From: Bacteroidales bacterium
GTDB taxonomy: Bacteria > Bacteroidota > Bacteroidia > Bacteroidales > UBA932
Direction: 5' to 3'
Assembly: GCA_017427385.1 (NCBI GenBank)
Contig: JAFRSW010000013.1
Span: forward strand, 1 to 59,436
DNA length: 59,436 nucleotides
The first letter of the stretch is position 1, and every line of letters starts with the position of its first letter. The position numbers and the translations under genes are program-made. Positions 1 to 59,436 of this stretch are shown piece by piece. The notes beneath the pieces are model-generated. The model made no database searches. It was not told the DNA's origin and saw only the letters and a program-made list of their open reading frames with translations.

Positions 1-99
1 AAAGCGCTCCGCGCCTACATTCACTACTATAACCACGACCGGATAAAGTTGAGACTAAAAGGAAAGAGTCCGGTGCAATACCGAACTCTTTACCAATAA
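1..99 (+). CDS. IS3-family transposase OrfB, C-terminal fragment
   Basis: Frame 1 is open from the first base to TAA at 97-99. It encodes a tail with the motif YIHYYNHDRIKLRLKGKSP and then VQYR. The YNxxR...KGxSPxxYR signature is the C-terminus of the rve-type DDE integrase of IS3-family OrfB. OrfB catalyses strand transfer of the element. The N-terminal and catalytic parts are outside the window. Confidence 0.85.
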   Translation, partial: KALRAYIHYYNHDRIKLRLKGKSPVQYRTLYQ

Positions 100-115
100 G
101 CTTTAATGTTAAACC

Positions 116-139
116 GTCCAACTTTTGGGGGTCACATCA
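116..139 (+). repeat. IS3-type terminal inverted repeat
   Basis: This is the outer end of the insertion sequence, ending in the CA dinucleotide typical of IS3-family termini. The partner repeat is outside the window. Position 140 onward is therefore the target DNA next to the insertion. Confidence 0.75.
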
Positions 140-163
140 CACCGGCCGGGCTTTGTGTATTCA

Positions 164-463
164 TCACCGCGTTATTACAACACGCATTCCCATTGCTGAG
201 ATGATTCTATAAAATGAAGAAACCGTCGGAACGGTAATACCGTGTTCGACACGGGATATATATGCTTTGTCCGCCCCTATCCGGTCTGCAACTTCTGACT
301 GCGTCATGCCGGATTCTTTTCGGGCATCTCTGATAATCTGCGCATTATACTCCTCCCATGCACGGGATTCTGCTTCAACCCATCCTTTAGATCCAACTGG
401 ACCGAACTTGTTCTCCAGATGGTTAGTTACATCGATAAACGTACTATTTGCGGACTTCTTCAT
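164..463 (-). CDS. HTH XRE-type antitoxin, HigA-like
   Basis: A 99-residue protein with an N-terminal linker and an XRE helix-turn-helix at about residues 44-95 (IIRDARKESGMTQSEVADRIG, then AYISRVEHG). This layout matches HigA-like antitoxins that bind their own promoter and neutralise a RelE/HigB-fold toxin encoded just upstream. Its ATG overlaps the stop of an upstream 31-codon reading frame in an ATGA arrangement, as in coupled toxin-antitoxin pairs. That upstream frame is too short for a working toxin, so this looks like an orphan antitoxin. The fold call is firm; the partner is inferred. Confidence 0.75.
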   Translation of the reverse strand: MKKSANSTFIDVTNHLENKFGPVGSKGWVEAESRAWEEYNAQIIRDARKESGMTQSEVADRIGADKAYISRVEHGITVPTVSSFYRIISAMGMRVVITR

Positions 464-555
464 AATACTTCTTTGTCCAGTTTATCCTTCTCGTTTTGCG
501 AAAGTGCTTCGTAGAACTCAAGGAAATAGTCTTTATAGGCTATTATTCTTTTCAT
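460..555 (-). pseudogene. Truncated HigB/RelE-like toxin (N-terminal 31 codons)
   Basis: The frame starts 2 bases after a TATATTTG box and encodes MKRIIAYKDYFLEFYEAL followed by SQNEKDKLDKEVL and a stop. The start resembles the N-terminus of phage-derived Gp49/HigB toxins (about 100 residues), which continue with a beta-sheet core. Here the frame ends after 31 residues and overlaps the antitoxin ATG by the ATGA junction. The simplest reading is an internal deletion that removed the toxic core while keeping promoter and coupling. A functional short leader peptide cannot be excluded. Confidence 0.55.
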
Positions 556-557
556 TG

Positions 558-590
558 CAAATATAATATAAGTTGTTCAACTATACAACT
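558..590 (-). promoter_or_regulatory. Promoter and possible autoregulatory operator of the toxin-antitoxin remnant
   Basis: TATATTTG (565-558, minus strand) is a good Bacteroidota -7 box only 2 bases before the toxin-remnant ATG. Upstream lie the short inverted pieces GTTGTTCAAC and AGTTG...CAACT (571-590), a plausible site for autoregulation by the XRE protein. The box is seen directly; operator function is inferred. Confidence 0.5.
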
Positions 591-901
591 ATTTATCGAA
601 AAACCAACGATTGACTGTAACGCCTGAGTAGTGGGCAGTATTGCGTTTGGTCGTCAGTATGTAGACGTGGATTCCTTTGGCAACATACAGATTATCGATG
701 TCTTTCCTTACTTCTTCCGACAAGTCGTTTAACGAACCAAGGTCTTCCTCCTGCAATGTTCGTTTGTATTGCCACATTACTTTTTAAAACAGAAGAAAGC
801 ATCGCAACACCTTGCTCGGTAAAGACAAATGGAGCATATCTTGTATGATTGTTCAAGCTGCTATTAGAGGTCACAGGTTGTGTCCTCATATTGATTATCA
901 A
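589..901 (-). pseudogene. ORF6N-domain protein remnant, frameshifted
   Basis: Codons from 901 downward give a stretch with [20 protein letters not shown] and then AIQTNI, the hallmark of the second half of the ORF6N domain (phage and mobile-element DNA-binding-type proteins). After AIQTNI the frame shifts: the original frame runs into a stop at 692, and a second frame from 777 continues for 62 codons to 589 with a sequence I do not recognise. The N-terminal half is missing, cut directly against the 3' end of trmO. Both pieces are best treated as one decayed gene. Confidence 0.6.
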
Positions 902-905
902 TGAT

Positions 906-1547
906 TTAATCTCGAAGTACGGTCAGCACGTTGCCTGCGATGCGGAAGCGGATGTTGCGGCCGTTGTAGGTAAGGCCGTAGATGCGGGAGGGGTCGTCAT
1001 GGTAGGCGGGGCGAGGGTCGAGGGAGAGGATGGCCTCCAGGTTTTCATCCCGCACGGAAGGGTCTTCCCAAACGACCTTCAAGGCCTTGCCAGGCGCCTC
1101 GGAAGCGAAACCGGAGCGGGCATCCGGATGGGAATCCGCGTATACTATATAAGGCTTGATGTCGTAGATGGGGGTGCCGTCTACCAAATCGGCGCCAAGC
1201 ACCTGCAAGCGCCCTGCAGCAGCATCTATGCCCGCCAGACGCACGGAGGAAAGCCCCAGGGGATTGGGCCTGTAGGGGGAGCGGGTGGCGAAAACGCCCA
1301 TCTTTTCGTTGCCCCCGAGGCGCGGTGGACGAACTTTGGAAGAAGGTGCCGCATCGGGGTTGTTCATGCTGAAACCCCAGATAAGCCAGATGTAGTCGAA
1401 CCCCTCCAGGCCGTCCAGCATAGCGGGTTCGAACCCTTCGCAGAACTCCACGGTTCCCGCCAGATCCGGCACCAGACCAGCCTGCCTGGGGGTGCCGAAC
1501 TTCTCGGTCAGCGGACCGCGGTAGTATGCAATCGGCCTAATTTCCAT
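906..1547 (-). CDS. trmO: tRNA (N6-threonylcarbamoyladenosine(37)-N6)-methyltransferase TrmO
   Basis: A 213-residue TsaA/YaeB-family protein. TrmO uses S-adenosylmethionine to methylate the N6 of t6A at position 37 of certain tRNAs, tuning decoding. The family signature [15 protein letters not shown] is at about residues 87-101, and [12 protein letters not shown] at about 123-134. Length is normal for the YaeB fold with its small C-terminal domain (about 150-213). The ATG lies inside the end of the upstream M23 peptidase gene (11-base overlap), so the two are co-transcribed leftward. The 3' end abuts the ORF6N remnant. Confidence 0.93.
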
Positions 1548-2739
1548 ATCCGGCCATTTCTGCCTTGTAGATGCGGTAGAGGCTGTCCAGAGCGGGCAGA
1601 TTCTCCTTCTTTATAGGCTCTGCCGAGGGGGATTCCAGCTTCAAGGGATCTATCGGCGTGCCGTTCTTCCACACGCGGAAATCCAGATGCGGCCCCGTGG
1701 CAGTGCCGGTCATCCCGACATAACCGATAGTCTGGCCCTGTGCTACGCGGACGCCGGCCTTGATGCCCTTGGCGAAGCCGCGCAGATGCAGGTAGCCGGT
1801 GGTGTAGACGCTGTTGTGGCGTATCTTGATCATATTGCCGGCGCCACCCTTGCCGACCCCGGCGGAGAGCACGACACCATCTCCCAAAGCATGCACGGGC
1901 GTGCCGGACGGGGCGGCGTAATCTACTGCAGTATGGGGCCTTACGACTCCGTGGACAGGATGCACACGGTGGTAGCTGAAGCGGCTGCTGATGCGGGAGA
2001 ACTTGAGCGGCGCCTTCAGGAAGGCCTTGCGCATGGATTCACCCTTCTGATTCCAGTACTTGTTGCCGTTGTCGCCCTGATCGAAACGGATGGCGTAGAG
2101 GGTGTCCCGGCCGCGGGTGTATTCCGCGAAATCCACACCTATTATATCAATTATCTCGTCTTCGCAGACGCGCTGATGGTAGAAGGCGCGGAAACGGTCG
2201 CCCTCGTGCAGGCCGAAGAAGTCCACGGTCCAGGCGTATACATCCGCCAGCTCTAGGATGAGGAGGGGAGAGGCGCCCGCGGCTATCATATCGTTCCAGA
2301 GGGAGTTCTTGATGGTGACATCGGTGAATTTGCGGACGGTATCCACCTGCTTGGCCACGTTCCAAACTGCGAGGGAGTCATAGCACTGGAAAACGGTGGA
2401 ATTGATGCGGTCCTTCTGGTAAACCACGTAGCGCAGCAGCGGAGCAAGCGTGTCACCTGCGTAGTAGGCATCCACCTGGTTGCCTGCACGGAGCTTGGTT
2501 ACGTCGAACTGGCCGTTGCAAGCCTTGGTGAGGTTGGCAACTTGATTTCCGGGCATGCCCAGGCGGGTAAACAGCTTGTAGAACACCTCGCCGGACTGCA
2601 CTTTACTTTCCCTTACGGTAAGCGTATCGGTACGGAAGCCGAGGGGCCATATCTTTTCTTCTTCCTGGGCGCTTTGTTTGGTCTTGCAGGCGCAAATTGC
2701 CAGCGCGCAGAGTATGAGGATAGAGGTCTTTCGCATCAT
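1537..2739 (-). CDS. M23-family peptidase lipoprotein
   Basis: The upstream start at 2832 would add an uncharged leader with no secretion signal. I choose ATG 2739 (MMRKTSILILCALAICAC), which gives a lipoprotein signal with Cys about residue 16 and sits 4 bases after a TATCTTCG box. The N-terminal half resembles OapA/LysM-like substrate-binding regions of murein endopeptidases. The C-terminal LytM domain carries HTAVD and YLHL and ends in GPHLDFRVW. The usual last motif is HxH; here the second His, a zinc ligand in the family, is Asp. It probably cleaves peptide cross-links in peptidoglycan, though the substitution leaves activity open. Confidence 0.85.
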   Translation of the reverse strand: MMRKTSILILCALAICACKTKQSAQEEEKIWPLGFRTDTLTVRESKVQSGEVFYKLFTRLGMPGNQVANLTKACNGQFDVTKLRAGNQVDAYYAGDTLAPLLRYVVYQKDRINSTVFQCYDSLAVWNVAKQVDTVRKFTDVTIKNSLWNDMIAAGASPLLILELADVYAWTVDFFGLHEGDRFRAFYHQRVCEDEIIDIIGVDFAEYTRGRDTLYAIRFDQGDNGNKYWNQKGESMRKAFLKAPLKFSRISSRFSYHRVHPVHGVVRPHTAVDYAAPSGTPVHALGDGVVLSAGVGKGGAGNMIKIRHNSVYTTGYLHLRGFAKGIKAGVRVAQGQTIGYVGMTGTATGPHLDFRVWKNGTPIDPLKLESPSAEPIKKENLPALDSLYRIYKAEMAGYGN

Positions 2740-2743
2740 AACG

Positions 2744-2780
2744 CGAAGATAGTGATTTTGCGCGAATTTTATTAAATTTG
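2744..2780. promoter_or_regulatory. Divergent promoters between the M23 gene and the GH106 gene
   Basis: TATCTTCG on the minus strand (2751-2744) ends 4 bases before the M23 ATG. TAAATTTG on the plus strand (2773-2780) ends 6 bases before the GH106 ATG. Both fit the Bacteroidota -7 consensus. The very short distances leave almost no 5' leader. Confidence 0.6.
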
Positions 2781-2786
2781 TAGGAT

Positions 2787-5700
2787 ATGAAGATGATTCT
2801 GACAATGCTTTTAGCCATGCTGGCAGGTTCACCGGATGGCAACGACAAAATAATCGAACAGTTCCAGAACCCGACGAGGGCTGCGAGGCCGTACGTTTGG
2901 TGGCACTGGATGGACGGCGAGGTGTCCCTCGATGGCATCAAGAAGGACCTGGAGTGGATGGATGCAGTGGGCATCGCGGGGTTTCACCAGTTCGATGCCG
3001 GGGGAGTGAATATGCCCAAGGCGGCACCATTCAAGCGCCCGTATCTCTCCGAATCCTGGAAGGAGGCATTCCGATATGCGGTGCAGAAGGCTGATTCGTT
3101 GGGGCTGGAGATGACAATCGCATCGGCTCCCGGCTGGAGTTGCACAGGCGGCCCCTGGGTGAGTCCGGAAGATGCAATGAAGAAGCTGGAGTGGCAGGCC
3201 ATGGAAGTGCAGGGCGGAAAAGTGCATGTCCAGCTTCCTGCGCTCACCTTGGTTACCGGCCCGTACAAAGACATCCCCGTGAGAAGAGAATCCAAAGCTG
3301 CGCCATCCTATGGCTATGATATAGCGGTAGTTGCAGTTAAGATTCCCTCTAAGGAACTCAGCATGGAAGATATGGGCGCCACGGTTTCCAAGGCAGAAGA
3401 CGCCAAATCGGTCACAGTCAGTTTCCCCAAGAAGCAGACTATCCGATCCTTTACCCTGCAGACCCTGCCTACAGGTGTCCGGCCCAGGGAGGGGGATTAT
3501 TGCAGCAAGAATGAGATTCAGGCCAGCAAAGATGGGAAAAGCTGGAGAACTATAGCCAGGATCCCCAAATCTCCCCAGGACTTCACCACAATGAATATTT
3601 CCCCGACATGGTCGAAGTATTTCAGGGTAATCGGAGAGAATATCATTGATCTACAGTTACATACGGTCTGGCGCCTGGAGCATGTAGAGGAAAAGGCCGG
3701 CTTTGCGAACTGCTACGACTTTAACCGTTTCGACACCCCGACTGCAGATGTAAAAGCCTGCGCCGCTTCCGCCGATGTGCTTGTGCTGACCGATAAGATG
3801 AGCGCCGATGGCACCCTCGACTGCGAACTCCCTTCCGGACGCTGGCGCATCTACCGTTTCGGGGCATCTCTTACAGGGAAGATGAACCATCCGGCATCTC
3901 CCAATGCGACCGGGTTGGAAGTGGATAAGATGGATAAGGATGCATGGGTGCGCTATTTCCGGAAATACATAGAAATGTATAAGGATGCTGCCGGAGGAAT
4001 GCTGGGCGAAAGGGGTGTAACCCACATGCTTGTAGATAGTTATGAGGCCGGCCCTGCTACCTGGACACCAACGCTGCCGCAGGAGTTCAAGGCACGCCGC
4101 GGTTACGACCTTCTGCCCTGGCTGCCGGTTCTTACCGGGCAGATTATCGAGAGTTCCAAGCGCAGCGAGCAGTTCATCCGGGACTGGCGGCAGACGCTGG
4201 GAGAGCTTTTCACAGAGAACTATAACCGCCTTAACGAGATCGTCGCCTCTTACGGAATGAAAGGCACTTACGTAGAATCTCATGAAACCGGACGGGCTTT
4301 CATGGGAGACGGTATGGATGCCAAGAAGAAAGCCACGGTGCCCATGTCTGCGATCTGGATGACGGAAAGCCCTTCCGGCTCAATGCTGGCATCTTCCATA
4401 TCCGACATACGCGAAAGCGCTTCAGTTGCACATATTTACGGGCAGAACATCGCTGCGGCCGAATCGTTCACCGTCAACGGCGAAGACAAGCGGGCCTACA
4501 CTTATTATCCGGGTAATATCAAGCGTATTGCAGATATTGCACTGGCCAGTGGCCTGAATCGTTTTGTGATCCACGACAGCGCATCCCAGCCGTCGGACGA
4601 CTATCTGCCCGGTCTCGGGCTGTTCAAATATGGCCAATGGTTCCATCGCAACGAGACCTGGGCACCCTATGCTAAGGCCTGGACGGATTATCTTGCGCGC
4701 AGCTGCCAGATGTTGCAGGCCGGGCGGAATGTCGCGGATATACTTCTCTTCTATGGCGAGGATACCAATGCCACATCCGAATACGGTGGAGAGTACATAA
4801 GAATGCTGCCCAGGATACCATACGGCTACAACTTCGATTATGCAAGCCCCGACGTTCTGCTGAATGTGGTGCGGCCTGAAGGGAATTGCCTTGTTACGGA
4901 CAGCGGGCAGCGTTACCGTCTTCTTGTCCTGACTCCTGCTGCGCGCCGCAATATGTCTGAAAAAATGAATGAGCGTATTGCGTATTTGATATCCAAAGGG
5001 GCATCAGTGTGTTATTTTGAAGAACTTGCAGATGCGCTCACGCTATCAGACGTCCGGAAGGATGTTGAACTCGATTGTGGAATCAGTCATATCTACGATG
5101 GGGATGTTCCCAGGAACAAACGCGGCCACGACACAGCTATCAACGGCGTCCAGTTCGTTCACCGTTCACTGGATACTGCAGAAATCTACTGGCTATGCAA
5201 TTTCACCGGTGCCGAGTGGAAGGGGAGCGTCTCTTTCCGCGATGGCGGAAAATATGCGGCACTTCTCAACCCTGAAACCGGGGAGGCCGTGCGTATACCT
5301 TCCCGGGAGGCAGACGGGCGCACATGCATAGATGTATCTCTCAAGAAAGGAGATGCCCTGTTCTACTTGCTGACAGACAGCCCTCTGGACATCCCGGCCG
5401 CCAAGCCCGAATACAAAGAAAAAGAGATCCTCACCCTCGAACGCTGGTGGGATGTGGAATTCTGCCAGAAGGGCGGCGAAAAGGCCACAGAGACCTTCTC
5501 CACCCTTAACGACTGGACCTCCAACAGCGACCCTGTGGTCAAATACTTCTCCGGAACGGCCAACTACAAGTCCGCCTTCACTATCCCCGAAGGCGCGCTA
5601 AAAAGCCTTAAAGAGGCCAGACTCGACCTTGGCACGGTGAACGTGATGGCAGAACTCATAATCAACGGCCACAACGCCGGAGTGCTCTGGCGCGAACCCT

Positions 5701-5906
5701 ACGTGAGCGCAGACATCCTGCCGTACCTTAAAGAAGGAGAGAACAGCATAGAAGTCAACGTGACCAACCTCTGGGTTAACCGGATGATAGGGGACCGCCA
5801 GCGCGGAGAGAAGCCCGTTACTAATGTACGCCGCTTCTACAACGCCGGCGACAAACTCCTGCCCTCAGGCTTGCTGGGTCCCGTTAAACTGATAGGAGAG
5901 AACTGA
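2787..5906 (+). CDS. Glycoside hydrolase family 106 protein (alpha-L-rhamnosidase-like), secreted
   Basis: A 1039-residue protein with a short N-terminal hydrophobic leader. The start of the mature part, with RPYVWWHWMDGEVSLDGI at about residue 34, then AGFHQFD and ASAPGWSCTGGPWV, is the GH106 signature. GH106 enzymes remove terminal alpha-L-rhamnose from plant pectic and other glycans by inversion, in the periplasm or at the outer membrane. A C-terminal galactose-binding-like beta-sandwich is visible in roughly the last 150 residues (LNDWTSN...FSGTANYKS...LDLGTV...LWREPYV). No SusC/D pair is nearby, so it is a stand-alone hydrolase. Its stop overlaps the next ATG by one base. Confidence 0.85.
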   Translation: MKMILTMLLAMLAGSPDGNDKIIEQFQNPTRAARPYVWWHWMDGEVSLDGIKKDLEWMDAVGIAGFHQFDAGGVNMPKAAPFKRPYLSESWKEAFRYAVQKADSLGLEMTIASAPGWSCTGGPWVSPEDAMKKLEWQAMEVQGGKVHVQLPALTLVTGPYKDIPVRRESKAAPSYGYDIAVVAVKIPSKELSMEDMGATVSKAEDAKSVTVSFPKKQTIRSFTLQTLPTGVRPREGDYCSKNEIQASKDGKSWRTIARIPKSPQDFTTMNISPTWSKYFRVIGENIIDLQLHTVWRLEHVEEKAGFANCYDFNRFDTPTADVKACAASADVLVLTDKMSADGTLDCELPSGRWRIYRFGASLTGKMNHPASPNATGLEVDKMDKDAWVRYFRKYIEMYKDAAGGMLGERGVTHMLVDSYEAGPATWTPTLPQEFKARRGYDLLPWLPVLTGQIIESSKRSEQFIRDWRQTLGELFTENYNRLNEIVASYGMKGTYVESHETGRAFMGDGMDAKKKATVPMSAIWMTESPSGSMLASSISDIRESASVAHIYGQNIAAAESFTVNGEDKRAYTYYPGNIKRIADIALASGLNRFVIHDSASQPSDDYLPGLGLFKYGQWFHRNETWAPYAKAWTDYLARSCQMLQAGRNVADILLFYGEDTNATSEYGGEYIRMLPRIPYGYNFDYASPDVLLNVVRPEGNCLVTDSGQRYRLLVLTPAARRNMSEKMNERIAYLISKGASVCYFEELADALTLSDVRKDVELDCGISHIYDGDVPRNKRGHDTAINGVQFVHRSLDTAEIYWLCNFTGAEWKGSVSFRDGGKYAALLNPETGEAVRIPSREADGRTCIDVSLKKGDALFYLLTDSPLDIPAAKPEYKEKEILTLERWWDVEFCQKGGEKATETFSTLNDWTSNSDPVVKYFSGTANYKSAFTIPEGALKSLKEARLDLGTVNVMAELIINGHNAGVLWREPYVSADILPYLKEGENSIEVNVTNLWVNRMIGDRQRGEKPVTNVRRFYNAGDKLLPSGLLGPVKLIGEN

Positions 5907-8167
5907 TGAGTGACGAACTGAATCTTGTGCGCGACCTTGCCGTGATCCTCATCTCGGCAGGCGTGTTCACCATTATCTCCAAGGCCCTCAAGCAGCCGCT
6001 GATCCTGGGATACATAATCGCAGGATTCCTCATCGGCCCGCACATCGATTTCTTCTTCAGCATCTCCAGCGCCGAAGCAGTGCATCAATGGTCCGAGATA
6101 GGCCTTATCTTCATGATGTTCGGTCTGGGCCTGGAATTCAGCTTCAAGAAACTGTTAAAAGTAGGCAGCGGAGCCCTGGTGACTGCAGGAACCAAGTTCC
6201 TGGGAGTATTCGTTATCGGCTTCATAGTGGGCCAGGCGCTCAGCTGGACGGTCATGGAAAGCATATTCCTGGCCGGCCTCATGAGCATGTCCTCCACCGC
6301 CGTCGTGCTCAAATCCTACGAAGACATGGGCCTGAAAGACAAGCCCTGGGCGGGCCTGGTGTTCGGCACGCTGGTGGTGGAAGACCTCATCGCCATCCTC
6401 CTGATGGTGCTGCTCTCCACCCTCGCGGTGTCCAACCAGTTCGCTGGGGGAGAGCTGGCCGGAGCAATGGCCAAGCTGCTCTTCTTCATCATCTTGGTGT
6501 TCGTGGTGGGCATCTATCTCATCCCCACGATGCTCAAGAAGGCCCGCAAGTACGTCAACGACGAGATTCTGCTCCTGGTGAGCATAGGCCTCTGCTTCGC
6601 GATGGTCACCATCGCATCGGCTGCAGGCTTCTCCTCCGCACTGGGCGCCTTCGTCATGGGCTCCATCATGGCAGAAACCATCGAGAGTGAGCACATAGAG
6701 CATCTGGTACGCCCCATCAAGGACTTGTTCGGCGCCATCTTCTTCGTATCGGTAGGTATGATGATAGCGCCGGAGGTCATCCTTCATAACTGGCTGATTA
6801 TCCTGCTGTTGGCGGTCCTCGTAATCGTCACGCACATCTTCTTCAGCGCCTCCGGCATCCTCCTGACCGGCAACGGCCTCGAGAACTCTGTGCAGACGGG
6901 CTTCAGCCTCGCACAGCTCGGTGAATTCGGATTCATCATCGCCGGAGTGGGCGTCAGCCTGGGCGTGATGCGGGACTTCATCTACCCCGTGATCGTGGCG
7001 GTGTCCGTCATCACCACCTTCACCACGCCGTACATGATACGGCTGGCGGGCCCCTCGCACCAGTGGCTCCTGCGGAAGCTCAAACCCCGCACCCTGGCGC
7101 GCATCGAGCAGATGGAGAGCCATGCCACCTCGTCCGCCGCGGAGAAGAGCGACTGGCACAAGCTGCTGTCGGCCTACTTCCTCCGCATCTTCGTCTACAG
7201 TGTTATCCTCATTGCCATAATGATCGCCTCCCGCGCATGGCTGGAGCCCCTTGTAGGCCGCCTGATGCCGGATGCGAGCGGATTCCTGAAGAACCTGGTG
7301 GCCGTGGGTATCACCCTGCTGGTGATGTCCCCGCTGCTCTACGGGCTGGCGGTGAACAAGGGTGCCACCGACGTATATGCGCGCAACCTCATGAAGGCGA
7401 AACCGGCCAACCGCTGGCCTATCCTCGGGCTGCTGCTGGGCCGCTTCTTCCTCGCCCTCGGCTACGTGCTGGCGATCATCTCCACCCACTTCGAGCTGGC
7501 AGGATGGTCGGTAGTGCTGCTGCTGGTCGGGGGAGTGGTCTTCTTCCTCTTCTCCCGCTCCCGCATGCGCAGCAGGGCGGTTTCCATGGAGAGCCAGTTC
7601 TTCGACAACCTGCACGCCAAGGAGATGCAGGAGCGCAAGAGCAAGCCCGTCACCAGCTCCATCCGGGCCAAGATGGGCGGCTACGACGTGCACCTGGAGG
7701 CCATCAAGGTATCGGCGGATTCCACGCTGGTGGGCCGTCAGCTGAAGGATATACCCTTCCGGGCGGAGACCGGCGCCAACATTATCAAGATCACCCGCGG
7801 CAGCCGCAGCATCCTCATCCCTGCGGGAGATGAATACATCTACCCGGGAGACAGCCTCCTGGCCGTGGGAACCAAGGACCAGCTGGCGGCACTCAAGAAG
7901 ATGATGTCGGATGCGGTTGCCGATGCCGAGGCGGCCGAAGAGTCCGCGTTCGACGTGCGCAGCGTGCAGCTGAAGGCGGATTCCTACCTGGTGGGCAGGA
8001 GTCTTAAGTCGGTGGATATGAGGAAGTTCGCCTGCATGGTGATAAGCGTAATGCGCGGCGGGGAGATTATAACCAATCCGAAGCCGGACTTCGTGTTCGC
8101 GGAAGGCGACCTGGTTTGGATTGCCGGTGAACTGGCTTCGGCGGATTACCTGATTTCAAGTGAATAA
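5906..8167 (+). CDS. CPA2-family cation:proton antiporter, KefB/YbaL-like, with two C-terminal RCK_C domains
   Basis: A 753-residue inner-membrane protein. Residues about 1-385 hold the Na+/H+ exchanger-type bundle (start LAVILISAGVFTIISKALKQ; GLGLEFSFKKL; MSSTAVVLKSY). Four more hydrophobic segments follow at about 420-550. The tail carries two RCK_C (TrkA_C) modules, about 590-665 and 690-753, each with a xxLVGRxLK start. There is no NAD-binding RCK_N domain, unlike KefB/KefC. Probable role is K+ or Na+ exchange for protons. Translation is coupled to the GH106 gene (one-base overlap), but no functional link is evident. Confidence 0.88.
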   Translation: MSDELNLVRDLAVILISAGVFTIISKALKQPLILGYIIAGFLIGPHIDFFFSISSAEAVHQWSEIGLIFMMFGLGLEFSFKKLLKVGSGALVTAGTKFLGVFVIGFIVGQALSWTVMESIFLAGLMSMSSTAVVLKSYEDMGLKDKPWAGLVFGTLVVEDLIAILLMVLLSTLAVSNQFAGGELAGAMAKLLFFIILVFVVGIYLIPTMLKKARKYVNDEILLLVSIGLCFAMVTIASAAGFSSALGAFVMGSIMAETIESEHIEHLVRPIKDLFGAIFFVSVGMMIAPEVILHNWLIILLLAVLVIVTHIFFSASGILLTGNGLENSVQTGFSLAQLGEFGFIIAGVGVSLGVMRDFIYPVIVAVSVITTFTTPYMIRLAGPSHQWLLRKLKPRTLARIEQMESHATSSAAEKSDWHKLLSAYFLRIFVYSVILIAIMIASRAWLEPLVGRLMPDASGFLKNLVAVGITLLVMSPLLYGLAVNKGATDVYARNLMKAKPANRWPILGLLLGRFFLALGYVLAIISTHFELAGWSVVLLLVGGVVFFLFSRSRMRSRAVSMESQFFDNLHAKEMQERKSKPVTSSIRAKMGGYDVHLEAIKVSADSTLVGRQLKDIPFRAETGANIIKITRGSRSILIPAGDEYIYPGDSLLAVGTKDQLAALKKMMSDAVADAEAAEESAFDVRSVQLKADSYLVGRSLKSVDMRKFACMVISVMRGGEIITNPKPDFVFAEGDLVWIAGELASADYLISSE

Positions 8168-8172
8168 AGCAT

Positions 8173-8913
8173 ATGAATAAATTCGTTCTTTCAATTCTGG
8201 TTCTGGCCACTGCGCTGCCTCTGCAGGCGCGTAAAGTCGACCGCGGTCTGGGCGATCCCAAGTCCGTTTACATAGAAAAAGGCTCATGGCAGATCGGTTT
8301 CTCCGGCGGCTACAGGACATACGGCGCCGAAGGCCTTGGCGAAACGACCGGCACATCCCTCTACGGCATCGTGAAAGATCTGAGCGGGCAGGCCACGATG
8401 GGGAACATCTCCGCGTCCGGGGCCTGGTTCTTCGCAAACAACATGGCGGTCGGCGTCCGTTTCGGATATGAACAGTCGAATGTGGATATCGACAATGGAA
8501 GCATATTGTCTTTCGTGGCCCTGCAGAACAGGCACATAGATGCCATGCACCTCACCGGAGATATCTTCTGCAGAGCATATATACCCCTGTTCGACAGCAA
8601 GATATTTGCCATTTACGGTGAGGGATGCCTTGGCGGCAAGCGCGGTTACTCCAAAGACTATGAAGAGACCGATCGCGGCAAACTTGGCACCTATTCGGAT
8701 GATTTCAGCTTTGCTTTCAAGATGTGCTCCGGCCTCTCGGTGTTCGTGAACGATTTCTGCGCAATAAGCTTTACCCTTCCGTTCCTGCAGATAGGCAAGA
8801 CCTGGAGTAACGAGATTAAAGAAGGAGAACCCTCCAGCAAGCGCTCCCAGGTGATCGCCAATTACAAACCGGATTTCCTGGGACTCAGCATAGGTGTAAG
8901 TTATAACTTCTAA
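8173..8913 (+). CDS. Outer-membrane beta-barrel protein, unknown function
   Basis: A 246-residue protein with a cleavable signal (MNKFVLSILVLATALPLQA). It then shows alternating aromatic/hydrophobic strands and ends in Phe (SIGVSYNF), the C-terminal pattern of outer-membrane barrels. Length suits an 8-strand barrel. I recognise no named family. It is 5 bases after the antiporter stop and 5 before the next gene, so it belongs to the same rightward run. Confidence 0.65.
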   Translation: MNKFVLSILVLATALPLQARKVDRGLGDPKSVYIEKGSWQIGFSGGYRTYGAEGLGETTGTSLYGIVKDLSGQATMGNISASGAWFFANNMAVGVRFGYEQSNVDIDNGSILSFVALQNRHIDAMHLTGDIFCRAYIPLFDSKIFAIYGEGCLGGKRGYSKDYEETDRGKLGTYSDDFSFAFKMCSGLSVFVNDFCAISFTLPFLQIGKTWSNEIKEGEPSSKRSQVIANYKPDFLGLSIGVSYNF

Positions 8914-8918
8914 GAGCC

Positions 8919-9911
8919 ATGAAAAAGATCATCATACTTATAGGAATAGCGCTTTCGATGCTGGCCTGCACCGAACAGTGGAACGATATGGTGCACAAGG
9001 AAGTTCCGGCATATATAGAATCTTTTATGGTTGAAGGGCAGGTAGACTGCAATATATATGCTTCCGACAAGAAAATCGAGGTCATAATGCCCTGGTACGC
9101 CGATCCCAAGGCACTGAAGGTAACAGAGTTCAAGTACACTGAAGGGGCGGAATGCAATCCTGCCATTAAGGTCGGGGACGTGATAGACCTGAGCGAAGCT
9201 CTCACCGTCACCCTCACCACCTACGACGATTATGTGTGGACGCTGATAGCCACTCTCAAACCAAAGCCCTCCGGAGACCTGTATAACATGAATTTCGATA
9301 TGTGGGATACGGATTCTTCTCCCTATGCGAGCGGGGCCAATTCAGAGGAACGAAACTATTGGTCTTCAGCCAATTACTTCCTTTCTTTAGTCGGTTATGC
9401 CGTTGTTAGCAAAGAGGCGGACTTTGTCGCCAGCGCAGGTGAAGGAAAGGCTGCGATGAAACTCCAGACACGGGAAGTGACTGAAGTGTTTAAAACCATA
9501 CCCGCTCAGGTATTCACGGGCACATACGACATGTTCGATTTCGACAATCCCACCATCTTGTATGGCGTTCCCTTTATCAAGCGCCCCAAAACTCTGGATG
9601 GATATGCATGCTACAAGCCCCAGGGGGCCGATAACGGCTTCGTATTCGTCGCTCTGGGCGAATGGGATGCTCCTTATAAGGCCGGTGTCGTAAACGCCTT
9701 TGTAGATGGCATAGAAGCGGTTCCTGGCCTCGTTGGCTACGGCAAAAAGGTATACGACAAGGAGATGAGCGCCTACGAAGACTTCAGCATAGACATTACG
9801 TACAAGAACGACCACAACCCTACGTACGTTGTCGTAATCGCCTCTGCCAGCAACAATGCACCCGTCGCAGGCTCCACCCTCTACATCGATGAATTTGGAT
9901 TCACATACTAG
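8919..9911 (+). CDS. PCMD-domain lipoprotein
   Basis: A 330-residue lipoprotein: MKKIIILIGIALSMLAC gives a lipobox with Cys 17. An immunoglobulin-like segment (about 30-110) is followed by a PCMD (putative carbohydrate metabolism) beta-sandwich, recognisable from FDMWDT at about 125 and the closing GSTLYIDEFGFTY. PCMD proteins in Bacteroidota are surface lipoproteins of uncertain ligand, often found in glycan-related contexts; the GH106 gene upstream in the same run is in keeping with that. The ligand is unknown. Confidence 0.75.
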   Translation: MKKIIILIGIALSMLACTEQWNDMVHKEVPAYIESFMVEGQVDCNIYASDKKIEVIMPWYADPKALKVTEFKYTEGAECNPAIKVGDVIDLSEALTVTLTTYDDYVWTLIATLKPKPSGDLYNMNFDMWDTDSSPYASGANSEERNYWSSANYFLSLVGYAVVSKEADFVASAGEGKAAMKLQTREVTEVFKTIPAQVFTGTYDMFDFDNPTILYGVPFIKRPKTLDGYACYKPQGADNGFVFVALGEWDAPYKAGVVNAFVDGIEAVPGLVGYGKKVYDKEMSAYEDFSIDITYKNDHNPTYVVVIASASNNAPVAGSTLYIDEFGFTY

Positions 9912-9916
9912 GCTAT

Positions 9917-10411
9917 ATGGAAGTAATACAAAGCTTTACGATAGACCATACGCACCTGCAGCCGGGCATCTACGTGTCCCGGGTAGACAAGGGCTTCACG
10001 ACCTTCGACCTGCGCATCACGGAACCCAACAAGGAACCCGCGGTCGCACCCGCCGCCATCCACAGCATAGAGCATCTGATGGCCACCTGGTTCCGCAATT
10101 CAAGGGTAAAGGAAGATGTGGTCTATGTAGGTCCCATGGGCTGCCTGACGGGCATGTATGTGATAATGACGGGGGAGTACAGCGTGCAGGACATGCGTGC
10201 GCTAACCATCGAATGCCTGGAGTGGATCCTTACGCAGGACGAAGTGCCCGCCACGCGCCCCGAAGCCTGCGGCAACTACCTCCTGCACGACCTCCCCATG
10301 TGCAAATGGGAATGCGCCCGCTACCTGCACCGCCTGCAGAACGACTTCCACTGCGAGTACACCAAACTCCGCATCACCCTCAGCGACGGCAAGACCTTCG
10401 CGGATGCGTGA
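9917..10411 (+). CDS. luxS: S-ribosylhomocysteine lyase LuxS
   Basis: A 164-residue LuxS. It cleaves S-ribosylhomocysteine to homocysteine and DPD, the precursor of autoinducer-2, within the activated methyl cycle. The metal-binding HSIEHL motif is at about residues 53-58, and PEACGNY provides the third ligand and the C-terminal signature. Length is full. The ATG is 5 bases after the PCMD stop, so it rides on the upstream transcript. No SAM or SAH riboswitch space exists in front of it. Confidence 0.97.
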   Translation: MEVIQSFTIDHTHLQPGIYVSRVDKGFTTFDLRITEPNKEPAVAPAAIHSIEHLMATWFRNSRVKEDVVYVGPMGCLTGMYVIMTGEYSVQDMRALTIECLEWILTQDEVPATRPEACGNYLLHDLPMCKWECARYLHRLQNDFHCEYTKLRITLSDGKTFADA

Positions 10412-10780
10412 TTATCTGATTTCTTTTCCGAAGGGGAAGATGGAGCCGATGGCCATTTTGAAGTGCTGGAGGCCGAAGGGGATGCCCACGATGGTGATGC
10501 AGAAGATGATGCCGAAGAATATGTGCAGGAGCGCCACCTCCCACCATCCGCAGAGAACCCAGATGAGATTCATCACTATGGAAAGGCATCCCGGCTCATT
10601 CGGCCCGTTCACCAGCTCGTGCCCGAAAGGCCACAGCGCGTACGTGCCCAGCTTGAACAGCTGCACACCGAACGGAATGCCGACGATTGTAAAGCACAAT
10701 AGCAGGCCCACTATGTAGTATATCAGGGCGATGATGATGCCGCCCAGGATAAGCCAGAAGATGTTTCCGATAGAGTTCAT
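10412..10780 (-). CDS. yccF: YccF-domain inner-membrane protein
   Basis: A 122-residue membrane protein with two tandem YccF repeats. Each has a hydrophobic pair and the motif CFTIVGIPFGVQLFK (first) or CITIVGIPFGLQHFK (second), the family hallmark. Function is unknown. A TTG start 6 bases upstream is possible, but ATG 10780 is preferred. The stop is back to back with the luxS stop (convergent, no gap). A TATCTTTG box 18 bases upstream of the ATG drives it. Confidence 0.9.
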   Translation of the reverse strand: MNSIGNIFWLILGGIIIALIYYIVGLLLCFTIVGIPFGVQLFKLGTYALWPFGHELVNGPNEPGCLSIVMNLIWVLCGWWEVALLHIFFGIIFCITIVGIPFGLQHFKMAIGSIFPFGKEIR

Positions 10781-10798
10781 AAGCAATGTTTACGTGAA

Positions 10799-10806
10799 CA
10801 AAGATA
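10799..10806 (-). promoter_or_regulatory. -7 box of the yccF promoter
   Basis: TATCTTTG on the minus strand (10806-10799), 18 bases before the yccF ATG; an exact match to the TAnnTTTG form. Confidence 0.65.
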
Positions 10807-10821
10807 CTAAATAATTAGTGG

Positions 10822-10906
10822 ATTTTTAAAAAAGAGCATATTAAAAGGTGACCCTAATAATATGCTCTAAAAACGTTGGCCTAATGCGACGACCATCTCT
10901 CTTTTA
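10822..10906 (-). ncRNA. Candidate small RNA gene (element 0)
   Basis: On the minus strand a TACATTTG box (10920-10913) is followed about 7 bases later by roughly 85 transcribed bases. These end in a strong intrinsic terminator: 11-bp perfect stem AGAGCATATTA / TAATATGCTCT (10868-10858 with 10843-10833), 14-base loop, then TTTTTT. No open frame of note lies inside. It sits downstream of the DUF2075 gene on the same strand. Box and terminator are seen directly; that it is a stand-alone RNA is inferred. It could instead be the terminator region of the DUF2075 operon with a chance box. Confidence 0.45.
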
Positions 10907-10953
10907 CTTCTGCAAATGTAAGAACTATTTACAAATCTGCAAAAAAGGATCGA

Positions 10954-12822
10954 TTATCTTTTTATCATTGCCTTAAGGTACTCCCTCAATGCATCATCCT
11001 CACAATATACAAAACAGCCCTTTTGACCACGAGTCAGGAGGGTTTTGTATGTGTTCAGTATCAGTCGGCGGGCATCATCATCGCTTGCCGTGCGGATGCC
11101 GGATGAGTTGTCGTCTTTTGAAATGGCGGATTTGTTGGTCAAAACGCGGCCTGAGGCTTTATCGTAGGTGAGGTCTTTGCCAATCAGAACGCCTACATAA
11201 TCGAATTCCAAGCCCTGTGCAGTGTGGATGCAACCTACTTCTTCGAAAGAACGGGGATTGATTGCCCAGATCTTGTCTCCTTCAAGGTTCCACTTTGCCT
11301 GGAAGCCTCCAGGAAGCACGATGTCTACATCTCCGCGATGGTTCTTGACATTCCAATCATAGCAGTAGCCGGCCACCATGCGAGCTTTATTGTCAATGGC
11401 ATTCTTCTCCCTTAAGGCCTCACGCATTTCGTGTGCATCATCGAAAACGCGGAAGTCGTAGTTGAGTTCAGACAGGGCGACTGCCACAGTCTCTTCTTTG
11501 CGTTGGAGGAGATTGTCAATGAATTGGATATATGCATCGCTGCCATTGCAGCGGAACTGGGAGGTGAGTTTTGTCTCTTCCCGCATAATGATGGCTGAGC
11601 CCAGTTCCGTGCACCATCTTGTAATCTCCTGAACACTACCGATATCTTTTGTAGTGACGGCCTGGTCTTCGTCCAGCATGAAAATCGATAAGAGAGAAGC
11701 GTTGATGCATTCCTTCACCTGGTTCTCTCCATGCCAGTCTCCATACATCTTCTTAACCAGCCGGTGGGCTTCATCCACGATAAGGCAATCGTAGGAATTC
11801 CTGGGTGCATCTGCCAAGCGGAAAGGGGAGCGGAAGAGTTGGCTGATCTCGGCAATGTTCTCCGCTTTATTCTTTGAAAGGATGGACAAGAATGCCTGCC
11901 TGGGCGCGCTGTTCTTGGTAACATAAGCAGCGTTACAGGCGCAGGTAATAAAGTGCATCAAAAGGTTAACCGCCAGGACCGACTTACCCGTCCCAGGGCC
12001 ACCTTGAATCAAAATGGTACGCTTCTTCTGGTCTTTCAGGCACTGGAGCATAGTCCGTACGCACATATCGAAGCAAACGGCCTGTTCGTCCAAAAGGTCG
12101 AAGACAGGCGTGCCGCGTACCATTGTGGATAGGGCGTCCTGAAGCGATTTAGTAGGCCTGATGCGGCCGTGGTCTATCAAATAAAGGAGATCTCCGTTGG
12201 CAGACTTCTTGGTGACATACTTCTTAACGAACTCCGAGAATTGCTTCACCTCGTCCATGATGAAGAATGGCGCGGTAGTGTACCATTCCTTATAAATATC
12301 GGCGGACAGAGCCTCTTTATAGGCCGGCCAATAATTGTGAAGGTAAGCACAGGGAATCAGATGGATGTCTTTCTCGTGGATGGTCTGGGAATAGTTGCTG
12401 AGGAAGCGGGAATAGGAATATGCCTGATAGGAGGGGTGGCAGACAATTCTTTTGTCGTTGGCAACGTAAGTACGGACGCTGAAGTGCATGTCGTCATCCA
12501 CCACCTCTGCCTTGCTCCATTGCTTCAATTCAACGATGACGATGTTGTCTTTATCAGTTTTGTCGGCACCTATTATTATGAAGTCTACACGTTTGGACGT
12601 CTGGGGAATGTTGTATTCAATGGCAATCTGCACGTCGTCGTCAATTTCGTTGTCATCGACAATATTCCGCATAAACTGCATTGAATTCTGCCAGGAGGCG
12701 AATTCACGTTCCTGCCCGGCGTTCAGGCCTTTCTCTCTGATGAGATCCAGGATCTTGGTTGCGATAACGCCGGTCTTTACATCCTGGACGAACAGTCCCT
12801 TATTTGCGCTATATACAATCAT
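10954..12822 (-). CDS. DUF2075 P-loop helicase-like protein with N-terminal PD-(D/E)XK-like nuclease region
   Basis: A 622-residue protein of the DUF2075 (Schlafen-related) family. The N-terminal part has the order E, VDFIIIG, IVIVELKQW (about residues 68-101), the E-D-ExK pattern of PD-(D/E)XK nucleases. A P-loop GGPGTGKS follows near 275, Walker B CLIVDEAHRL near 350, and helicase motifs such as HTAQGLEFDYVGV near 535. I infer an NTP-driven nuclease acting on nucleic acid. It is 3 bases downstream of a MazG-like gene and shares its promoter; such pairs sit in accessory islands and suggest anti-phage or stress functions. The defence role is inference. Confidence 0.8.
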   Translation of the reverse strand: MIVYSANKGLFVQDVKTGVIATKILDLIREKGLNAGQEREFASWQNSMQFMRNIVDDNEIDDDVQIAIEYNIPQTSKRVDFIIIGADKTDKDNIVIVELKQWSKAEVVDDDMHFSVRTYVANDKRIVCHPSYQAYSYSRFLSNYSQTIHEKDIHLIPCAYLHNYWPAYKEALSADIYKEWYTTAPFFIMDEVKQFSEFVKKYVTKKSANGDLLYLIDHGRIRPTKSLQDALSTMVRGTPVFDLLDEQAVCFDMCVRTMLQCLKDQKKRTILIQGGPGTGKSVLAVNLLMHFITCACNAAYVTKNSAPRQAFLSILSKNKAENIAEISQLFRSPFRLADAPRNSYDCLIVDEAHRLVKKMYGDWHGENQVKECINASLLSIFMLDEDQAVTTKDIGSVQEITRWCTELGSAIIMREETKLTSQFRCNGSDAYIQFIDNLLQRKEETVAVALSELNYDFRVFDDAHEMREALREKNAIDNKARMVAGYCYDWNVKNHRGDVDIVLPGGFQAKWNLEGDKIWAINPRSFEEVGCIHTAQGLEFDYVGVLIGKDLTYDKASGRVLTNKSAISKDDNSSGIRTASDDDARRLILNTYKTLLTRGQKGCFVYCEDDALREYLKAMIKR

Positions 12823-12825
12823 ATC

Positions 12826-13155
12826 CTAAAGCTCATTGTATTTCTTGGCAGAACCTTTGGCTTTGCTCACGGGGTATTTTTCGGCATTACGGCGTATCTT
12901 GTCGAGCATGATCTGCTTGATGTTAAGGTTATACTTGTCTGCCATCTGGAAGGCGTAATTCAGCACGTCTGCAAGTTCTTCGCGCACCTTGTCAGGATTG
13001 ACATCTTCCGGGTTCTTCCATAGGAAAGACTCAAGTAATTCAGAAGCCTCTACGGATAGGCCGATTGCAAGATCCTTCCCGTTGTGGAACTGATCCCAAT
13101 CGCGTTCCTGGTTGAACTTGCGCAATTCTGCCAGGAGTTCCTCAATATCACTCAT
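12826..13155 (-). CDS. MazG-like nucleotide pyrophosphohydrolase
   Basis: A 109-residue all-alpha NTP pyrophosphatase of the MazG/RS21-C6 (dCTPase-like) group. EASELLESFLW and, after a short link, REELADVLNYAFQMADKY give the ExxE...ExxD magnesium-binding pattern. It would hydrolyse (d)NTPs to monophosphates and pyrophosphate. It is the first gene of a two-gene unit with DUF2075. The promoter is TATTTTTG 23 bases upstream, inside an inverted repeat. Nucleotide depletion plus a nuclease-helicase would make sense as an anti-phage pair, but this is inferred. Confidence 0.85.
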   Translation of the reverse strand: MSDIEELLAELRKFNQERDWDQFHNGKDLAIGLSVEASELLESFLWKNPEDVNPDKVREELADVLNYAFQMADKYNLNIKQIMLDKIRRNAEKYPVSKAKGSAKKYNEL

Positions 13156-13163
13156 AGAAATGG

Positions 13164-13190
13164 TTGCTATTAGTGACTCAAAAATAGCAA
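13164..13190 (-). promoter_or_regulatory. Promoter of mazG-like/DUF2075 unit inside an 8-bp inverted repeat
   Basis: TATTTTTG (13186-13179, minus strand) is the -7 box. TTGCTATT (13164-13171) and AATAGCAA (13183-13190) form a perfect inverted repeat with an 11-base spacer that overlaps the box, as expected for a repressor operator. No regulator gene is adjacent. Confidence 0.5.
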
Positions 13191-13212
13191 TAATCGGTGA
13201 TATCGCAAAACG

Positions 13213-13398
13213 TTATTTACTCCTCTCCTCATCAGAATGCTGGCGGGTGGCTTCGAACATCTCCATCATGCCGGAGAGGGCGGCGAAGGGCATGAACTGG
13301 GTGGCTCGCTTCTTCATCGACATCCGCGGCTGACTGAACGGGAACGGGTAGGGGAGGTCGAGCATGTCGGCGTAGGGGTTGGCGGGGTCTTCTTTCAT
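13213..13398 (-). CDS. YolD-like small protein, copy 1
   Basis: A 61-residue protein with DMLDLPYPFPFSQPRMSM and then KKRATQFMPFAALSG. The PRMSMxxRAxQFxPFAAL block resembles YolD-like proteins of Firmicutes, which often neighbour Y-family DNA polymerases. Its ATG overlaps the stop of the upstream 57-residue membrane protein (ATGA), so the two are translationally coupled. A near-identical pair is repeated at 15578-15933, and two 3'-end remnants lie between. The family match is by motif; function is not known, and no polymerase gene is present here. Confidence 0.65.
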   Translation of the reverse strand: MKEDPANPYADMLDLPYPFPFSQPRMSMKKRATQFMPFAALSGMMEMFEATRQHSDEERSK

Positions 13399-13568
13399 AC
13401 AGCAAGCTGGTAAGAAGCGAGCACTATGCCATAGATCATCAGCGCGATGAGCGGAATCAGGATGAAGAGGCAGGGGAGTACGAGGCCGAGGACGAGGGTG
13501 GGGCATACGGCAAGGCTGCCGATGATGATGGCGGTGGTTTTGCGGAAGGTTCTATCTTTGTCTTTCAT
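13395..13568 (-). CDS. Small two-helix membrane protein, copy 1 (partner of YolD-like protein)
   Basis: A 57-residue protein: a charged start (MKDKDRTFRKTT), then two hydrophobic helices (AIIIGSLAVCPTLVLGLVL and FILIPLIALMIYGIVLA). Twenty-four bases upstream is a TACCTTTG box. The stop overlaps the YolD-like ATG. Copy 2 at 15760-15933 keeps the same length, helix positions and coupling, so selection on this small gene is likely. Function unknown; a toxin-like or stress membrane peptide is possible. Confidence 0.6.
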   Translation of the reverse strand: MKDKDRTFRKTTAIIIGSLAVCPTLVLGLVLPCLFILIPLIALMIYGIVLASYQLAV

Positions 13569-13592
13569 GGCGCAAATGTTTGATTACGCCTG

Positions 13593-13626
13593 CAAAGGTA
13601 GAGCCTCGTTTTGACAGGTTTTGACA
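13593..13626 (-). promoter_or_regulatory. Promoter with tandem TTTTGACA boxes, copy 1
   Basis: TACCTTTG (13600-13593, minus strand) is the -7 box. Two TTTTGACA direct repeats (13609-13616 and 13619-13626, plus-strand spelling) lie exactly 10 bp apart in the -33 region. The same arrangement recurs at copy 2, so the repeats are a conserved operator or -33 element. Confidence 0.55.
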
Positions 13627-13684
13627 ATGGCTTGTAGGCCGTGAAAAAGTGGTTGGTTTTTGATGGGGATAGAGTTCGAATGCT

Positions 13685-13752
13685 ATATAAAACTGAAGGC
13701 TGACGATAAACTCATCAGCCCAGTGTGCAGTGAATCCGTAGAATCACTTAAC
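13685..13752 (-). ncRNA. Candidate small RNA, GATTCTACGGATTC family, element 1
   Basis: Minus-strand TACCTTTG box (13766-13759). A short RNA follows with hairpin AGTGATTCTACGGATTCACT (13748-13729) and a terminator GGCTGA...TCAGCC (13720-13698) followed by TTCAGTTTT. The layout, and the 14-base core GATTCTACGGATTC, recur in elements 2 and 3. No open frame. It ends leftward toward the yolD copy-1 promoter. Confidence 0.6.
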
Positions 13753-13780
13753 TATTTGCAAAGGTAATACTTTTTTTGAA

Positions 13781-13820
13781 TTATTTTCTCCCCACCTCAT
13801 CGGAATATTGGCGGGTGGCC
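13781..13820 (-). pseudogene. yolD 3'-end remnant A
   Basis: Reads ATRQYSDEVGRK and a TAA stop on the minus strand, the last codons of the YolD-like gene (compare ATRQHSDEERSK in copy 1). Nothing upstream of this point matches the gene. It marks one of four same-orientation yolD tails in this island. Confidence 0.7.
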
Positions 13821-13841
13821 AGAAATCTTGCTAGTGGTGTG

Positions 13842-13868
13842 TTAATCGTTTAAAACGTTTATTTTCAA
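13842..13868 (+). repeat. 27-bp block upstream of shared leader, copy 1
   Basis: A 27-bp stretch with the core CGTTTAAAACGTTTATTTTC matches 16014-16040 at 26 of 27 positions. It lies about 41 bp before the -7 box here and 44 bp in the other copy. Internally it repeats CGTTT, giving it an operator-like look. Confidence 0.65.
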
Positions 13869-13909
13869 GAATTTACATCCTATTTCATTGACTTGTTCGC
13901 CGCTTTGAT

Positions 13910-14071
13910 TATATTTGCACTGAAAGCTGACGGTCGTGAATTCGGCCGATGATGAAATAAGGAGCAGACGGTTCCGTTCTGGACAACGCTCCCTTCACAA
14001 TTTAAGTTATTATTTGCCGAATATTTGGTGTAGGCCAGGTATATCGGCGGTTAACCACAATTAATGTTGTT
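13910..14071 (+). ncRNA. Promoter plus structured 5' leader RNA, copy 1 (before the 134-residue gene)
   Basis: TATATTTG (13910-13917) is followed by a leader of about 150 bases. Positions 13910-14000 match 16085-16175 at 76 of 91 positions with no gap. Visible elements: hairpin CGGTCG/CGGCCG with a 6-base loop that differs between copies while the stem is constant; a second hairpin closed by GGAGC/GCTCC; between them the small frame ATGATGAAATAA; and a third hairpin GCCGA/TCGGC (14016-14048) just before the gene. Conservation ahead of unrelated genes argues for a functional RNA (riboregulator, or RNA antitoxin-like partner). Confidence 0.65.
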
Positions 14072-14476
14072 ATGGAGATACCGAAGGGAAATACGCGGGA
14101 AGAAATAAAAATCCGCGAGAGACTGATTAAAGATTTCTATGCTGTATGGATTGCCAATAATCCGTCCAAATCGGTGTGGAATAAATCCTTAATGGCTAAT
14201 ATTAAAGTTAAGCAATTGTCTTATAATGAAACACATGAACATGCGGCTCGATCATATGAGTCAACAATGGCTGTATTCAAGCTAACAGAAATTCTTTCAA
14301 ATGCGAAAAAAGTATCCGCCGGTCCCAAAAAACAAAATGACAAAAACCAAAAAGCATTTTCGCTTATTGTAAGAATGCGTTATAGGAATATTCGCTTAAT
14401 TGTAGGATACCAGAAAAGCAAAGGGGAATACGTTCAGTACTCAATTACGGCAAAACCGAGAAAAAGAAAAAAATAA
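14072..14476 (+). CDS. 134-residue basic protein, possible BECR-fold nuclease, behind a structured leader
   Basis: No confident family. The protein is basic and AT-rich in its codons compared with its surroundings, a sign of transfer. Its order of elements (HEHAARSYESTM, then FKLTEILSNAKKVSAGPKK, three predicted strands, ending in GEYVQYSIT) resembles LPD3-like members of the barnase/EndoU/colicin/RelE (BECR) nuclease superfamily. That reading is tentative. It has no adjacent protein antitoxin. It shares its 5' leader with the DUF3800 gene and faces a convergent small-RNA candidate at its 3' end. The C-terminus is Lys/Arg-rich. Confidence 0.55.
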   Translation: MEIPKGNTREEIKIRERLIKDFYAVWIANNPSKSVWNKSLMANIKVKQLSYNETHEHAARSYESTMAVFKLTEILSNAKKVSAGPKKQNDKNQKAFSLIVRMRYRNIRLIVGYQKSKGEYVQYSITAKPRKRKK

Positions 14477-14567
14477 AAGCCGCCTAGGCCGCGACTTTCA
14501 GTGGGGCTCGAATTGAGTTTGAACTCAAAAAGGTTGTCAACCCTTCGGCGAATTCCCCGTGACGATT
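14477..14567 (-). ncRNA. Candidate small RNA convergent with the 134-residue gene (element 4)
   Basis: A TACCTTTG box (14581-14574, minus strand) is followed by about 90 bases. They contain GGGG/CCCC closing pairs, the palindromic hairpin TTGAGTTCAAACTCAA and a GGTTG/CAACC hairpin, and end in a GC-rich imperfect stem and TTTTATTTTTTT. Its 3' end reaches the stop of the 134-residue gene, so the transcript could be antisense to that gene's 3' UTR. The T-rich end lies partly within the gene's Lys-rich C-terminal codons. Confidence 0.45.
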
Positions 14568-14621
14568 CCAATGCAAAGGTAATCCTTTTTATTTAATATC
14601 CAAACAAAAGAGTGAAGAATG

Positions 14622-14690
14622 TCATTTGCTCCTCACCTCATCGGAATGCTGGCGGGTGGCTTCGAACATCTCAATTATGCCTGAGAGAGC
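14622..14690 (-). pseudogene. yolD 3'-end remnant B
   Basis: On the minus strand this encodes ALSGIIEMFEATRQHSDEVR then SK and TGA, the last 22 codons of the YolD-like gene. The homology ends abruptly at 14690, next to a strong hairpin. Third of the four same-orientation tails. Confidence 0.75.
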
Positions 14691-14693
14691 TAA

Positions 14694-14718
14694 AAAGGGG
14701 GTCGAAATCGACCCCTTT
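14694..14718. terminator. Strong hairpin with flanking A/T runs, possible bidirectional terminator
   Basis: AAAGGGGGTCGA-AA-TCGACCCCTTT: about 11 paired bases with one bulged G, flanked by A-rich sequence on one side and TTTATTA on the other. It could end transcripts from either side and marks the break point of the yolD remnant. Confidence 0.55.
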
Positions 14719-14789
14719 ATTACTCGGATATGTTTACATTAAATACCTTTGAATTCGAAAGGCTTTAAACAGTTGTATGACAGATAATC

Positions 14790-14850
14790 AATAAAAAAGC
14801 GGTAGGGAGTATTACCTCCCCCCGCAGCACGAATCCGTAGAATCGCTAAA
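14790..14850 (-). ncRNA. Candidate small RNA, GATTCTACGGATTC family, element 3
   Basis: Minus strand: weak -7 box TATATTCA (14865-14858), hairpin AGCGATTCTACGGATTCGTGCT (14847-14826), then terminator stem GCGG/CCGC with GGGAG/CTCCC (14825-14799) followed by TTTTTT. It keeps the 14-base core of elements 1 and 2 but has a different terminator and a different outer stem. A separate 8-bp hairpin AAAGCCGT/ACGGCTTT lies at 14865-14886. Confidence 0.5.
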
Positions 14851-14957
14851 CATTTTCTGAATATAAAGCCGTCAGGTAACGGCTTTGTAATGAGGCTCTT
14901 TATTTTTCATATTGCCAGCCGGGATGCCGCGGTATTGCATCTTTTCCTTTGTTTTTT

Positions 14958-14965
14958 TAACTTTG
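14958..14965 (+). promoter_or_regulatory. -7 box of the ymgE-like gene
   Basis: TAACTTTG, 29 bases before the ATG at 14995. Confidence 0.6.
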
Positions 14966-14994
14966 CGGTATAACCATTACTAAAACCTAACACC

Positions 14995-15252
14995 ATGAAC
15001 ATTATTCTCACATTGCTCTTTGGAGCTATCGCAGGCTGGCTTGCCGGATTCTTTGTAATCAAGGAGAAGGGCGGCCTCATCTGGAACATCATCATCGGTC
15101 TTCTAGGCGGATTCGTGGGCGGCTGGCTGCTCGGCCTGCTTGGTGCGAGCGGATCCTTCTGGTCTCAGTGGTACGGACAGATCATCTGCGCTGTAATTGG
15201 CGCCGTTGTCCTCCTCTGGGTGTGGAACAAGGTCAAGAAGCTCTTCAAGTAG
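14995..15252 (+). CDS. GlsB/YeaQ/YmgE-family stress-response membrane protein
   Basis: An 85-residue protein with three hydrophobic helices (start MNIILTLLFGAIAGWLAGFF; WNIIIGLLGGFVGGWLLGLL; ICAVIGAVVLLWVWNKV). The Gly-rich helix pattern GAIAGWLAG...GLLGGFVGGW is the transglycosylase-associated/GlsB family signature. These proteins are linked to envelope stress in other bacteria; the mechanism is unknown. It has its own promoter and faces a convergent small-RNA candidate at its 3' end. Confidence 0.85.
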   Translation: MNIILTLLFGAIAGWLAGFFVIKEKGGLIWNIIIGLLGGFVGGWLLGLLGASGSFWSQWYGQIICAVIGAVVLLWVWNKVKKLFK

Positions 15253-15261
15253 AATTCTTCA

Positions 15262-15330
15262 AACTAAAAAATACTAAGGGCTGACGAAAACCGCCAGCCC
15301 TAGATCAGTGAATCCGTAGAATCACTTAAC
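15262..15330 (-). ncRNA. Candidate small RNA, GATTCTACGGATTC family, element 2
   Basis: Minus-strand TACCTTTG box (15344-15337), hairpin AGTGATTCTACGGATTCACT (15326-15307) identical to element 1, then terminator GGGCTG/CAGCCC (15300-15278) followed by TTAGTATTTTTT. It is convergent with the ymgE-like gene. Element 1 has the same hairpin but a different terminator loop and spacer, which supports an RNA gene family rather than simple duplication of one block. Confidence 0.6.
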
Positions 15331-15528
15331 TGCCTGCAAAGGTAATCGTTTTTTTTGAAATCCAAACAATATGGTAGAGAATCTCAGTTTGGACTTTGTC
15401 TGCTAGTTGATCCGTCGGGGCAGTAATTATCTGTTCGCGCAACTTGTCCGCGAATGCTCCTTTAACAGAATTCCTATTTGACTTGACTCCTAGCATACTT
15501 GAATTACTATCGTCTTTTCAATTACCAT
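15326..15528 (-). pseudogene. Decayed small gene (frameshifted), unknown
   Basis: A TATATTTG box (15542-15535, minus strand) is 6 bases before an ATG that opens MVIEKTIVIQVC and stops. One frame over, a 56-codon frame from ATG 15496 continues with SVKGAFADKLREQIITAP to a stop at 15326. A single frameshift would join the two. The SVKGAFA... segment is loosely like small antitoxin-type proteins, but I cannot name it. The 3' end runs into small-RNA element 2. Confidence 0.35.
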
Positions 15529-15577
15529 TCCGTGCAAATATAACTCTTTTGGTCTATTCTCCAACATTATTTTTGAA

Positions 15578-15763
15578 TTATTTGCTTCTCACCTCATCAG
15601 ATCGCTGGCGGGTAGCTTCGAACATCTCCATCATGCCCGAGAGGGCGGCGAAGGGCATGAATTGGGCGGCGCGCTTCTTCATCGACATCCGGGGATGGCT
15701 GAACGGGAACGGGTAGGGGAGGTCGAGCATGTCGGCGTAGGGGTTGGCGGGGTCTTCCTTCAT
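15578..15763 (-). CDS. YolD-like small protein, copy 2
   Basis: A 61-residue protein, almost identical to the copy at 13213-13398 (differences such as SHPRMSM for SQPRMSM and RAAQF for RATQF; the copy-2 form is closer to the family consensus). Its ATG overlaps the stop of the membrane-protein gene. It lies divergent from the leader-DUF3800 unit. Role unknown. Confidence 0.65.
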   Translation of the reverse strand: MKEDPANPYADMLDLPYPFPFSHPRMSMKKRAAQFMPFAALSGMMEMFEATRQRSDEVRSK

Positions 15764-15933
15764 GCAGTCAGCTGGTATGAGGCCAATACAATGCCGTATA
15801 TCATTAGGGCGATGATTGGGAGAAGGATGAACAAGCAGGGCATCATCAGACCGAGTACGAGGGTAGGGCATACGGCGAGGCTGCCGATGATGATTGCGGC
15901 GGTTTTGCGGATAGACCTTTCTTTGTTCTTCAT
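15760..15933 (-). CDS. Small two-helix membrane protein, copy 2
   Basis: A 57-residue protein with start MKNKERSIRKTAAIIIGSL and two helices as in copy 1. Substitutions are mostly conservative (LVLP to MMPC region, LIPLIAL to LLPIIAL), pointing to purifying selection after duplication. TACCTTTG is 27 bases upstream. Coupled by ATGA to the YolD-like gene. Confidence 0.6.
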   Translation of the reverse strand: MKNKERSIRKTAAIIIGSLAVCPTLVLGLMMPCLFILLPIIALMIYGIVLASYQLTA

Positions 15934-15960
15934 GGCATTTCAATTTTTTTGTTACGCCTG

Positions 15961-15994
15961 CAAAGGTACGGCCCTATTTTGACAGGTTTTGACA
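15961..15994 (-). promoter_or_regulatory. Promoter with tandem TTTTGACA boxes, copy 2
   Basis: TACCTTTG (15968-15961) with TTTTGACA at 15977-15984 and 15987-15994 (plus-strand spelling), the same 10-bp spacing as copy 1. Confidence 0.55.
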
Positions 15995-16013
15995 ATAGTA
16001 CGAAAAATGCGCA

Positions 16014-16040
16014 TTAAACGTTTAAAACGTTTATTTTCAA
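16014..16040 (+). repeat. 27-bp block upstream of shared leader, copy 2
   Basis: Matches 13842-13868 at 26 of 27 positions. It lies between the leftward yolD-unit promoter and the rightward leader promoter, so a bound regulator could act on both. Confidence 0.65.
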
Positions 16041-16084
16041 TTAATTATGCCTATTATTATCATTGTTATATTCTCCGTTTTTAT

Positions 16085-16233
16085 TATATTTGCGCTGAAA
16101 GCATACGGTCGTCGAATCGGCCGATGACGAAATAAGGAGCAGATAGTTCCATTCTGGATGGTGCTCACTTCACAAAACACTTATTTGCCTTAGTCGCCCC
16201 AATAATGGGACAGACTATAATAACAATTTAAAT
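16085..16233 (+). ncRNA. Promoter plus structured 5' leader RNA, copy 2 (before DUF3800)
   Basis: TATATTTG (16085-16092) and about 140 leader bases. The first hairpin CGGTCG/CGGCCG is unchanged from copy 1 while its loop differs. The second hairpin keeps GAGCA/TGCTC, gaining an A-T pair that copy 1 lacks. The small frame is ATGACGAAATAA. The third hairpin (AGTC/GACT outside CCC/GGG, near 16188-16210) has a different sequence but the same position. From memory, structured RNA motifs upstream of DUF3800 genes have been described by comparative genomics; whether this is one of them needs a covariance-model search. Confidence 0.65.
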
Positions 16234-17061
16234 ATGGAGTACATCATTTACTGCGACGAATCTGTTAGCAATGGCAAATACTACACCGATTTTTTCGGTG
16301 GAGTACTTGTTCGCAACAAAGACTATGACAAAATAAGGGAAACACTTGATGTCAAGAAACTGGAACTCAACCTAAAAGGAGAAATCAAGTGGGTCAAGGT
16401 AACTGAGAATTACCTGGAAAAATACAAGCAGATAATGGATTACTTTTTCTCTTTCATCAAGGAGAACAGTCTCAAGGTACGCATTATGTTTCGTGAAACA
16501 GATCAGACTCCTCCCAATTTGAGCCCAGATCAAATTCATAACAAGTACTCGCTGCTTTACTACCAATTTGTAAAAAATGCATTCGGCCTTATATACCACG
16601 ACGGGAGCAAGAATGAACCCGTCTATCTTCGCTTATATTTTGATGCAATTCCATATCCTATCGACCAGAGAGATGCATTCAAATCGCATATATTCTCCCT
16701 GCAGCGAAACGCTAGATTCCGTAAGGCGCGAATAAAGATTCGCATGGATGACATTGTAGAGATTAACTCTAGCAAACACTCAATACTGCAGTGTATGGAT
16801 ATTGTTTTGGGCTCAATGTCTTTTATTCTTAACAGGAAGAATGAAGTGATTCCTGTTGGAGCAAAAGATAGAGGTCATCGCACAATTGCAAAAGAGAAGC
16901 TTTTCCATCACATTATTAGGTTGATACAACAATCAAATGAAATAGAATTCTTTGATATCAGCAAGACTACTCCAATCTCTGTCCCAAAGGAATTCTGGAC
17001 CATGCCATATCGTCACTGGAAGTTTACGACTCCAGAGTATCGTAAGGAAGGGGGTGTATAA
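16234..17061 (+). CDS. DUF3800 protein, predicted RNase H-like fold
   Basis: A 275-residue DUF3800 protein. The N-terminal strand YIIYCDES (Asp 8, Glu 9) followed by FGGVLV is the family hallmark. Further acidic and polar positions occur at GEIKWVK, LYFDAIP and HSILQCMDIVLG. The family is thought to adopt an RNase H-like fold with a possible nuclease activity, and is found in phage and defence contexts; no enzymatic role is proven that I know of. It follows the structured leader and faces a convergent small-RNA candidate. Confidence 0.85.
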   Translation: MEYIIYCDESVSNGKYYTDFFGGVLVRNKDYDKIRETLDVKKLELNLKGEIKWVKVTENYLEKYKQIMDYFFSFIKENSLKVRIMFRETDQTPPNLSPDQIHNKYSLLYYQFVKNAFGLIYHDGSKNEPVYLRLYFDAIPYPIDQRDAFKSHIFSLQRNARFRKARIKIRMDDIVEINSSKHSILQCMDIVLGSMSFILNRKNEVIPVGAKDRGHRTIAKEKLFHHIIRLIQQSNEIEFFDISKTTPISVPKEFWTMPYRHWKFTTPEYRKEGGV

Positions 17062-17063
17062 AA

Positions 17064-17137
17064 GAAAAAAGCCCCGCTTAAGCTACATATACCGCCGTGG
17101 TGGAACCAGGGCCTTCGCTTCCGAGTAGGACTTTTTC
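17064..17137 (-). ncRNA. Candidate small RNA convergent with DUF3800 (element 5)
   Basis: TATATTTG box (17150-17143, minus strand), about 74 transcribed bases with a GGAAGCGAAGG segment, ending in an AGC.../GCT stem and TTTTTTCTTTT next to the DUF3800 stop. AGGACTT (17127-17133) and AAGTCCT (17150-17156) form a perfect inverted repeat around the -7 box and start site, which may be an operator. It occupies the same position relative to DUF3800 as element 4 does to the 134-residue gene. Confidence 0.45.
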
Positions 17138-17193
17138 TAGTGCAAATATAAGTCCTTTTTGATAAAAAACAAAAAAGAAACTAAAATAAAACC

Positions 17194-17514
17194 TTACTCG
17201 ACCTTATAGCCCAGCTTCTCAATGGCCTTTTTGAGGGTCTCGGGGTTGGTTTTGGCAGGATCGTAGATGATGGTAACGGTCTTGTCTTCGAGGCTGACCT
17301 TGAGGTCTTTGACGCCTTTCTCGAAGGAGATGTTGTCGGTGACCTTCTTGACGCAGTTCTTGCAGTGCATTCCTACCGTGAAGGTGACGGTTTCAGTCTT
17401 CTTTTTCTTGCTCTGCTGAAGGGCTGCTGATTCTTTTGATGCCGCGAGCAGGGGAGCGGCGGTGAAGGAAAGGGCTCCGAGAGCCAGGACTAAGGTGATA
17501 ATTATCTTTTTCAT
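17194..17514 (-). CDS. Secreted HMA-domain metal-binding protein
   Basis: A 106-residue protein with a signal peptide (to about 25) and an HMA domain with GMHCKNC at about 49-55, ending in EKLGYKVE. HMA domains bind Cu(I) or similar soft metals through CxxC; here the protein is periplasmic, like MerP. It is the last gene of a leftward run directly after a TonB-dependent receptor, suggesting metal import or sensing across the envelope. The metal is not determined by sequence. Confidence 0.85.
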   Translation of the reverse strand: MKKIIITLVLALGALSFTAAPLLAASKESAALQQSKKKKTETVTFTVGMHCKNCVKKVTDNISFEKGVKDLKVSLEDKTVTIIYDPAKTNPETLKKAIEKLGYKVE

Positions 17515-17518
17515 AGCA

Positions 17519-19558
17519 TCATTTTGTTTTCCATATTGTAAGGCGCATCCCTGCGTTGACGCGTAGGCCCATCAAAGGCCCCCACACAGCGCTGGCATCG
17601 AAAGAAGCAGCATCAGGGACACCTATAATCACTTTTTTCTGGGTAAATCCGGTCAGGTTCTCACCGCCCACATACAGGTCTACACCCTTGAAACGCCTGG
17701 TTATCTGGGCGTAAAGCATAGGATAGACAGGCGTGCGGCCGCCTTCCATATTCATAAAATCATAGGCCCTGGAACTGCCGTTAAGGGCGGCGGTGAAATC
17801 GAATATCCACTTGCTAAGGTTGGTCTTGTACTGAAGATTCAGCACACCCTTGAAGCGCGGCGTCATGGCGCGTTCCACGAGACCGAGCTTGGCAAGCTGC
17901 ACCTTTGCATCGGTGTACCGGGCGGTAATGTTTACTGTAAAGCGTTCTATCGGCTCCACAGCAAAATCCGCCTGGAAGGTATTGGTATAGGAAGGAGCCC
18001 CGTCGGAGGCATAGAAAGCTATCATGTTTTCTGCTTTCTCATAATCGACTATGAGCTGTTGGCAGAACTGCGTGCGGAAGAAGTCGAAACTCAGATAAGA
18101 ATTCCCGGGATCCGCACCTATATTAAGATAGAATGTTGCATTGCCGCCATAGGTCCATGCATCCTCCAGGGGATGGGTGTCGAAGCAACCGGTGAAGAAC
18201 TTGCCGGTAGAGAATATACCGATGTTGTCGGTCATCGGCATGGCTGTGCGGATTCCCCGGCCTCCGTTCATGCGGAAAACAAGGTTCTCCCAGGGCTGAA
18301 ACTTGACGGTCATGCGCGGGGAAATGCAGAATCTGCCGGCATGGGCGTAATAATTGGCGCTTACTCCGGTGACGGCCGTGAGCAGCTCGTGGGCATGGAA
18401 AGTGTACTCTCCATAGACGGCATAATTGCTGAAATCCCCCAGGTAGCTGAATGCGTTGTCATAACTCCATCCCAAGGCCTTTACCGGTCGCAGCATCCCT
18501 TCATTCAACCTGTCGAACGTGCCGCTGGCACCCACGGTGAAATCGTGCTGCTCGTTTACCTGATTGCGGTAGAGCAGGTTCACAAAGCCGGAATACTGTC
18601 TGGCGCGGTAGAATCCAGCGCCGTAGGAGGCGTCCATATCCTGCCAGGTGTAATCCGTAACGATGGCGACGCTGGAACTGTGGTCTTCTCTCAGTGGAAC
18701 GCCCACCTTAAGGTAAGCTCCGAATACGCGGTTGCCGATAACGCTGCCCCAGGGATGCCCCGGCTGATAGTATTTCTTGTCGTATCCGGGCATTCCTCCA
18801 GTGCGCTGGTCGTTTATCGCATTCACGCCAAGACGGATCTTGAATATATCGCCGTTGTAGAACCAGCGGTTGGCCAGGTTGAACTGGGTGACCAGAGGAT
18901 CGTCCATGAAGCCGTCTCCGTTCATGTCCATGGCCTGGAAGTTCTTGTCTACATGGCCAAGCAGCACTGTGGAAAGGCGGTCGCTAAGCTGGATGGATGA
19001 TGCCACGTCCCCGGTTAAGCGGTAATCGCTCATGGCGTTCAGGCTCAGGAAGAGGGGCTTCTCGTCCGTTGGCTTGCGATGTTCCATGTTTATCTGGCCG
19101 GTCATGGATTCTATGCCGCTGATTACGGAAGCTGAGCCCTTGGCTATCTGTATGCTTTCTAGCCACTGTCCGGGCATGTAGGTGAGCCCGAAGGGGGCAG
19201 CCAGGCCGCGCATCACAGGGCGGGACTCGTCCAGCATCTGGGTGTAGATGCCGCTGAGGCCCAGAAGGCGTATCTGGCGGGCGCCTGTGACCGCATCTGA
19301 ATAGCCGACGGTAACGCTGGCGGAATTCTCGAAACTCTCCGCAACGTTGCAGCAGGCCATCTTTGCAAGGCCTTCGGAGGAGATAACCTCCACCCTCATG
19401 GGCTTGATCTTCGAAAGATAATTGCCTTTCTGATGTCCTACGTGAACTGCTGCTTTGAGGCTGTCCTTGCGGCCTGCATAAATGCCCGTCGTGTCCGTCT
19501 GGGAAAAGGCGGACACGACTGAAAGGGCAAACAGTATGCAGACTGCAAGACGCTTCAT
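17519..19558 (-). CDS. TonB-dependent outer-membrane receptor, likely metal-related
   Basis: A 679-residue receptor with a signal peptide, a plug domain (about 45-165: MRVEVISSEGLAKM; ARQIRLLGLSGIYTQML; YMPGQWLESIQIAKGSASV) and a beta-barrel ending LTIWKTK. It lacks the N-terminal CarboxypepD_reg repeat common to SusC-type receptors of this phylum, and there is no SusD partner. The downstream HMA gene points to copper or another metal. The ATG overlaps the DUF853 stop (TAATG). Confidence 0.85.
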   Translation of the reverse strand: MKRLAVCILFALSVVSAFSQTDTTGIYAGRKDSLKAAVHVGHQKGNYLSKIKPMRVEVISSEGLAKMACCNVAESFENSASVTVGYSDAVTGARQIRLLGLSGIYTQMLDESRPVMRGLAAPFGLTYMPGQWLESIQIAKGSASVISGIESMTGQINMEHRKPTDEKPLFLSLNAMSDYRLTGDVASSIQLSDRLSTVLLGHVDKNFQAMDMNGDGFMDDPLVTQFNLANRWFYNGDIFKIRLGVNAINDQRTGGMPGYDKKYYQPGHPWGSVIGNRVFGAYLKVGVPLREDHSSSVAIVTDYTWQDMDASYGAGFYRARQYSGFVNLLYRNQVNEQHDFTVGASGTFDRLNEGMLRPVKALGWSYDNAFSYLGDFSNYAVYGEYTFHAHELLTAVTGVSANYYAHAGRFCISPRMTVKFQPWENLVFRMNGGRGIRTAMPMTDNIGIFSTGKFFTGCFDTHPLEDAWTYGGNATFYLNIGADPGNSYLSFDFFRTQFCQQLIVDYEKAENMIAFYASDGAPSYTNTFQADFAVEPIERFTVNITARYTDAKVQLAKLGLVERAMTPRFKGVLNLQYKTNLSKWIFDFTAALNGSSRAYDFMNMEGGRTPVYPMLYAQITRRFKGVDLYVGGENLTGFTQKKVIIGVPDAASFDASAVWGPLMGLRVNAGMRLTIWKTK

Positions 19559-21153
19559 TACTTCAGCAGGTTACCGAGAATTGAACGTGTGAGCGTGCGG
19601 GTAGCGGTGCTGGTTGCACTCTTGATAGCCTTGTTGGCAATGTTCTTGCCGCTGGTGGTGCTGGACTTCTTGCCGGTCACCGAATTTGCGACAGCGGTGC
19701 CCACGGAAGCGGTTACGCTGGTAATCACTGCTCCGGCGGCAGCCTTTGCTATCTTGCTGAAAATGCTCTTTGTTCCTTTTGAATTACCGTTTTCCTTGGC
19801 AGCCTTCTCGCTCTTGGCCTTCTGCTCTTCGACAGCGGCCGCCTGGGCTTCCTGCTCTTCTTCGGCACGCTTGGCATCTGCCAGGAGCACCTCGAATGCG
19901 CTTTCGCGGTCGATGGGAGTATCGTACTTGCCGGCTATCATCGAGCTGTTGATCAGCTGCTTGCGCTGGGCCTCGGTGATGGCTCCTATCTGGCTGAGGG
20001 GGAAGAGTATCTTGGCGCGCTCCACGACGCAAGGTGCGCCCTTCTCGTCGAGGAAGGAGACCAGTGCCTCGCCGGTGCCGAGCTCCATGATGGCGTCTGC
20101 TGTCTTGAAGGCGGGGTTGGCGCGGAAGGTTTCGGCGGCGGTGCGCACGGCCTTCTGATCCTTGGGAGTATATGCGCGCAGGGCGTGCTGGATGCGGTTT
20201 CCGAGCTGGCCGAGGATGTTCTCGGGGATGTCGGTAGGGGACTGGGTGATGAAGTATACGCCCACGCCCTTGGAACGGATCAGGCGGACCACCTGCTCGA
20301 TCTTGTCTACCAGCGCCTTGGGAGTCTCCTCGAAGAGGGTGTGAGCTTCGTCGAAGAAGAATACGAACTTGGGGAGCTGCAGGTCGCCGACCTCGGGCAG
20401 TTTGGCGTAGATTTCGGAAAGCAGCCAGAGGAGGAAGGTGGAGTAGAGCTTGGGGTTCTGCATAAGCTTATCGGCCGCCAGAACGCTCAGGATGCCCTTT
20501 CCGCAGTTGGTCTGAAGGAGATCGTAGATGTCGAAGGCGGGCTCGCCGAAGAATTTCTCGGCACCCTGGCTCTCGAGGCTCAGGAGGGCGCGCTGTATGG
20601 CTCCGATGCTGCCTTCCGTCACATTTCCGTACATCACACGGTATTCGGCGGCATGCTCGGCCACGTATCCTACCATGGCGCGGAGGTCCTTCAGGTCGAG
20701 GAGCAGCAGGCCCTTATCGTCCGCAACGCGGAAGATGATGTCCATCACTCCGCTCTGCACCTCATTGAGGCCGAGGAGACGGCTGAGGAGCATGGGGCCC
20801 ATGTTGGAGATGGTGGTGCGCATGGGATGTCCCTGCTCGCCGAAGACGTCGTAGACGCGTACGGGGCAGCCTGCGAACTGCGGATTCTCGATGCCGAATT
20901 CCGGCATGCGCTTCTCGATGAAGCCGCTCATGGCGCCGGGCTGGCTGACGCCGCTGAGGTCGCCTTTCATGTCGGCCATGAAGCAGGGGACTCCTGCCTG
21001 GCTGAAGGTTTCTGCAAGCACCTGCAAGGAGACGGTCTTACCAGTTCCGGTGGCGCCGGCGATCAGTCCGTGGCGGTTGGCCATCTTACCGCAAATAGAT
21101 ATGGGGCCGTTTTCGCAGTGTGCGACGTAGAGGCCGCGAGTTGAGTCTAACAT
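19558..21153 (-). CDS. DUF853 HerA-like ATPase (YjgR family)
   Basis: A 531-residue protein with Walker A GATGTGKT near residue 33, Walker [13 protein letters not shown] near 262, and the family strings [11 protein letters not shown] and [10 protein letters not shown]. The HerA/FtsK-type fold predicts a hexameric ATPase; the role of YjgR proteins is unknown. An Ala/Lys-rich low-complexity tail follows about residue 425 with a Gly/Ser/Thr-rich hydrophobic segment. It lies 16 bases after potD and one base into the TonB gene, an odd place that may only reflect operon packing. Confidence 0.85.
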
Positions 21154-21169
21154 ATTGGTATAGTTTTAA

Positions 21170-22465
21170 TTATTTCTTTCTGTGAGTCTTGCGACCGTGC
21201 TTCTTGTTCTTCTTGGAAGCAACATATCCGGCGGCCAGAGCAACGATGGCTATGACGATGATGATGTAGGTCATGGAACTGGCGTTGTCGCCCTTCACGC
21301 GGGACCACATGGCCAGGAGCTTGTCGGTGTCGGCACCCCAGTCATGCTCGAGGGCGCAGCGGTCGATTACTTCCTGATCGGGGTAGAGGACAGGGTTTAC
21401 ATGTACGCTGTCGGCATCGGGACCGAAGAAGTAGCTGAGGTCGATGGGGTCGTATTCCTCATCTATCTGGCTTTCCAGAACTTCCCATGCACCATTGGCG
21501 GAAACGTAGCCGGTCTCTTCCATATTGCGGATGGCAATGTCCGGACGGCACATGAAGTCGATGAAGTAGCTGGCAGCCTTGATATTCTTAGCATACTTGG
21601 GGATAACCCAGCCGTCGAACCAGACATTGCTGCCCTCCTCGGGAACTGCGTAATCCAGCGAAACGCCGACTTCGGCCGCCTCTTCTATGGCCCAGACTGC
21701 ATCTCCGCTCCAGTTAAGGGAGATTACGCCGCGGCCCTTTGTCATCTGGTCTTTACCGAAATCGGCCTCCCAGCCGAGCACGCCGTCCTTTACCTGTTTC
21801 AGGTAGGCTTCCACTGCGGCGATGGACTCATCGGAAGAGTCCCACATAAGTTCCTGCAGGGTGACTTTACCCTCGGCTAACTCCTTCTGCTTGAGGTAGA
21901 TGAGCACAGGTCCGTAGACGTCGCGGGGGGCATCCTTGATAAGGATCTGTCCGGCAAATTTGGGATTGCGAATAACATCCCAGGTGCTTGCTTCTTCGGC
22001 AGTAACTTCCCTGGTGTTGTAGATTATACCGCTCGTGCCCCACATGTAGGGAACCGAGTAATCGTTGGCATCGATTTCCGGATTGATCTCCTTGAACATC
22101 TTGTGCATGTAGGGGGACTTGTTCAGGGCTATGTAGTTGATGGAATCCGGGATGGATGCGAAATCCAGGGGAAGGATGAGGGAATTGTTGAGCATGCGCT
22201 CGATGATGTAGTCTGAAGGGCAGACAACGTCATAATCCTCGTGGCCCTTCTCGATCTTGGAGAGCATGGTCTCGTTGATGTCGAAGGTCTGGTAAACCAC
22301 ATGGATTTCCTCGCCGGTCTGGGCTTTATACCACTCCTCGAATTCGGGGAGAACCGACTCGTCGATGTAGTCGGACCAGTTATAGACCTTGAGGAACGCC
22401 TCCCGATTGGAGGAGCATGCCACAGCTGCAATCAGTGCAGCCACCGCAATCAACAGTTTTTTCAT
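21170..22465 (-). CDS. potD: Spermidine/putrescine ABC transporter substrate-binding lipoprotein, with extra C-terminal membrane anchor
   Basis: A 431-residue PotD-family protein. Lipobox LIAAVAC gives Cys 17; the mature part carries NWSDYIDESVLPEFE and VCPSDYIIERM. It binds polyamine and delivers it to PotBC. Unusually, a hydrophobic helix (MTYIIIVIAIVALAAGYVAS, about 398-417) and a basic tail follow the binding domain, so the protein would be anchored at both ends. It overlaps potC by 4 bases. Confidence 0.9.
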   Translation of the reverse strand: MKKLLIAVAALIAAVACSSNREAFLKVYNWSDYIDESVLPEFEEWYKAQTGEEIHVVYQTFDINETMLSKIEKGHEDYDVVCPSDYIIERMLNNSLILPLDFASIPDSINYIALNKSPYMHKMFKEINPEIDANDYSVPYMWGTSGIIYNTREVTAEEASTWDVIRNPKFAGQILIKDAPRDVYGPVLIYLKQKELAEGKVTLQELMWDSSDESIAAVEAYLKQVKDGVLGWEADFGKDQMTKGRGVISLNWSGDAVWAIEEAAEVGVSLDYAVPEEGSNVWFDGWVIPKYAKNIKAASYFIDFMCRPDIAIRNMEETGYVSANGAWEVLESQIDEEYDPIDLSYFFGPDADSVHVNPVLYPDQEVIDRCALEHDWGADTDKLLAMWSRVKGDNASSMTYIIIVIAIVALAAGYVASKKNKKHGRKTHRKK

Positions 22466-23271
22466 TTCTTATCGTTGTTCTTGGATTGACGTATGTTGAT
22501 GACCAGGAGCACAACCAGTATGATCAAGAAGAGTATGGTCATGAGAGGCTTGAGCTCCGGGGTAAGGCCGCCCTTGCGGGCATCGGCATAAATATATGTG
22601 GACAGAGTGTCGAGCCCTATGGTGCCGCGCGTGAAGAACGTGACTGCGAAGTCGTCCAGGCTCATGGTGAACGACAGGATGAAGCCGGATATCATTCCGG
22701 GGCGGAGCGCAGGGATCATCACCTTGCGCAACGCCTGGCCGGGAGTGGCCCCGAGGTCCAGGGCGGCCTCATAGATATTGGGATTCATCTGGCTGAGCTT
22801 CGGAAGCACATTGAGCACCACGTACGGCGTGCAGAACGTGATATGGGCCAGAATGACGGTGGTGTAGCCCTGCGAGATGCGCAGGAAGACGAAGAGCAGG
22901 AAGAGGCTGACACCCGTGATGATATCCGGATTGATCATCGGGATATTGTTAAGGAAGGTCATCACGTTCTTCGCACGTCCCTTCATGTTGTAGATTCCTA
23001 TGGCCGCAACGGTTCCAAGCATGGTGGCCAGAAGCGAAGCGATCAGCGCAATCAGCAGGGTGTTCTCTACGGCCGAGAGCAGGGCGGATGAATTCTGCAT
23101 GCTGCCCGTGAAGAGATTCTTGTAGAGATTCATGGAGAATCCGGTCCAGTTTCCAAGGCTCTTTGCCTCGGTGAATGAAAACACCGCGATGAATACGATA
23201 GGAGCGTATAAGATGATGAGTATCAGCCAGATATAGATTCTGGAGAGTAATTTGGTGCTGGTCTTCATCAT
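22462..23271 (-). CDS. potC: Polyamine ABC transporter permease PotC
   Basis: A 269-residue permease with six helices and the EAA loop (YEAALDLGATPGQALRKVMIPALRPG). Pairs with PotB to form the inner-membrane channel. It overlaps potB and potD by 4 bases each (ATGA type). Confidence 0.93.
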   Translation of the reverse strand: MMKTSTKLLSRIYIWLILIILYAPIVFIAVFSFTEAKSLGNWTGFSMNLYKNLFTGSMQNSSALLSAVENTLLIALIASLLATMLGTVAAIGIYNMKGRAKNVMTFLNNIPMINPDIITGVSLFLLFVFLRISQGYTTVILAHITFCTPYVVLNVLPKLSQMNPNIYEAALDLGATPGQALRKVMIPALRPGMISGFILSFTMSLDDFAVTFFTRGTIGLDTLSTYIYADARKGGLTPELKPLMTILFLIILVVLLVINIRQSKNNDKK

Positions 23272-24047
23272 ATCGCCCCTCCGCTGACGGCCTCCTCGGA
23301 GTCACCTCCCTGGAGGAATGTTGTTATACCTATGATGATGAGCATGATGAGCGACAGCGCCGCACCATAGTTCCACATCGAATTGTTGATGTTCTCCTGG
23401 ATGATGGTACCGAAGAGCTTTATCTTGTTGTTGGTGAGGAATTCAGAGATGGCGAAGGTGGAGACCGTAGGCATGAACACCATCATCACACCGCTCATGA
23501 TGCCGGGCATGGAGAGGGGGAGCGTAACCTTGCGGAATACCTCTCCCGGAGTGGCTCCAAGGTCCTGGGCGGCCTCTGCGTAGGATTTATCCATCTTGTT
23601 GAGTACATTATAGATAGGATAGATCATGAACGGCAGATAGTCGTAGCACATACCGAAGAGAAGCGTTCCCTTGCCAAGCTGGATGCCGGCCATGGTGAAG
23701 AGTTCCGCCGTGGCAAGCGTGCGCATGAGCGCGTTAATCCACATTGGAAGGATGAACAGCACCACGGTGACCGCACTGCGGTTAAGGTCTTTGTTGGCAA
23801 GGATCCATGCGGCAGGGTAGCCTATCAGTATGCAGAGGGCCGTATTCTCGATGGCAACTTCGATGGAAAGGGCGAAGGTGCTCAGCGAATCCCCGTCGGA
23901 GAAGAACTTGGCGATGTTCTTGAGGGTGAAATGCCCTGCGCCATCCTGCAATGCATATATCAGGATGAGCAGCAGCGGCAGCACCACGAAAATCACCAGG
24001 AAGATGAAATATGGCAAAGACCAGCTGGATCTTTTAATCGTTTTCAT
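23268..24047 (-). CDS. potB: Polyamine ABC transporter permease PotB
   Basis: A 259-residue permease; helices start at [21 protein letters not shown] and the EAA loop is [20 protein letters not shown]. It overlaps potA by 14 bases and potC by 4. Slightly short at the C-terminus but complete in topology. Confidence 0.93.
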
Positions 24048-25422
24048 CTTTCTTGCTAAGCTTTATGGTCTCGGGAAGGAGCTTGATGCCGACCAGGTCT
24101 CCCTTGTCCCAGATATCGTTCGTATCCACGTAGAAGTAATCACTGTCTTCCGTCTTGACGTAGAGGTGATAGTGATTTCCCATGTAGAGGATGAAGTGCA
24201 CCTCGCCGTTGAGCACGCCCTCGTCCAGGTTGTCGAGAAGCTCGACGCCATCGAAAGGAACGTCCACGACCACGTCGGTGCCGGGTTCGAAGTCGTTGGG
24301 GATGGGGAAGTCGGCGTCGAATATGCGTATGGTTTCCTCATCCTTCACCACACCGGACAGGACATTGGAGCGGCGCTCCTTCTTCATCACCTGGATGTCG
24401 TCCGGGTCGATGTAGAGCATTACCTCGCTGCCTACGGGGTAGGGGTCATAGTCCTGGATCATAAGCTCATAGCCCGTATCGGTATCCACCCACATCTCGT
24501 AGTGTACACCCTTGAAGATGCAGGAGTTGACAGTAGCTTTGAACTGGCACTTGGCAGGATCGGTGGTGAAATAGATATCCTCCGGGCGGACGACCACGTC
24601 TACGGGCACATCCTCGCCGAAGCCTTCGTCCACGCAGTCGAACTGGTGCTTTATGAAGGCCACGCGGCGGTCCTTGATCATGCGCCCTTTGAGAATGTTG
24701 CTCTCGCCGATGAAATCCGCCACGAAGGCGTTCACGGGCTCGTTGTAGATATCGGTGGGGGTGCCTATCTGCTGTATCTTGCCTTCGTTTATGACCACGA
24801 TGGTGTCGCTGAGTGTAAGGGCTTCTTCCTGATCATGAGTGACATATATAAAAGTAATGCCAAGCTTGCGGTGCATCTCCTTCAGCTCTATCTGCATGTC
24901 CTTGCGCATCTTGAGGTCCAGGGCGGCGAGGGGCTCGTCGAGGAGCAGCACCTTGGGCTGGTTGACGATTGCCCTCGCGATGGCGATACGCTGCTGCTGG
25001 CCGCCGGAAAGGGTTTCCACGTCGCGGTCTTCATAATCGCTCATGGCAACCAGCTTGAGCACCTTGCGCACGCGCTTGTCGATCTCATCCTCCGGAGTTT
25101 TCTTCAGCTTGAGGCCGAAGGCGATGTTGTCGTACACATCCAGATGGGGGAAGAGGGCGTAGCGCTGGAACACGGTGTTCAGCGGACGCTCGTGTGGGGG
25201 CACGCCGGCAATGTCTTTGCCGTCCAGCAGGATGCTGCCTTCGTCGGGCTGCATGAATCCCGCTATCATGCGCAGGAGGGTGGTCTTGCCGCAGCCGGAA
25301 GGGCCCAGGAGAGTGAGGAACTCGCCGCGGCGCACATAGAGATTGATGTCGTCCAGCACTTTCTTGTCTCCGAAGGACTTGCTGAGGTGCTGGATATTGA
25401 TGATCCGTTCGTCTTTTGCCAT
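24034..25422 (-). CDS. potA: Polyamine ABC transporter ATPase PotA
   Basis: A 462-residue ATPase with Walker [10 protein letters not shown] (about 40-48), signature LSGGQQQR and Walker [17 protein letters not shown]. The C-terminal TOBE region is extended by about 90 residues, rich in Asp, relative to the usual 370-residue PotA. It powers polyamine import. Its ATG overlaps the stop of the upstream outer-membrane protein gene by one base. Confidence 0.93.
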
Positions 25423-26444
25423 TATCTCAGGGAGAAATTCAGATAGTAGATAACGCCGATGGTTGCGGCGAATATGTCATCGTCGTGACGGTAGCCCGTA
25501 GCGAAATGGAGGCGGAGGGATTCGGTGGGAAGCCAGTAGCCGTCCAGGCCGAGGACTATGTCTTTGTTTTGGTTTTCGGCAGCCATCTCCGCGCCAACTC
25601 GGGCGGTGAACTGGAGATTCTCGGTGGGGGAATAGATGATGGATGGGATCATGGTCAGGCCTTTGGCCATCATTTCGGTTTCATCTCCTATGGCGTTATA
25701 GGCGTCCAGGCCGATGGTGATCTTGTCGGCGAGTTCAAAGCGCTGGCCGAGGGAAATCAGGGGATAATACTCGCCGGGGGCACTCTGGACGGCATTTACA
25801 CTCCAGATATTGGAGAAACCGCCGTATTCTCCTCGCCACTCGAGGGCGTAGTTGAAGAGCTTGCTCACCATAGGGTGCGCTCCGAAGGGGGAGGAAGTCG
25901 CCTGTGCGGAAAGCGTGGTGTTCTCCGCCCCGTTGGTCCACTCCAGCTTGGCACCCCACTGGTAGACCTGCAGGGTATTCCAGAGACTGGAATTAAGGAA
26001 GGAGTACGATTCCACGTCGTAAGCATCGAATTCGAATCCGCCGAAGGTCATTGGCATTTTGCCGAGGGAGAATCCGAAATTGCCGAAAGAAGCGGTGGCA
26101 TAGCCCCAGTCCAGCCAGTTGACGTCGTCGCTTCTGCCGATATTGGTATAAAGCGACCTGACGGCATCTTTGTCGAATTTGCCGTTGTCGTCCAGGCCGA
26201 AATTTGCCCAATGGTTACAGATACTGAGGGAAAGCCAGTCTGAGATATCACCTTCGATTAGTGAATAGAGAGAAGAATCGCCGAATGTAAAATCGCCACT
26301 GTAATTGAGGTCCAACCTCGGAATAACGGACAACCCGACACCCGTGCCGGCGTTGTCAGCCTCGGCCACGCGGATAAACTCCTGCGAGGCTCCATGGAGG
26401 CAGAACAGCAAGGAAGCTGCACAAACAACCAGGAATTTCTTCAT
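25422..26444 (-). CDS. Outer-membrane beta-barrel protein heading the pot operon
   Basis: A 340-residue protein with a signal peptide ending near GASQE and a barrel-like body that finishes [12 protein letters not shown]. It shows long alternating strands and conserved Trp/Gly positions ([20 protein letters not shown]). It heads the potABCD run, so a porin that lets polyamines reach PotD is a natural guess. No named family assigned. Confidence 0.7.
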
Positions 26445-26480
26445 TTCTACACATAAAAAGAGTTTAGTTCAACAATGGGG

Positions 26481-26517
26481 CAAAGGTAAAAAAAATAATC
26501 TATTTTTTGTATCTTTG
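26481..26517. promoter_or_regulatory. Divergent promoters, pot operon and nucleoside kinase
   Basis: TACCTTTG on the minus strand (26488-26481), 36 bases before the outer-membrane protein ATG. TATCTTTG on the plus strand (26510-26517), 18 bases before the kinase ATG. Both exact TAnnTTTG boxes. Confidence 0.7.
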
Positions 26518-26535
26518 TCCGACACAAATTGCACC

Positions 26536-28206
26536 ATGATCCAAGTCTTTTGCAAAAACACCGGCACCACCAAGGCTTTCAGGGAGGGAACCACGCTCCT
26601 CGACATGTTGCCGGTGTTTGAGTTCGAAAAGCCGTATCCCATTGTATCAGCGAAAGTTAACAATGTTTCCCAGGGGCTGAAGTTCCGGGTTTACAACAGC
26701 CGCACCGTGGAGTTTTGCGATGCCACGGTTGCGAGCGGCATGCGGGTGTACATCCGCTCCCTCTGCTTCCTCCTCTGCAAGGCCGCTAAAGACGTGTTCC
26801 GCGGCAGCAGGATTTTCATCGAGCATCCCATCTCGCACGGCTATTTCTGCGAGCTCCAGAAGCAGGACGGATCGCCCGTCACCCAGGAAGATGTGGATAA
26901 GCTGAAGGCCAAGATGGCCAGCATGGTGGAGAAGAATCAGCCTTTCCACCGCTTCGAGGCCCCTATCGAGCAGGTGATAGACATCATGCACAAGATAGGC
27001 GCGGAAGACAAGGTGAAACTCCTCGAAACCAGCGGCCAGGTCTACATGGACTACTACGCCCTGGGCAAGACCAAAGATTATTACTACGGGCGCCTGGTGC
27101 CTTCCACCGGATATCTTACAAAATGGGACCTGCGCATGTATCATGGCGGCATGCTCCTCATCGGGCCCAACAAGCATAATCCTCATAAACTCGCTCCCTA
27201 CCTGGATCAGCCCAAGACCTTCCGCATGTTCTCCGAGAACCACAAGTGGAACGATATCATGGGCCTGAGCACGGTGGGAGACCTGAACAAGAGCCTGCTG
27301 GACGGCAACGGCAGCGACCTCATCCAGATAGCCGAGGCCCTGCAGGAGAAGAAGATAGTGAAGATGGCGGAAGAGATCCACAAGCGCTATCTGGGCCCCC
27401 GGAAGCTGCGTCTGGTGCTCATCACCGGTCCATCGAGCTCGGGTAAGACGACGGTATCCAAGCGCCTCGCCGTGCAGCTGAAGGCCTGCGGGCTCAGGCC
27501 CCTCATCTTCAGCACCGACGACTACTTCGTAGACCGCGAAAAAACCCCTCTGCTGCCGGACGGAAGCCCCGATTTCGACAACTTCGACACCGTGGACCAC
27601 GATGCCCTGGAGGCGGATCTGATGAAGATTCTGGCCGGAGAGGAGGTGGAAGTGCCTCAGTTCAACTTTACCACCGGAAAACGTGAGTACAATGGCCGCC
27701 GCTACAAGCTTGGCCCGGGCAACATAGTGGTGCTGGAAGGCATCCATGCCCTGAATCCCAAGCTCACCGCAAAGATATCCGAGAAGAGGAAATACCGCAT
27801 CTTCATATCTACCCTCACGGGCATCGCCCTGGACGACCACAACTGCATCCCCACGAGCGACAACAGGCTCCTGAGGCGCATCGTGCGCGACTACAACAAG
27901 GGCGCTTTCACCGCCCGCCAGACCATCAGCCAGTGGCCCAAGGTGCGCGCCGCGGAAGACAAGTGGATCTATCCTTACCAGGAGAATGCGGACGTCATGT
28001 TCAATTCGGCCTACCTGGTGGAGTTCGCCGTGCTGCGCAACCATGCGGAGCCCATCCTGGGCAGTGTGCCCAAGAACTGCCCGGAATACGCCGAGGCGCA
28101 CCGCCTGCTGAAGTTCATACACTACTTCGTGCCGGTGCCGGATAACGAAATTCCGCCAACGTCGCTGCTACGCGAATTCGTCGGCGGAAGCTCGTTCAAG
28201 TATTAG
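26536..28206 (+). CDS. Nucleoside (uridine-type) kinase with N-terminal TGS domain
   Basis: I start at ATG 26536 because the promoter box lies at 26510-26517; an in-frame start at 26305 would be upstream of it. The 556-residue protein has a TGS-like domain (about 1-60), a threonyl-tRNA-synthetase-like second domain (about 65-250), and a uridine kinase/phosphoribulokinase domain with P-loop GPSSSGKTT near 298 and DDYFVDREKTP. This architecture is common in Bacteroidota and Clostridia. Likely phosphorylates uridine or cytidine for salvage. Confidence 0.88.
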   Translation: MIQVFCKNTGTTKAFREGTTLLDMLPVFEFEKPYPIVSAKVNNVSQGLKFRVYNSRTVEFCDATVASGMRVYIRSLCFLLCKAAKDVFRGSRIFIEHPISHGYFCELQKQDGSPVTQEDVDKLKAKMASMVEKNQPFHRFEAPIEQVIDIMHKIGAEDKVKLLETSGQVYMDYYALGKTKDYYYGRLVPSTGYLTKWDLRMYHGGMLLIGPNKHNPHKLAPYLDQPKTFRMFSENHKWNDIMGLSTVGDLNKSLLDGNGSDLIQIAEALQEKKIVKMAEEIHKRYLGPRKLRLVLITGPSSSGKTTVSKRLAVQLKACGLRPLIFSTDDYFVDREKTPLLPDGSPDFDNFDTVDHDALEADLMKILAGEEVEVPQFNFTTGKREYNGRRYKLGPGNIVVLEGIHALNPKLTAKISEKRKYRIFISTLTGIALDDHNCIPTSDNRLLRRIVRDYNKGAFTARQTISQWPKVRAAEDKWIYPYQENADVMFNSAYLVEFAVLRNHAEPILGSVPKNCPEYAEAHRLLKFIHYFVPVPDNEIPPTSLLREFVGGSSFKY

Positions 28207-28210
28207 ATTC

Positions 28211-28669
28211 CTACTCCCTTTCTGCGAGGCGCTTTTCTGCGAGCGCCTCGTATTTTGTACCCGGGCGTCCGTAATTGCAGTAGGGGTGGATGCTGATGCC
28301 GCCGCGGGGCGTGAAGAAGCCCGTGACCTCGATGTAGCGGGGGTCCATAAGGCGGATAAGATCATTCATGATTATGTTCACGCAGTCTTCGTGGAAAGCG
28401 CCGTGGTTGCGGAAACTGAAGAGATAGAGCTTGAGGCTCTTGCTCTCTACCATACGCACATCAGGGATATAGCTGATGCGGATTTCCGCGAAGTCGGGCT
28501 GGCCAGTGATAGGGCAGAGACTGGTGAATTCCGGGCAGTTGAAGCGCACCCAGTAATCGTTCCCCTGATGCCTGTTCTCGAACGCCTCGAGAACGGTGGG
28601 ATCGTAGTTTACCTTGTATTCGGTTTTCTTTCCGAGGGCCTGCAGCCCTTCATCTTTGCGAGAATCCAT
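28211..28669 (-). CDS. queF: NADPH-dependent 7-cyano-7-deazaguanine reductase QueF
   Basis: A 152-residue unimodular QueF that reduces preQ0 to preQ1 in queuosine synthesis. The catalytic Cys is in [16 protein letters not shown], followed by [20 protein letters not shown]. The start at 28669 is chosen because it lies one base after the stop of the upstream transporter gene and fits family length; the longer frame has no homologous sequence. Confidence 0.95.
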
Positions 28670-28670
28670 A

Positions 28671-29354
28671 TTATTGAATATCAGATAGTTTAAAGGGATT
28701 GTAAGAGATGCCATCGTCGAATGTGTCGATGCCTTCTGAGGCCTTTACCCTGCGCACAACCATTGCGGTGACGGGCAGGATAATAATCTCGAAGAGCACC
28801 TTGAAACTCACCTGGAAAAGCATCATGGTAGCGAGCACTTTCAAGGGGGTTCCGAAGAAGGCGATGGGCATGAAAATGAGCGAGTCCAGAAGCTCTCCGG
28901 CAACGGAGGAAAGGATGGCTCGGGTGCCAAAGCGACGGCCCTTGTCGGCCACTTTCATCTTACTGAGTACCAAGGAGTTGAGCGTGGAGCCCGCAAGGAA
29001 AGCTAAAAGTGAGCCGAAGGCCACTCGGGGAGCCATCCGGAACATGTAGTCGAAGTGCTCTCCACCGTCCCAGAAAGAGGCGGCCGGAAGCCATACGACC
29101 AGCTGCCCGAAGAGCACCACGAGGAGGTTGGCGGCGAAGGCTGTCCAGATTACCAGACGGGCCTTCCTGTAGCCCCAGACCTCGGTGAGGCAGTCGTTCA
29201 GTATGTAGGATATGGGGAAAATGATCACTGCACCGGGAAGATTGATCTCCCAGCCGAGGTGGAACACTTTGGTTGCGAATAAATTGGATGTGATGAGGCA
29301 GACGGTGAACGCCACTGCCATCAGCAGGAATGTCGTAGAGTACTTTTCTTTCAT
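28671..29354 (-). CDS. yhhQ: Queuosine precursor transporter, YhhQ family
   Basis: A 227-residue inner-membrane protein with about six helices. The YhhQ/DUF165 hallmarks are present: [29 protein letters not shown] and the acidic [16 protein letters not shown]. It imports preQ0 or preQ1. The ATG at 29354 is chosen because it lies 6 bases past the riboswitch-like structure and gives family length. It forms an operon with queF, so salvage and synthesis share control. Confidence 0.92.
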
Positions 29355-29390
29355 TTGTGCAGTTTTTATAGTGGTACCTGTTACACTTGT
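29355..29390 (-). promoter_or_regulatory. Likely preQ1-I riboswitch
   Basis: In the 54-base leader of the yhhQ-queF operon, minus strand: P1 AGTG/CACT (29387-29384 with 29373-29370), a 10-base loop TAACAGGTAC, then ATAAAAACTGCAC. This matches the preQ1-I plan: loop begins with U and ends with C (the ligand-pairing Cyt), an A-rich tail, and a pseudoknot in which loop CAG pairs with tail CUG. The start codon is about 6 bases beyond, fitting translational control. P1 is only 4 bp, the main weakness. Confidence 0.7.
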
Positions 29391-29408
29391 TTCTCCCGAA
29401 ACTCGCCG

Positions 29409-29436
29409 CAAAGATACAACTTTTTTATTACATTTG
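29409..29436. promoter_or_regulatory. Divergent promoters, yhhQ-queF and alcohol dehydrogenase
   Basis: TATCTTTG on the minus strand (29416-29409), 54 bases before the yhhQ ATG. TACATTTG on the plus strand (29429-29436), 26 bases before the dehydrogenase ATG. Confidence 0.65.
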
Positions 29437-29462
29437 TCTTTGAATCGAAAACCACGCATATT

Positions 29463-30611
29463 ATGACTGATTTCCACTTTTTCACCCCGACCGAGATTGT
29501 ATTCGGAAGATCGTCCGAGGAACAGCTCCCGTGCCTCCTGAAGAAACATGGGGCAAACAAGGTGCTGTTGCACTTTGGCGGCGGCAGCGCCGAGCGCAGC
29601 GGGCTCCTGCTAAAGATACGCACGATGCTGGATGCCGCCGGTATCCCGTTCGTGGAACTGGGCGGGGTAGTGCCCAATCCGCGCCTGTCGCTGGTGCGCA
29701 AGGGGATAGCGCTGTGCAAGGCCGAGGGGGTGGATTTCATCCTCGCCGTCGGCGGAGGCAGTGTCATCGATTCATCCAAGGGAATCGGCTATGGGCTGGC
29801 CTACGATGGGGATGTGTGGGATTTCTTCGATGCCAAGGCGAAGCCTGCCGGAGCAGTTCCTGTGGGGGTGGTCCTGACCATTCCCGCATCCGGGAGCGAA
29901 ATGTCTGACAGCACCGTGCTCACCAACGACGAACTCGAGCTCAAGCGCGGCTGCAACAGCGATTTCTGCCGCCCGCGCTTCGCTGTCATGAACCCCGAAC
30001 GCACCTTCACCCTGCCTGCTTTCCAGACCGCCTGCGGCGTGACGGACATCCTCATGCACACTCTCGAAAGATACTTCAGCAAGACACATCTCGACATCTC
30101 CGACGCCATCGCCGAAGGGCTGCTGCGCACCGTCATGGATGCCGGCCGCAAGGTGCTGGAAGATCCTTTCAACTATGAACTCCGCGCCACCATAATGTGG
30201 GCCGGAAGCCTCTCGCACAACGGCCTGACCGGATGCGGGGCTGTGGCGGATTTCGGAACCCACCGCCTCGAGCACGAACTCAGCACCATGTACGGAGTCG
30301 CCCACGGGGCCGGCCTGGCCGCCCTCTGGTGCAGCTGGGCGAAGTATGTTATGTCCGAAGATCCTTCCCGCTTCGAGTCCTTCTCGAGGAATGTGCTTGG
30401 TGGAAAAGAGCCTCTGGGCACCATGAAAGACTACTTCCGCAGCATAGGCATGCCTGCATCCATACCCGAACTGATTGGCAGGAAGGCCACAGAAGAGGAA
30501 ATCGAGACCATGGCTCTGCGCTGCAGCCGAGGGGGAGATTTCAAGGTTGGCAATTTTAAAGTTTTGGGCAAAAAAGAGATGCTCGACATCTATAAGATGG
30601 CGAATGAATAA
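29463..30611 (+). CDS. Iron-containing alcohol dehydrogenase (YqhD/BdhA-like)
   Basis: A 382-residue group III alcohol dehydrogenase. The N-terminal FxxPTEIVFGRSSEEQLP and the GGGSVIDSSKGIGYG nucleotide loop are at about 10-25 and 98-112. Metal-binding positions include TDILMHTLERYF and VAHGAGLAALW. It would reduce aldehydes to alcohols with NAD(P)H. ATG 29463 is preferred over the longer frame because it follows a TACATTTG box and starts at the family N-terminus. Confidence 0.9.
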   Translation: MTDFHFFTPTEIVFGRSSEEQLPCLLKKHGANKVLLHFGGGSAERSGLLLKIRTMLDAAGIPFVELGGVVPNPRLSLVRKGIALCKAEGVDFILAVGGGSVIDSSKGIGYGLAYDGDVWDFFDAKAKPAGAVPVGVVLTIPASGSEMSDSTVLTNDELELKRGCNSDFCRPRFAVMNPERTFTLPAFQTACGVTDILMHTLERYFSKTHLDISDAIAEGLLRTVMDAGRKVLEDPFNYELRATIMWAGSLSHNGLTGCGAVADFGTHRLEHELSTMYGVAHGAGLAALWCSWAKYVMSEDPSRFESFSRNVLGGKEPLGTMKDYFRSIGMPASIPELIGRKATEEEIETMALRCSRGGDFKVGNFKVLGKKEMLDIYKMANE

Positions 30612-30620
30612 ATTTTTTAC

Positions 30621-30628
30621 TAAATTTG
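30621..30628 (+). promoter_or_regulatory. -7 box of the coiled-coil protein gene
   Basis: TAAATTTG, 36 bases before ATG 30665; the intervening leader is AT-rich. Confidence 0.6.
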
Positions 30629-30664
30629 TGGGGTAAAGAGCAATTTAATTTTAACTCAACCAAT

Positions 30665-31468
30665 ATGAAAAGAATTCTCTTTGTAGCAGCAATGCTGCTC
30701 ACTTTCTCCGCCGGAGCACAGACTCACGGTGAACAGATGCTCGCCTCGGCCCAGAAGGGTCTTGAAGAAGCACAGGCAAGGTACACTGAGCAGACTGCCA
30801 TCAGCGAAAAGCAGATCGCAGCCAGCCAGAAGACCATCAATGAGCTCAAGCTCGTTCTTGCAAAAGACCAGTCCACCCTGGACCAGGCCAATGCCACCAT
30901 CAAGGCTAAGAACGCTGTCAAGAAAACCAAAAAAGACACTTACACAGCCCTTAAGAAGCAATACAAGGCCGACAAGACCATAACTGCAGACGAGCAGTAT
31001 CAGCTCTCTCTAATCGAAGGTGAAATCAGCGCTGTCGATTCCGAAATCAAGAGCGACAAGGCTTCTGCAAAGAAACTGCAGGAGATTGTCAGTCGTGACA
31101 AGGAACTCATCAAGAGCGAAGAGAATAAGATTTCAGACAGCAAGAATGCTGTAAAGGCTGCAAAGAGCGAGGTCGCCAGTGCGAAGAAGATGGTTGCCGC
31201 AGCTGAGAAGCAGATCAAGGCTGAGGCTAAGACCGCAGCTGCATCCGCAAAGGCTGCTACAAATCAGGAGAACGTCACCGAGATCCCTGAACCTGCACAG
31301 AACCCCAACATCGCTCCTGTAGTCACACCTGAGCCCGTTGTAGTTCCCGAAGAGCCCGCAGTACCTGAGCCCGTTGTTGTTCCCGAGCCTGTGGCAGAGC
31401 CCGTCGCAGAGCCTGCTGCACCTGCAGTGGAACCTGTCGCTCCCGTCGTAGAGCCCGTTGCTGAGTAA
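30665..31468 (+). CDS. Secreted coiled-coil protein with Pro/Val/Glu-rich tail
   Basis: A 267-residue protein with a signal peptide (MKRILFVAAMLLTFSAGAQ). A long coiled coil rich in Lys, Ala and Glu runs from about 20 to 205. The last 50 residues are built of PEPV, PVVVPE and AEPVAE units. The stiff coil plus Pro-rich arm suggests an envelope spacer or a protein that spans periplasm. I know no family name. Start chosen at the signal peptide. The 3' end overlaps the next gene by 11 bases. Confidence 0.65.
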   Translation: MKRILFVAAMLLTFSAGAQTHGEQMLASAQKGLEEAQARYTEQTAISEKQIAASQKTINELKLVLAKDQSTLDQANATIKAKNAVKKTKKDTYTALKKQYKADKTITADEQYQLSLIEGEISAVDSEIKSDKASAKKLQEIVSRDKELIKSEENKISDSKNAVKAAKSEVASAKKMVAAAEKQIKAEAKTAAASAKAATNQENVTEIPEPAQNPNIAPVVTPEPVVVPEEPAVPEPVVVPEPVAEPVAEPAAPAVEPVAPVVEPVAE

Positions 31469-32657
31469 TAGACCAAAGATTTCGATTGTCGGTGCCGGTG
31501 CCGCCGGTTGCTTCTGCGCAGCGCAGTTGCACGAGGCCATCCCCGGTGCCGACATCCGTATTCTGGAGGCAGGTCCCAGGCCTTTGGCCAAGCTTGCCCT
31601 TACCGGAGGCGGACGCTGCAACATCACCAATACCTTCGAATCTGTCCGCAGCCTGGACGAAGTGTATCCGCGTGGCGCATCCCTGATGAAGAGAACTCTC
31701 GCGGATTATTCATATAAAGATACCCTCGCTTGGTTCGAGCGCAGGGGAGTGCGTTTCACGGTCGAGGACGGCGGGCGCGTCTTCCCCGCTTCGCAGGATG
31801 CCGGAGAGATAGTCCGGGTGCTGCTGAAGGCCCTGCAGGGAGTCACTATAGAATGTGGAAACCGCGTTTCTGCCCTTCCTGAGACCGATTATGTGGTTGT
31901 TACCACCGGGGGTGCCGCCGGCATGGAAATCCTAAAAGATCTCCCCGTTGAGATTGTGCCGCCCGTGCCTTCTCTCTTTTCATTTAATATAAGCGACACG
32001 CCGCAGGGCGGGCGCAGTGAAATCACGGCCCTGATGGGCTCGAGCCAGCCTGCAGTGCTCAGCATACCGGGCACGAAACTGCGTTCGGAGGGGACTCTCC
32101 TCATCACCGACTGGGGATTCAGCGGGCCTGCTGCGCTGAAGCTGTCTTCTTATGCCGCCAGGCATCTCGCAGAATGCGGATATGCCAGCCCCGTGTGCGT
32201 GCGCTGGACGCCCTTTAGCGAGGCGGAAACCGCTTCCATCCTTGCAGGGCTAAAGGCCGCCAATCCAAAGAAACTTGTGCGCTCGGCGCATCCGGATGGC
32301 ATGCCGGCACGCCTGTGGGAGCATCTTACAGCCCGCAGCGGCCTCCGTGCCGACATCACATGGGCCGAGCTCGGCAGCAAAGGGATGAACCGGCTCGTGC
32401 AGACACTCATTTCCGATCAATACCATATTCATGGCAAGACCAGGTTCAAAGATGAATTCGTTACCTGCGGAGGAGTGAACCTGTCTTCTGTTAAGCTTAA
32501 AACACTGGAGTGCAAACAGCGCCCGGGCCTGTTTTTTGCAGGCGAAGTGCTGGACGTGGACGCCATCACCGGCGGGTTCAACCTGCAGGCCGCATGGTCT
32601 ACCGCACATGCTGTAACCAAGTCAATTATAAGTAGTTATGATACGCAAAATCTCTGA
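31458..32657 (+). CDS. BaiN/HI0933-like NAD(P)/FAD-dependent oxidoreductase
   Basis: A 399-residue flavoprotein. The dinucleotide-binding motif ISIVGAGAAGCFCA is at the N-terminus, LTGGGRCNITN near 50, and the closing motif GEVLDVDAITGGFNLQAAWSTA. Members reduce hydrophobic substrates or have unknown roles. No ATG precedes the Rossmann motif; TTG at 31458 is the only plausible start, lying inside the end of the coiled-coil gene. Overlaps fprA by 20 bases. Confidence 0.88.
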   Translation: MLSNRPKISIVGAGAAGCFCAAQLHEAIPGADIRILEAGPRPLAKLALTGGGRCNITNTFESVRSLDEVYPRGASLMKRTLADYSYKDTLAWFERRGVRFTVEDGGRVFPASQDAGEIVRVLLKALQGVTIECGNRVSALPETDYVVVTTGGAAGMEILKDLPVEIVPPVPSLFSFNISDTPQGGRSEITALMGSSQPAVLSIPGTKLRSEGTLLITDWGFSGPAALKLSSYAARHLAECGYASPVCVRWTPFSEAETASILAGLKAANPKKLVRSAHPDGMPARLWEHLTARSGLRADITWAELGSKGMNRLVQTLISDQYHIHGKTRFKDEFVTCGGVNLSSVKLKTLECKQRPGLFFAGEVLDVDAITGGFNLQAAWSTAHAVTKSIISSYDTQNL

Positions 32658-33819
32658 TTCAGTCATTTACATCGGCACCGATGATTTTTCCGATCCTTTG
32701 TTCGAAGGCCAGTATGCCCTGCCGGACGGAATGGCATACAATTCATACGTGATCCGGGATTCCAAAACCGCGATCCTCGATTCTACCGATGCTCGCACGG
32801 CCGAGGCCTGGCGCGAGAATCTTCTCGAGGCCCTTGCCGGCGTGGAGCCGGATTACTTCGTGCTGCATCATCTGGAACCCGACCATTCCTCGGAGCTTGC
32901 ATGGGTGCTGGAGAAGTTCCCTTCGGTGAATCTCGTGGCCACCGCCAAGCTCATTGCGATGGTGCCCCAGTTCTTCCCGGAAATCAGTCTGGAAGGCCGC
33001 ACGATTGCGGTTAAGGAAGGCGACGTGCTGGAACTCGGCAAGCACAGCCTGCAGTTCTTCATGGCCCCCATGGTGCACTGGCCGGAGGTCATGGTAAGCT
33101 ATGAAAAGGCGGAAAAGATACTCTTCTCTGCCGATGCATTCGGCAAATTCGGCGCCCTGAGCCGCTGTGGATTCGATTCCACAGAAGATGACGACTGGGC
33201 ATGCGAAGCCCGCAGGTACTACTTCAATATAGTAGGGAAGTACGGCGGCCCCGTGCAGACTCTGCTGAAGAAGCTGTCTGCCGTGGAGATCTCCACCATC
33301 TGCCCCCTCCATGGCCCTGTTCTCAAGGATGACCTGAGCGAGTATCTCCGCCTATACGACATCTGGAGCAGCTATGGCGTTGAAACAGAGGGAGTTTTCG
33401 TAGCATGCGCATCTATACACGGTAACACGCTCAAGGTTGCTGAAAAACTGGCAGAAATGCTTCGCGAGAGGGGAGTGAAAGTGGCATTCAACGATCTTAC
33501 CAGGGATGATTCCGCCGAGGCGGTCGAAGATGCCTTCCGCTATGGCACGCTGGTGCTGGCGGCATCTTCCTACGATGCCGGGCTCTTCCCTCCGGCCGCC
33601 GAGTTCATCGCCCATCTGCAGGACAAGAGCTGGCAGAACCGCCGCGTAGGCCTGATAGAGAACGGTTCATGGGCACCCTCGGCCGGGCGCGTTATGAAGG
33701 AGAAGTTCTCCGCTATGAAAAATGTGACCGTGCTGGAGCCTCTGGTGACCATCCGCAGCGCCATGAAGGACAGTGATATCCCGGCGCTGGAGGCCCTCTG
33801 CGAAGCGCTTCTGAGCTAG
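32638..33819 (+). CDS. FprA-family A-type flavodiiron protein
   Basis: A 393-residue protein. The beta-lactamase-like domain carries the di-iron ligands HHLEPDHSS, MVHWPEVM, SADAFGKFG and CPLHGP; the C-terminal flavodoxin domain has the FMN loop ASIHGNTLKVAE. Flavodiiron proteins reduce O2 to water or NO to N2O and protect anaerobes. It overlaps the upstream flavoprotein gene and converges with DUF3737 (4-base overlap). Confidence 0.94.
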   Translation: MIRKISDSVIYIGTDDFSDPLFEGQYALPDGMAYNSYVIRDSKTAILDSTDARTAEAWRENLLEALAGVEPDYFVLHHLEPDHSSELAWVLEKFPSVNLVATAKLIAMVPQFFPEISLEGRTIAVKEGDVLELGKHSLQFFMAPMVHWPEVMVSYEKAEKILFSADAFGKFGALSRCGFDSTEDDDWACEARRYYFNIVGKYGGPVQTLLKKLSAVEISTICPLHGPVLKDDLSEYLRLYDIWSSYGVETEGVFVACASIHGNTLKVAEKLAEMLRERGVKVAFNDLTRDDSAEAVEDAFRYGTLVLAASSYDAGLFPPAAEFIAHLQDKSWQNRRVGLIENGSWAPSAGRVMKEKFSAMKNVTVLEPLVTIRSAMKDSDIPALEALCEALLS

Positions 33820-34661
33820 ATTTCCCTGATATCGCAGTCGGCCGGCGGCAGGATGTTGCCGTCGATCGTAACAGACCCTATCTTTCCCCGCACGACTATC
33901 TTGCCGCTGCGGGGATTCTTTATGTTGGTGATGTCGCCCGTGATGGTAGCGTCCAGCACCGTGTCTTCGAAACAGCGGTCGCTGGCGGCATCGAAGGTGC
34001 AGTCTTCAAGGGTGAGGCCGTCGATGTAGCAGAGGGGCTGCTCTCCGGCGATATGGCAGCGCACAAGCCGCAGGTTCTTGGAGTGCCAGCCGAGGTATTC
34101 ACCATCGAGTATGCTATCGTATATGGTAACGTTCTCAGTCTCCCAGAAAGCGTCTTTCGTGACAATCTTCGCGTTGCGGATAACAGCGTTCTTCACATAC
34201 TGGAATACGTATTTGGAATCGGATTCCAGGCCGTCTGCGTCTATGTTTTCGCAGAACATGAAGGGGTAGGTGCCCTCGTGGAGTTTTAAGTTCCGCACTT
34301 TGAGTCCGTCCACGCGCCAGAAGGTCTCGTCGGCATCGTTTATCTTCACGTTTTCGAGGCTCAGGTTCTTCATCTCGCGGAAGAACTTGGGGCCGTCGAT
34401 CTCGCAGTCTTTCATGACCATGTCGTTGCTGTACCAGACAGCCGAACGGGAGCCGGCTGCAAAGTAGCAATTCGTTATGACAGAGCCATCTACGTGCCAC
34501 CAGGGATACTTGCCGTAGAACTTGCAACCGTCTGCCTCCATATTGCGGCAGAACTTGATTCCCGACTCGCCGTCGACTATGGTAATGTTCTCCAGACGGG
34601 TATCTTTAACGGCAAACAAAGGTCTCTCGCCGCCGAATATCTTATCTTTGATTAAATTCAT
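33816..34661 (-). CDS. DUF3737 protein, predicted right-handed beta-helix
   Basis: A 281-residue protein made of repeated strands with N, D and C at turns (for example GSVITNCYFAAGSRSAVWYS, LTLEDCTFDAASDRCF), predicting a beta-helix. DUF3737 proteins are widespread in gut bacteria; function is unknown. No signal peptide, so cytoplasmic. Its upstream region is shared divergently with pncB and has no perfect -7 box. Confidence 0.85.
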   Translation of the reverse strand: MNLIKDKIFGGERPLFAVKDTRLENITIVDGESGIKFCRNMEADGCKFYGKYPWWHVDGSVITNCYFAAGSRSAVWYSNDMVMKDCEIDGPKFFREMKNLSLENVKINDADETFWRVDGLKVRNLKLHEGTYPFMFCENIDADGLESDSKYVFQYVKNAVIRNAKIVTKDAFWETENVTIYDSILDGEYLGWHSKNLRLVRCHIAGEQPLCYIDGLTLEDCTFDAASDRCFEDTVLDATITGDITNIKNPRSGKIVVRGKIGSVTIDGNILPPADCDIREI

Positions 34662-34717
34662 TATATTTGTAAAATATAAATAGACCCGATTTACTGCAAA
34701 AATTAAACCAAGCGACC

Positions 34718-35893
34718 ATGATTCTCAGCATTCTGGATACGGATCTTTACAAATTTTCCACATCCAACGCATATTTTCAGCTTTATCCGCTTGCCGAAGG
34801 CACATTCAAGTTCAACGACAGGGCAAAAGAAGTATACGACGAGGCTTTCCTGTCTGAGTTGAAACAGGAATTGGCGAATCTGGAGAAGCTTCGCCTGACG
34901 GACGAGGAATTCTCTTACGTCACGCGCAAAGTACGCTATATCAGCCACAATTACTGGGAATGGCTGCGCGGATTCCGCTTCGAAGCGGGGAAGATAGACG
35001 CCAGCCTGGATGCAGAAGGTCATCTGCAGATAGAAGTGACCGACTTCCTTTATAAGGTCACGCTGTACGAGGTTCCCATACTTGCAATAGTCGCCGAGCT
35101 GCGCAATAAGGTACGCGGGAACAAGGTGGACAAGGCCAAGGCTCTGGCCATCCTCGATGCCAAACTGGAAATTGCCAATGAGAACGCGCTCCTGTTTTCT
35201 GAATTCGGCACGCGCAGGCGCTTCTCTTCCGAACTGCACGATGTGATAGTGGCGGAACTCAAGGAGAAATGCCCCGAATATTGCGCAGGCACATCCAACG
35301 TGTATTTCGCGATGAAGTACGACATGACGCCCATAGGCACCTTCCCCCATGAATGGGTGATGTTCCACAGCGGCGTATTCGGCTATAAGAGAGCCAATTA
35401 CCTCTCGCTGGAAGACTGGATCAAGGTGTATGACGGCGCCCTAGGCACCGCCCTCATCGACACATTCTCCACAAAATCCTTCCTCCGCACCCTCACCATG
35501 AAGCAGGCCAAGTTGCTGGACGGCTTCCGCCAGGATTCAGGCGACGAGAAGGTCGTCGGGGACGCCATCATAGCCCGTCTGAAGGAATTCGGAATCGATC
35601 CGTCCACCAAGGTCATAGTCTTCAGCAACGCCCTCAATTTTCCCAAATACAAGGAAGTGGCGGAGTATTTCCGCGGCAAGGTGAAGGTCAGCGCCGGCAT
35701 AGGCACCAACATCACCTGCGACCCGGGCATCCCCGGTTACAAGGCCGCCAATATAGTGATGAAGCTCAGCCGCTGCCGCATGAGCGCCAAGGATCCTTGG
35801 GAGAAGGTTATCAAGATATCCGACGACCTGGGCAAGCACATGGGCGACGACCGCGAATTCGATATCGCAACCTACGAACTCCATCTCGACTGA
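34718..35893 (+). CDS. pncB: Nicotinate phosphoribosyltransferase
   Basis: A 391-residue PncB, which joins nicotinate to PRPP for NAD salvage. The N-terminus ILDTDLYKFSTSNAYFQLYP matches the family; LDGFRQDSGDE is the phosphoribosyl-binding segment, and VFSNALNFPKY and GIGTNITCD follow. Its stop overlaps the next ATG (TGATG). Confidence 0.95.
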   Translation: MILSILDTDLYKFSTSNAYFQLYPLAEGTFKFNDRAKEVYDEAFLSELKQELANLEKLRLTDEEFSYVTRKVRYISHNYWEWLRGFRFEAGKIDASLDAEGHLQIEVTDFLYKVTLYEVPILAIVAELRNKVRGNKVDKAKALAILDAKLEIANENALLFSEFGTRRRFSSELHDVIVAELKEKCPEYCAGTSNVYFAMKYDMTPIGTFPHEWVMFHSGVFGYKRANYLSLEDWIKVYDGALGTALIDTFSTKSFLRTLTMKQAKLLDGFRQDSGDEKVVGDAIIARLKEFGIDPSTKVIVFSNALNFPKYKEVAEYFRGKVKVSAGIGTNITCDPGIPGYKAANIVMKLSRCRMSAKDPWEKVIKISDDLGKHMGDDREFDIATYELHLD

Positions 35894-36540
35894 TGCAAAG
35901 GCTGCTGTTGTGCATATTCCTTACACTGGAGCTCGCAGGAAGCGCTTTCTGCGGCACTCCGCTGCCAACGGCATTCCACGAGAACGTCAACATCCCCATA
36001 AAGGATTGCATGGCGGACCTGCGACAGGGGAATTACTGCCATGTAGATGATTACCTGCAGTATCTGCCCCTTGCTACGTCCTTGCTGCTGTGCATCGACA
36101 AGGACCATCGTGAAGGATGGCAGGACAAGGTAGTGATGGGAGCCACCGGGATGGCCGTGATGGGCATCCTGGTCAATTCCCTGAAGTATACCGTATGCGA
36201 GATGCGTCCGGACGGCAGCCGGCGGAATTCCTTCCCATCCGGCCACACGGCCACGGCCTTCGTGGGTGCGGAACTGGTGCGCATCGAGTACGGATGGGGG
36301 TGGGGAGCCGCGGCCTACACCGCTGCCGCCGCCACCGGATTCCTGAGGATGTACAACGAGAAGCACTGGTTCCACGATGTGATTGCCGGTGCTGGAATAG
36401 GCATCCTGAGCGCCAGGGTGGCATATTGGCTTCTGCCTTGGGAGCAGAAGCAGTTGGGAAAGATCAGTTTCCTGCCGTATTTCGCGCCGTATGCCGACGG
36501 CGAAACCGCAGCTGGGCTTGCACTTAGTTATAAGTTTTGA
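35893..36540 (+). CDS. PAP2-family phosphatase, envelope
   Basis: A 215-residue protein with a signal-like N-terminus (LLLCIFLTLELAGSAFCG). The PAP2 motifs are complete: KYTVCEMRPDG (variant of KxxxxxxRP), FPSGHTA and HWFHDVIAGAGIG. It likely removes phosphate from lipid diphosphates or lipid A in the periplasm. The start at 35893 overlaps the pncB stop; the longer upstream frame is inside pncB. Confidence 0.88.
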   Translation: MQRLLLCIFLTLELAGSAFCGTPLPTAFHENVNIPIKDCMADLRQGNYCHVDDYLQYLPLATSLLLCIDKDHREGWQDKVVMGATGMAVMGILVNSLKYTVCEMRPDGSRRNSFPSGHTATAFVGAELVRIEYGWGWGAAAYTAAAATGFLRMYNEKHWFHDVIAGAGIGILSARVAYWLLPWEQKQLGKISFLPYFAPYADGETAAGLALSYKF

Positions 36541-36542
36541 AC

Positions 36543-38246
36543 ATGAAGCGTATTCTTTATATAGTATTTATAGTGAGCGTGCTGGCCTCCTGTGGCCGCA
36601 AAGATGATTATACCGCATATGCGGCCGGTTCCACCGCCGATGTGGCCGTATTCGAATCTCCGAAGAAAGGCGAGATAGTGCCCTCTGAGCCAGTTGCAAG
36701 GGGCTCCTCCCTTATTATTACATCAGACAAGACCATCAAGCAGGACGGAGTGAAGTATCTCCCCGCCAGGATAGGGAAGAGGAAGGTCTACATCGCCGAG
36801 GAGGCCGTGGCGGCATCTCCCGAGGAGTGCGTGCAGGAGAAAGAGCTTTTCGTGCAGACGGCTGCTTCGATGATAGACGATACCCTGAGCTCGCATATCT
36901 GCGATTTCGCGAAGAAGGGCCGCCGGCTCGAGGTGCTCGGCTTCGACAAGATACTGCCGGACGGCAGCGTGCGCCGCTACAAGGTCAAGCGGGGCGAATC
37001 CGGCGCCTGGATATTCGGCAAATACACCGTGCTGACGCAGGAAGAGGCGGCGGAACGTTATTCCGAGTTCGACGAGGCCCACAAGGCCATCAAGAACTCA
37101 TTCAAGGGCGGGGAAGCAATAGGATGCGAGTTCAGGCCCTACGAAAAGCCCGCTTTCCCCGACAATCCCATGCCCAATCCGGTGAACGCCTTCTATCTGA
37201 CCATATCGCCCGCAGGGCTCAAGAACATAGACTCCTTCATCGCCCTGGCCGACAGCACCAATATAAACGCCTTCGTGATCGACATCAAGGACAACGAGTG
37301 CCCCGGATACAAGGCGGATGCCATGGAGAAATACTCTCCCACGAACTACAAGTGGGCCGGGAGCAACAAGGAGGCCCTCTACAAGGAAGCCATCGACAAA
37401 CTGCACGCGAAGGGCTACTGGGTGATCGGCCGAATTACCTGTTTCAAAGACAGTTACTACGCCAAGGATCATCCTTCATCCTCTATATGCGACAAGGCCA
37501 CGGGCAAGCCTTTCCTCCACAACAAGAGCTACTGGCCTAGCGCTTACAGCAGGGACGTGTGGCAGTTCAACGTGGAACTCGCCAAGGAATCCGTGCGCAA
37601 GTTCGGCCTGAACGAGGTCAACTTCGACTACGTGCGCTTCCCGGACAAGATGATAAGCATAGACGAGCAGATGGACTACCGCAACCGCTATGGCGAGAGC
37701 AAGGTGCAGGCTATCCAGAACTTCGTCCGCTATGCGTGCGATGAACTCCACTCTCTCGGAGTATATGTTTCGATAGATGTATTCGGCGAATCGGCAAATC
37801 CCGGATACACAACGGCTTATGGCCAGTACTGGCCCGCCATCTCCACCATTGCGGATGTTATCTGCGCCATGCCATATCCCGATCACTTCGACGATCATTA
37901 CTATGGCATCTCCAAACCCTGGAACCATCCTTACGAGATACTCAAGGCCTGGGGGAAGCGCGTCCAGGGCCGCCAGGCCGTTACCGCTTCGCCTGCTATC
38001 GTGCGCACGTGGATACAGGCATATCACGTGATGCGCTGGGTGGATCCTAATGGAATCGACAATAATTCCAACTTCATAGAACGCGAGATCCGCGGGCTCT
38101 ACGATGCCGGCCTCACCGGCGGGTACTGCACCTGGCTGGCATCCGGCAACATCTCCGTATACCGCTCCCAGAAGGATGCCTACATACTGGATTATCCTTC
38201 TCTTCCTCCCATCGACAGCGTAAACACATTCATTAATCCCAACTGA
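36543..38246 (+). CDS. DUF4015 putative glycoside hydrolase, lipoprotein
   Basis: A 567-residue lipoprotein (VSVLASC lipobox, Cys about 19). An N-terminal part with SH3-like elements (about 40-170) precedes a TIM-barrel DUF4015 domain: INAFVIDIKDNEC, VIGRITCFKDSYYA, VNFDYVRFPDK, SIDVFGESAN and AMPYPDHFD. The family is related to GH13/GH66-like hydrolases, but no substrate is known. ATG 36543 is chosen over the TTG two codons earlier. Stop overlaps the next ATG by one base. Confidence 0.82.
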   Translation: MKRILYIVFIVSVLASCGRKDDYTAYAAGSTADVAVFESPKKGEIVPSEPVARGSSLIITSDKTIKQDGVKYLPARIGKRKVYIAEEAVAASPEECVQEKELFVQTAASMIDDTLSSHICDFAKKGRRLEVLGFDKILPDGSVRRYKVKRGESGAWIFGKYTVLTQEEAAERYSEFDEAHKAIKNSFKGGEAIGCEFRPYEKPAFPDNPMPNPVNAFYLTISPAGLKNIDSFIALADSTNINAFVIDIKDNECPGYKADAMEKYSPTNYKWAGSNKEALYKEAIDKLHAKGYWVIGRITCFKDSYYAKDHPSSSICDKATGKPFLHNKSYWPSAYSRDVWQFNVELAKESVRKFGLNEVNFDYVRFPDKMISIDEQMDYRNRYGESKVQAIQNFVRYACDELHSLGVYVSIDVFGESANPGYTTAYGQYWPAISTIADVICAMPYPDHFDDHYYGISKPWNHPYEILKAWGKRVQGRQAVTASPAIVRTWIQAYHVMRWVDPNGIDNNSNFIEREIRGLYDAGLTGGYCTWLASGNISVYRSQKDAYILDYPSLPPIDSVNTFINPN

Positions 38247-40063
38247 TGAAAAAAACCGTCCTGACATTGCTCCTGGCCTTTTCGGCACTGATCCTTCAGG
38301 CATACCCGAAACCCTGCGACCATCCCCGTCTCCTTCTTAAGGCCGGGGAGGAAGAGCAAGTCCGCAGCGCCATTGCTTCCCAGCAGGTCATGGCATCCAT
38401 GGACAGTGTGCTTATGCTATACTGCAAATCCGTGATGGACCTGCCCCCGCACCCGAAAAAGATGGCAGGACAAAGGATAGAAAGGATGTCGGAACCGCTG
38501 AGGCGGATCTTCGCCCTGTCTTTCGCGTATCGTGTTCACGGTGAGCGCAAATATGCCGACAGGGCCATTCAGGAGATGTTGAATACAGCCTCTTACGATG
38601 GGTGGAATCCCAAGCATTACCTGGATACGTCCGAACTCACGATGGCGCTGGCGATAGGATACGACTGGCTCTTCGACCTTCTCACCGATGAGCAGAAACG
38701 TATTATTGCCGAAGCGGTAAAGAAGTATGGTTTCGACACATCTTTCAACGACAGATATGCCTGGTTCTATACTGCTACACATAACTGGAATCAGGTGTGC
38801 AATGCCGGATTGGTATATGGCGCGATAGCCTTCTGGGACGAATATAATACAGAAGCAAACACAATTCTGGATAAATGCTTCGCAAGCAACCACCTTGTGC
38901 TGAGGGACGGCTATTCCGACGAAGGGGCATACGCCGAGGGTTATGGATACTGGGGCTACGGCAGTTCTTTCCAGATTCTGCTGATCGCTGCCCTTGAGAG
39001 CGCCTTCGGGAGCGATCTCGGACTGATGGACGGATACGAGAAGTTCTTCCTTTCCGGGCATTTCATGCAGATGATGAACAGGCCGAACGGCTACTGTTTC
39101 AATTACGCAGATTGCGCAAGAGGGGCCTCTGCGCAGCACATGCTTTCGTGGCTTGCACGCAAAACCGGAGATTATTCACTGCTGTATCTGGAGTTACGCA
39201 AACTCAAAAAGAAGAATTTCGCCTATCCTTCGATGGACATGCAGGACCTTGTGCCCTTCTTCCTGATATGCGGCAAGGATATGGATTTCAGCAAGGTCAC
39301 GGAACCGGATAAAAATATTTTCGTAGCAGGCGGACAGACTCCCATATTCATCTACAGAAGCGGCTGGGACAGCCCCGACGATGTATATCTGGGCATCAAG
39401 GGCGGCACGGCATCTTCTAATCACGGCCATCAGGACGTCGGGTCCTTCATTTTCGATGCCGATGGTGTGACATGGGCGGACGATCTTGGGTTGCAATCAT
39501 ACCTTTCGCTGGAATCCAGAGGAATAGACCTTTGGAACCGCTGGCAGAGCAGCGACAGGTACAAGGTGCTCAGAATCAGCCCGTTCGTTCACAATATCAT
39601 TACCGTCAATTCCCACCAGCCCGATGTCTATCAGTATGTGCGTTTCAAGAAAACTTACTCCACCGCCGACATGAAAGGTGTGGAAATGAACCTGAAGATG
39701 CCCTACTGGGAAGATTTGAGCTCATACAACCGGCTGATTCTCCTTGAGGGCAGCAAGGATCCGGTTCTATCGATATATGAAGATATCAAGGCCAGAGAAA
39801 ATCCGGCTGAAGTGCGTTGGAGCATGTGCACAATGGCGGATGCCGAAGTGATTGATTCACACACTATAAAGCTCAGCAAGAGGGGACATGTGCGCTATTT
39901 GAAGATTGACAGTGTGGTTGCTGCAGAGGCAGCGGTCTGGTCTGCACAGCCGCAGACGGATTACGACCAGCCGAACCCTGCCGACAGACTTGTGGGATTT
40001 ACATTCAAGCTGGCGCCCTTCGAAAAGACTATGGTACGCGTCCAACTCATTAAAGAGAGATAA
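38246..40063 (+). CDS. Heparinase II/III-like polysaccharide lyase, secreted
   Basis: A 605-residue protein with a signal peptide (to about 20). The N-terminal alpha/alpha toroid (HPRLLLKAGEE; YDWLFDLLTDEQKRII; ATHNWNQVCNAG) and the C-terminal beta-sandwich with SSNHGHQDVGSFIFDADG match heparinase II/III-like lyases. These cut uronic-acid polysaccharides by beta-elimination. The substrate is open (alginate, glycosaminoglycan or other). It follows DUF4015 directly and may work with it on one glycan. Confidence 0.85.
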   Translation: MKKTVLTLLLAFSALILQAYPKPCDHPRLLLKAGEEEQVRSAIASQQVMASMDSVLMLYCKSVMDLPPHPKKMAGQRIERMSEPLRRIFALSFAYRVHGERKYADRAIQEMLNTASYDGWNPKHYLDTSELTMALAIGYDWLFDLLTDEQKRIIAEAVKKYGFDTSFNDRYAWFYTATHNWNQVCNAGLVYGAIAFWDEYNTEANTILDKCFASNHLVLRDGYSDEGAYAEGYGYWGYGSSFQILLIAALESAFGSDLGLMDGYEKFFLSGHFMQMMNRPNGYCFNYADCARGASAQHMLSWLARKTGDYSLLYLELRKLKKKNFAYPSMDMQDLVPFFLICGKDMDFSKVTEPDKNIFVAGGQTPIFIYRSGWDSPDDVYLGIKGGTASSNHGHQDVGSFIFDADGVTWADDLGLQSYLSLESRGIDLWNRWQSSDRYKVLRISPFVHNIITVNSHQPDVYQYVRFKKTYSTADMKGVEMNLKMPYWEDLSSYNRLILLEGSKDPVLSIYEDIKARENPAEVRWSMCTMADAEVIDSHTIKLSKRGHVRYLKIDSVVAAEAAVWSAQPQTDYDQPNPADRLVGFTFKLAPFEKTMVRVQLIKER

Positions 40064-40807
40064 ATGTCTTATTCAGAAGAAGAAATATTTGCAAGGACCA
40101 GCCTGTTGCTGGGGCCCGAAACGATGAAAAAGGTGTCTGATGCCAAAGTGATTATCTTCGGCATAGGGGGAGTGGGCAGCTGGTGCGCCGAATCTCTGGT
40201 ACGCTCCGGAATCAGGCATCTCACGATAGTGGATGCCGATACCATCAGCGCCAGCAACGTGAACCGCCAGCTGATGGCCACGGCCGGCAACATTGGGCAG
40301 GTGAAGACGGATGTGATGAAGGCACGCCTGCTGGAGATCAATCCCGAGGCGGAGATTACCGCCATCAACGGAGTTTATACCGCTGAAACGGCAGGGGAGT
40401 TCCCCCTGGACGACTACGACTACGTGCTGGACTGCATAGATTCCCTCAAAGACAAGATGACGCTTATATTCAATGCATCGGCCTCCAGGGCGGTTTTCTT
40501 CTCTTCCATGGGCTCCGCTCTCAAGGTGGATCCGACGAAGATACGCGTGGCAGAATTCTGGAAAGTACGCGGATGCCCGCTGGGCTCCATGCTACGCAAG
40601 CGCCTGCGCCAGCGAGGGATGCTTCCGGCCAGGGAATTCCTCTGCGTATACGACGAGGAGGTGCTGCCCAACCGCGGTGAGGCTCCGGCTCCGGAAGAGG
40701 ACCCGGGCCTGTTCAAGAAAGCACAGACAAACGGCACCCTGGCCCATATTACAGGTATATTCGGCCTCACCATGGCGGGGCTGGTGATTCAAGATATAGT
40801 CAAATGA
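40064..40807 (+). CDS. tcdA: tRNA threonylcarbamoyladenosine dehydratase TcdA
   Basis: A 247-residue E1-like enzyme that cyclises t6A37 to ct6A with ATP. The nucleotide-binding IIFGIGGVGSWCAESLVRSG (about 30-49), DADTISASNVNRQL and DCIDSLKDK are clear. It is adjacent to the lyase gene and overlaps the aldehyde dehydrogenase by 4 bases. trmO, which acts on the same tRNA position, lies about 38 kb away. Confidence 0.93.
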   Translation: MSYSEEEIFARTSLLLGPETMKKVSDAKVIIFGIGGVGSWCAESLVRSGIRHLTIVDADTISASNVNRQLMATAGNIGQVKTDVMKARLLEINPEAEITAINGVYTAETAGEFPLDDYDYVLDCIDSLKDKMTLIFNASASRAVFFSSMGSALKVDPTKIRVAEFWKVRGCPLGSMLRKRLRQRGMLPAREFLCVYDEEVLPNRGEAPAPEEDPGLFKKAQTNGTLAHITGIFGLTMAGLVIQDIVK

Positions 40808-42183
40808 TGGAGAATACAGATAAAGAAGCCATACTGGAGATAATCCGCAGGCAGAAGGAGTTCTACCGCAGCGGCGCAACCCGGGATATCAAGTTCCGGA
40901 AGAGCATGCTGCGCAAGATGCAGGAAGGCCTCAAGAAGTGGGAAAAACCTCTGACAGACGCCCTCTGGCAGGATCTGCACAAGTGCTACGAGGAGGCCTA
41001 CATGACCGAAATCGGCCTGGTTTACGGCGAAATCGCGGATGCCCTGAAGCATGTGGGCCGATGGGCGCGCAGGCGCCGCGCTTGCACGCCGCTTACCGTT
41101 CAGCCGTCATCTTCATTCATCGTCCGTGAGCCTCTCGGGAACACTCTCATTGTGGCTCCCTGGAATTATCCTGTGCAGCTCCTCCTGAGCCCCCTGGTGG
41201 GGGCGATATCCGCCGGATGCACGGCCGTGCTGAAGCCTTCGCCCTATGTGCCGGCGGTATCCGCAGCGCTGCGGGGATTCGTGGAGGATACCTTCCCGAA
41301 GAAGTACGTGGCCGTGGTTCAGGGTAACCGCGAGGTTAACGCCTTGCTGTTCGAGGCCCGCTGGGACCTTGTCTTCTACACCGGCAGCCCTGCTACCGCA
41401 AAAGTGCTTGCTGCGGCTCAGTCGAAGTATCTGACTCCCATGGTGCTGGAGCTCGGAGGCAAGAGCCCCTGTATTGTTGACAAGGATGCCGACATAGAGA
41501 TCGCCGCCCGACGCATAGTCTGGGGGAAGTGCCTGAACAGCGGGCAGACCTGCATCGCTCCGGACTATCTCTTCGTGCATCAGAAGGTTAAGTCTGCCTT
41601 CGTTGAGGCCTTCAAGCGCGAATTGGATGCACTCTATCCGGATGGAACCCGCGAGAGCAACTGCTATGTGCACATGGTGAGGGATGCTGCTTTCCAGAGG
41701 GTGACGGGTTACCTGAAAGACGGGACGGTGCTTGCCGGAGGTCGCTCCGATGCCGCCACTCGCTGGATAGAACCCACCCTGCTGGACGGCGTGAAGCCTG
41801 ATTCTCCGGTGATGACCGAAGAGATATTCGGCCCCGTGTTCCCCATGATGACTTTCAGCGCGCGCAGCGAGGTCGTGGATTTCGTTACATCCCGCGAGAA
41901 GCCGCTGGCGTTCTACTATTTCGGAAAGAAGGCCGATGCATGGGATATTATCTCCCGCACCACATCCGGTGGCGCCTGTATCAACGACACCATCATGCAC
42001 GTGGCCAACAGCCACGTTCCGTTCGGGGGAGTAGGCAATTCCGGAATGGGCAGCTACCATAGCGAACGCAGTTTCCTGGCCTTCAGCCACGAGCGTTCCG
42101 TGATAGCCACTCCTACGCGTATCGACCTGAAATTCAGGTATATGCCTTATAAACTGTTCGCACTTGTGAAAAAAATGCTATAA
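40804..42183 (+). CDS. Aldehyde dehydrogenase, class 3-like
   Basis: A 459-residue NAD(P)+-dependent enzyme. The cofactor segment NTLIVAPWNYPVQLLLSPLV, catalytic Glu in LELGGKSP, catalytic Cys in NSGQTCIAPDY and the EEIFGPVFP motif are present. It ends with a hydrophobic YKLFALVKKML helix like membrane-associated fatty-aldehyde dehydrogenases. Substrate unknown. Confidence 0.93.
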   Translation: MMENTDKEAILEIIRRQKEFYRSGATRDIKFRKSMLRKMQEGLKKWEKPLTDALWQDLHKCYEEAYMTEIGLVYGEIADALKHVGRWARRRRACTPLTVQPSSSFIVREPLGNTLIVAPWNYPVQLLLSPLVGAISAGCTAVLKPSPYVPAVSAALRGFVEDTFPKKYVAVVQGNREVNALLFEARWDLVFYTGSPATAKVLAAAQSKYLTPMVLELGGKSPCIVDKDADIEIAARRIVWGKCLNSGQTCIAPDYLFVHQKVKSAFVEAFKRELDALYPDGTRESNCYVHMVRDAAFQRVTGYLKDGTVLAGGRSDAATRWIEPTLLDGVKPDSPVMTEEIFGPVFPMMTFSARSEVVDFVTSREKPLAFYYFGKKADAWDIISRTTSGGACINDTIMHVANSHVPFGGVGNSGMGSYHSERSFLAFSHERSVIATPTRIDLKFRYMPYKLFALVKKML

Positions 42184-42190
42184 TTGCCAT

Positions 42191-44755
42191 ATGAAGAAGA
42201 AATTCATAGCCGCGGCGCTTGCGCTGCTTGTAATCATCCCCGCGTTCGCCGTTCTGAGCGAGAAAGACCTGGCCCACACCCTGTCTGTGCTCAGATACGA
42301 ACTGAGCGCATCCTACCGCAACTCGGAGCGTATGGCTTCCCGCATGAGGGGTAGCGGAGAACGCCAGCATGCCCGCCTGGTGCGCATGATGCAGCAGAGC
42401 AACGAACTGTCGCTCATGCTCTATTCGCAGAAGCAGGACTACACCTTCGACATGACCTATGCCCTGAACGAGGTGTCGCGCCAGTACGATGAGTTCTCGG
42501 CCCGCAAGATGCCCTTCGACGACATCATCAAGCGCCTGGATATCGACATCGACCGCTACACGCGCCTCATCCACACCCTCAAGAGCCTTCCTCCGTCCAC
42601 TACGGTGGAATATCTGGACAGCCTGGGGAATGTGGTTACTCTGGACGCCAGCGTGCACGTAAGCCGCCACAGCGGCCTGGAACGCCGTTACGGAAAGAGG
42701 GAGAATGCCTTCCAGCTCGACTCCCTCGGGCAGTCCGACCGCGACAGCTGCATCTTCTATGCACAGGGGCTACTGGACATCAGCATGGCCCAGAAGGAGC
42801 GCCTGGTGGCCGACAGCACGCATTACCAGCAGACCGCAGGGATGCTGAAATCCGCCTACGACTACGCGCAGGAGCGATACAAGACGGTGCAGAACAAGAT
42901 CTTCATCGACGGGCAGACCGATTATGTAAGCCTGCTTAAATCCTTCAAGCGCTACTGGCGTCAGGCCAGCATGGACGCGAAAGACAAGTACAGCCTTAAC
43001 CGGAACGTCGTCCACAGCCAGTGGCGCGGCCCCATGGTGGTTGGATTCGCCGTATTTGTGCTCTTCTGGCTGGTGATCGCTATCGTGGTAAGCATGGTGC
43101 TGGTGAGGATTCTTACCAAGAAGGTGCAGTTGTTCAAGAAGGACCGTCTGCTGAAGAACAAGTTCACTACTACGCTGATATTCACTGTGATAATATTCGC
43201 GCTGTCCATCATGCTGGCGAGCGCCTTCTCCACCCAGCACTTCTTCAGCATGGCCGCGAAGATACTCGTGGAGTTCGCCTGGATGCTGGCGGCGATATTC
43301 GTCTCGCTGATCATCCGTGTGAAGGAAGACAGCGTGCGCAAGGGCATCAGGCTCTATCTGCCCACCCTGCTGATGTGCTTCATCATCATATCCTTCCGCA
43401 TAGCGTTCATCCCCAACAGCCTCATCAACATAATCTTCCCACCCATCCTGCTGATATTCACCATATTCCAGGGATGGATGCTGAAGCGTTTCCGCAAGGC
43501 CCTGCCGCAGAGCGACTTCATCTTCGGAAGCGTGTCGATGCTGGTGATGGTAGCCACCACGCTCATCGCTTTCTGGGGATACGTGCTGCTGGGCGTGCAG
43601 CTCCTCATCTGGTGGTTCTTCCAGCTTACTCTGCTGCAGACCGTCACGGCCGTCTACGACATCCTCGATATCTATAATAAGAATCATATCCAGGAGGTCA
43701 AGCGCCGCTACATCCAGGAGCATCCGGACATGCCTCACCGCAACGACAGGGACATGATCGCGGTCACCTGGCCGCATGCATTCATCAAACAGGCCCTGCT
43801 GCCGATCGCGATAGTGGTGTCGATTCCTCTCAGCATCTATATGGCATCCGGCGTATTCGACCTCACAGAGATATTTTCGGAATACTTTAAGTACCCGTTC
43901 CTTAACGTTGAAGGGTACATCAGCCTGTCTTTCTATAAGATAGTGATGGTGCTGACGCTGTATTTCCTGTTCAAGTTCATGAATTACTTCGCCAAGGCCT
44001 GGTACAGGCAGTATAAGATAAAGAGCATCCTGAATGCCTCCAGCGTGAAGGTGCTGAACGAGAATCAGGTGAATTTCACTCTGGCGGAGAATGTGATCGC
44101 CATCATCTTCTGGGGCATCTACATCATCACGATCTTCGTGCTGCTGAAGATTCCTACAACGGCCGTGAAGGTTATAGGCGCCGGCCTGGCCACCGGTCTC
44201 GGTTTCGCTATGAAGGATATCCTGAACAACTTCTTCTACGGTGTGCAGCTGATGTCCGGACGCCTGCGCGTGGGCGACTATGTGGAGTGCGACGGAGTGC
44301 GCGGAAAGGTGGACAGCATCACCTACCAGACTACGCAGATAGTGGCCGCTGACGGCTCCGTGATGGCATTCCCGAACAGCACCCTCTTCAATAAGAACTT
44401 CAAGAACCTCACCAAGAACCACTCATATGAGCTTCTCTCGTTCACTGTGGGAGTCAAGTACGGAGTGGATGTGGAAGAGGTGCGTAAGATAATCCTCGAT
44501 GCCCTGATTCCTCTCCAGAAGACCGACAAGTACGGGCGTGATATCCTGGATTCCAAGTTCGGTGTCCAGATCCGTTTCCAGGACTTCGGAGACAACAGCG
44601 TCAACCTCCAGGTGGTGCAGTTCGTGACCGTGGAAGAAAAGATGGCATATGCATCCCGCGCCAAGGAGGCGGTCTACAATGCCCTGAACAAGCATGGAAT
44701 AGAGATTCCGTTCCCTCAGAGGGATCTGTACATCAAGTCTATGCCCGAGAAGTAG
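42191..44755 (+). CDS. Large MscS-family mechanosensitive channel
   Basis: An 854-residue inner-membrane protein. A signal-like start (to about 22) is followed by a periplasmic helical domain (about 25-275), then about ten membrane helices, and the MscS core with VIGAGLATGLGFAMKDILNN (pore helix TM3, near 665) and RVGDYVECDGVRGKVDSI. The architecture resembles MscK/YbiO-type large homologues. It releases solutes on hypo-osmotic shock. It converges with the EamA gene. Confidence 0.9.
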   Translation: MKKKFIAAALALLVIIPAFAVLSEKDLAHTLSVLRYELSASYRNSERMASRMRGSGERQHARLVRMMQQSNELSLMLYSQKQDYTFDMTYALNEVSRQYDEFSARKMPFDDIIKRLDIDIDRYTRLIHTLKSLPPSTTVEYLDSLGNVVTLDASVHVSRHSGLERRYGKRENAFQLDSLGQSDRDSCIFYAQGLLDISMAQKERLVADSTHYQQTAGMLKSAYDYAQERYKTVQNKIFIDGQTDYVSLLKSFKRYWRQASMDAKDKYSLNRNVVHSQWRGPMVVGFAVFVLFWLVIAIVVSMVLVRILTKKVQLFKKDRLLKNKFTTTLIFTVIIFALSIMLASAFSTQHFFSMAAKILVEFAWMLAAIFVSLIIRVKEDSVRKGIRLYLPTLLMCFIIISFRIAFIPNSLINIIFPPILLIFTIFQGWMLKRFRKALPQSDFIFGSVSMLVMVATTLIAFWGYVLLGVQLLIWWFFQLTLLQTVTAVYDILDIYNKNHIQEVKRRYIQEHPDMPHRNDRDMIAVTWPHAFIKQALLPIAIVVSIPLSIYMASGVFDLTEIFSEYFKYPFLNVEGYISLSFYKIVMVLTLYFLFKFMNYFAKAWYRQYKIKSILNASSVKVLNENQVNFTLAENVIAIIFWGIYIITIFVLLKIPTTAVKVIGAGLATGLGFAMKDILNNFFYGVQLMSGRLRVGDYVECDGVRGKVDSITYQTTQIVAADGSVMAFPNSTLFNKNFKNLTKNHSYELLSFTVGVKYGVDVEEVRKIILDALIPLQKTDKYGRDILDSKFGVQIRFQDFGDNSVNLQVVQFVTVEEKMAYASRAKEAVYNALNKHGIEIPFPQRDLYIKSMPEK

Positions 44756-44759
44756 GGAA

Positions 44760-45695
44760 TCAGATAAGGAAGAATATCGCTACGCCGGTAACACTGACGA
44801 CAACGCCAAGCAACTCGCGCAGCGATATTTTCTTTTTGTATATGATGGAGTACGGAAGCAGGATGAAAACCGGGCTGAGGGCCATCAGCGTGGATGCGAT
44901 ACCCGCGTTGGCATAGCGCACGGCCATCAGCGAAAGCGATACTCCCAGCACAGGCCCGGTGAGCGTTACCAGAATCGCGAAAATCAGGCCTTTCCTGTTA
45001 TGCGTGGCATCCCGGAGCATATAGAGCTTGCGGCTCAGGGTCATGATCAGCAGGAATCCTGCGCCACCGACTATAGCCCTTATCATCGTTGCTGCGAACG
45101 GCATCATCGTGGCCACCCTGGTGGCTTCTTCCGGTATGGCATCCGCGTAATACTGCATACCTATCTTGCTGAGAACCAGGCCCACGCCCTGCCCGATGCC
45201 GGCGCCTATGCCCAGCAGGATGCCGATGAGGGGAAGGGAAGTGTGAAGGTGATGGTCTTCGCCCCTGCTGAGGATGGAGATGGCTATGCCGGTGAGGGTT
45301 ATGGCCATGGCTATCCAGCCTTTCCAAGACATCGTCTCGCCCAGCATGATCCATCCTGCGATGGCGGCCATGAGGGGAGCGATGGTCATGAACAGTTGTC
45401 CGATACGCGCTCCTACGTAGATGTAGCAGTTGAATAGGCAGAAATCCCCGAAAACGTAGCCTACGAGGGCGGAGAAGGCCAGCCACATCCATGTGCGGGA
45501 ATCGGCATACAGGGGCCACGGGGCGCCTATGGTGATCCAGAGCAGGGCTCCAAGGAAGAAGGTGCCCAGCACCAGACGGATGACGTTTACGGTGTTGGAA
45601 CCTATGCGGTGACTGGCCTCATCTGCAAAGATTGCAGTACAGGTCCAAATCATCGCGACGCAGAGCGAAAGTATTTCCCCGAGATGTGACGTCAA
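44760..45695 (-). CDS. EamA-family (DMT) transporter
   Basis: A 311-residue protein with ten predicted helices in two EamA repeats (first starting LGEILSLCVAMIWTCTAIFA; second near PLIGILLGIGAGIGQGVGLVL). Probable small-metabolite exporter. Overlaps the YitT gene by 4 bases; the two form a leftward pair. Confidence 0.88.
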   Translation of the reverse strand: MTSHLGEILSLCVAMIWTCTAIFADEASHRIGSNTVNVIRLVLGTFFLGALLWITIGAPWPLYADSRTWMWLAFSALVGYVFGDFCLFNCYIYVGARIGQLFMTIAPLMAAIAGWIMLGETMSWKGWIAMAITLTGIAISILSRGEDHHLHTSLPLIGILLGIGAGIGQGVGLVLSKIGMQYYADAIPEEATRVATMMPFAATMIRAIVGGAGFLLIMTLSRKLYMLRDATHNRKGLIFAILVTLTGPVLGVSLSLMAVRYANAGIASTLMALSPVFILLPYSIIYKKKISLRELLGVVVSVTGVAIFFLI

Positions 45696-46639
45696 TTGAT
45701 TTTCTCTGTTGATTCAACGCCCTTGGCGGTGTTCCAGTAGCCGTATATCTCACTCACGTTGCCGGCTGTGATGAAGTGATCGAACTTCTTCTCCGTCAGG
45801 TAGTTATAGAGTTTGGCATATTCGTTCTGCGTGAGCAGGGTAACAACCTCTATCTTCTCTTCACCGGAATATCCTCCCTGAAGATGATAGAGGGAACATC
45901 CACGGTGAAGTTCCTTGATGATGTAATCCTTGATTTCTTCGTAGTGGTCACTGATGATGCATACACGTTTGCGGCGGTTGAGCGTGTCGGTGAAGAAATC
46001 GACTACCAGACCGTTAATCCATGTGCCTATGAGGCCGATGATTACCATCTGGAAGGGGTTGATGGCGAATGCAGAGCAGCATATGACCGCACCAGCGATG
46101 GTCACCGAAGCGCCTATGTCGAAGTGGAGGTACTTGTTTACAATTTTGGCGAGTATATCCAGACCGCCCGTCGATGCATTGATTCGGAAGAGAATGGCCT
46201 GGGAAATGCTGAGCATCAGCACAAAACAGATGAGGTCCAGCCAGGGATCGTTCATGACGGAAGTGCCTTCGGTAATCAATTTCTCGAAGGGGAGTATCTT
46301 TTCCCACATATCGATCAGTGGACCGAGGATAAGGGCAGTGTAGACCGTCTTGATGCCGAATTCAGCTCCTATCAGCAGCCAGGCCAGAAGCAGAAGGATT
46401 GCGTTGATGATGGTAATGAGCGTCGATGCCTTGATGGCCCACCCCATGTTCCCGAACACCTCGGAGAGCACAATGGAAAGACCGGATATGCTGCCTATGA
46501 TAAGCTTGCTGGGAATCAGGAAATAATACACAGCGGCAGCCCCGAAGGACATGCCTAAAGTCATGATAATCAGTTCTTTCCAGAACTTGCCCGTGGCAAG
46601 GGGCTTGAGGATGTTGGTCATTGTCTTCAGATTTATCAT
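45692..46639 (-). CDS. YitT-family membrane protein with C-terminal DUF2179 domain
   Basis: A 315-residue protein with five or six helices (ELIIMTLGMSFGAAAVYYFL; INASTGGLDILAKIVNKYL) and a cytoplasmic DUF2179 domain from about 220 (GCSLYHLQGGYSGEEKIEVV). Function is unknown. A shorter start a few codons in is possible. First gene of a pair with the EamA transporter. Confidence 0.88.
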   Translation of the reverse strand: MINLKTMTNILKPLATGKFWKELIIMTLGMSFGAAAVYYFLIPSKLIIGSISGLSIVLSEVFGNMGWAIKASTLITIINAILLLLAWLLIGAEFGIKTVYTALILGPLIDMWEKILPFEKLITEGTSVMNDPWLDLICFVLMLSISQAILFRINASTGGLDILAKIVNKYLHFDIGASVTIAGAVICCSAFAINPFQMVIIGLIGTWINGLVVDFFTDTLNRRKRVCIISDHYEEIKDYIIKELHRGCSLYHLQGGYSGEEKIEVVTLLTQNEYAKLYNYLTEKKFDHFITAGNVSEIYGYWNTAKGVESTEKIN

Positions 46640-46680
46640 TCAAAATTGCAAAAACGCTTTGACAAATCAAAATATTAACC

Positions 46681-46688
46681 TAATTTCG
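46681..46688 (+). promoter_or_regulatory. -7 box of the porin gene
   Basis: TAATTTCG, 21 bases before ATG 46710; a TTCG variant of the consensus. Confidence 0.5.
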
Positions 46689-46709
46689 TCTGTTATTTCA
46701 ACCACATTG

Positions 46710-47714
46710 ATGAAAAAGAGCTTTATAGCACTCCTGGGCCTGGTCTTATGCACCGCCGCCCTCGCACAGAACAAGGTGGACGACCTGTATTTCGACATGA
46801 GGGCCACCTTCCATCAGGAAACCGAGAACGGCGTTTATAACAGCCAGATTATTGGTGAATATCTGAACTTCCAGATGCTTGGGCACATCAGCCCGGATAT
46901 CAACTACCGCATACGTCAGAAGCTGAACAAGAAGGTGTTCGACGAGAAGAACATGTTCAATGCTACCGACATGATGTATTTAAACTGGAAAGCGAACGAA
47001 CACTGGAGTTTCCTCTTCGGCAAGAACGCGGTTCTGATAGGCGGTTATGAATACGATGCCGCGCCTATCGACGTCTACTACTACAGCAAGTTCTGCAACA
47101 ACCTCTACCAGGGCTTTACGTTCGGCGGCTCTGCGACATATCATTTCTCTGAAACACAAGGACTTGTGGCCCAGATATGCAATTCGCCGCTATCGCTCGG
47201 AGACCCTACAATCTATGCCTACAACCTGGCCTGGACCGGGGAGGTCGTGCCCTGGTGGAAAACTCTATGGAGCGTTAACTTCGTAGAAGACAACAGGAAA
47301 GATTTCATCAACTACATATCCCTCGGAAACCACTTCATCTTCAAGGATGCCATCCTCGACATCGATATCATGAACCGTGCCTGGTTCGGCCAGAAACAGT
47401 TTTTCTTCAGCGATATGACCCTCATCTCCAAGTTCATCTGGAGCGTGGGCAACTGGAACATCTGCGCCAAGGCAGGATACGAATGGAACGATGTGGCTAA
47501 CGTAGATGCAGACGGCAGGGCATACGATGTGGTTATCGCGCCGGACACCGAGTATCTGTATGCAGGATGCGGCCTGGAATGGTTCCCTCTGGGCAGTGAG
47601 AATCTGCGCCTGCACGCCGTCTTCTATGGAGACAGCGACAAGAACCGTAACAATTTCGAATTGGGTATTACCTGGAGGGTTAATGTAATATCTTCCGCAC
47701 AGGGTCGCAGGTAA
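46710..47714 (+). CDS. OprO/OprP-like porin
   Basis: A 334-residue protein with a signal peptide ending ALAQ, then repeating amphipathic strands (ISPDINYRIRQKLNKKV; FLFGKNAVLIGGYEYDAAP) typical of phosphate/anion-selective porin-like barrels in Bacteroidota. ATG 46710 is chosen because it begins the signal peptide and follows a -7 box. Its last 35 bases overlap the 3' end of the convergent DUF1846 gene. Confidence 0.75.
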   Translation: MKKSFIALLGLVLCTAALAQNKVDDLYFDMRATFHQETENGVYNSQIIGEYLNFQMLGHISPDINYRIRQKLNKKVFDEKNMFNATDMMYLNWKANEHWSFLFGKNAVLIGGYEYDAAPIDVYYYSKFCNNLYQGFTFGGSATYHFSETQGLVAQICNSPLSLGDPTIYAYNLAWTGEVVPWWKTLWSVNFVEDNRKDFINYISLGNHFIFKDAILDIDIMNRAWFGQKQFFFSDMTLISKFIWSVGNWNICAKAGYEWNDVANVDADGRAYDVVIAPDTEYLYAGCGLEWFPLGSENLRLHAVFYGDSDKNRNNFELGITWRVNVISSAQGRR

Positions 47715-49149
47715 GGCCTATTCCCAGCTTACTGAAAGTCTTGCGGTCCACTTCACTCAGCATGACGGTGGAGTGAACCTGCGCGCCTGCAAGGTTGGGC
47801 AGTTGCTCGAGCGCCAGCTTGCAGTTCTCATCTATCAGACTCATCATCGAAATGGCCACCAGAACCTCGTCCGTGTGCAGGCGGGGGTTATGCCCGTGCA
47901 GGTAGGTGACCTTCGTTGTCTGTATAGGAGCGATCATGGTCTGGGGGATGAGCTTCACGTTGTGTGCGATTCCGGCGAGATGCTTGAGTGCATTCAGCAG
48001 GAGGGCGGCGCTGGGGCCGAGCAGAGGGCTGGTCTCCGCGGTAAGGATCGTGCCGTCTCTCAGCTCGATGGCGGCCGAGGCGACGTGGGAGCGGTCCATC
48101 CTGTCTTTGGCGGCAACCGTGGTAAGACGGTCGGCGGTGGAGATCTGCGCCCTCTTCATCAGCAGGGCTATCTTGTTGACCTCGCTTTCAGTGGCCTTGC
48201 CGTCCGCGAAGTTGCAGAGGGCGGAGTAGTAACGGCGGATTATCTCCTGCCTGGCGGCCTCGCGGCATACATCGTCGTCGCTGATGCAGAATCCTACCAT
48301 GTTCACACCCATGTCGGTGGGGGACTTGTAGGGGGATTCGCCGTAGATGTCCATGAACAGGGCGTTCATGACCGGGAATATCTCCACGTCCCGGTTGTAG
48401 TTTACGGCCGTTTCGCCGTATGCCTCGAGGTGGAACGGGTCTATCATGTTCACATCCTCCAAATCAGCCGTGGCGGCCTCGTAGGCCAGGTTCACGGGGT
48501 GGGTGAGAGGGAGATTCCAGATGGGGAAGGTCTCGAACTTGGCGTATCCTGCCTTGATGCCGCGCTTGTTCTCCTGATAGAGCTGGCTCAGGCACACCGC
48601 CATCTTTCCGCTGCCGGGGCCCGGGGCGGTGACTATGATCAGGGGCTTGGTGGTCTCCACATAGTCGTTCTTGCCGAATCCCTCGTCGGAGTCGATCAGG
48701 GCCACGTTGTGAGGATAATCCTCGATAGTGTGATGGAAGTATACCCTGATGCCCATGCCCTCCAGGCGCTTGCGGTAGGCCTCGGCGCTTGCCTGGCCGT
48801 TGAAGTGGGTGATTACCACGCTGTTGACGCTCAGGTCCCTGGCGAGGAATTCATCCCTCAGGCGAAGCACGTCCACGTCGTAGGTTATGCCCAGGTCGCT
48901 GCGAATCTTGTTCTTTTCTATGTCGATGGCGCTGATAACGATAACTATCTCCGCTTCGTCCTTGAGCTGCATCAGCATCTTCAGCTTACTGTCCGGTTCG
49001 AAGCCCGGCAGCACGCGGCTGGCGTGATAGTCGTCGAAGAGCTTGCCGCCGAATTCCATGTAAAGTTTGTCGCCGAAATGGGCGATGCGCTTCTTGATCT
49101 GTTCCGATTGGATTATGAGATATTTCCCGTTGTCGAACCCGTATTTCAT
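47680..49149 (-). CDS. DUF1846 protein
   Basis: A 489-residue cytoplasmic protein. Family strings include NGKYLIIQSEQIKKRI near the start, IVTAPGPGSGKMAVCLSQLY near 171 and YKSPTDMGVNMVGFCISDD near 273. The fold has a P-loop-like nucleotide site; no activity is established. Upstream is TACCTTTA, 0-2 bases before the ATG. The 3' end overlaps the porin gene on the other strand. Confidence 0.9.
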   Translation of the reverse strand: MKYGFDNGKYLIIQSEQIKKRIAHFGDKLYMEFGGKLFDDYHASRVLPGFEPDSKLKMLMQLKDEAEIVIVISAIDIEKNKIRSDLGITYDVDVLRLRDEFLARDLSVNSVVITHFNGQASAEAYRKRLEGMGIRVYFHHTIEDYPHNVALIDSDEGFGKNDYVETTKPLIIVTAPGPGSGKMAVCLSQLYQENKRGIKAGYAKFETFPIWNLPLTHPVNLAYEAATADLEDVNMIDPFHLEAYGETAVNYNRDVEIFPVMNALFMDIYGESPYKSPTDMGVNMVGFCISDDDVCREAARQEIIRRYYSALCNFADGKATESEVNKIALLMKRAQISTADRLTTVAAKDRMDRSHVASAAIELRDGTILTAETSPLLGPSAALLLNALKHLAGIAHNVKLIPQTMIAPIQTTKVTYLHGHNPRLHTDEVLVAISMMSLIDENCKLALEQLPNLAGAQVHSTVMLSEVDRKTFSKLGIGLTCDPVRKILH

Positions 49150-49229
49150 ATAAAGGTAATGTGTTGAATACGGGTTACAAAATTAGTCAATCTGCTGAAA
49201 AAAAACAATGATATTTTCGAAATAATATT

Positions 49230-49237
49230 TACCTTTA
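49230..49237 (+). promoter_or_regulatory. Possible -7 box of glnN
   Basis: TACCTTTA, 21 bases before ATG 49259. The last G of the consensus is A, so this is weaker than the others. The 109-base gap between DUF1846 and glnN is AT-rich and holds nothing else I can identify. Confidence 0.35.
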
Positions 49238-49258
49238 TGGGTTAATTAGTATTGCCTT

Positions 49259-51433
49259 ATGGATAGATTCGATCTGGTTAAAGAATCCTTCGAAAAGAAG
49301 GTGGTTCCCGCCGAGGTCCCTGCCGAAAAGACCTCAGACTACTACGGCGAGTTGGTGTTCGACCGCAAAAAGATGTGCAAGTACCTTGACAAAGATTCCC
49401 TCAAGGCTCTTCTTGCATGCATCGAAGGCGGTCAGGCGCTGGATCGGAAGACTGCGGACGGAGTCGCCCGCGGCATGAAAGAATGGGCAATGGAACACGG
49501 TGTGACGCATGTCACCCACTGGTTCCAGCCTCTCACTGAAGGCACTGCAGAGAAGCATGATTCCCTGATTGACTATGACGGAAACGGGGGAGTAATCGAG
49601 ACCTTCGACGGCAAGATGCTTGCCCAGCAGGAGCCGGACGCATCCTCTTTCCCCAACGGTGGCATACGCGCCACATTCGAGGCGCGTGGATACACTGCAT
49701 GGGATCCGACATCTCCCGTTTTCATCCTCGACGACACCCTCTGCATCCCCACCGTATTCATATCCTATACGGGCGAGGCACTGGACTACAAGACTCCGCT
49801 CAAGCGTGCCCTGAAGGCCGTCAGCGATGCTTCCGTGCCCATCTGTAAACTCTTCGACCCTAAGGTAGAGAAAGTCTATTCATATCTCGGCTGGGAGCAG
49901 GAGTACTTCCTTGTGGATGAATCCCTCTATTCCGCCCGTACGGACCTGATGATCACCGGGCGCACCCTTTTCGGCCATAACTCCTCGAAGAACCAGCAGC
50001 TGGACGACCACTATTTCGGAGCTATTCCTCCGCGCGTGGCCGCTTTCATGCGCGATCTCGAAGTCGCCGGCCACCGTCTGGGCATCCCGCTCAAGACCAG
50101 GCATAACGAGGTGGCTCCCAACCAGTTCGAGCTGGCCCCCATCTTCGGTGAAACGAATCTTTCCAACGACCAGAACCAGATAGTGATGAACCTGATGAAC
50201 CGTATCGCACGCAAGCACGGTTTCGTGGTGCTCCTGCACGAGAAACCTTTCGCCGGAGTCAACGGTTCCGGAAAGCATAACAACTGGTCGCTCGGCACAG
50301 ATACGGGCACGCAGCTTCTCGCTCCCGGCAAGGATGCCAACGGCAACCTGCAGTTCATCACGTTCTTCGTCAACGTGCTGGCGGCAGTGCAGAAGCATAA
50401 CGGCCTGCTTAAGGCATCTATCGCAAGCGCCACCAACGCCCACAGGCTCGGTGCCAACGAGGCTCCTCCTGCAATAGTATCCGCCTTTCTTGGCCGCACA
50501 ATGACTGAAGTGCTTCACAAGCTCCTGGAGGTTCCTTCCGACACACCCATCGAAATCGCTGGTAAGAAGGGGAAGAAGCTGGGGCTGGTGGAGATTCCGG
50601 AGATTTTCGTAGATAATACCGACCGCAACCGCACATCCCCCTTTGCCTTCACCGGCAACCGTTTCGAATTCCGTGCCGTTGGTTCCTGTGCCAACTGCTC
50701 CGGGGCCCTTACCACTCTGAATTCTGCCGTAGCCGAACAGCTTTTGGATTTTAAATCGATGGTAGATAAGGAGATCGCTGCCGGAAAGAAGGCGAATATA
50801 GCCATCATGGATTCTCTGAAGCCCATCATCAAATCCATTATAGACGTGGTCTGCTTCGATGGCAACGGCTACACTGATGAATGGAAGGCAGAAGCGGCCA
50901 GGCGCGGCCTGAACGTGGAGACCAATGTTCCCAAGATGTTCTGCGAGTTCACCAAGCCGGAATCCGTGGAAATGTTCACCAAGACCGGTGTCTACACCGA
51001 GAAGGAACTCAAGGCACGCAACGAAGTGAAGTGGGAGACCTATATAAAGAAGGTACAGATCGAGTCCCGCGTGATGGTGCGCATGGCCATCAACCATATT
51101 ATCCCGGCTGCCCTCGAATACAAGTCCAAACTGCTGCAGGAGGTTACCCTCGCTAAGGGAATATACGGTAATCTGGATTGTTGTACCACTGAAATGGGCA
51201 TTCTTGACGACATCAACAAATACGTTGAAGACGTGCGGATACGGGCTATGGAAATGAAAAAGGCCAGGAAGGCTGCCAATGCAATCGAGAACGATTACCA
51301 GCGCGCTCTGGCCTATCACGATATCGCGGAGAGTTTCGCAGCCCTGCGTAAACCTATAGATAAACTTGAAGAAGTGGTGGACAATAAGATGTGGCCGCTC
51401 CCCAAGTACCGCGAACTACTCTTTATCAACTGA
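49259..51433 (+). CDS. glnN: Glutamine synthetase type III
   Basis: A 724-residue GSIII, the large glutamine synthetase typical of Bacteroidota. It makes glutamine from glutamate, ammonia and ATP. Signature segments: THWFQPLTEGTAEKHDS, GWEQEYFLVDE, KTRHNEVAPNQFELAPIF and LHEKPFAGVNGSGKHNNWSL (ATP and metal sites), then RLGANEAPPAIVSAFLG. Full length. It converges with the marR-like gene, overlapping 18 bases. Confidence 0.97.
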   Translation: MDRFDLVKESFEKKVVPAEVPAEKTSDYYGELVFDRKKMCKYLDKDSLKALLACIEGGQALDRKTADGVARGMKEWAMEHGVTHVTHWFQPLTEGTAEKHDSLIDYDGNGGVIETFDGKMLAQQEPDASSFPNGGIRATFEARGYTAWDPTSPVFILDDTLCIPTVFISYTGEALDYKTPLKRALKAVSDASVPICKLFDPKVEKVYSYLGWEQEYFLVDESLYSARTDLMITGRTLFGHNSSKNQQLDDHYFGAIPPRVAAFMRDLEVAGHRLGIPLKTRHNEVAPNQFELAPIFGETNLSNDQNQIVMNLMNRIARKHGFVVLLHEKPFAGVNGSGKHNNWSLGTDTGTQLLAPGKDANGNLQFITFFVNVLAAVQKHNGLLKASIASATNAHRLGANEAPPAIVSAFLGRTMTEVLHKLLEVPSDTPIEIAGKKGKKLGLVEIPEIFVDNTDRNRTSPFAFTGNRFEFRAVGSCANCSGALTTLNSAVAEQLLDFKSMVDKEIAAGKKANIAIMDSLKPIIKSIIDVVCFDGNGYTDEWKAEAARRGLNVETNVPKMFCEFTKPESVEMFTKTGVYTEKELKARNEVKWETYIKKVQIESRVMVRMAINHIIPAALEYKSKLLQEVTLAKGIYGNLDCCTTEMGILDDINKYVEDVRIRAMEMKKARKAANAIENDYQRALAYHDIAESFAALRKPIDKLEEVVDNKMWPLPKYRELLFIN

Positions 51434-51877
51434 TACAGGCTCACTCAGCCTGTGGATGATATCGTCCAGCATACAGAAAAGGCCGGGTATGGTCTCTTCT
51501 GTTATGCTGTTACATAGCACGCTGGACGCTATGGTCCCGGGGACATTTGTAAGTTTCTCCATTAACCCTATTCCAGCCTCAGTAAGGTTAACTATCATCT
51601 GACGGGCATCCTTCTTTCCTCTGGAACGTGTCAGGATGCCTTCTTTTTCCATACGCTGAAGAAGGGGAGTGACGGTGTTCGTCTCGAGGAACAGTCTCTT
51701 GGCAATATCATTCACAGGCTGCGCGTCTTTCTCCCAAAGCACCAGCAGCACAAGATACTGCGGATAAGTCAATCCGTACTCGGAGAGCAGTGGATGATAT
51801 GCCTGGGAGATAAGCCGCGATGCGGTGTACAGCCTGAAACAGAGCTGATTATCGAGTTTGAACTCTTCTTTTATCAT
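51416..51877 (-). CDS. MarR-family regulator, OhrR-like
   Basis: A 153-residue winged-helix regulator. The N-terminal LDNQLCFRLYTASRLI has the single Cys (about residue 12) that in OhrR senses organic peroxides, and the wing is KDARQMIVNLTEAG. It overlaps the glutathione peroxidase gene by 4 bases and so likely represses its own operon until oxidised. The likely operator is the palindrome at 52471-52486. Confidence 0.88.
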   Translation of the reverse strand: MIKEEFKLDNQLCFRLYTASRLISQAYHPLLSEYGLTYPQYLVLLVLWEKDAQPVNDIAKRLFLETNTVTPLLQRMEKEGILTRSRGKKDARQMIVNLTEAGIGLMEKLTNVPGTIASSVLCNSITEETIPGLFCMLDDIIHRLSEPVSVDKE

Positions 51878-52416
51878 AACATCTCCTTAATGTCCTTTTC
51901 CATGTCTTCGGGGGTGGTGACAGGAGCGTAACGTTTGATGATGGTGCCGTCACGGTTGATAAGGAACTTGGTGAAATTCCAGAGGATGTCACTATCCTTC
52001 TCTACACTCTTGCTGATACCCTTGAGCATGGCACGGGTTGCCTTTGCTTTCAGCCCCTTGTATTCTTCAGTGGGAGCCTGGGACTTCAGGTATTCGAAAA
52101 CGGGCTCTGCTTTGGCGCCGTTCACATCGGTCTTTGCCATCAGGGGGAATGTAACACCATGATTCAGACGGCAGAATTCCTCAATCTGTTCGTTGGAACC
52201 GGGTTCCTGACCTGCAAACTGGTCGCAAGGGAAACCGATGATCACAAATCCCTGGTCCTTATATTTCTGGTAAAGGGCTTCCAGGCCATCATATTGAGGG
52301 GTAAAACCGCATTTGGATGCAGTGTTTACTATCATAAGCACCTTGCCTTCATACAGTGCAAGATCTACTTCAGCACCTTTGTTGCTTGTAGTTTTGTAGT
52401 TATAAATCTTTTCCAT
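51874..52416 (-). CDS. Glutathione peroxidase-family thiol peroxidase
   Basis: A 180-residue peroxidase. The active-site segment NTASKCGFTPQY has Cys rather than selenocysteine, with the Gln in FPCDQFAGQEPG and Trp in LWNFTKFLI. In organisms lacking glutathione it likely uses thioredoxin. First gene of the operon with the MarR regulator; promoter TATATTTG 33 bases upstream. Confidence 0.93.
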   Translation of the reverse strand: MEKIYNYKTTSNKGAEVDLALYEGKVLMIVNTASKCGFTPQYDGLEALYQKYKDQGFVIIGFPCDQFAGQEPGSNEQIEEFCRLNHGVTFPLMAKTDVNGAKAEPVFEYLKSQAPTEEYKGLKAKATRAMLKGISKSVEKDSDILWNFTKFLINRDGTIIKRYAPVTTPEDMEKDIKEML

Positions 52417-52449
52417 ATTATTTATTTGTTATTTATGTCGTTCACGATG

Positions 52450-52518
52450 CAAATATACAACAATTAATTTATATCGCAAGCGATATTTTAAAAAAATTGC
52501 TCTTTTTGCATATATTTG
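52450..52518. promoter_or_regulatory. Divergent promoters around a MarR-type palindromic operator
   Basis: ATATCGCAAGCGATAT (52471-52486) is a perfect 7-bp inverted repeat with an AA centre. TATATTTG on the minus strand (52457-52450) serves the peroxidase operon; TATATTTG on the plus strand (52511-52518) serves the acyltransferase. The palindrome lies 14-29 bp upstream of the first box and 25-40 bp upstream of the second, overlapping both -33 regions, so one OhrR-like dimer could control both directions. Confidence 0.65.
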
Positions 52519-52533
52519 TAAAAAAGAAGAGAT

Positions 52534-53718
52534 ATGCTAAACAGCAATACCCCGACAATCTTACCGAAACGTGAAGTATGGCTGGACTGGCTGAGGATTG
52601 TAGCCTGCTTTCTGGTTATGCTTACTCACAGTACTGAGCCTTTTTATCTAGGAGGGAAAGGTTCCCTGATCCTGACTCATACCGATGCCGTGTGGGCAGC
52701 CATAATGGATGTGCTTTCCAGAGCAGCCGTCGTCTTGTTCGTAATGGCTTCCAGCTATCTGCAACTGCCTTTACATTACAATACCAGGGAGTTTTTTCGC
52801 AGGCGTGCAGCACGTATCCTCCCGCCATTTATAATATGGTCTATAGTTTATGCGCTTGTCTGGGGAGAACCAGTGCAGAACTTCAAAGACCTGATATGGA
52901 ATTTCAACTACGCGGCCGGCCATCTCTGGTTCGTGTACATGCTGATCGGGCTATACCTTGTGATGCCCCTGCTTTCACCCTGGGCAGAAAAGGTTGGGAA
53001 GCGGGAACTTCAACTATATCTATGCATCTGGCTGTTCACAACAATGATTCCCTTCATACGTGAATGGCTGGGTGGCTCTGCTCCTGTGATCTACGGCCCG
53101 TCCGGCATTCCGAATCCGGCCAAATATCCGCTATGGGGCGAAGCAAGCTGGAACAGTTATGGCCTGTTCTATTATGTCAGCGGCATGCTGGGATATATGC
53201 TGCTGGGGCTGTATTTCAGAAAGTTCGTAGGGGAGATATCCTGGAAGAAAACCCTTGCTATTGCACTCCCGGTTTTTCTGGGCGGTTTTGCGATAGGCGT
53301 ATTCGGATTCCTGCGCCGTGTTGGCGCAGATGCCGGGGGAGTTTTCCCCATTGAAGGGCCTGTAGGTCTTGCTGCCCTTTGGGAGACTCCCTGGCTCAAC
53401 GACAGCATTGGAGTTGCAATGATGGCCATAGGATGGATCCTGGTCCTTCGCAAGTTCAATGGAGGCGGCCGATTCTATCAGAGAGTCGCCCAGCCTGTAT
53501 CCAAAGCCAGCTATGGCATGTATTTGAGCCACATGCTGGTGCTGAGCCAAGTCTCCGCATGGCTGCGTGATTCCCTTAAGCTGGGCAGCGATGGCATCCT
53601 CGGCGTGTGGACGACTCCGGTGCAGATACTTGGCACCGCCTTGATTTCATATACTGTGGTAGCCATTGCCTGCGTACTTATCCGTAAGATTCCCAAGGTC
53701 GGAAAGATAATTGTCTGA
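52534..53718 (+). CDS. Acyltransferase family 3 membrane protein
   Basis: A 394-residue protein with about ten helices. The acyltransferase-3 start (EVWLDWLRIVACFLVMLTHS, with the catalytic His) is at about 14-33, and FFRRRAARILPPFIIWS follows. Members O-acetylate surface glycans or lipids. It is transcribed away from the peroxidase operon and may share its operator. Confidence 0.9.
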   Translation: MLNSNTPTILPKREVWLDWLRIVACFLVMLTHSTEPFYLGGKGSLILTHTDAVWAAIMDVLSRAAVVLFVMASSYLQLPLHYNTREFFRRRAARILPPFIIWSIVYALVWGEPVQNFKDLIWNFNYAAGHLWFVYMLIGLYLVMPLLSPWAEKVGKRELQLYLCIWLFTTMIPFIREWLGGSAPVIYGPSGIPNPAKYPLWGEASWNSYGLFYYVSGMLGYMLLGLYFRKFVGEISWKKTLAIALPVFLGGFAIGVFGFLRRVGADAGGVFPIEGPVGLAALWETPWLNDSIGVAMMAIGWILVLRKFNGGGRFYQRVAQPVSKASYGMYLSHMLVLSQVSAWLRDSLKLGSDGILGVWTTPVQILGTALISYTVVAIACVLIRKIPKVGKIIV

Positions 53719-53720
53719 GT

Positions 53721-53932
53721 ATGAATCCTGTACTGATTGCTCTTCTGATTCCTTTCCTGGGCACCGCCCTCGGTTCTGCTTTTGTATTCTTTATGAAGCG
53801 GGAAATGCCGCCTCTGGTCCAGAAGATACTGTTGGGATTTGCTTCCGGTGTGATGGTAGCGGCATCGTAGAGCCTATAGGAGGCGCGCTGGGCTTTGCCC
53901 TGATGATGGTTCTGGACGTGGTGTTAGGATGA
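53721..53932 (+). pseudogene. ZIP-family metal transporter with internal deletion
   Basis: The N-terminal 47 codons (MNPVLIALLIPFLGTALGSA...KILLGFASGVMVAAS) end in TAG. In another frame the next bases encode EPIGGALGFALMMVLDVVLG and a stop, the last helix of a ZIP transporter. The roughly 190 residues between, including the metal-binding helices, are gone and the junction is out of frame. It begins 3 bases after the acyltransferase stop. An assembly error is possible but the join is clean. Confidence 0.75.
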
Positions 53933-53941
53933 ATCTGAAAA

Positions 53942-54412
53942 CTAACCCTCGAAAGTAATACTGTCGATTCTCAGGCGCAGGGTTCCGGAAGGCACCTGAG
54001 CCTCGGCTATTTCGCCGACTTTCCTGCCCATCAAGGCTGCGCCGATAGGTGATTTCAACGAGATCCTGCCAGCCTCGAGGTCCATCTCGTGGGGGCTGAC
54101 TATCTTGAATTTCATCTGAGTGTTTGTCGAGAGGTTGGTGAATTCAACACAACTCAGAAGGCTGACCCTGTCTTTTGGGAGGGCGTCAGGATCAATCACA
54201 CGGGAATGCTCCAGGATATTCTGCAGGAAACGGATCCGGCTGATGGTCTTTGCCTGCATCCGCCTGGCTTCACGGTATCCCGCATTATCGCTCCGGTCCC
54301 CCTGGGCGCTGGCCTCCGCGAGGTCATCCTTTATCTTGGGATACACCTCGCCAATAAGATGTTTTAGCTCGCCCGCAATCTCGTCATATCGTTGTTTTGA
54401 CAGGTATTCCAT
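53942..54412 (-). CDS. greA: Transcription elongation factor GreA/GreB family
   Basis: A 156-residue protein. N-terminal coiled coil (about 1-75, with the tip QGDRSDNAGYREA containing the acidic pair region) and a C-terminal FKBP-like domain (KSPIGAALMGRKVGEIAEAQ). It rescues backtracked RNA polymerase by stimulating transcript cleavage. The ATG is 4 bases after a TAAATTTG box. Confidence 0.92.
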   Translation of the reverse strand: MEYLSKQRYDEIAGELKHLIGEVYPKIKDDLAEASAQGDRSDNAGYREARRMQAKTISRIRFLQNILEHSRVIDPDALPKDRVSLLSCVEFTNLSTNTQMKFKIVSPHEMDLEAGRISLKSPIGAALMGRKVGEIAEAQVPSGTLRLRIDSITFEG

Positions 54413-54416
54413 GGCT

Positions 54417-54424
54417 CAAATTTA
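54417..54424 (-). promoter_or_regulatory. -7 box of greA
   Basis: TAAATTTG on the minus strand, ending 4 bases before the greA ATG; implies a nearly leaderless mRNA. Confidence 0.55.
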
Positions 54425-54494
54425 CTCATTTTTCGTCTTTATTGGCGAATAGTATTATATAGTATGAAGAAGTATCTTATTGTAGTTTATTCTC

Positions 54495-54821
54495 CTATAG
54501 CTTATCTTTCATTTCCAAGCGCCTGGCAGCATAGTAGTCATGCCGTCTGGGATTCTCCGGGAACCAGCCGCGAAGGACGCGGTTTTCCTGCAGGAACATC
54601 TCATGAATACCCCAGAGACAGCAGAATGCGAAACCTCCAAGGATGATTGAAATGATATCGTTTGGCACGAAAAGGGATACGGCACAAAACGCCAGCCCGG
54701 CCACCAGCCATATCCACCAGCTTTGCCTGCCCCAGTGATACTCCATCTTTATGACAAGCGGATGGCAGATGCCTATGCTGAGGAACACGGCTGCACCTAT
54801 GATGATTCCGTTATAATTCAT
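54495..54821 (-). CDS. DUF4491 membrane protein
   Basis: A 108-residue protein with three helices (MNYNGIIIGAAVFLSIG; SWWIWLVAGLAFCAVSLFV; ISIILGGFAFCCLWGIHEM) and a closing NPRRHDYY motif, as in DUF4491. Function unknown. ATG 54821 is chosen because it follows a TATCTTTG box by 20 bases; a start 11 codons earlier would be within the promoter. Confidence 0.85.
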   Translation of the reverse strand: MNYNGIIIGAAVFLSIGICHPLVIKMEYHWGRQSWWIWLVAGLAFCAVSLFVPNDIISIILGGFAFCCLWGIHEMFLQENRVLRGWFPENPRRHDYYAARRLEMKDKL

Positions 54822-54841
54822 AAAACACAGATTAAATCGTG

Positions 54842-54849
54842 CAAAGATA
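54842..54849 (-). promoter_or_regulatory. -7 box of the DUF4491 gene
   Basis: TATCTTTG on the minus strand, 20 bases before ATG 54821. Confidence 0.6.
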
Positions 54850-54854
54850 ATCAA

Positions 54855-55721
54855 TTATTGTAGGTACTCCGTTGGCGTCTTCCCGGTCATCTTCTTGAAT
54901 AGGCGGCTGAAATGGTGGGGATACTCAAAACCAAGGAGATCGGCAACTTCACCCACGCTGAGTCCCTTCATCAGGAGGGATTTTGCTTGGTCTACAACAA
55001 AGTTGTGGATATACCCTATGGCAGTCCCACCCGTTGCATGGTGAATCATATCACCGAAGTATCGGGCAGAATAGGCGAGTTCTGAAGCGCAGTAGGAAAC
55101 TGTAGGGAGGCCATTTTCGTGCTGCAGACCCTTTGAGAAATAATCAAATAGAAGGTGGTGGAAGCGCTTGAGGATGTCGCTTTCGCCGCTTTCCTTCTGT
55201 GTGAGCTGACGTAAATAAATGCGCTGGCAATAGTCCAGAATCAGTTGAAGGTAACTTTTTAGAATATGTCTGAGAGAAGGTGAATCCTGATTCTCCTGCA
55301 TTTCCTTCCGCATTATGGCAAGAAGCGAATTGATTCGCTCCCATTCCTGAGGTTCCATACGGAGCCAGTCGGTTTCGAAGTAAGAGAAAAACGGGTAGTC
55401 TGGCCGGAGCAGTTCTGGCGACCATAGCAGAGCCCATCCGTTTATATATATCGAGGTCCCGTCGTCCTCTGCTCCGCCTATCTGTCCCGGGGCAACCGCA
55501 ATGATGGAACGGTCCCCGACAATGATGGATTTGGTGCCGTAGGAAAGGTATTTAGGGAATTGCTGCTGAATGAAAAGGCCATATACGCCGTAATTGTTCA
55601 GGCTATGGCGGAAAGGGGAAACCTCGTCGTAGCTTATTAGCGCCATTTGCGGATGCAGCACGGGTGCGCCCACGTATTCCGCATAAACATTGGGATTATC
55701 AACATTCAGAATCTTCTTCAT
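54855..55721 (-). CDS. AraC-family transcriptional regulator
   Basis: A 288-residue regulator. The C-terminal AraC domain (about 190-288) has both helix-turn-helices (VDQAKSLLMKGLSVGEVADLLG and FEYPHHFSRLFKKMTGKTPTEYLQ). The N-terminal cupin-like sensing domain is not assigned. It is divergent from the hydrolase-flavodoxin-cupin operon and likely controls it. Its ATG is 7 bases after a TATTTTTG box. Confidence 0.92.
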   Translation of the reverse strand: MKKILNVDNPNVYAEYVGAPVLHPQMALISYDEVSPFRHSLNNYGVYGLFIQQQFPKYLSYGTKSIIVGDRSIIAVAPGQIGGAEDDGTSIYINGWALLWSPELLRPDYPFFSYFETDWLRMEPQEWERINSLLAIMRKEMQENQDSPSLRHILKSYLQLILDYCQRIYLRQLTQKESGESDILKRFHHLLFDYFSKGLQHENGLPTVSYCASELAYSARYFGDMIHHATGGTAIGYIHNFVVDQAKSLLMKGLSVGEVADLLGFEYPHHFSRLFKKMTGKTPTEYLQ

Positions 55722-55728
55722 TGCACTG

Positions 55729-55808
55729 CAAAAATAGTAAAATCTGCGAAATTGGTATATATTCAGCGAATATTAGTAAAAAAAATTGGTACAGCAAGCG
55801 TACCTTTG
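55729..55808. promoter_or_regulatory. Divergent promoters with a direct repeat, AraC regulator and redox operon
   Basis: TATTTTTG (55736-55729, minus strand) drives the regulator. TACCTTTG (55801-55808) drives the hydrolase, ATG 4 bases later. Between them AAATTGGTA occurs at 55749-55757 and 55783-55791, in the same direction 34 bp apart, as AraC-type half-sites often are. Confidence 0.55.
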
Positions 55809-55812
55809 CACT

Positions 55813-56853
55813 ATGAATAAAACCATTATTACAGCACTTACGGCCATGCTTCTTCTTGGCTGCAATCAGAATAAGAATATGAGTACACTGAATCTAACTG
55901 ATGAATGGGACAAGACATTCCCGAAATCCCAGCTGGTGAACCACAGCAAGGTTACCTTCCACAATCGTTACGGCATTGAACTCGCTGCCGATATGTATAT
56001 TCCCAAGAATGCAGATGGGAAACTGCCAGCAATTGCCGTTAGCGGCCCTTTCGGTGCAGTTAAGGAGCAGTCCAGCGGCCTGTATGCACAGCATATGGCG
56101 GAAAGAGGTTTCCTTACCATTGCCTTCGACCCTTCATTTACCGGTGAAAGCGGCGGAGAGCCCCGCAGGATGGCTTCCCCGGACATCAATACGGAGGACT
56201 TCTGTGCCGCAGTGGATTTCCTGAGTACCTGTGACCTGGTGGATCCGAAGCGTATCGGCATTATCGGTATCTGCGGTTTCGGAGGTATGGCAATCAATGC
56301 TGCGGCATTGGATCCCCGCATCAAGGCAACCGTGGCTTCCACCATGTACGATATGTCCCGCGTTGCGCGTGAAGGCTATTTTGGCAGCACAGACAGCGAA
56401 GAGGCCCGTGATGCACAGCGCCAGGCCTGGGCCGCCCAGCGTACGGAAGATTACCGTACAGGCAGTTACAAGCGTGCAGGCGGGGTTGTGGATCCGCTTC
56501 CGGAGGACGCCCCCTGGTTTGTCAAAGATTATCACGCATATTACAAGACAGAGCGTGGTTTCCATCCCCGCAGCGGCAACTCTACCGATGGCTGGAACGT
56601 GATCGGCACAATCTCTTTCCTTAATCAGCCCCTTCTGGATATGGCCGGGGAAATCAAGACTCCGGTGCTGCTGATTCATGGCGAGAAGGCCCATAGCCGC
56701 TATTTCAGCGAGGGCGCATTTGCAAGACTCAAAGGGGACAACAAAGAACTAATGATAATCCCCGGCGCCGTCCATACAGACCTTTACGACGACGTGGCGG
56801 GAGTTATCCCTTATGACAAGATGGAGATCTTCTTTAAAGAGAATCTGAAATAA
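55813..56853 (+). CDS. Alpha/beta-hydrolase lipoprotein
   Basis: A 346-residue protein with lipobox AMLLLGC (Cys about 16). It shows an alpha/beta-hydrolase fold: FDPSFTGESGGEP, a nucleophile elbow GICGFGG where Cys replaces the usual Ser (GxSxG), TPVLLIHGEKAHSRY, and His in IPGAVHTDLYD. A Cys nucleophile is the dienelactone-hydrolase type. Promoter and start are 4 bases apart. First gene of a three-gene run; an upstream TTG start is less likely. Confidence 0.85.
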   Translation: MNKTIITALTAMLLLGCNQNKNMSTLNLTDEWDKTFPKSQLVNHSKVTFHNRYGIELAADMYIPKNADGKLPAIAVSGPFGAVKEQSSGLYAQHMAERGFLTIAFDPSFTGESGGEPRRMASPDINTEDFCAAVDFLSTCDLVDPKRIGIIGICGFGGMAINAAALDPRIKATVASTMYDMSRVAREGYFGSTDSEEARDAQRQAWAAQRTEDYRTGSYKRAGGVVDPLPEDAPWFVKDYHAYYKTERGFHPRSGNSTDGWNVIGTISFLNQPLLDMAGEIKTPVLLIHGEKAHSRYFSEGAFARLKGDNKELMIIPGAVHTDLYDDVAGVIPYDKMEIFFKENLK

Positions 56854-56854
56854 T

Positions 56855-57892
56855 ATGTTACGCACATTAGCAATCAGTTTGATATTGCTGTTTTCTCCTG
56901 TACTTAATTCCTGCGAGAAAACCGGGGAAGAAACTACTGTTCCGGACAATTCACAGGAAGAACAACAAGAGCAAGAAAAGGAGCAGCAGGTAGAAAGCGC
57001 CGGTAAAACCCTCATAGCCTATTACTCTTTCAGCGGCGACTGCCGGTCCATTGTGGCCTCGATCACTACCAATATGGACGCCGACGTGCTGGAAATCCAG
57101 CCTGCCGAGGAAGGACTTGACTACGCGGCAAATAATTATGCCATAGGCAGTTCGCTAATCGCCGCCATCAGAGAGAAGCCAAATAATGCGGCCAGCTATC
57201 CCGCAATCAAGCCGGTCAACCGTAACGTTGCCGACTATGATACCCTAATCATCGTCACGCCACTTTGGTGGAGCAATATGGCGGCCCCCATGCAGAGCTA
57301 TCTTTTCCAGGAAGGGAGCAAGATGGCCGGGAAGACAATCGGCCTTATCGTATCCAGCTATTCCAGCAGCATCTCGTCTGTTGTTGCCGATGCCCAAAGA
57401 CTGATTCCGGAGGGTATATTCGTTAAGGAGAGCCTTTGGATCAACAACGCCAACCGCAGCGGTAAAGACGCGCTTATCAAGAATTGGCTATCTTCGTTTA
57501 GTAATCAATCGTCTGAAACTCAATCGACCATGCCAGAACATATTAAAATCAGTGTCGGAGGAAAAACCATTCCGATAGCAATTGAAGACAATAATGCTAC
57601 GATGGAGCTTGTGAAAGTGCTTCGCAAGGCTCCCGTCTCATACGAAGCAAACGATTACGGCGGATTCGAGAAAGTGGGAGATTTAGGCTTCTCTCTCCCT
57701 GCAAGTGACACTCAGATTTCCACGCAGCCGGGTGATGTAATTCTTTACAGCGGCAATCAGATTGTTTTGTTCTATGGTACAAATTCCTGGAGTTATACCC
57801 GTATAGGGAAAATGGAATATGGTACTTTGGATGAGTTGAAAGCCTTCTTGAAGGCTGGTCAGGGAATGATAACTGTAACGCTTTCGTTATGA
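56855..57892 (+). CDS. Lipoprotein fusing a flavodoxin and a cyclophilin-like domain
   Basis: A 345-residue protein. The leader ends LNSCEKT (lipobox Cys about 20), followed by a Glu/Gln-rich linker. Residues about 50-200 are a flavodoxin (LIAYYSFSGDCRSIV; TPLWWSNMAAPMQ), and 210-345 a cyclophilin-like fold domain (ISVGGKTIPIAIEDN...GDVILYSGNQIVLFYG). Flavodoxins are normally cytoplasmic; a lipid-anchored extracytoplasmic one is unusual and implies an envelope electron pathway. Starts 1 base after the hydrolase stop. Confidence 0.82.
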   Translation: MLRTLAISLILLFSPVLNSCEKTGEETTVPDNSQEEQQEQEKEQQVESAGKTLIAYYSFSGDCRSIVASITTNMDADVLEIQPAEEGLDYAANNYAIGSSLIAAIREKPNNAASYPAIKPVNRNVADYDTLIIVTPLWWSNMAAPMQSYLFQEGSKMAGKTIGLIVSSYSSSISSVVADAQRLIPEGIFVKESLWINNANRSGKDALIKNWLSSFSNQSSETQSTMPEHIKISVGGKTIPIAIEDNNATMELVKVLRKAPVSYEANDYGGFEKVGDLGFSLPASDTQISTQPGDVILYSGNQIVLFYGTNSWSYTRIGKMEYGTLDELKAFLKAGQGMITVTLSL

Positions 57893-57936
57893 TGACTTGA
57901 CCGATAAAGATTCGAAGTTTATTAGGGAATAAGTGC

Positions 57937-58938
57937 ATGAAAAAAATTGCTATCATTTTACTTGCGATATTGACTATGACAATGGCAAATGGCCAGACGC
58001 TTACGGAGCGTCAGAAAGGACTGGCAGCGTGTGCCTGCCTTATGGCACAAGGTGATTTGGACCGTCTGGAGCCCGCTGTTCGGACGGCTCTTGACAACGA
58101 CGTGACCATCAACGAACTCAAGGAGGCGTTCTCGCAGCTCTATGCATACACTGGTTTTCCGCGTTCGCTGAATGCACTGGGAGTGCTGAGTAAGGTTTTG
58201 GAGAACAGACAGCCCAATTGGCAGGAAGGCAAGCCCTGGACGCGCCCTGCAGAATGGGACGATGCCCGTAAAGCCTACGAGCTGGGGGTTAAGAATCAGA
58301 CACAGCTCTCGGGAAGGCCTTTCAATTATGGATTCTGTCCCCAGGACGACTACTATCTGAAATCACATCTCTTTGGGGACATCTTCGCCGGTGACCAGCT
58401 CTCTGCCGCCGATCGCGAGATTGTCACCGTAGCTGCACTGAGCGGTCTGAAAGGTGTTACTCCGCAGCTCGCAGCCCACAAACAGGGAGCCGTTAATATG
58501 GGCAACAGCCAGTCTCTGGTGGATGAACTTTCCGCCTGGCTGGATGCCCAGGGCTACACGCTTCACAGCAAGTGGCCCAAGGGAGAACCAAACCCCTACG
58601 GCGCATTTTTCAGTGGCAGGAGCTATCTGGCCGACGTCGGCGGAGGCGTGATGAATGTCACCTTCGAGCCTGGTTGCCGCAACAACTGGCACATCCATCA
58701 TAAGCAGGTGCAGGTTCTTATCTGCGTGGCCGGACGCGGCTGGTATCAGGAATGGGGAAAGGAGCCGCAGGTGATGACTCCAGGCACCGTTATCGCCATT
58801 CCGGCAGAGGTCAAGCACTGGCACGGAGCAGCCAAAGACTCATGGTTCCAGCACCTTACATTTCACAAAGACGTGCAGGAAGGTGCCTCCAACGAGTGGT
58901 TGGAAGAAGTCTCTGACAATGAATACGGGAAACTCTAA
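57937..58938 (+). CDS. Secreted carboxymuconolactone decarboxylase-like protein with C-terminal cupin
   Basis: A 333-residue protein with a signal peptide (to about 20). Two CMD/AhpD-like segments (about 25-90 and 125-200: FGDIFAGDQLSAADREIVTVAALSGL) precede a cupin (about 225-310) with metal ligands in NNWHIHHKQVQVLIC and VKHWHGA. The usual AhpD CxxC is absent. Likely oxidises or isomerises a small molecule in the periplasm together with the two upstream genes. Confidence 0.85.
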   Translation: MKKIAIILLAILTMTMANGQTLTERQKGLAACACLMAQGDLDRLEPAVRTALDNDVTINELKEAFSQLYAYTGFPRSLNALGVLSKVLENRQPNWQEGKPWTRPAEWDDARKAYELGVKNQTQLSGRPFNYGFCPQDDYYLKSHLFGDIFAGDQLSAADREIVTVAALSGLKGVTPQLAAHKQGAVNMGNSQSLVDELSAWLDAQGYTLHSKWPKGEPNPYGAFFSGRSYLADVGGGVMNVTFEPGCRNNWHIHHKQVQVLICVAGRGWYQEWGKEPQVMTPGTVIAIPAEVKHWHGAAKDSWFQHLTFHKDVQEGASNEWLEEVSDNEYGKL

Positions 58939-58972
58939 AAGCCCTTCGGAACAGTGGGCATGAAAGAGCTGC

Positions 58973-59080
58973 TTACTGCTCGTCGATAGCGGCTTTCACG
59001 TTGGCACGGAACTGCTTCACGTGCTTCTCTACGCGGTTGATTCCGCAAAGGGCCACCAGGTTCCCCAATACCCCTTTCTT
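58973..59080 (-). pseudogene. C-terminal gene scrap, unknown family
   Basis: On the minus strand this reads KKGVLGNLVALCGINRVEKH and continues VKQFRANVKAAIDEQ to a TAA stop. Nothing precedes it but foreign sequence joined near 59080. It looks like the tail of a lost gene. I do not recognise the family. Confidence 0.4.
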
Positions 59081-59138
59081 CTGCCGCTATTTCAAACGTG
59101 AAACCGGAATGACGCCGAGCGAGTACAGGGAGAGATAA
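59075..59138 (+). pseudogene. AraC-family regulator, C-terminal scrap
   Basis: Encodes FCRYFKRETGMTPSEYRER and a stop, the last helix of an AraC DNA-binding domain. The rest is missing and the break abuts the minus-strand scrap, so two unrelated gene ends are fused tail to tail. From 59139 to 59242 I see nothing definite. Confidence 0.7.
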
Positions 59139-59242
59139 ATTCAGATTAATTGCTCTCCCGGTTTGATCTGGCTATTTTTTCGCAAATGATTATATATGCA
59201 ATGAATCCATTATAACCCAGGTCTTGTTGTTGAGAACACATT

Positions 59243-59436
59243 ATGATTGAATTATTAAAACACCGATTCCATGAAAACATGGTCCGCCACCCAAATCTTG
59301 ATTGGGCGGTGGTGGAGAAGTTTCTTCGTAATAATCCCAAAGCCATTCAAACGCTGCGACTTATGGAAGAGAGCGGGGGAGAACCGGATTTGTTACAATT
59401 GGACAGCGGAGAACTGATTTTTTGTGACTGCTCGCA
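59243..59436 (+). CDS. DUF4256 family protein, N-terminal part (cut by window edge)
   Basis: Sixty-four codons are present: LLKHRFHENMVRHPNLDW, then MEESGGEPDLL and GELIFCDCS. The order RFxxNxxRHxxxxW...MExxGGEPD...FxDCS is the DUF4256 signature. Function unknown. No clear -7 box lies upstream. The rest is beyond the window. Confidence 0.8.
   Translation, partial: MIELLKHRFHENMVRHPNLDWAVVEKFLRNNPKAIQTLRLMEESGGEPDLLQLDSGELIFCDCS

Follow-up and report, generated by a model that had tools for sequence, protein, structure and literature searches.

The window (the whole 59,436-nucleotide stretch of DNA that we analysed) contains an LPD3 gene and a DUF3800 gene, each of which lies behind a copy of the same leader (Table 1). 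The initial annotation had described this leader as a structured RNA that precedes two unrelated genes, and its observations on the two copies were reproduced. An ungapped alignment of 13910-14000 with 16085-16175 has 76 identities in 91 positions, and the genes behind these stretches belong to different families (PF18798 and PF12686) and share no sequence similarity. The stem of the first hairpin (P1, CGGTCG/CGGCCG) is the same in both copies while its loop differs (TGAATT versus TCGAAT). The pairing of the second hairpin (P2) is present in both copies, and the third hairpin (P3) is at roughly the same position with a different sequence. A tiny ATG-AYG-AAA-TAA frame was also reported, and both window copies do contain it, but we dropped it as a potential leader peptide: these are the only two of 80 leaders with the frame (see below), which makes it incidental and not conserved.

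The likeness between the window copies extends upstream across the promoter (13885-14000 versus 16060-16175, 81%) and is seen again farther upstream (13842-13875 versus 16014-16047, 88%). It ends directly after ...CTTCACAA. The folding energy of the single copies is ordinary (z = -0.20 and -1.20), which means that the case for structure is made by comparison and not by thermodynamics. Within this genome, which is 77.75% complete, a blastn search with positions 13900-14070 found just the two leader places, the second with E = 4e-24.

Table 1. Features of the two leader-bearing units in the window and of their surroundings.
Feature	Positions	Strand	Evidence
Remnant of CdiA_C-like gene (last 21 codons only)	13638..13703	+	Ends LYKTEG as intact genes do
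Orphan S-Cdi RNA with promoter box	13683..13768	-	Motif scan; fold z -5.20 for 13690-13757
-7-like promoter box TATATTTG, leader copy 1	13910..13917	+	Sequence; TAnnTTTG spacing in leader set
Leader RNA core, copy 1	13930..14000	+	P1 13931-13948, P2 13953-13997; covariance model R1, 85.3 bits (model built partly from this copy)
Third hairpin (P3), copy 1	14010..14054	+	Fold (z -4.2 versus mononucleotide shuffles) of the part between core and start codon
LPD3 protein, 134 aa (cargo 1)	14072..14476	+	PF18798, E 5.9e-7; predicted RelE/BECR-like fold
Convergent RNA S1a behind LPD3, own promoter box and terminator-like 3' hairpin	14477..14581	-	17-copy alignment, pair counts, nhmmer behind LPD3 genes
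Third, degenerate S-Cdi-like RNA (family D8), promoter box not recognised	14780..14860	-	Motif scan; fold z -2.95
Second orphan S-Cdi RNA with promoter box	15262..15346	-	Motif scan; fold z -4.37 for 15262-15335
-7-like promoter box TATATTTG, leader copy 2	16085..16092	+	Sequence; box spacing in leader set
Leader RNA core, copy 2	16105..16175	+	P1 16106-16123, P2 16128-16172; covariance model R1, 82.3 bits (model built partly from this copy)
Third hairpin (P3), copy 2	16191..16217	+	Fold, z -2.7 versus mononucleotide shuffles
DUF3800 protein, 275 aa (cargo 2)	16234..17061	+	Pfam PF12686, E 5.4e-9; PADLOC PDC-M04A, E 2.5e-17
DUF3800-VIII RNA (RF03075), convergent	17068..17134	-	Rfam, 45.8 bits (gathering score 40.2)
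Promoter box TATATTTG of DUF3800-VIII RNA	17143..17150	-	Sequence

A leader family ahead of toxin and defence genes

A covariance model search gave 88 matches, and we retained 80 of them as strong copies. The other eight were weak or partial (L084, L085, L086, L046, L047, L011, and one each in L052 and L056); L084-L086 may be stand-alone relatives of the leader. A leader relative whose P1 differs precedes the LPD3 gene of L172. The copies are confined to the bacterial family of the host, where they are spread over three genera. This group consists of gut bacteria that are known mainly from the rumen. Among 393 genomes from across the order, just one had a match, and this was the window's own genome.

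Of the 80 leaders, 75 are followed within 600 nt, in the sense orientation, by a gene whose family is of the toxin, toxin-antitoxin, or defence type; no leader has such a gene in antisense. Nine families are represented: LPD3, ORF6N/RhuM, CdiA_C-like, RelB-PIN, DUF3800, Abi_2 (4 of the 75 cargos), KilA-N, HigB-like, and HicB-like. The further copies before diverse genes that the initial annotation called for do exist, and its view of a leader conserved across different cargo holds well beyond the window. Its suggestion of a shared riboregulator is supported by this distribution and by an RNA-like pattern of change, while the function itself is what we infer. A box of the form TAnnTTTG, which we take to be the -7-like promoter box of Bacteroidota, is found 5-35 nt upstream of P1 in 73 of the 80 leaders (shuffled sequences lead us to expect 2.6%).

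The inner helix of P2 changes in sequence and keeps its pairing, and its arms are co-adapted: none of 200 arm swaps was equally stable. Covariation, which had been proposed as a check, is clear in this helix; the near-constant sequence of the outer stems leaves it weak there. Across 77 copies (the near copies L028, L037, and L063 were left out of the alignment), 23 core columns are invariant, although the model search favours conserved copies, and 76 have AGGAG in P2. The stems include wobble pairs in the sense strand, and P1 resembles a tRNA T arm. The leader thus has two properties of a cis-regulatory element: it lies in sense, 5' of the gene and behind a promoter box from which it would be transcribed, and it has a folded core under structural selection, as seen in the inner P2 arms (the outer stems are too invariant to tell). 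P3 is unlikely to be a cargo-specific antitoxin because one P3 form is common to window copy 1 and L008, both of which precede LPD3 genes, and to L006, which precedes a KilA-N gene.

Across the window and 40 leader or LPD3 loci, the leader reached the gathering score of no Rfam family. Within positions 13000-17300, we also found no match to the leader at E up to 5, taking weak McaS and P31 hits below the cut-offs as chance. Within the literature that our search covered, there was no paper on the leader or on the pairing of LPD3 with an RNA.

Convergent RNAs behind nuclease-type genes

A second kind of RNA is specific to the gene: it sits downstream on the opposite strand and stays with one gene family. 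Behind LPD3 genes, one of two such RNAs (S1a or S1b) was found at 49 of 52 loci, whether the leader was present or absent, and in all 49 it is downstream and on the opposite strand. Four of the 52 loci encode fewer than 100 residues and were left out of the tree. Behind CdiA_C-like genes, a convergent RNA (S-Cdi) was found in 9 of 11 cases. Neither the LPD3 nor the CdiA_C-like RNAs matched Rfam.

For S1a, we left out 7 of 24 stretches from the alignment. These were wrongly cut or were copies, except for L175 and L192, which we dropped because they are divergent, and this choice favours the alignment that we used. For S1b, 1 of 21 stretches was left out. Two predicted helices of S1b cross (28-31/114-117 and 67-71/125-129). 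In the first, 98.8% of cells are paired and three of the four pairs show double changes; in the second, 95.0% are paired and there is hardly any variation. Both helices were picked on the same alignment.

The convergent RNA behind the window's DUF3800 gene is DUF3800-VIII, which also lies behind each of the three other leader-bearing DUF3800 genes that we found. This RNA is distinct from the leader, and the window's gene has both. To our knowledge, the DUF3800-associated RNAs are Rfam families without an assigned function; the motifs reportedly originate from a paper of 2017. Our results add a layout for DUF3800-VIII, which is convergent behind the gene and, in the window, has its own promoter box.

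The proteins themselves appear to be nuclease-like. The LPD3 cargo gave a confident structure model whose best structural matches are to the RelE superfamily and to other RNase toxins, and the CdiA_C-like cargo is predicted to have a CdiA-CT-like fold. When the PDB was searched by sequence, LPD3 had no match up to E = 1 and the CdiA_C-like protein had no credible match.

Interpretation of the leader and the convergent RNAs

The reading that we consider best, and on balance probable, is that a swappable cis-regulatory promoter-leader is combined with gene-specific convergent RNA antitoxins. For these loci, we infer transcription, regulation by a factor, toxicity, and neutralisation along the following lines. 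The leader would be a structured 5' RNA (P1, P2, and a variable P3), made from a promoter of its own, with a cis effect on any gene placed behind it. Promoter and leader together would be an interchangeable control unit that the host's bacterial family has fitted to accessory genes that are dangerous, namely ribonuclease-like toxins, operons of toxin and antitoxin, and genes of the abortive-infection and phage-antirepressor types. Most likely, a trans-acting factor would damp the message conditionally; this putative factor would recognise the almost invariant P1 and lower stem of P2, so that translation or elongation is blocked or released. For the nuclease-type cargos, the specific antidote would most likely be the RNA that is transcribed toward the gene from its 3' side, the candidates being S1a or S1b for LPD3, S-Cdi for CdiA_C-like, and DUF3800-VIII for DUF3800. 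The leader resembles riboswitches and ribosomal-protein leaders in having a conserved core in the sense 5' untranslated region and a variable hairpin downstream, but it precedes toxin and defence genes, which have no common metabolic theme.

Alternatively, the repeat could be a DNA recombination or cassette site, akin to integron attC, with hairpins of folded DNA and the gene as a passenger. We think this unlikely. Some of the many copies are indeed close together (three on contig 19 of genome G207 and two on contig 45 of G285), and five pairs have a similar upstream region and leader but different cargo. When L067 is compared with L068, the point at which they cease to be alike is within the leader, as judged by eye; the cargo range is also like that of gene cassettes. 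However, attC sites are at the 3' end of the gene and cassettes mostly lack promoters, while this element lies on the 5' side of the gene in sense orientation, and the conserved unit includes the promoter box at a near-fixed spacing. Only 7 of the 80 leaders have another unit's gene directly upstream, and the wobble pairs in the sense strand also speak against this reading. Furthermore, blastn against 50,697 phage records and 72,556 plasmid records gave no match to the leader, and two exact leader patterns were absent from viral contigs.

It is quite unlikely, in our estimation, that the leader is itself a type III-like RNA antitoxin that is released from the message and binds the product. There is a precedent: according to PMC12373285, the AbiF leader RNA neutralises the Abi_2 toxin in cis and in trans, and riboswitch-like premature termination is proposed there for the abiF RNA (RF03085; RCd22 of Clostridioides difficile). 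As in that system, an abortive-infection gene has a structured RNA in its 5' leader, and Abi_2 is among our cargos; the possible stand-alone relatives L084-L086 would fit as well. But the abiF RNA is toxin-specific with repeated motifs, and our leader is common to nine dissimilar families, all of whose products one RNA would have to bind, including those of RelB-PIN operons, which have a protein antitoxin. Because it lacks gene specificity, the leader is unlikely to be an antitoxin. In addition, among loci sampled in the genus it was not found at 20 of 30 for LPD3 and 7 of 9 for DUF3800, whereas the convergent RNAs stay with their gene (the 30 were taken from 42 LPD3 matches, including partial genes, and L164, at least, is cut by the contig end). 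Nor is it a tandem repeat: the model matches are single P1-P2 units, and where several occur they are hundreds of bases apart. RF03085 did not exceed its gathering score anywhere in the window or the 40 leader or LPD3 loci, which include three of the four Abi_2 loci (L044, L060, and L075, the fourth being L080), and it was not found at E up to 5 in positions 13000-17300. So the initial idea of an RNA that restrains a toxic product fits the locus, but this RNA is probably not the leader.

That the leader merely carries a promoter, with the likeness due to recent duplication and homologous recombination, is very unlikely: it occurs in one bacterial family only and the window contains a clear duplication, but copies in three genera, the invariant core columns (even allowing for the search's preference for conserved copies), the co-adapted P2 arms, and the sense placement before genes all argue against it.

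Returning to the promoter-leader with convergent antitoxins, we tentatively propose a two-RNA architecture distinct from types I, III, and VIII, although we would put its probability at somewhat under even. An interchangeable leader regulon would cover conflict genes, and each nuclease-type gene would have its own convergent RNA antitoxin. These antitoxin RNAs would bear promoters, would in part be pseudoknotted, and would be convergent instead of upstream; the type of RNA would track the phylogeny of the toxin, and the RNA would persist after decay of the toxin gene. The LPD3 and CdiA_C-like pairs would belong to this architecture, as would DUF3800 with its orphan RNA motif. In type III systems (ToxIN, CptIN, and TenpIN), too, a small structured RNA accompanies a nuclease-type protein, and S1b has two predicted helices that cross. 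However, the candidate antitoxin here is single-copy, has its own promoter box, and is encoded downstream on the opposite strand instead of being co-transcribed upstream as in type III. The toxin folds are also predicted to be RelE-like or CdiA-CT-like, rather than demonstrably ToxN-like. The passages of PMC5512222 on LPD3 of polyvalent proteins place it alongside PBECR domains in one group of proteins, without assigning it a function; our LPD3 genes differ in being stand-alone and in having a convergent RNA.

The observation of two leaders in one window extends to 80 copies ahead of nine gene families. If the DUF3800 RNAs share the layout seen for LPD3 and CdiA_C-like genes, one could test them as antitoxins of nuclease-type proteins. 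If our reading is correct, then a leader that is common to toxin and defence genes would be an RNA-level regulon for conflict genes. It would also be a sequence handle for new defence genes, as any gene behind the leader would be a candidate.

Leader copies and the genes behind them

The two leader stretches in the window agree at 76 of 91 positions, and both fold into the hairpins described in the initial annotation, which had also held that their genes are unrelated. The cargos do differ: the product of gene 1 belongs to LPD3 (Pfam E 5.9e-7) and that of gene 2 to DUF3800 (Pfam E 5.4e-9). The likeness starts upstream, takes in the promoter box TATATTTG, and stops directly after the motif CTTCACAA. 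Within the genome's own assembly (1.93 Mb, 77.75% complete), either copy as a query finds only these two places. The folding of each copy alone is unremarkable (z -0.20 and -1.20).

A block with two small ORFs is duplicated upstream of both leaders (86% alike). Its 121-aa ORF, which we liken to YolD-like proteins, matched no Pfam family. Genes for an SLFN-g3 helicase and a MazG-like protein adjoin the leader units; by eye, CdiA_C-like units at L061 and L068 also seem to be followed by the 3' end of such a helicase gene.

Positions of features in the window and of distant relatives of the leader
Feature	Source	Positions	Strand
SLFN-g3 helicase and MazG-like genes	window	10954-13155	-
Duplicated block, first	window	13213-13512	-
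Duplicated block, second	window	15578-15877	-
Fragment of duplicated block	window	near 13766-13819	
Fragment of duplicated block	window	near 14618-14699	
S-Cdi-type RNA without gene	window	13683-13768	-
21-codon remnant of a CdiA_C-like gene	window	13638-13703	
S-Cdi-type RNA without gene	window	14780-14860	
S-Cdi-type RNA without gene	window	15262-15346	
Leader copy 1	window	13910-14000	
Leader copy 2	window	16085-16175	
Distant relative	L084	3001-3071	-
Distant relative	L085	2001-2071	+
Distant relative	L086	2001-2077	+

A blastn search with copy 1 was positive in 5 of 150 genomes, all of one genus and including the genome itself; a third cargo, a KilA-N protein, surfaced among these matches. 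R1, a covariance model built from six copies, was positive in 53 of 400 genomes in a draw from the genus (among the good ones, in 25 of 150), in 13 of 299 genomes of a family-wide draw (3 of 25 genera), and in 1 of 393 genomes across the order, namely the window's own. When 77 sources were rescanned with R1, there were 88 matches, of which 80 scored above 50 bits. These 80 strong copies precede nine cargo families, so the refuting case named in the initial annotation, a lack of further copies ahead of diverse genes, does not hold. The small frame ATG-AYG-AAA-TAA, also pointed out earlier, is present in both window copies but in no other of the 80 leaders.

Searching for an exact pattern in one genome per named species (84,980 species) found 69 stretches. 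By their titles, most come from rumen or reticulum samples or are RUG isolates (RUG presumably denoting rumen genomes), and all are labelled Bacteroidales or Bacteroidia except one Prevotellaceae and one Firmicutes. There were no leader matches in phage records, plasmid records, or viral contigs. The leader family may be wider than counted, since R1 missed a possible distant leader with a different P1 (CCCGGTTTAACCGGG) upstream of the LPD3 gene at L172; it resembles the family in AATTGAAGTCAAGAGC and CTTCAGCAA.

A match to a recognised family starts in sense within 600 nt behind 75 of the 80 leaders, and in antisense behind none; because the families were defined from ORFs behind leaders, this count is descriptive and not a test. 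The cargos, near copies included, are LPD3 (29), ORF6N/RhuM (15), CdiA_C-like (12), RelB (6, with PIN alongside in most), DUF3800 (4), the Abi_2 group (4), KilA-N (3), HigB-like (1), and HicB-like (1). Five leaders have no recognised cargo (L014, L029, L033, L035, and L074, which is at a contig end), and seven also have a family match upstream in sense that belongs to a neighbouring unit. Most names come from Pfam (LPD3, DUF3800, KilA-N, ORF6N, RhuM, RelB, PIN_3, Abi_2, and Gp49 for HigB-like). HicB-like was named by eye, with no match in Pfam or NCBIfam, and L080 was placed in the Abi_2 group by tblastn alone, with no Pfam match. The families are separate from each other at blastp 1e-6, but some may be related in fold: LPD3 and the HigB-like protein are both perhaps RelE-like. 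PADLOC matched DUF3800 to PDC-M04A, KilA-N to PDC-S22, ORF6N and RhuM to PDC-S05, and Abi_2 to PD-T4-5 or AbiD, and had no match for LPD3 or CdiA_C-like proteins. tRNA genes lie near the DUF3800 loci L013, L161, L157, and L162 (at L161, 10 nt from the convergent RNA DUF3800-VIII), a possible insertion hot spot.

Structure of the leader

A TAnnTTTG box lies 5-35 nt upstream of P1 in 73 of 80 copies (2.6% in shuffled upstream sequence), and exactly 13 nt from P1 in 30. An alignment of 77 copies has 23 invariant columns, although the model search favours conserved copies. No Rfam family matched the leader in the sources scanned.

Covariation was slight in P1 and the lower P2 stem because both hardly vary: only 1 of 15 pairs was doubly changed, a count matched in 414 of 500 shuffles, and the covariation score was reached by 26 of 500 shuffles. 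The doubly changed pair is C-G in 43 of the 77 copies, U-G in 29, and U-A in 3, and one P1 pair is U-G in 76 copies and U-A in 1; this is the wobble pattern of a sense-strand RNA. The inner P2 helix, in contrast, varies while its pairing is kept. Among 74 distinct arm pairs, the mean energy was -6.24 kcal/mol for native arms, -4.81 (sd 0.18) for arms swapped between copies, and -3.49 for shuffled arms, and the native mean was reached by 0 of 200 exchanges and 0 of 200 shuffles.

Between P2 and the start codon, many copies have a further hairpin (mean z -1.66 in 67 copies, mononucleotide shuffles), with several unrelated sequences among copies. Palindromes of the type TCGCA(N)TGCGA, perhaps an operator, recur as P3 ahead of ORF6N and RelB genes and of some LPD3 genes (L024, L059, L026, L065), and similar ones apparently occur early in the coding sequence of certain ORF6N and LPD3 genes. 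A Shine-Dalgarno-like AGGAG is paired in the P2 stem of 76 of 77 copies, which is odd because Bacteroidota make little use of such sites.

Exchange of cargo

We compared 12 pairs of copies whose upstream 80 nt are at least 76% alike, and five had different genes: the window copies (LPD3 versus DUF3800), L053 (RelB-PIN versus LPD3, both on one contig), L067/L068 (LPD3 versus CdiA_C-like), L078 (LPD3 versus ORF6N), and L009/L055 (LPD3 versus RelB). In these five, identity is 79-99% upstream, 81-96% in the core, and 51-64% behind the core. Conversely, 10 of 30 LPD3 loci and 2 of 9 DUF3800 loci from the genus searches have the leader (counting partial genes; L164 is truncated by a contig end). Because like leaders precede different genes and many LPD3 and DUF3800 loci lack one, we consider the leader a swappable unit. 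When mapped onto the tree of 48 LPD3 proteins, presence of the leader requires 8 changes, versus 15.0 in shuffles, so it is heritable but labile.

Six leaderless LPD3 matches (L176, L179, L180, L182, L183, L196) have a DNA-binding-like coding stretch in front (MNQIYFEAKGEALLERIGMTKTEFARRMGIRKQNVKALF in L176, by eye), possibly another route of attaching regulation to LPD3.

Convergent RNAs and the proposed control of the genes

RNAs on the strand opposite the cargo, facing the gene from behind, stay with the gene family. DUF3800-VIII (RF03075) lies behind all four leader-bearing DUF3800 genes and 3 of 7 leaderless ones. Behind LPD3, S1a or S1b was found at 49 of 52 loci, on the opposite strand every time (27 of 29 with the leader and 22 of 23 without), with profiles built from 17 and 20 of the stretches later scored, and with L195-L197 taken as leaderless for want of an R1 match on their contigs in the genus search. 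The exceptions are L037 (cut by a contig end), L193 (a fragment with a different RNA), and L012 (a true miss). RNA type changes twice on the LPD3 tree, versus 16.2 times when shuffled (0 of 500 as low). Two predicted helices of S1b cross each other; together they contain 14 double-change cells, and 96.7% of their cells are paired (each reached by 0 of 500 shuffles), whereas 30 of 500 shuffles had as many doubly changed pairs. In S1a, two helices show paired changes, and a match between the loop and upstream sequence is conserved.

At seven LPD3 loci outside the bacterial family, read by eye, a gene-facing promoter box was present every time; L198 and L202 have an S1b-like RNA, L200 and L201 share another, and nothing alike was seen at L199, L204, and L206. 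Nor did we see, by eye, a shared convergent RNA behind ORF6N, RelB-PIN, or Abi_2 cargos.

Of 11 CdiA_C-like loci, 9 have S-Cdi behind the gene. The other two, L031 and L081, encode the proteins that diverge most (39 and 45% identical to the protein in the first row) and have a different RNA behind them (by eye). We located 15 distinct sites of the S-Cdi motif across the loci studied, 9 behind an intact gene and 6 not. In at least two of these six, what is left of the final codons of the gene can still be recognised: L055 and the first gene-less site in the window, which a 21-codon remnant (13638-13703) precedes. S1a, S1b, and S-Cdi had no Rfam match at the gathering score in the sources scanned.

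The initial annotation offered, as one of two readings, that the leader restrains a toxic product. An antidote role is plausible at the locus, but it fits the convergent RNAs better than the leader: each is specific to its gene, diverges together with it, and has its own promoter box, and S-Cdi remains after gene loss. Sense placement after a promoter box, structural constraint, and indifference to the cargo make a cis-acting control element the most likely role for the leader. The parts that do not vary point to a putative bound factor, which might act on translation or on elongation. L084, L085, and L086, distant relatives with the same promoter box and P1, have a terminator-like hairpin (AAGAGC...GCTCTT) behind P1. 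Such an ending may point to termination as the means of control, or to free RNAs, perhaps free-standing small ones.

The nearest worked example is AbiF of C. difficile, where a leader RNA neutralises the product (PMC12373285); here, the antidote candidate is instead the convergent RNA. In type III toxin-antitoxin systems, the RNA has repeats, lies upstream, and is co-transcribed, a layout that differs from both the leader and the convergent RNAs, although a pseudoknot may be common to them and S1b. A literature search that covered few subscription papers found no paper on the leader. We regard it as a cis leader, common to a whole set of conflict genes, and the layout of the convergent RNAs may deserve a class of its own.
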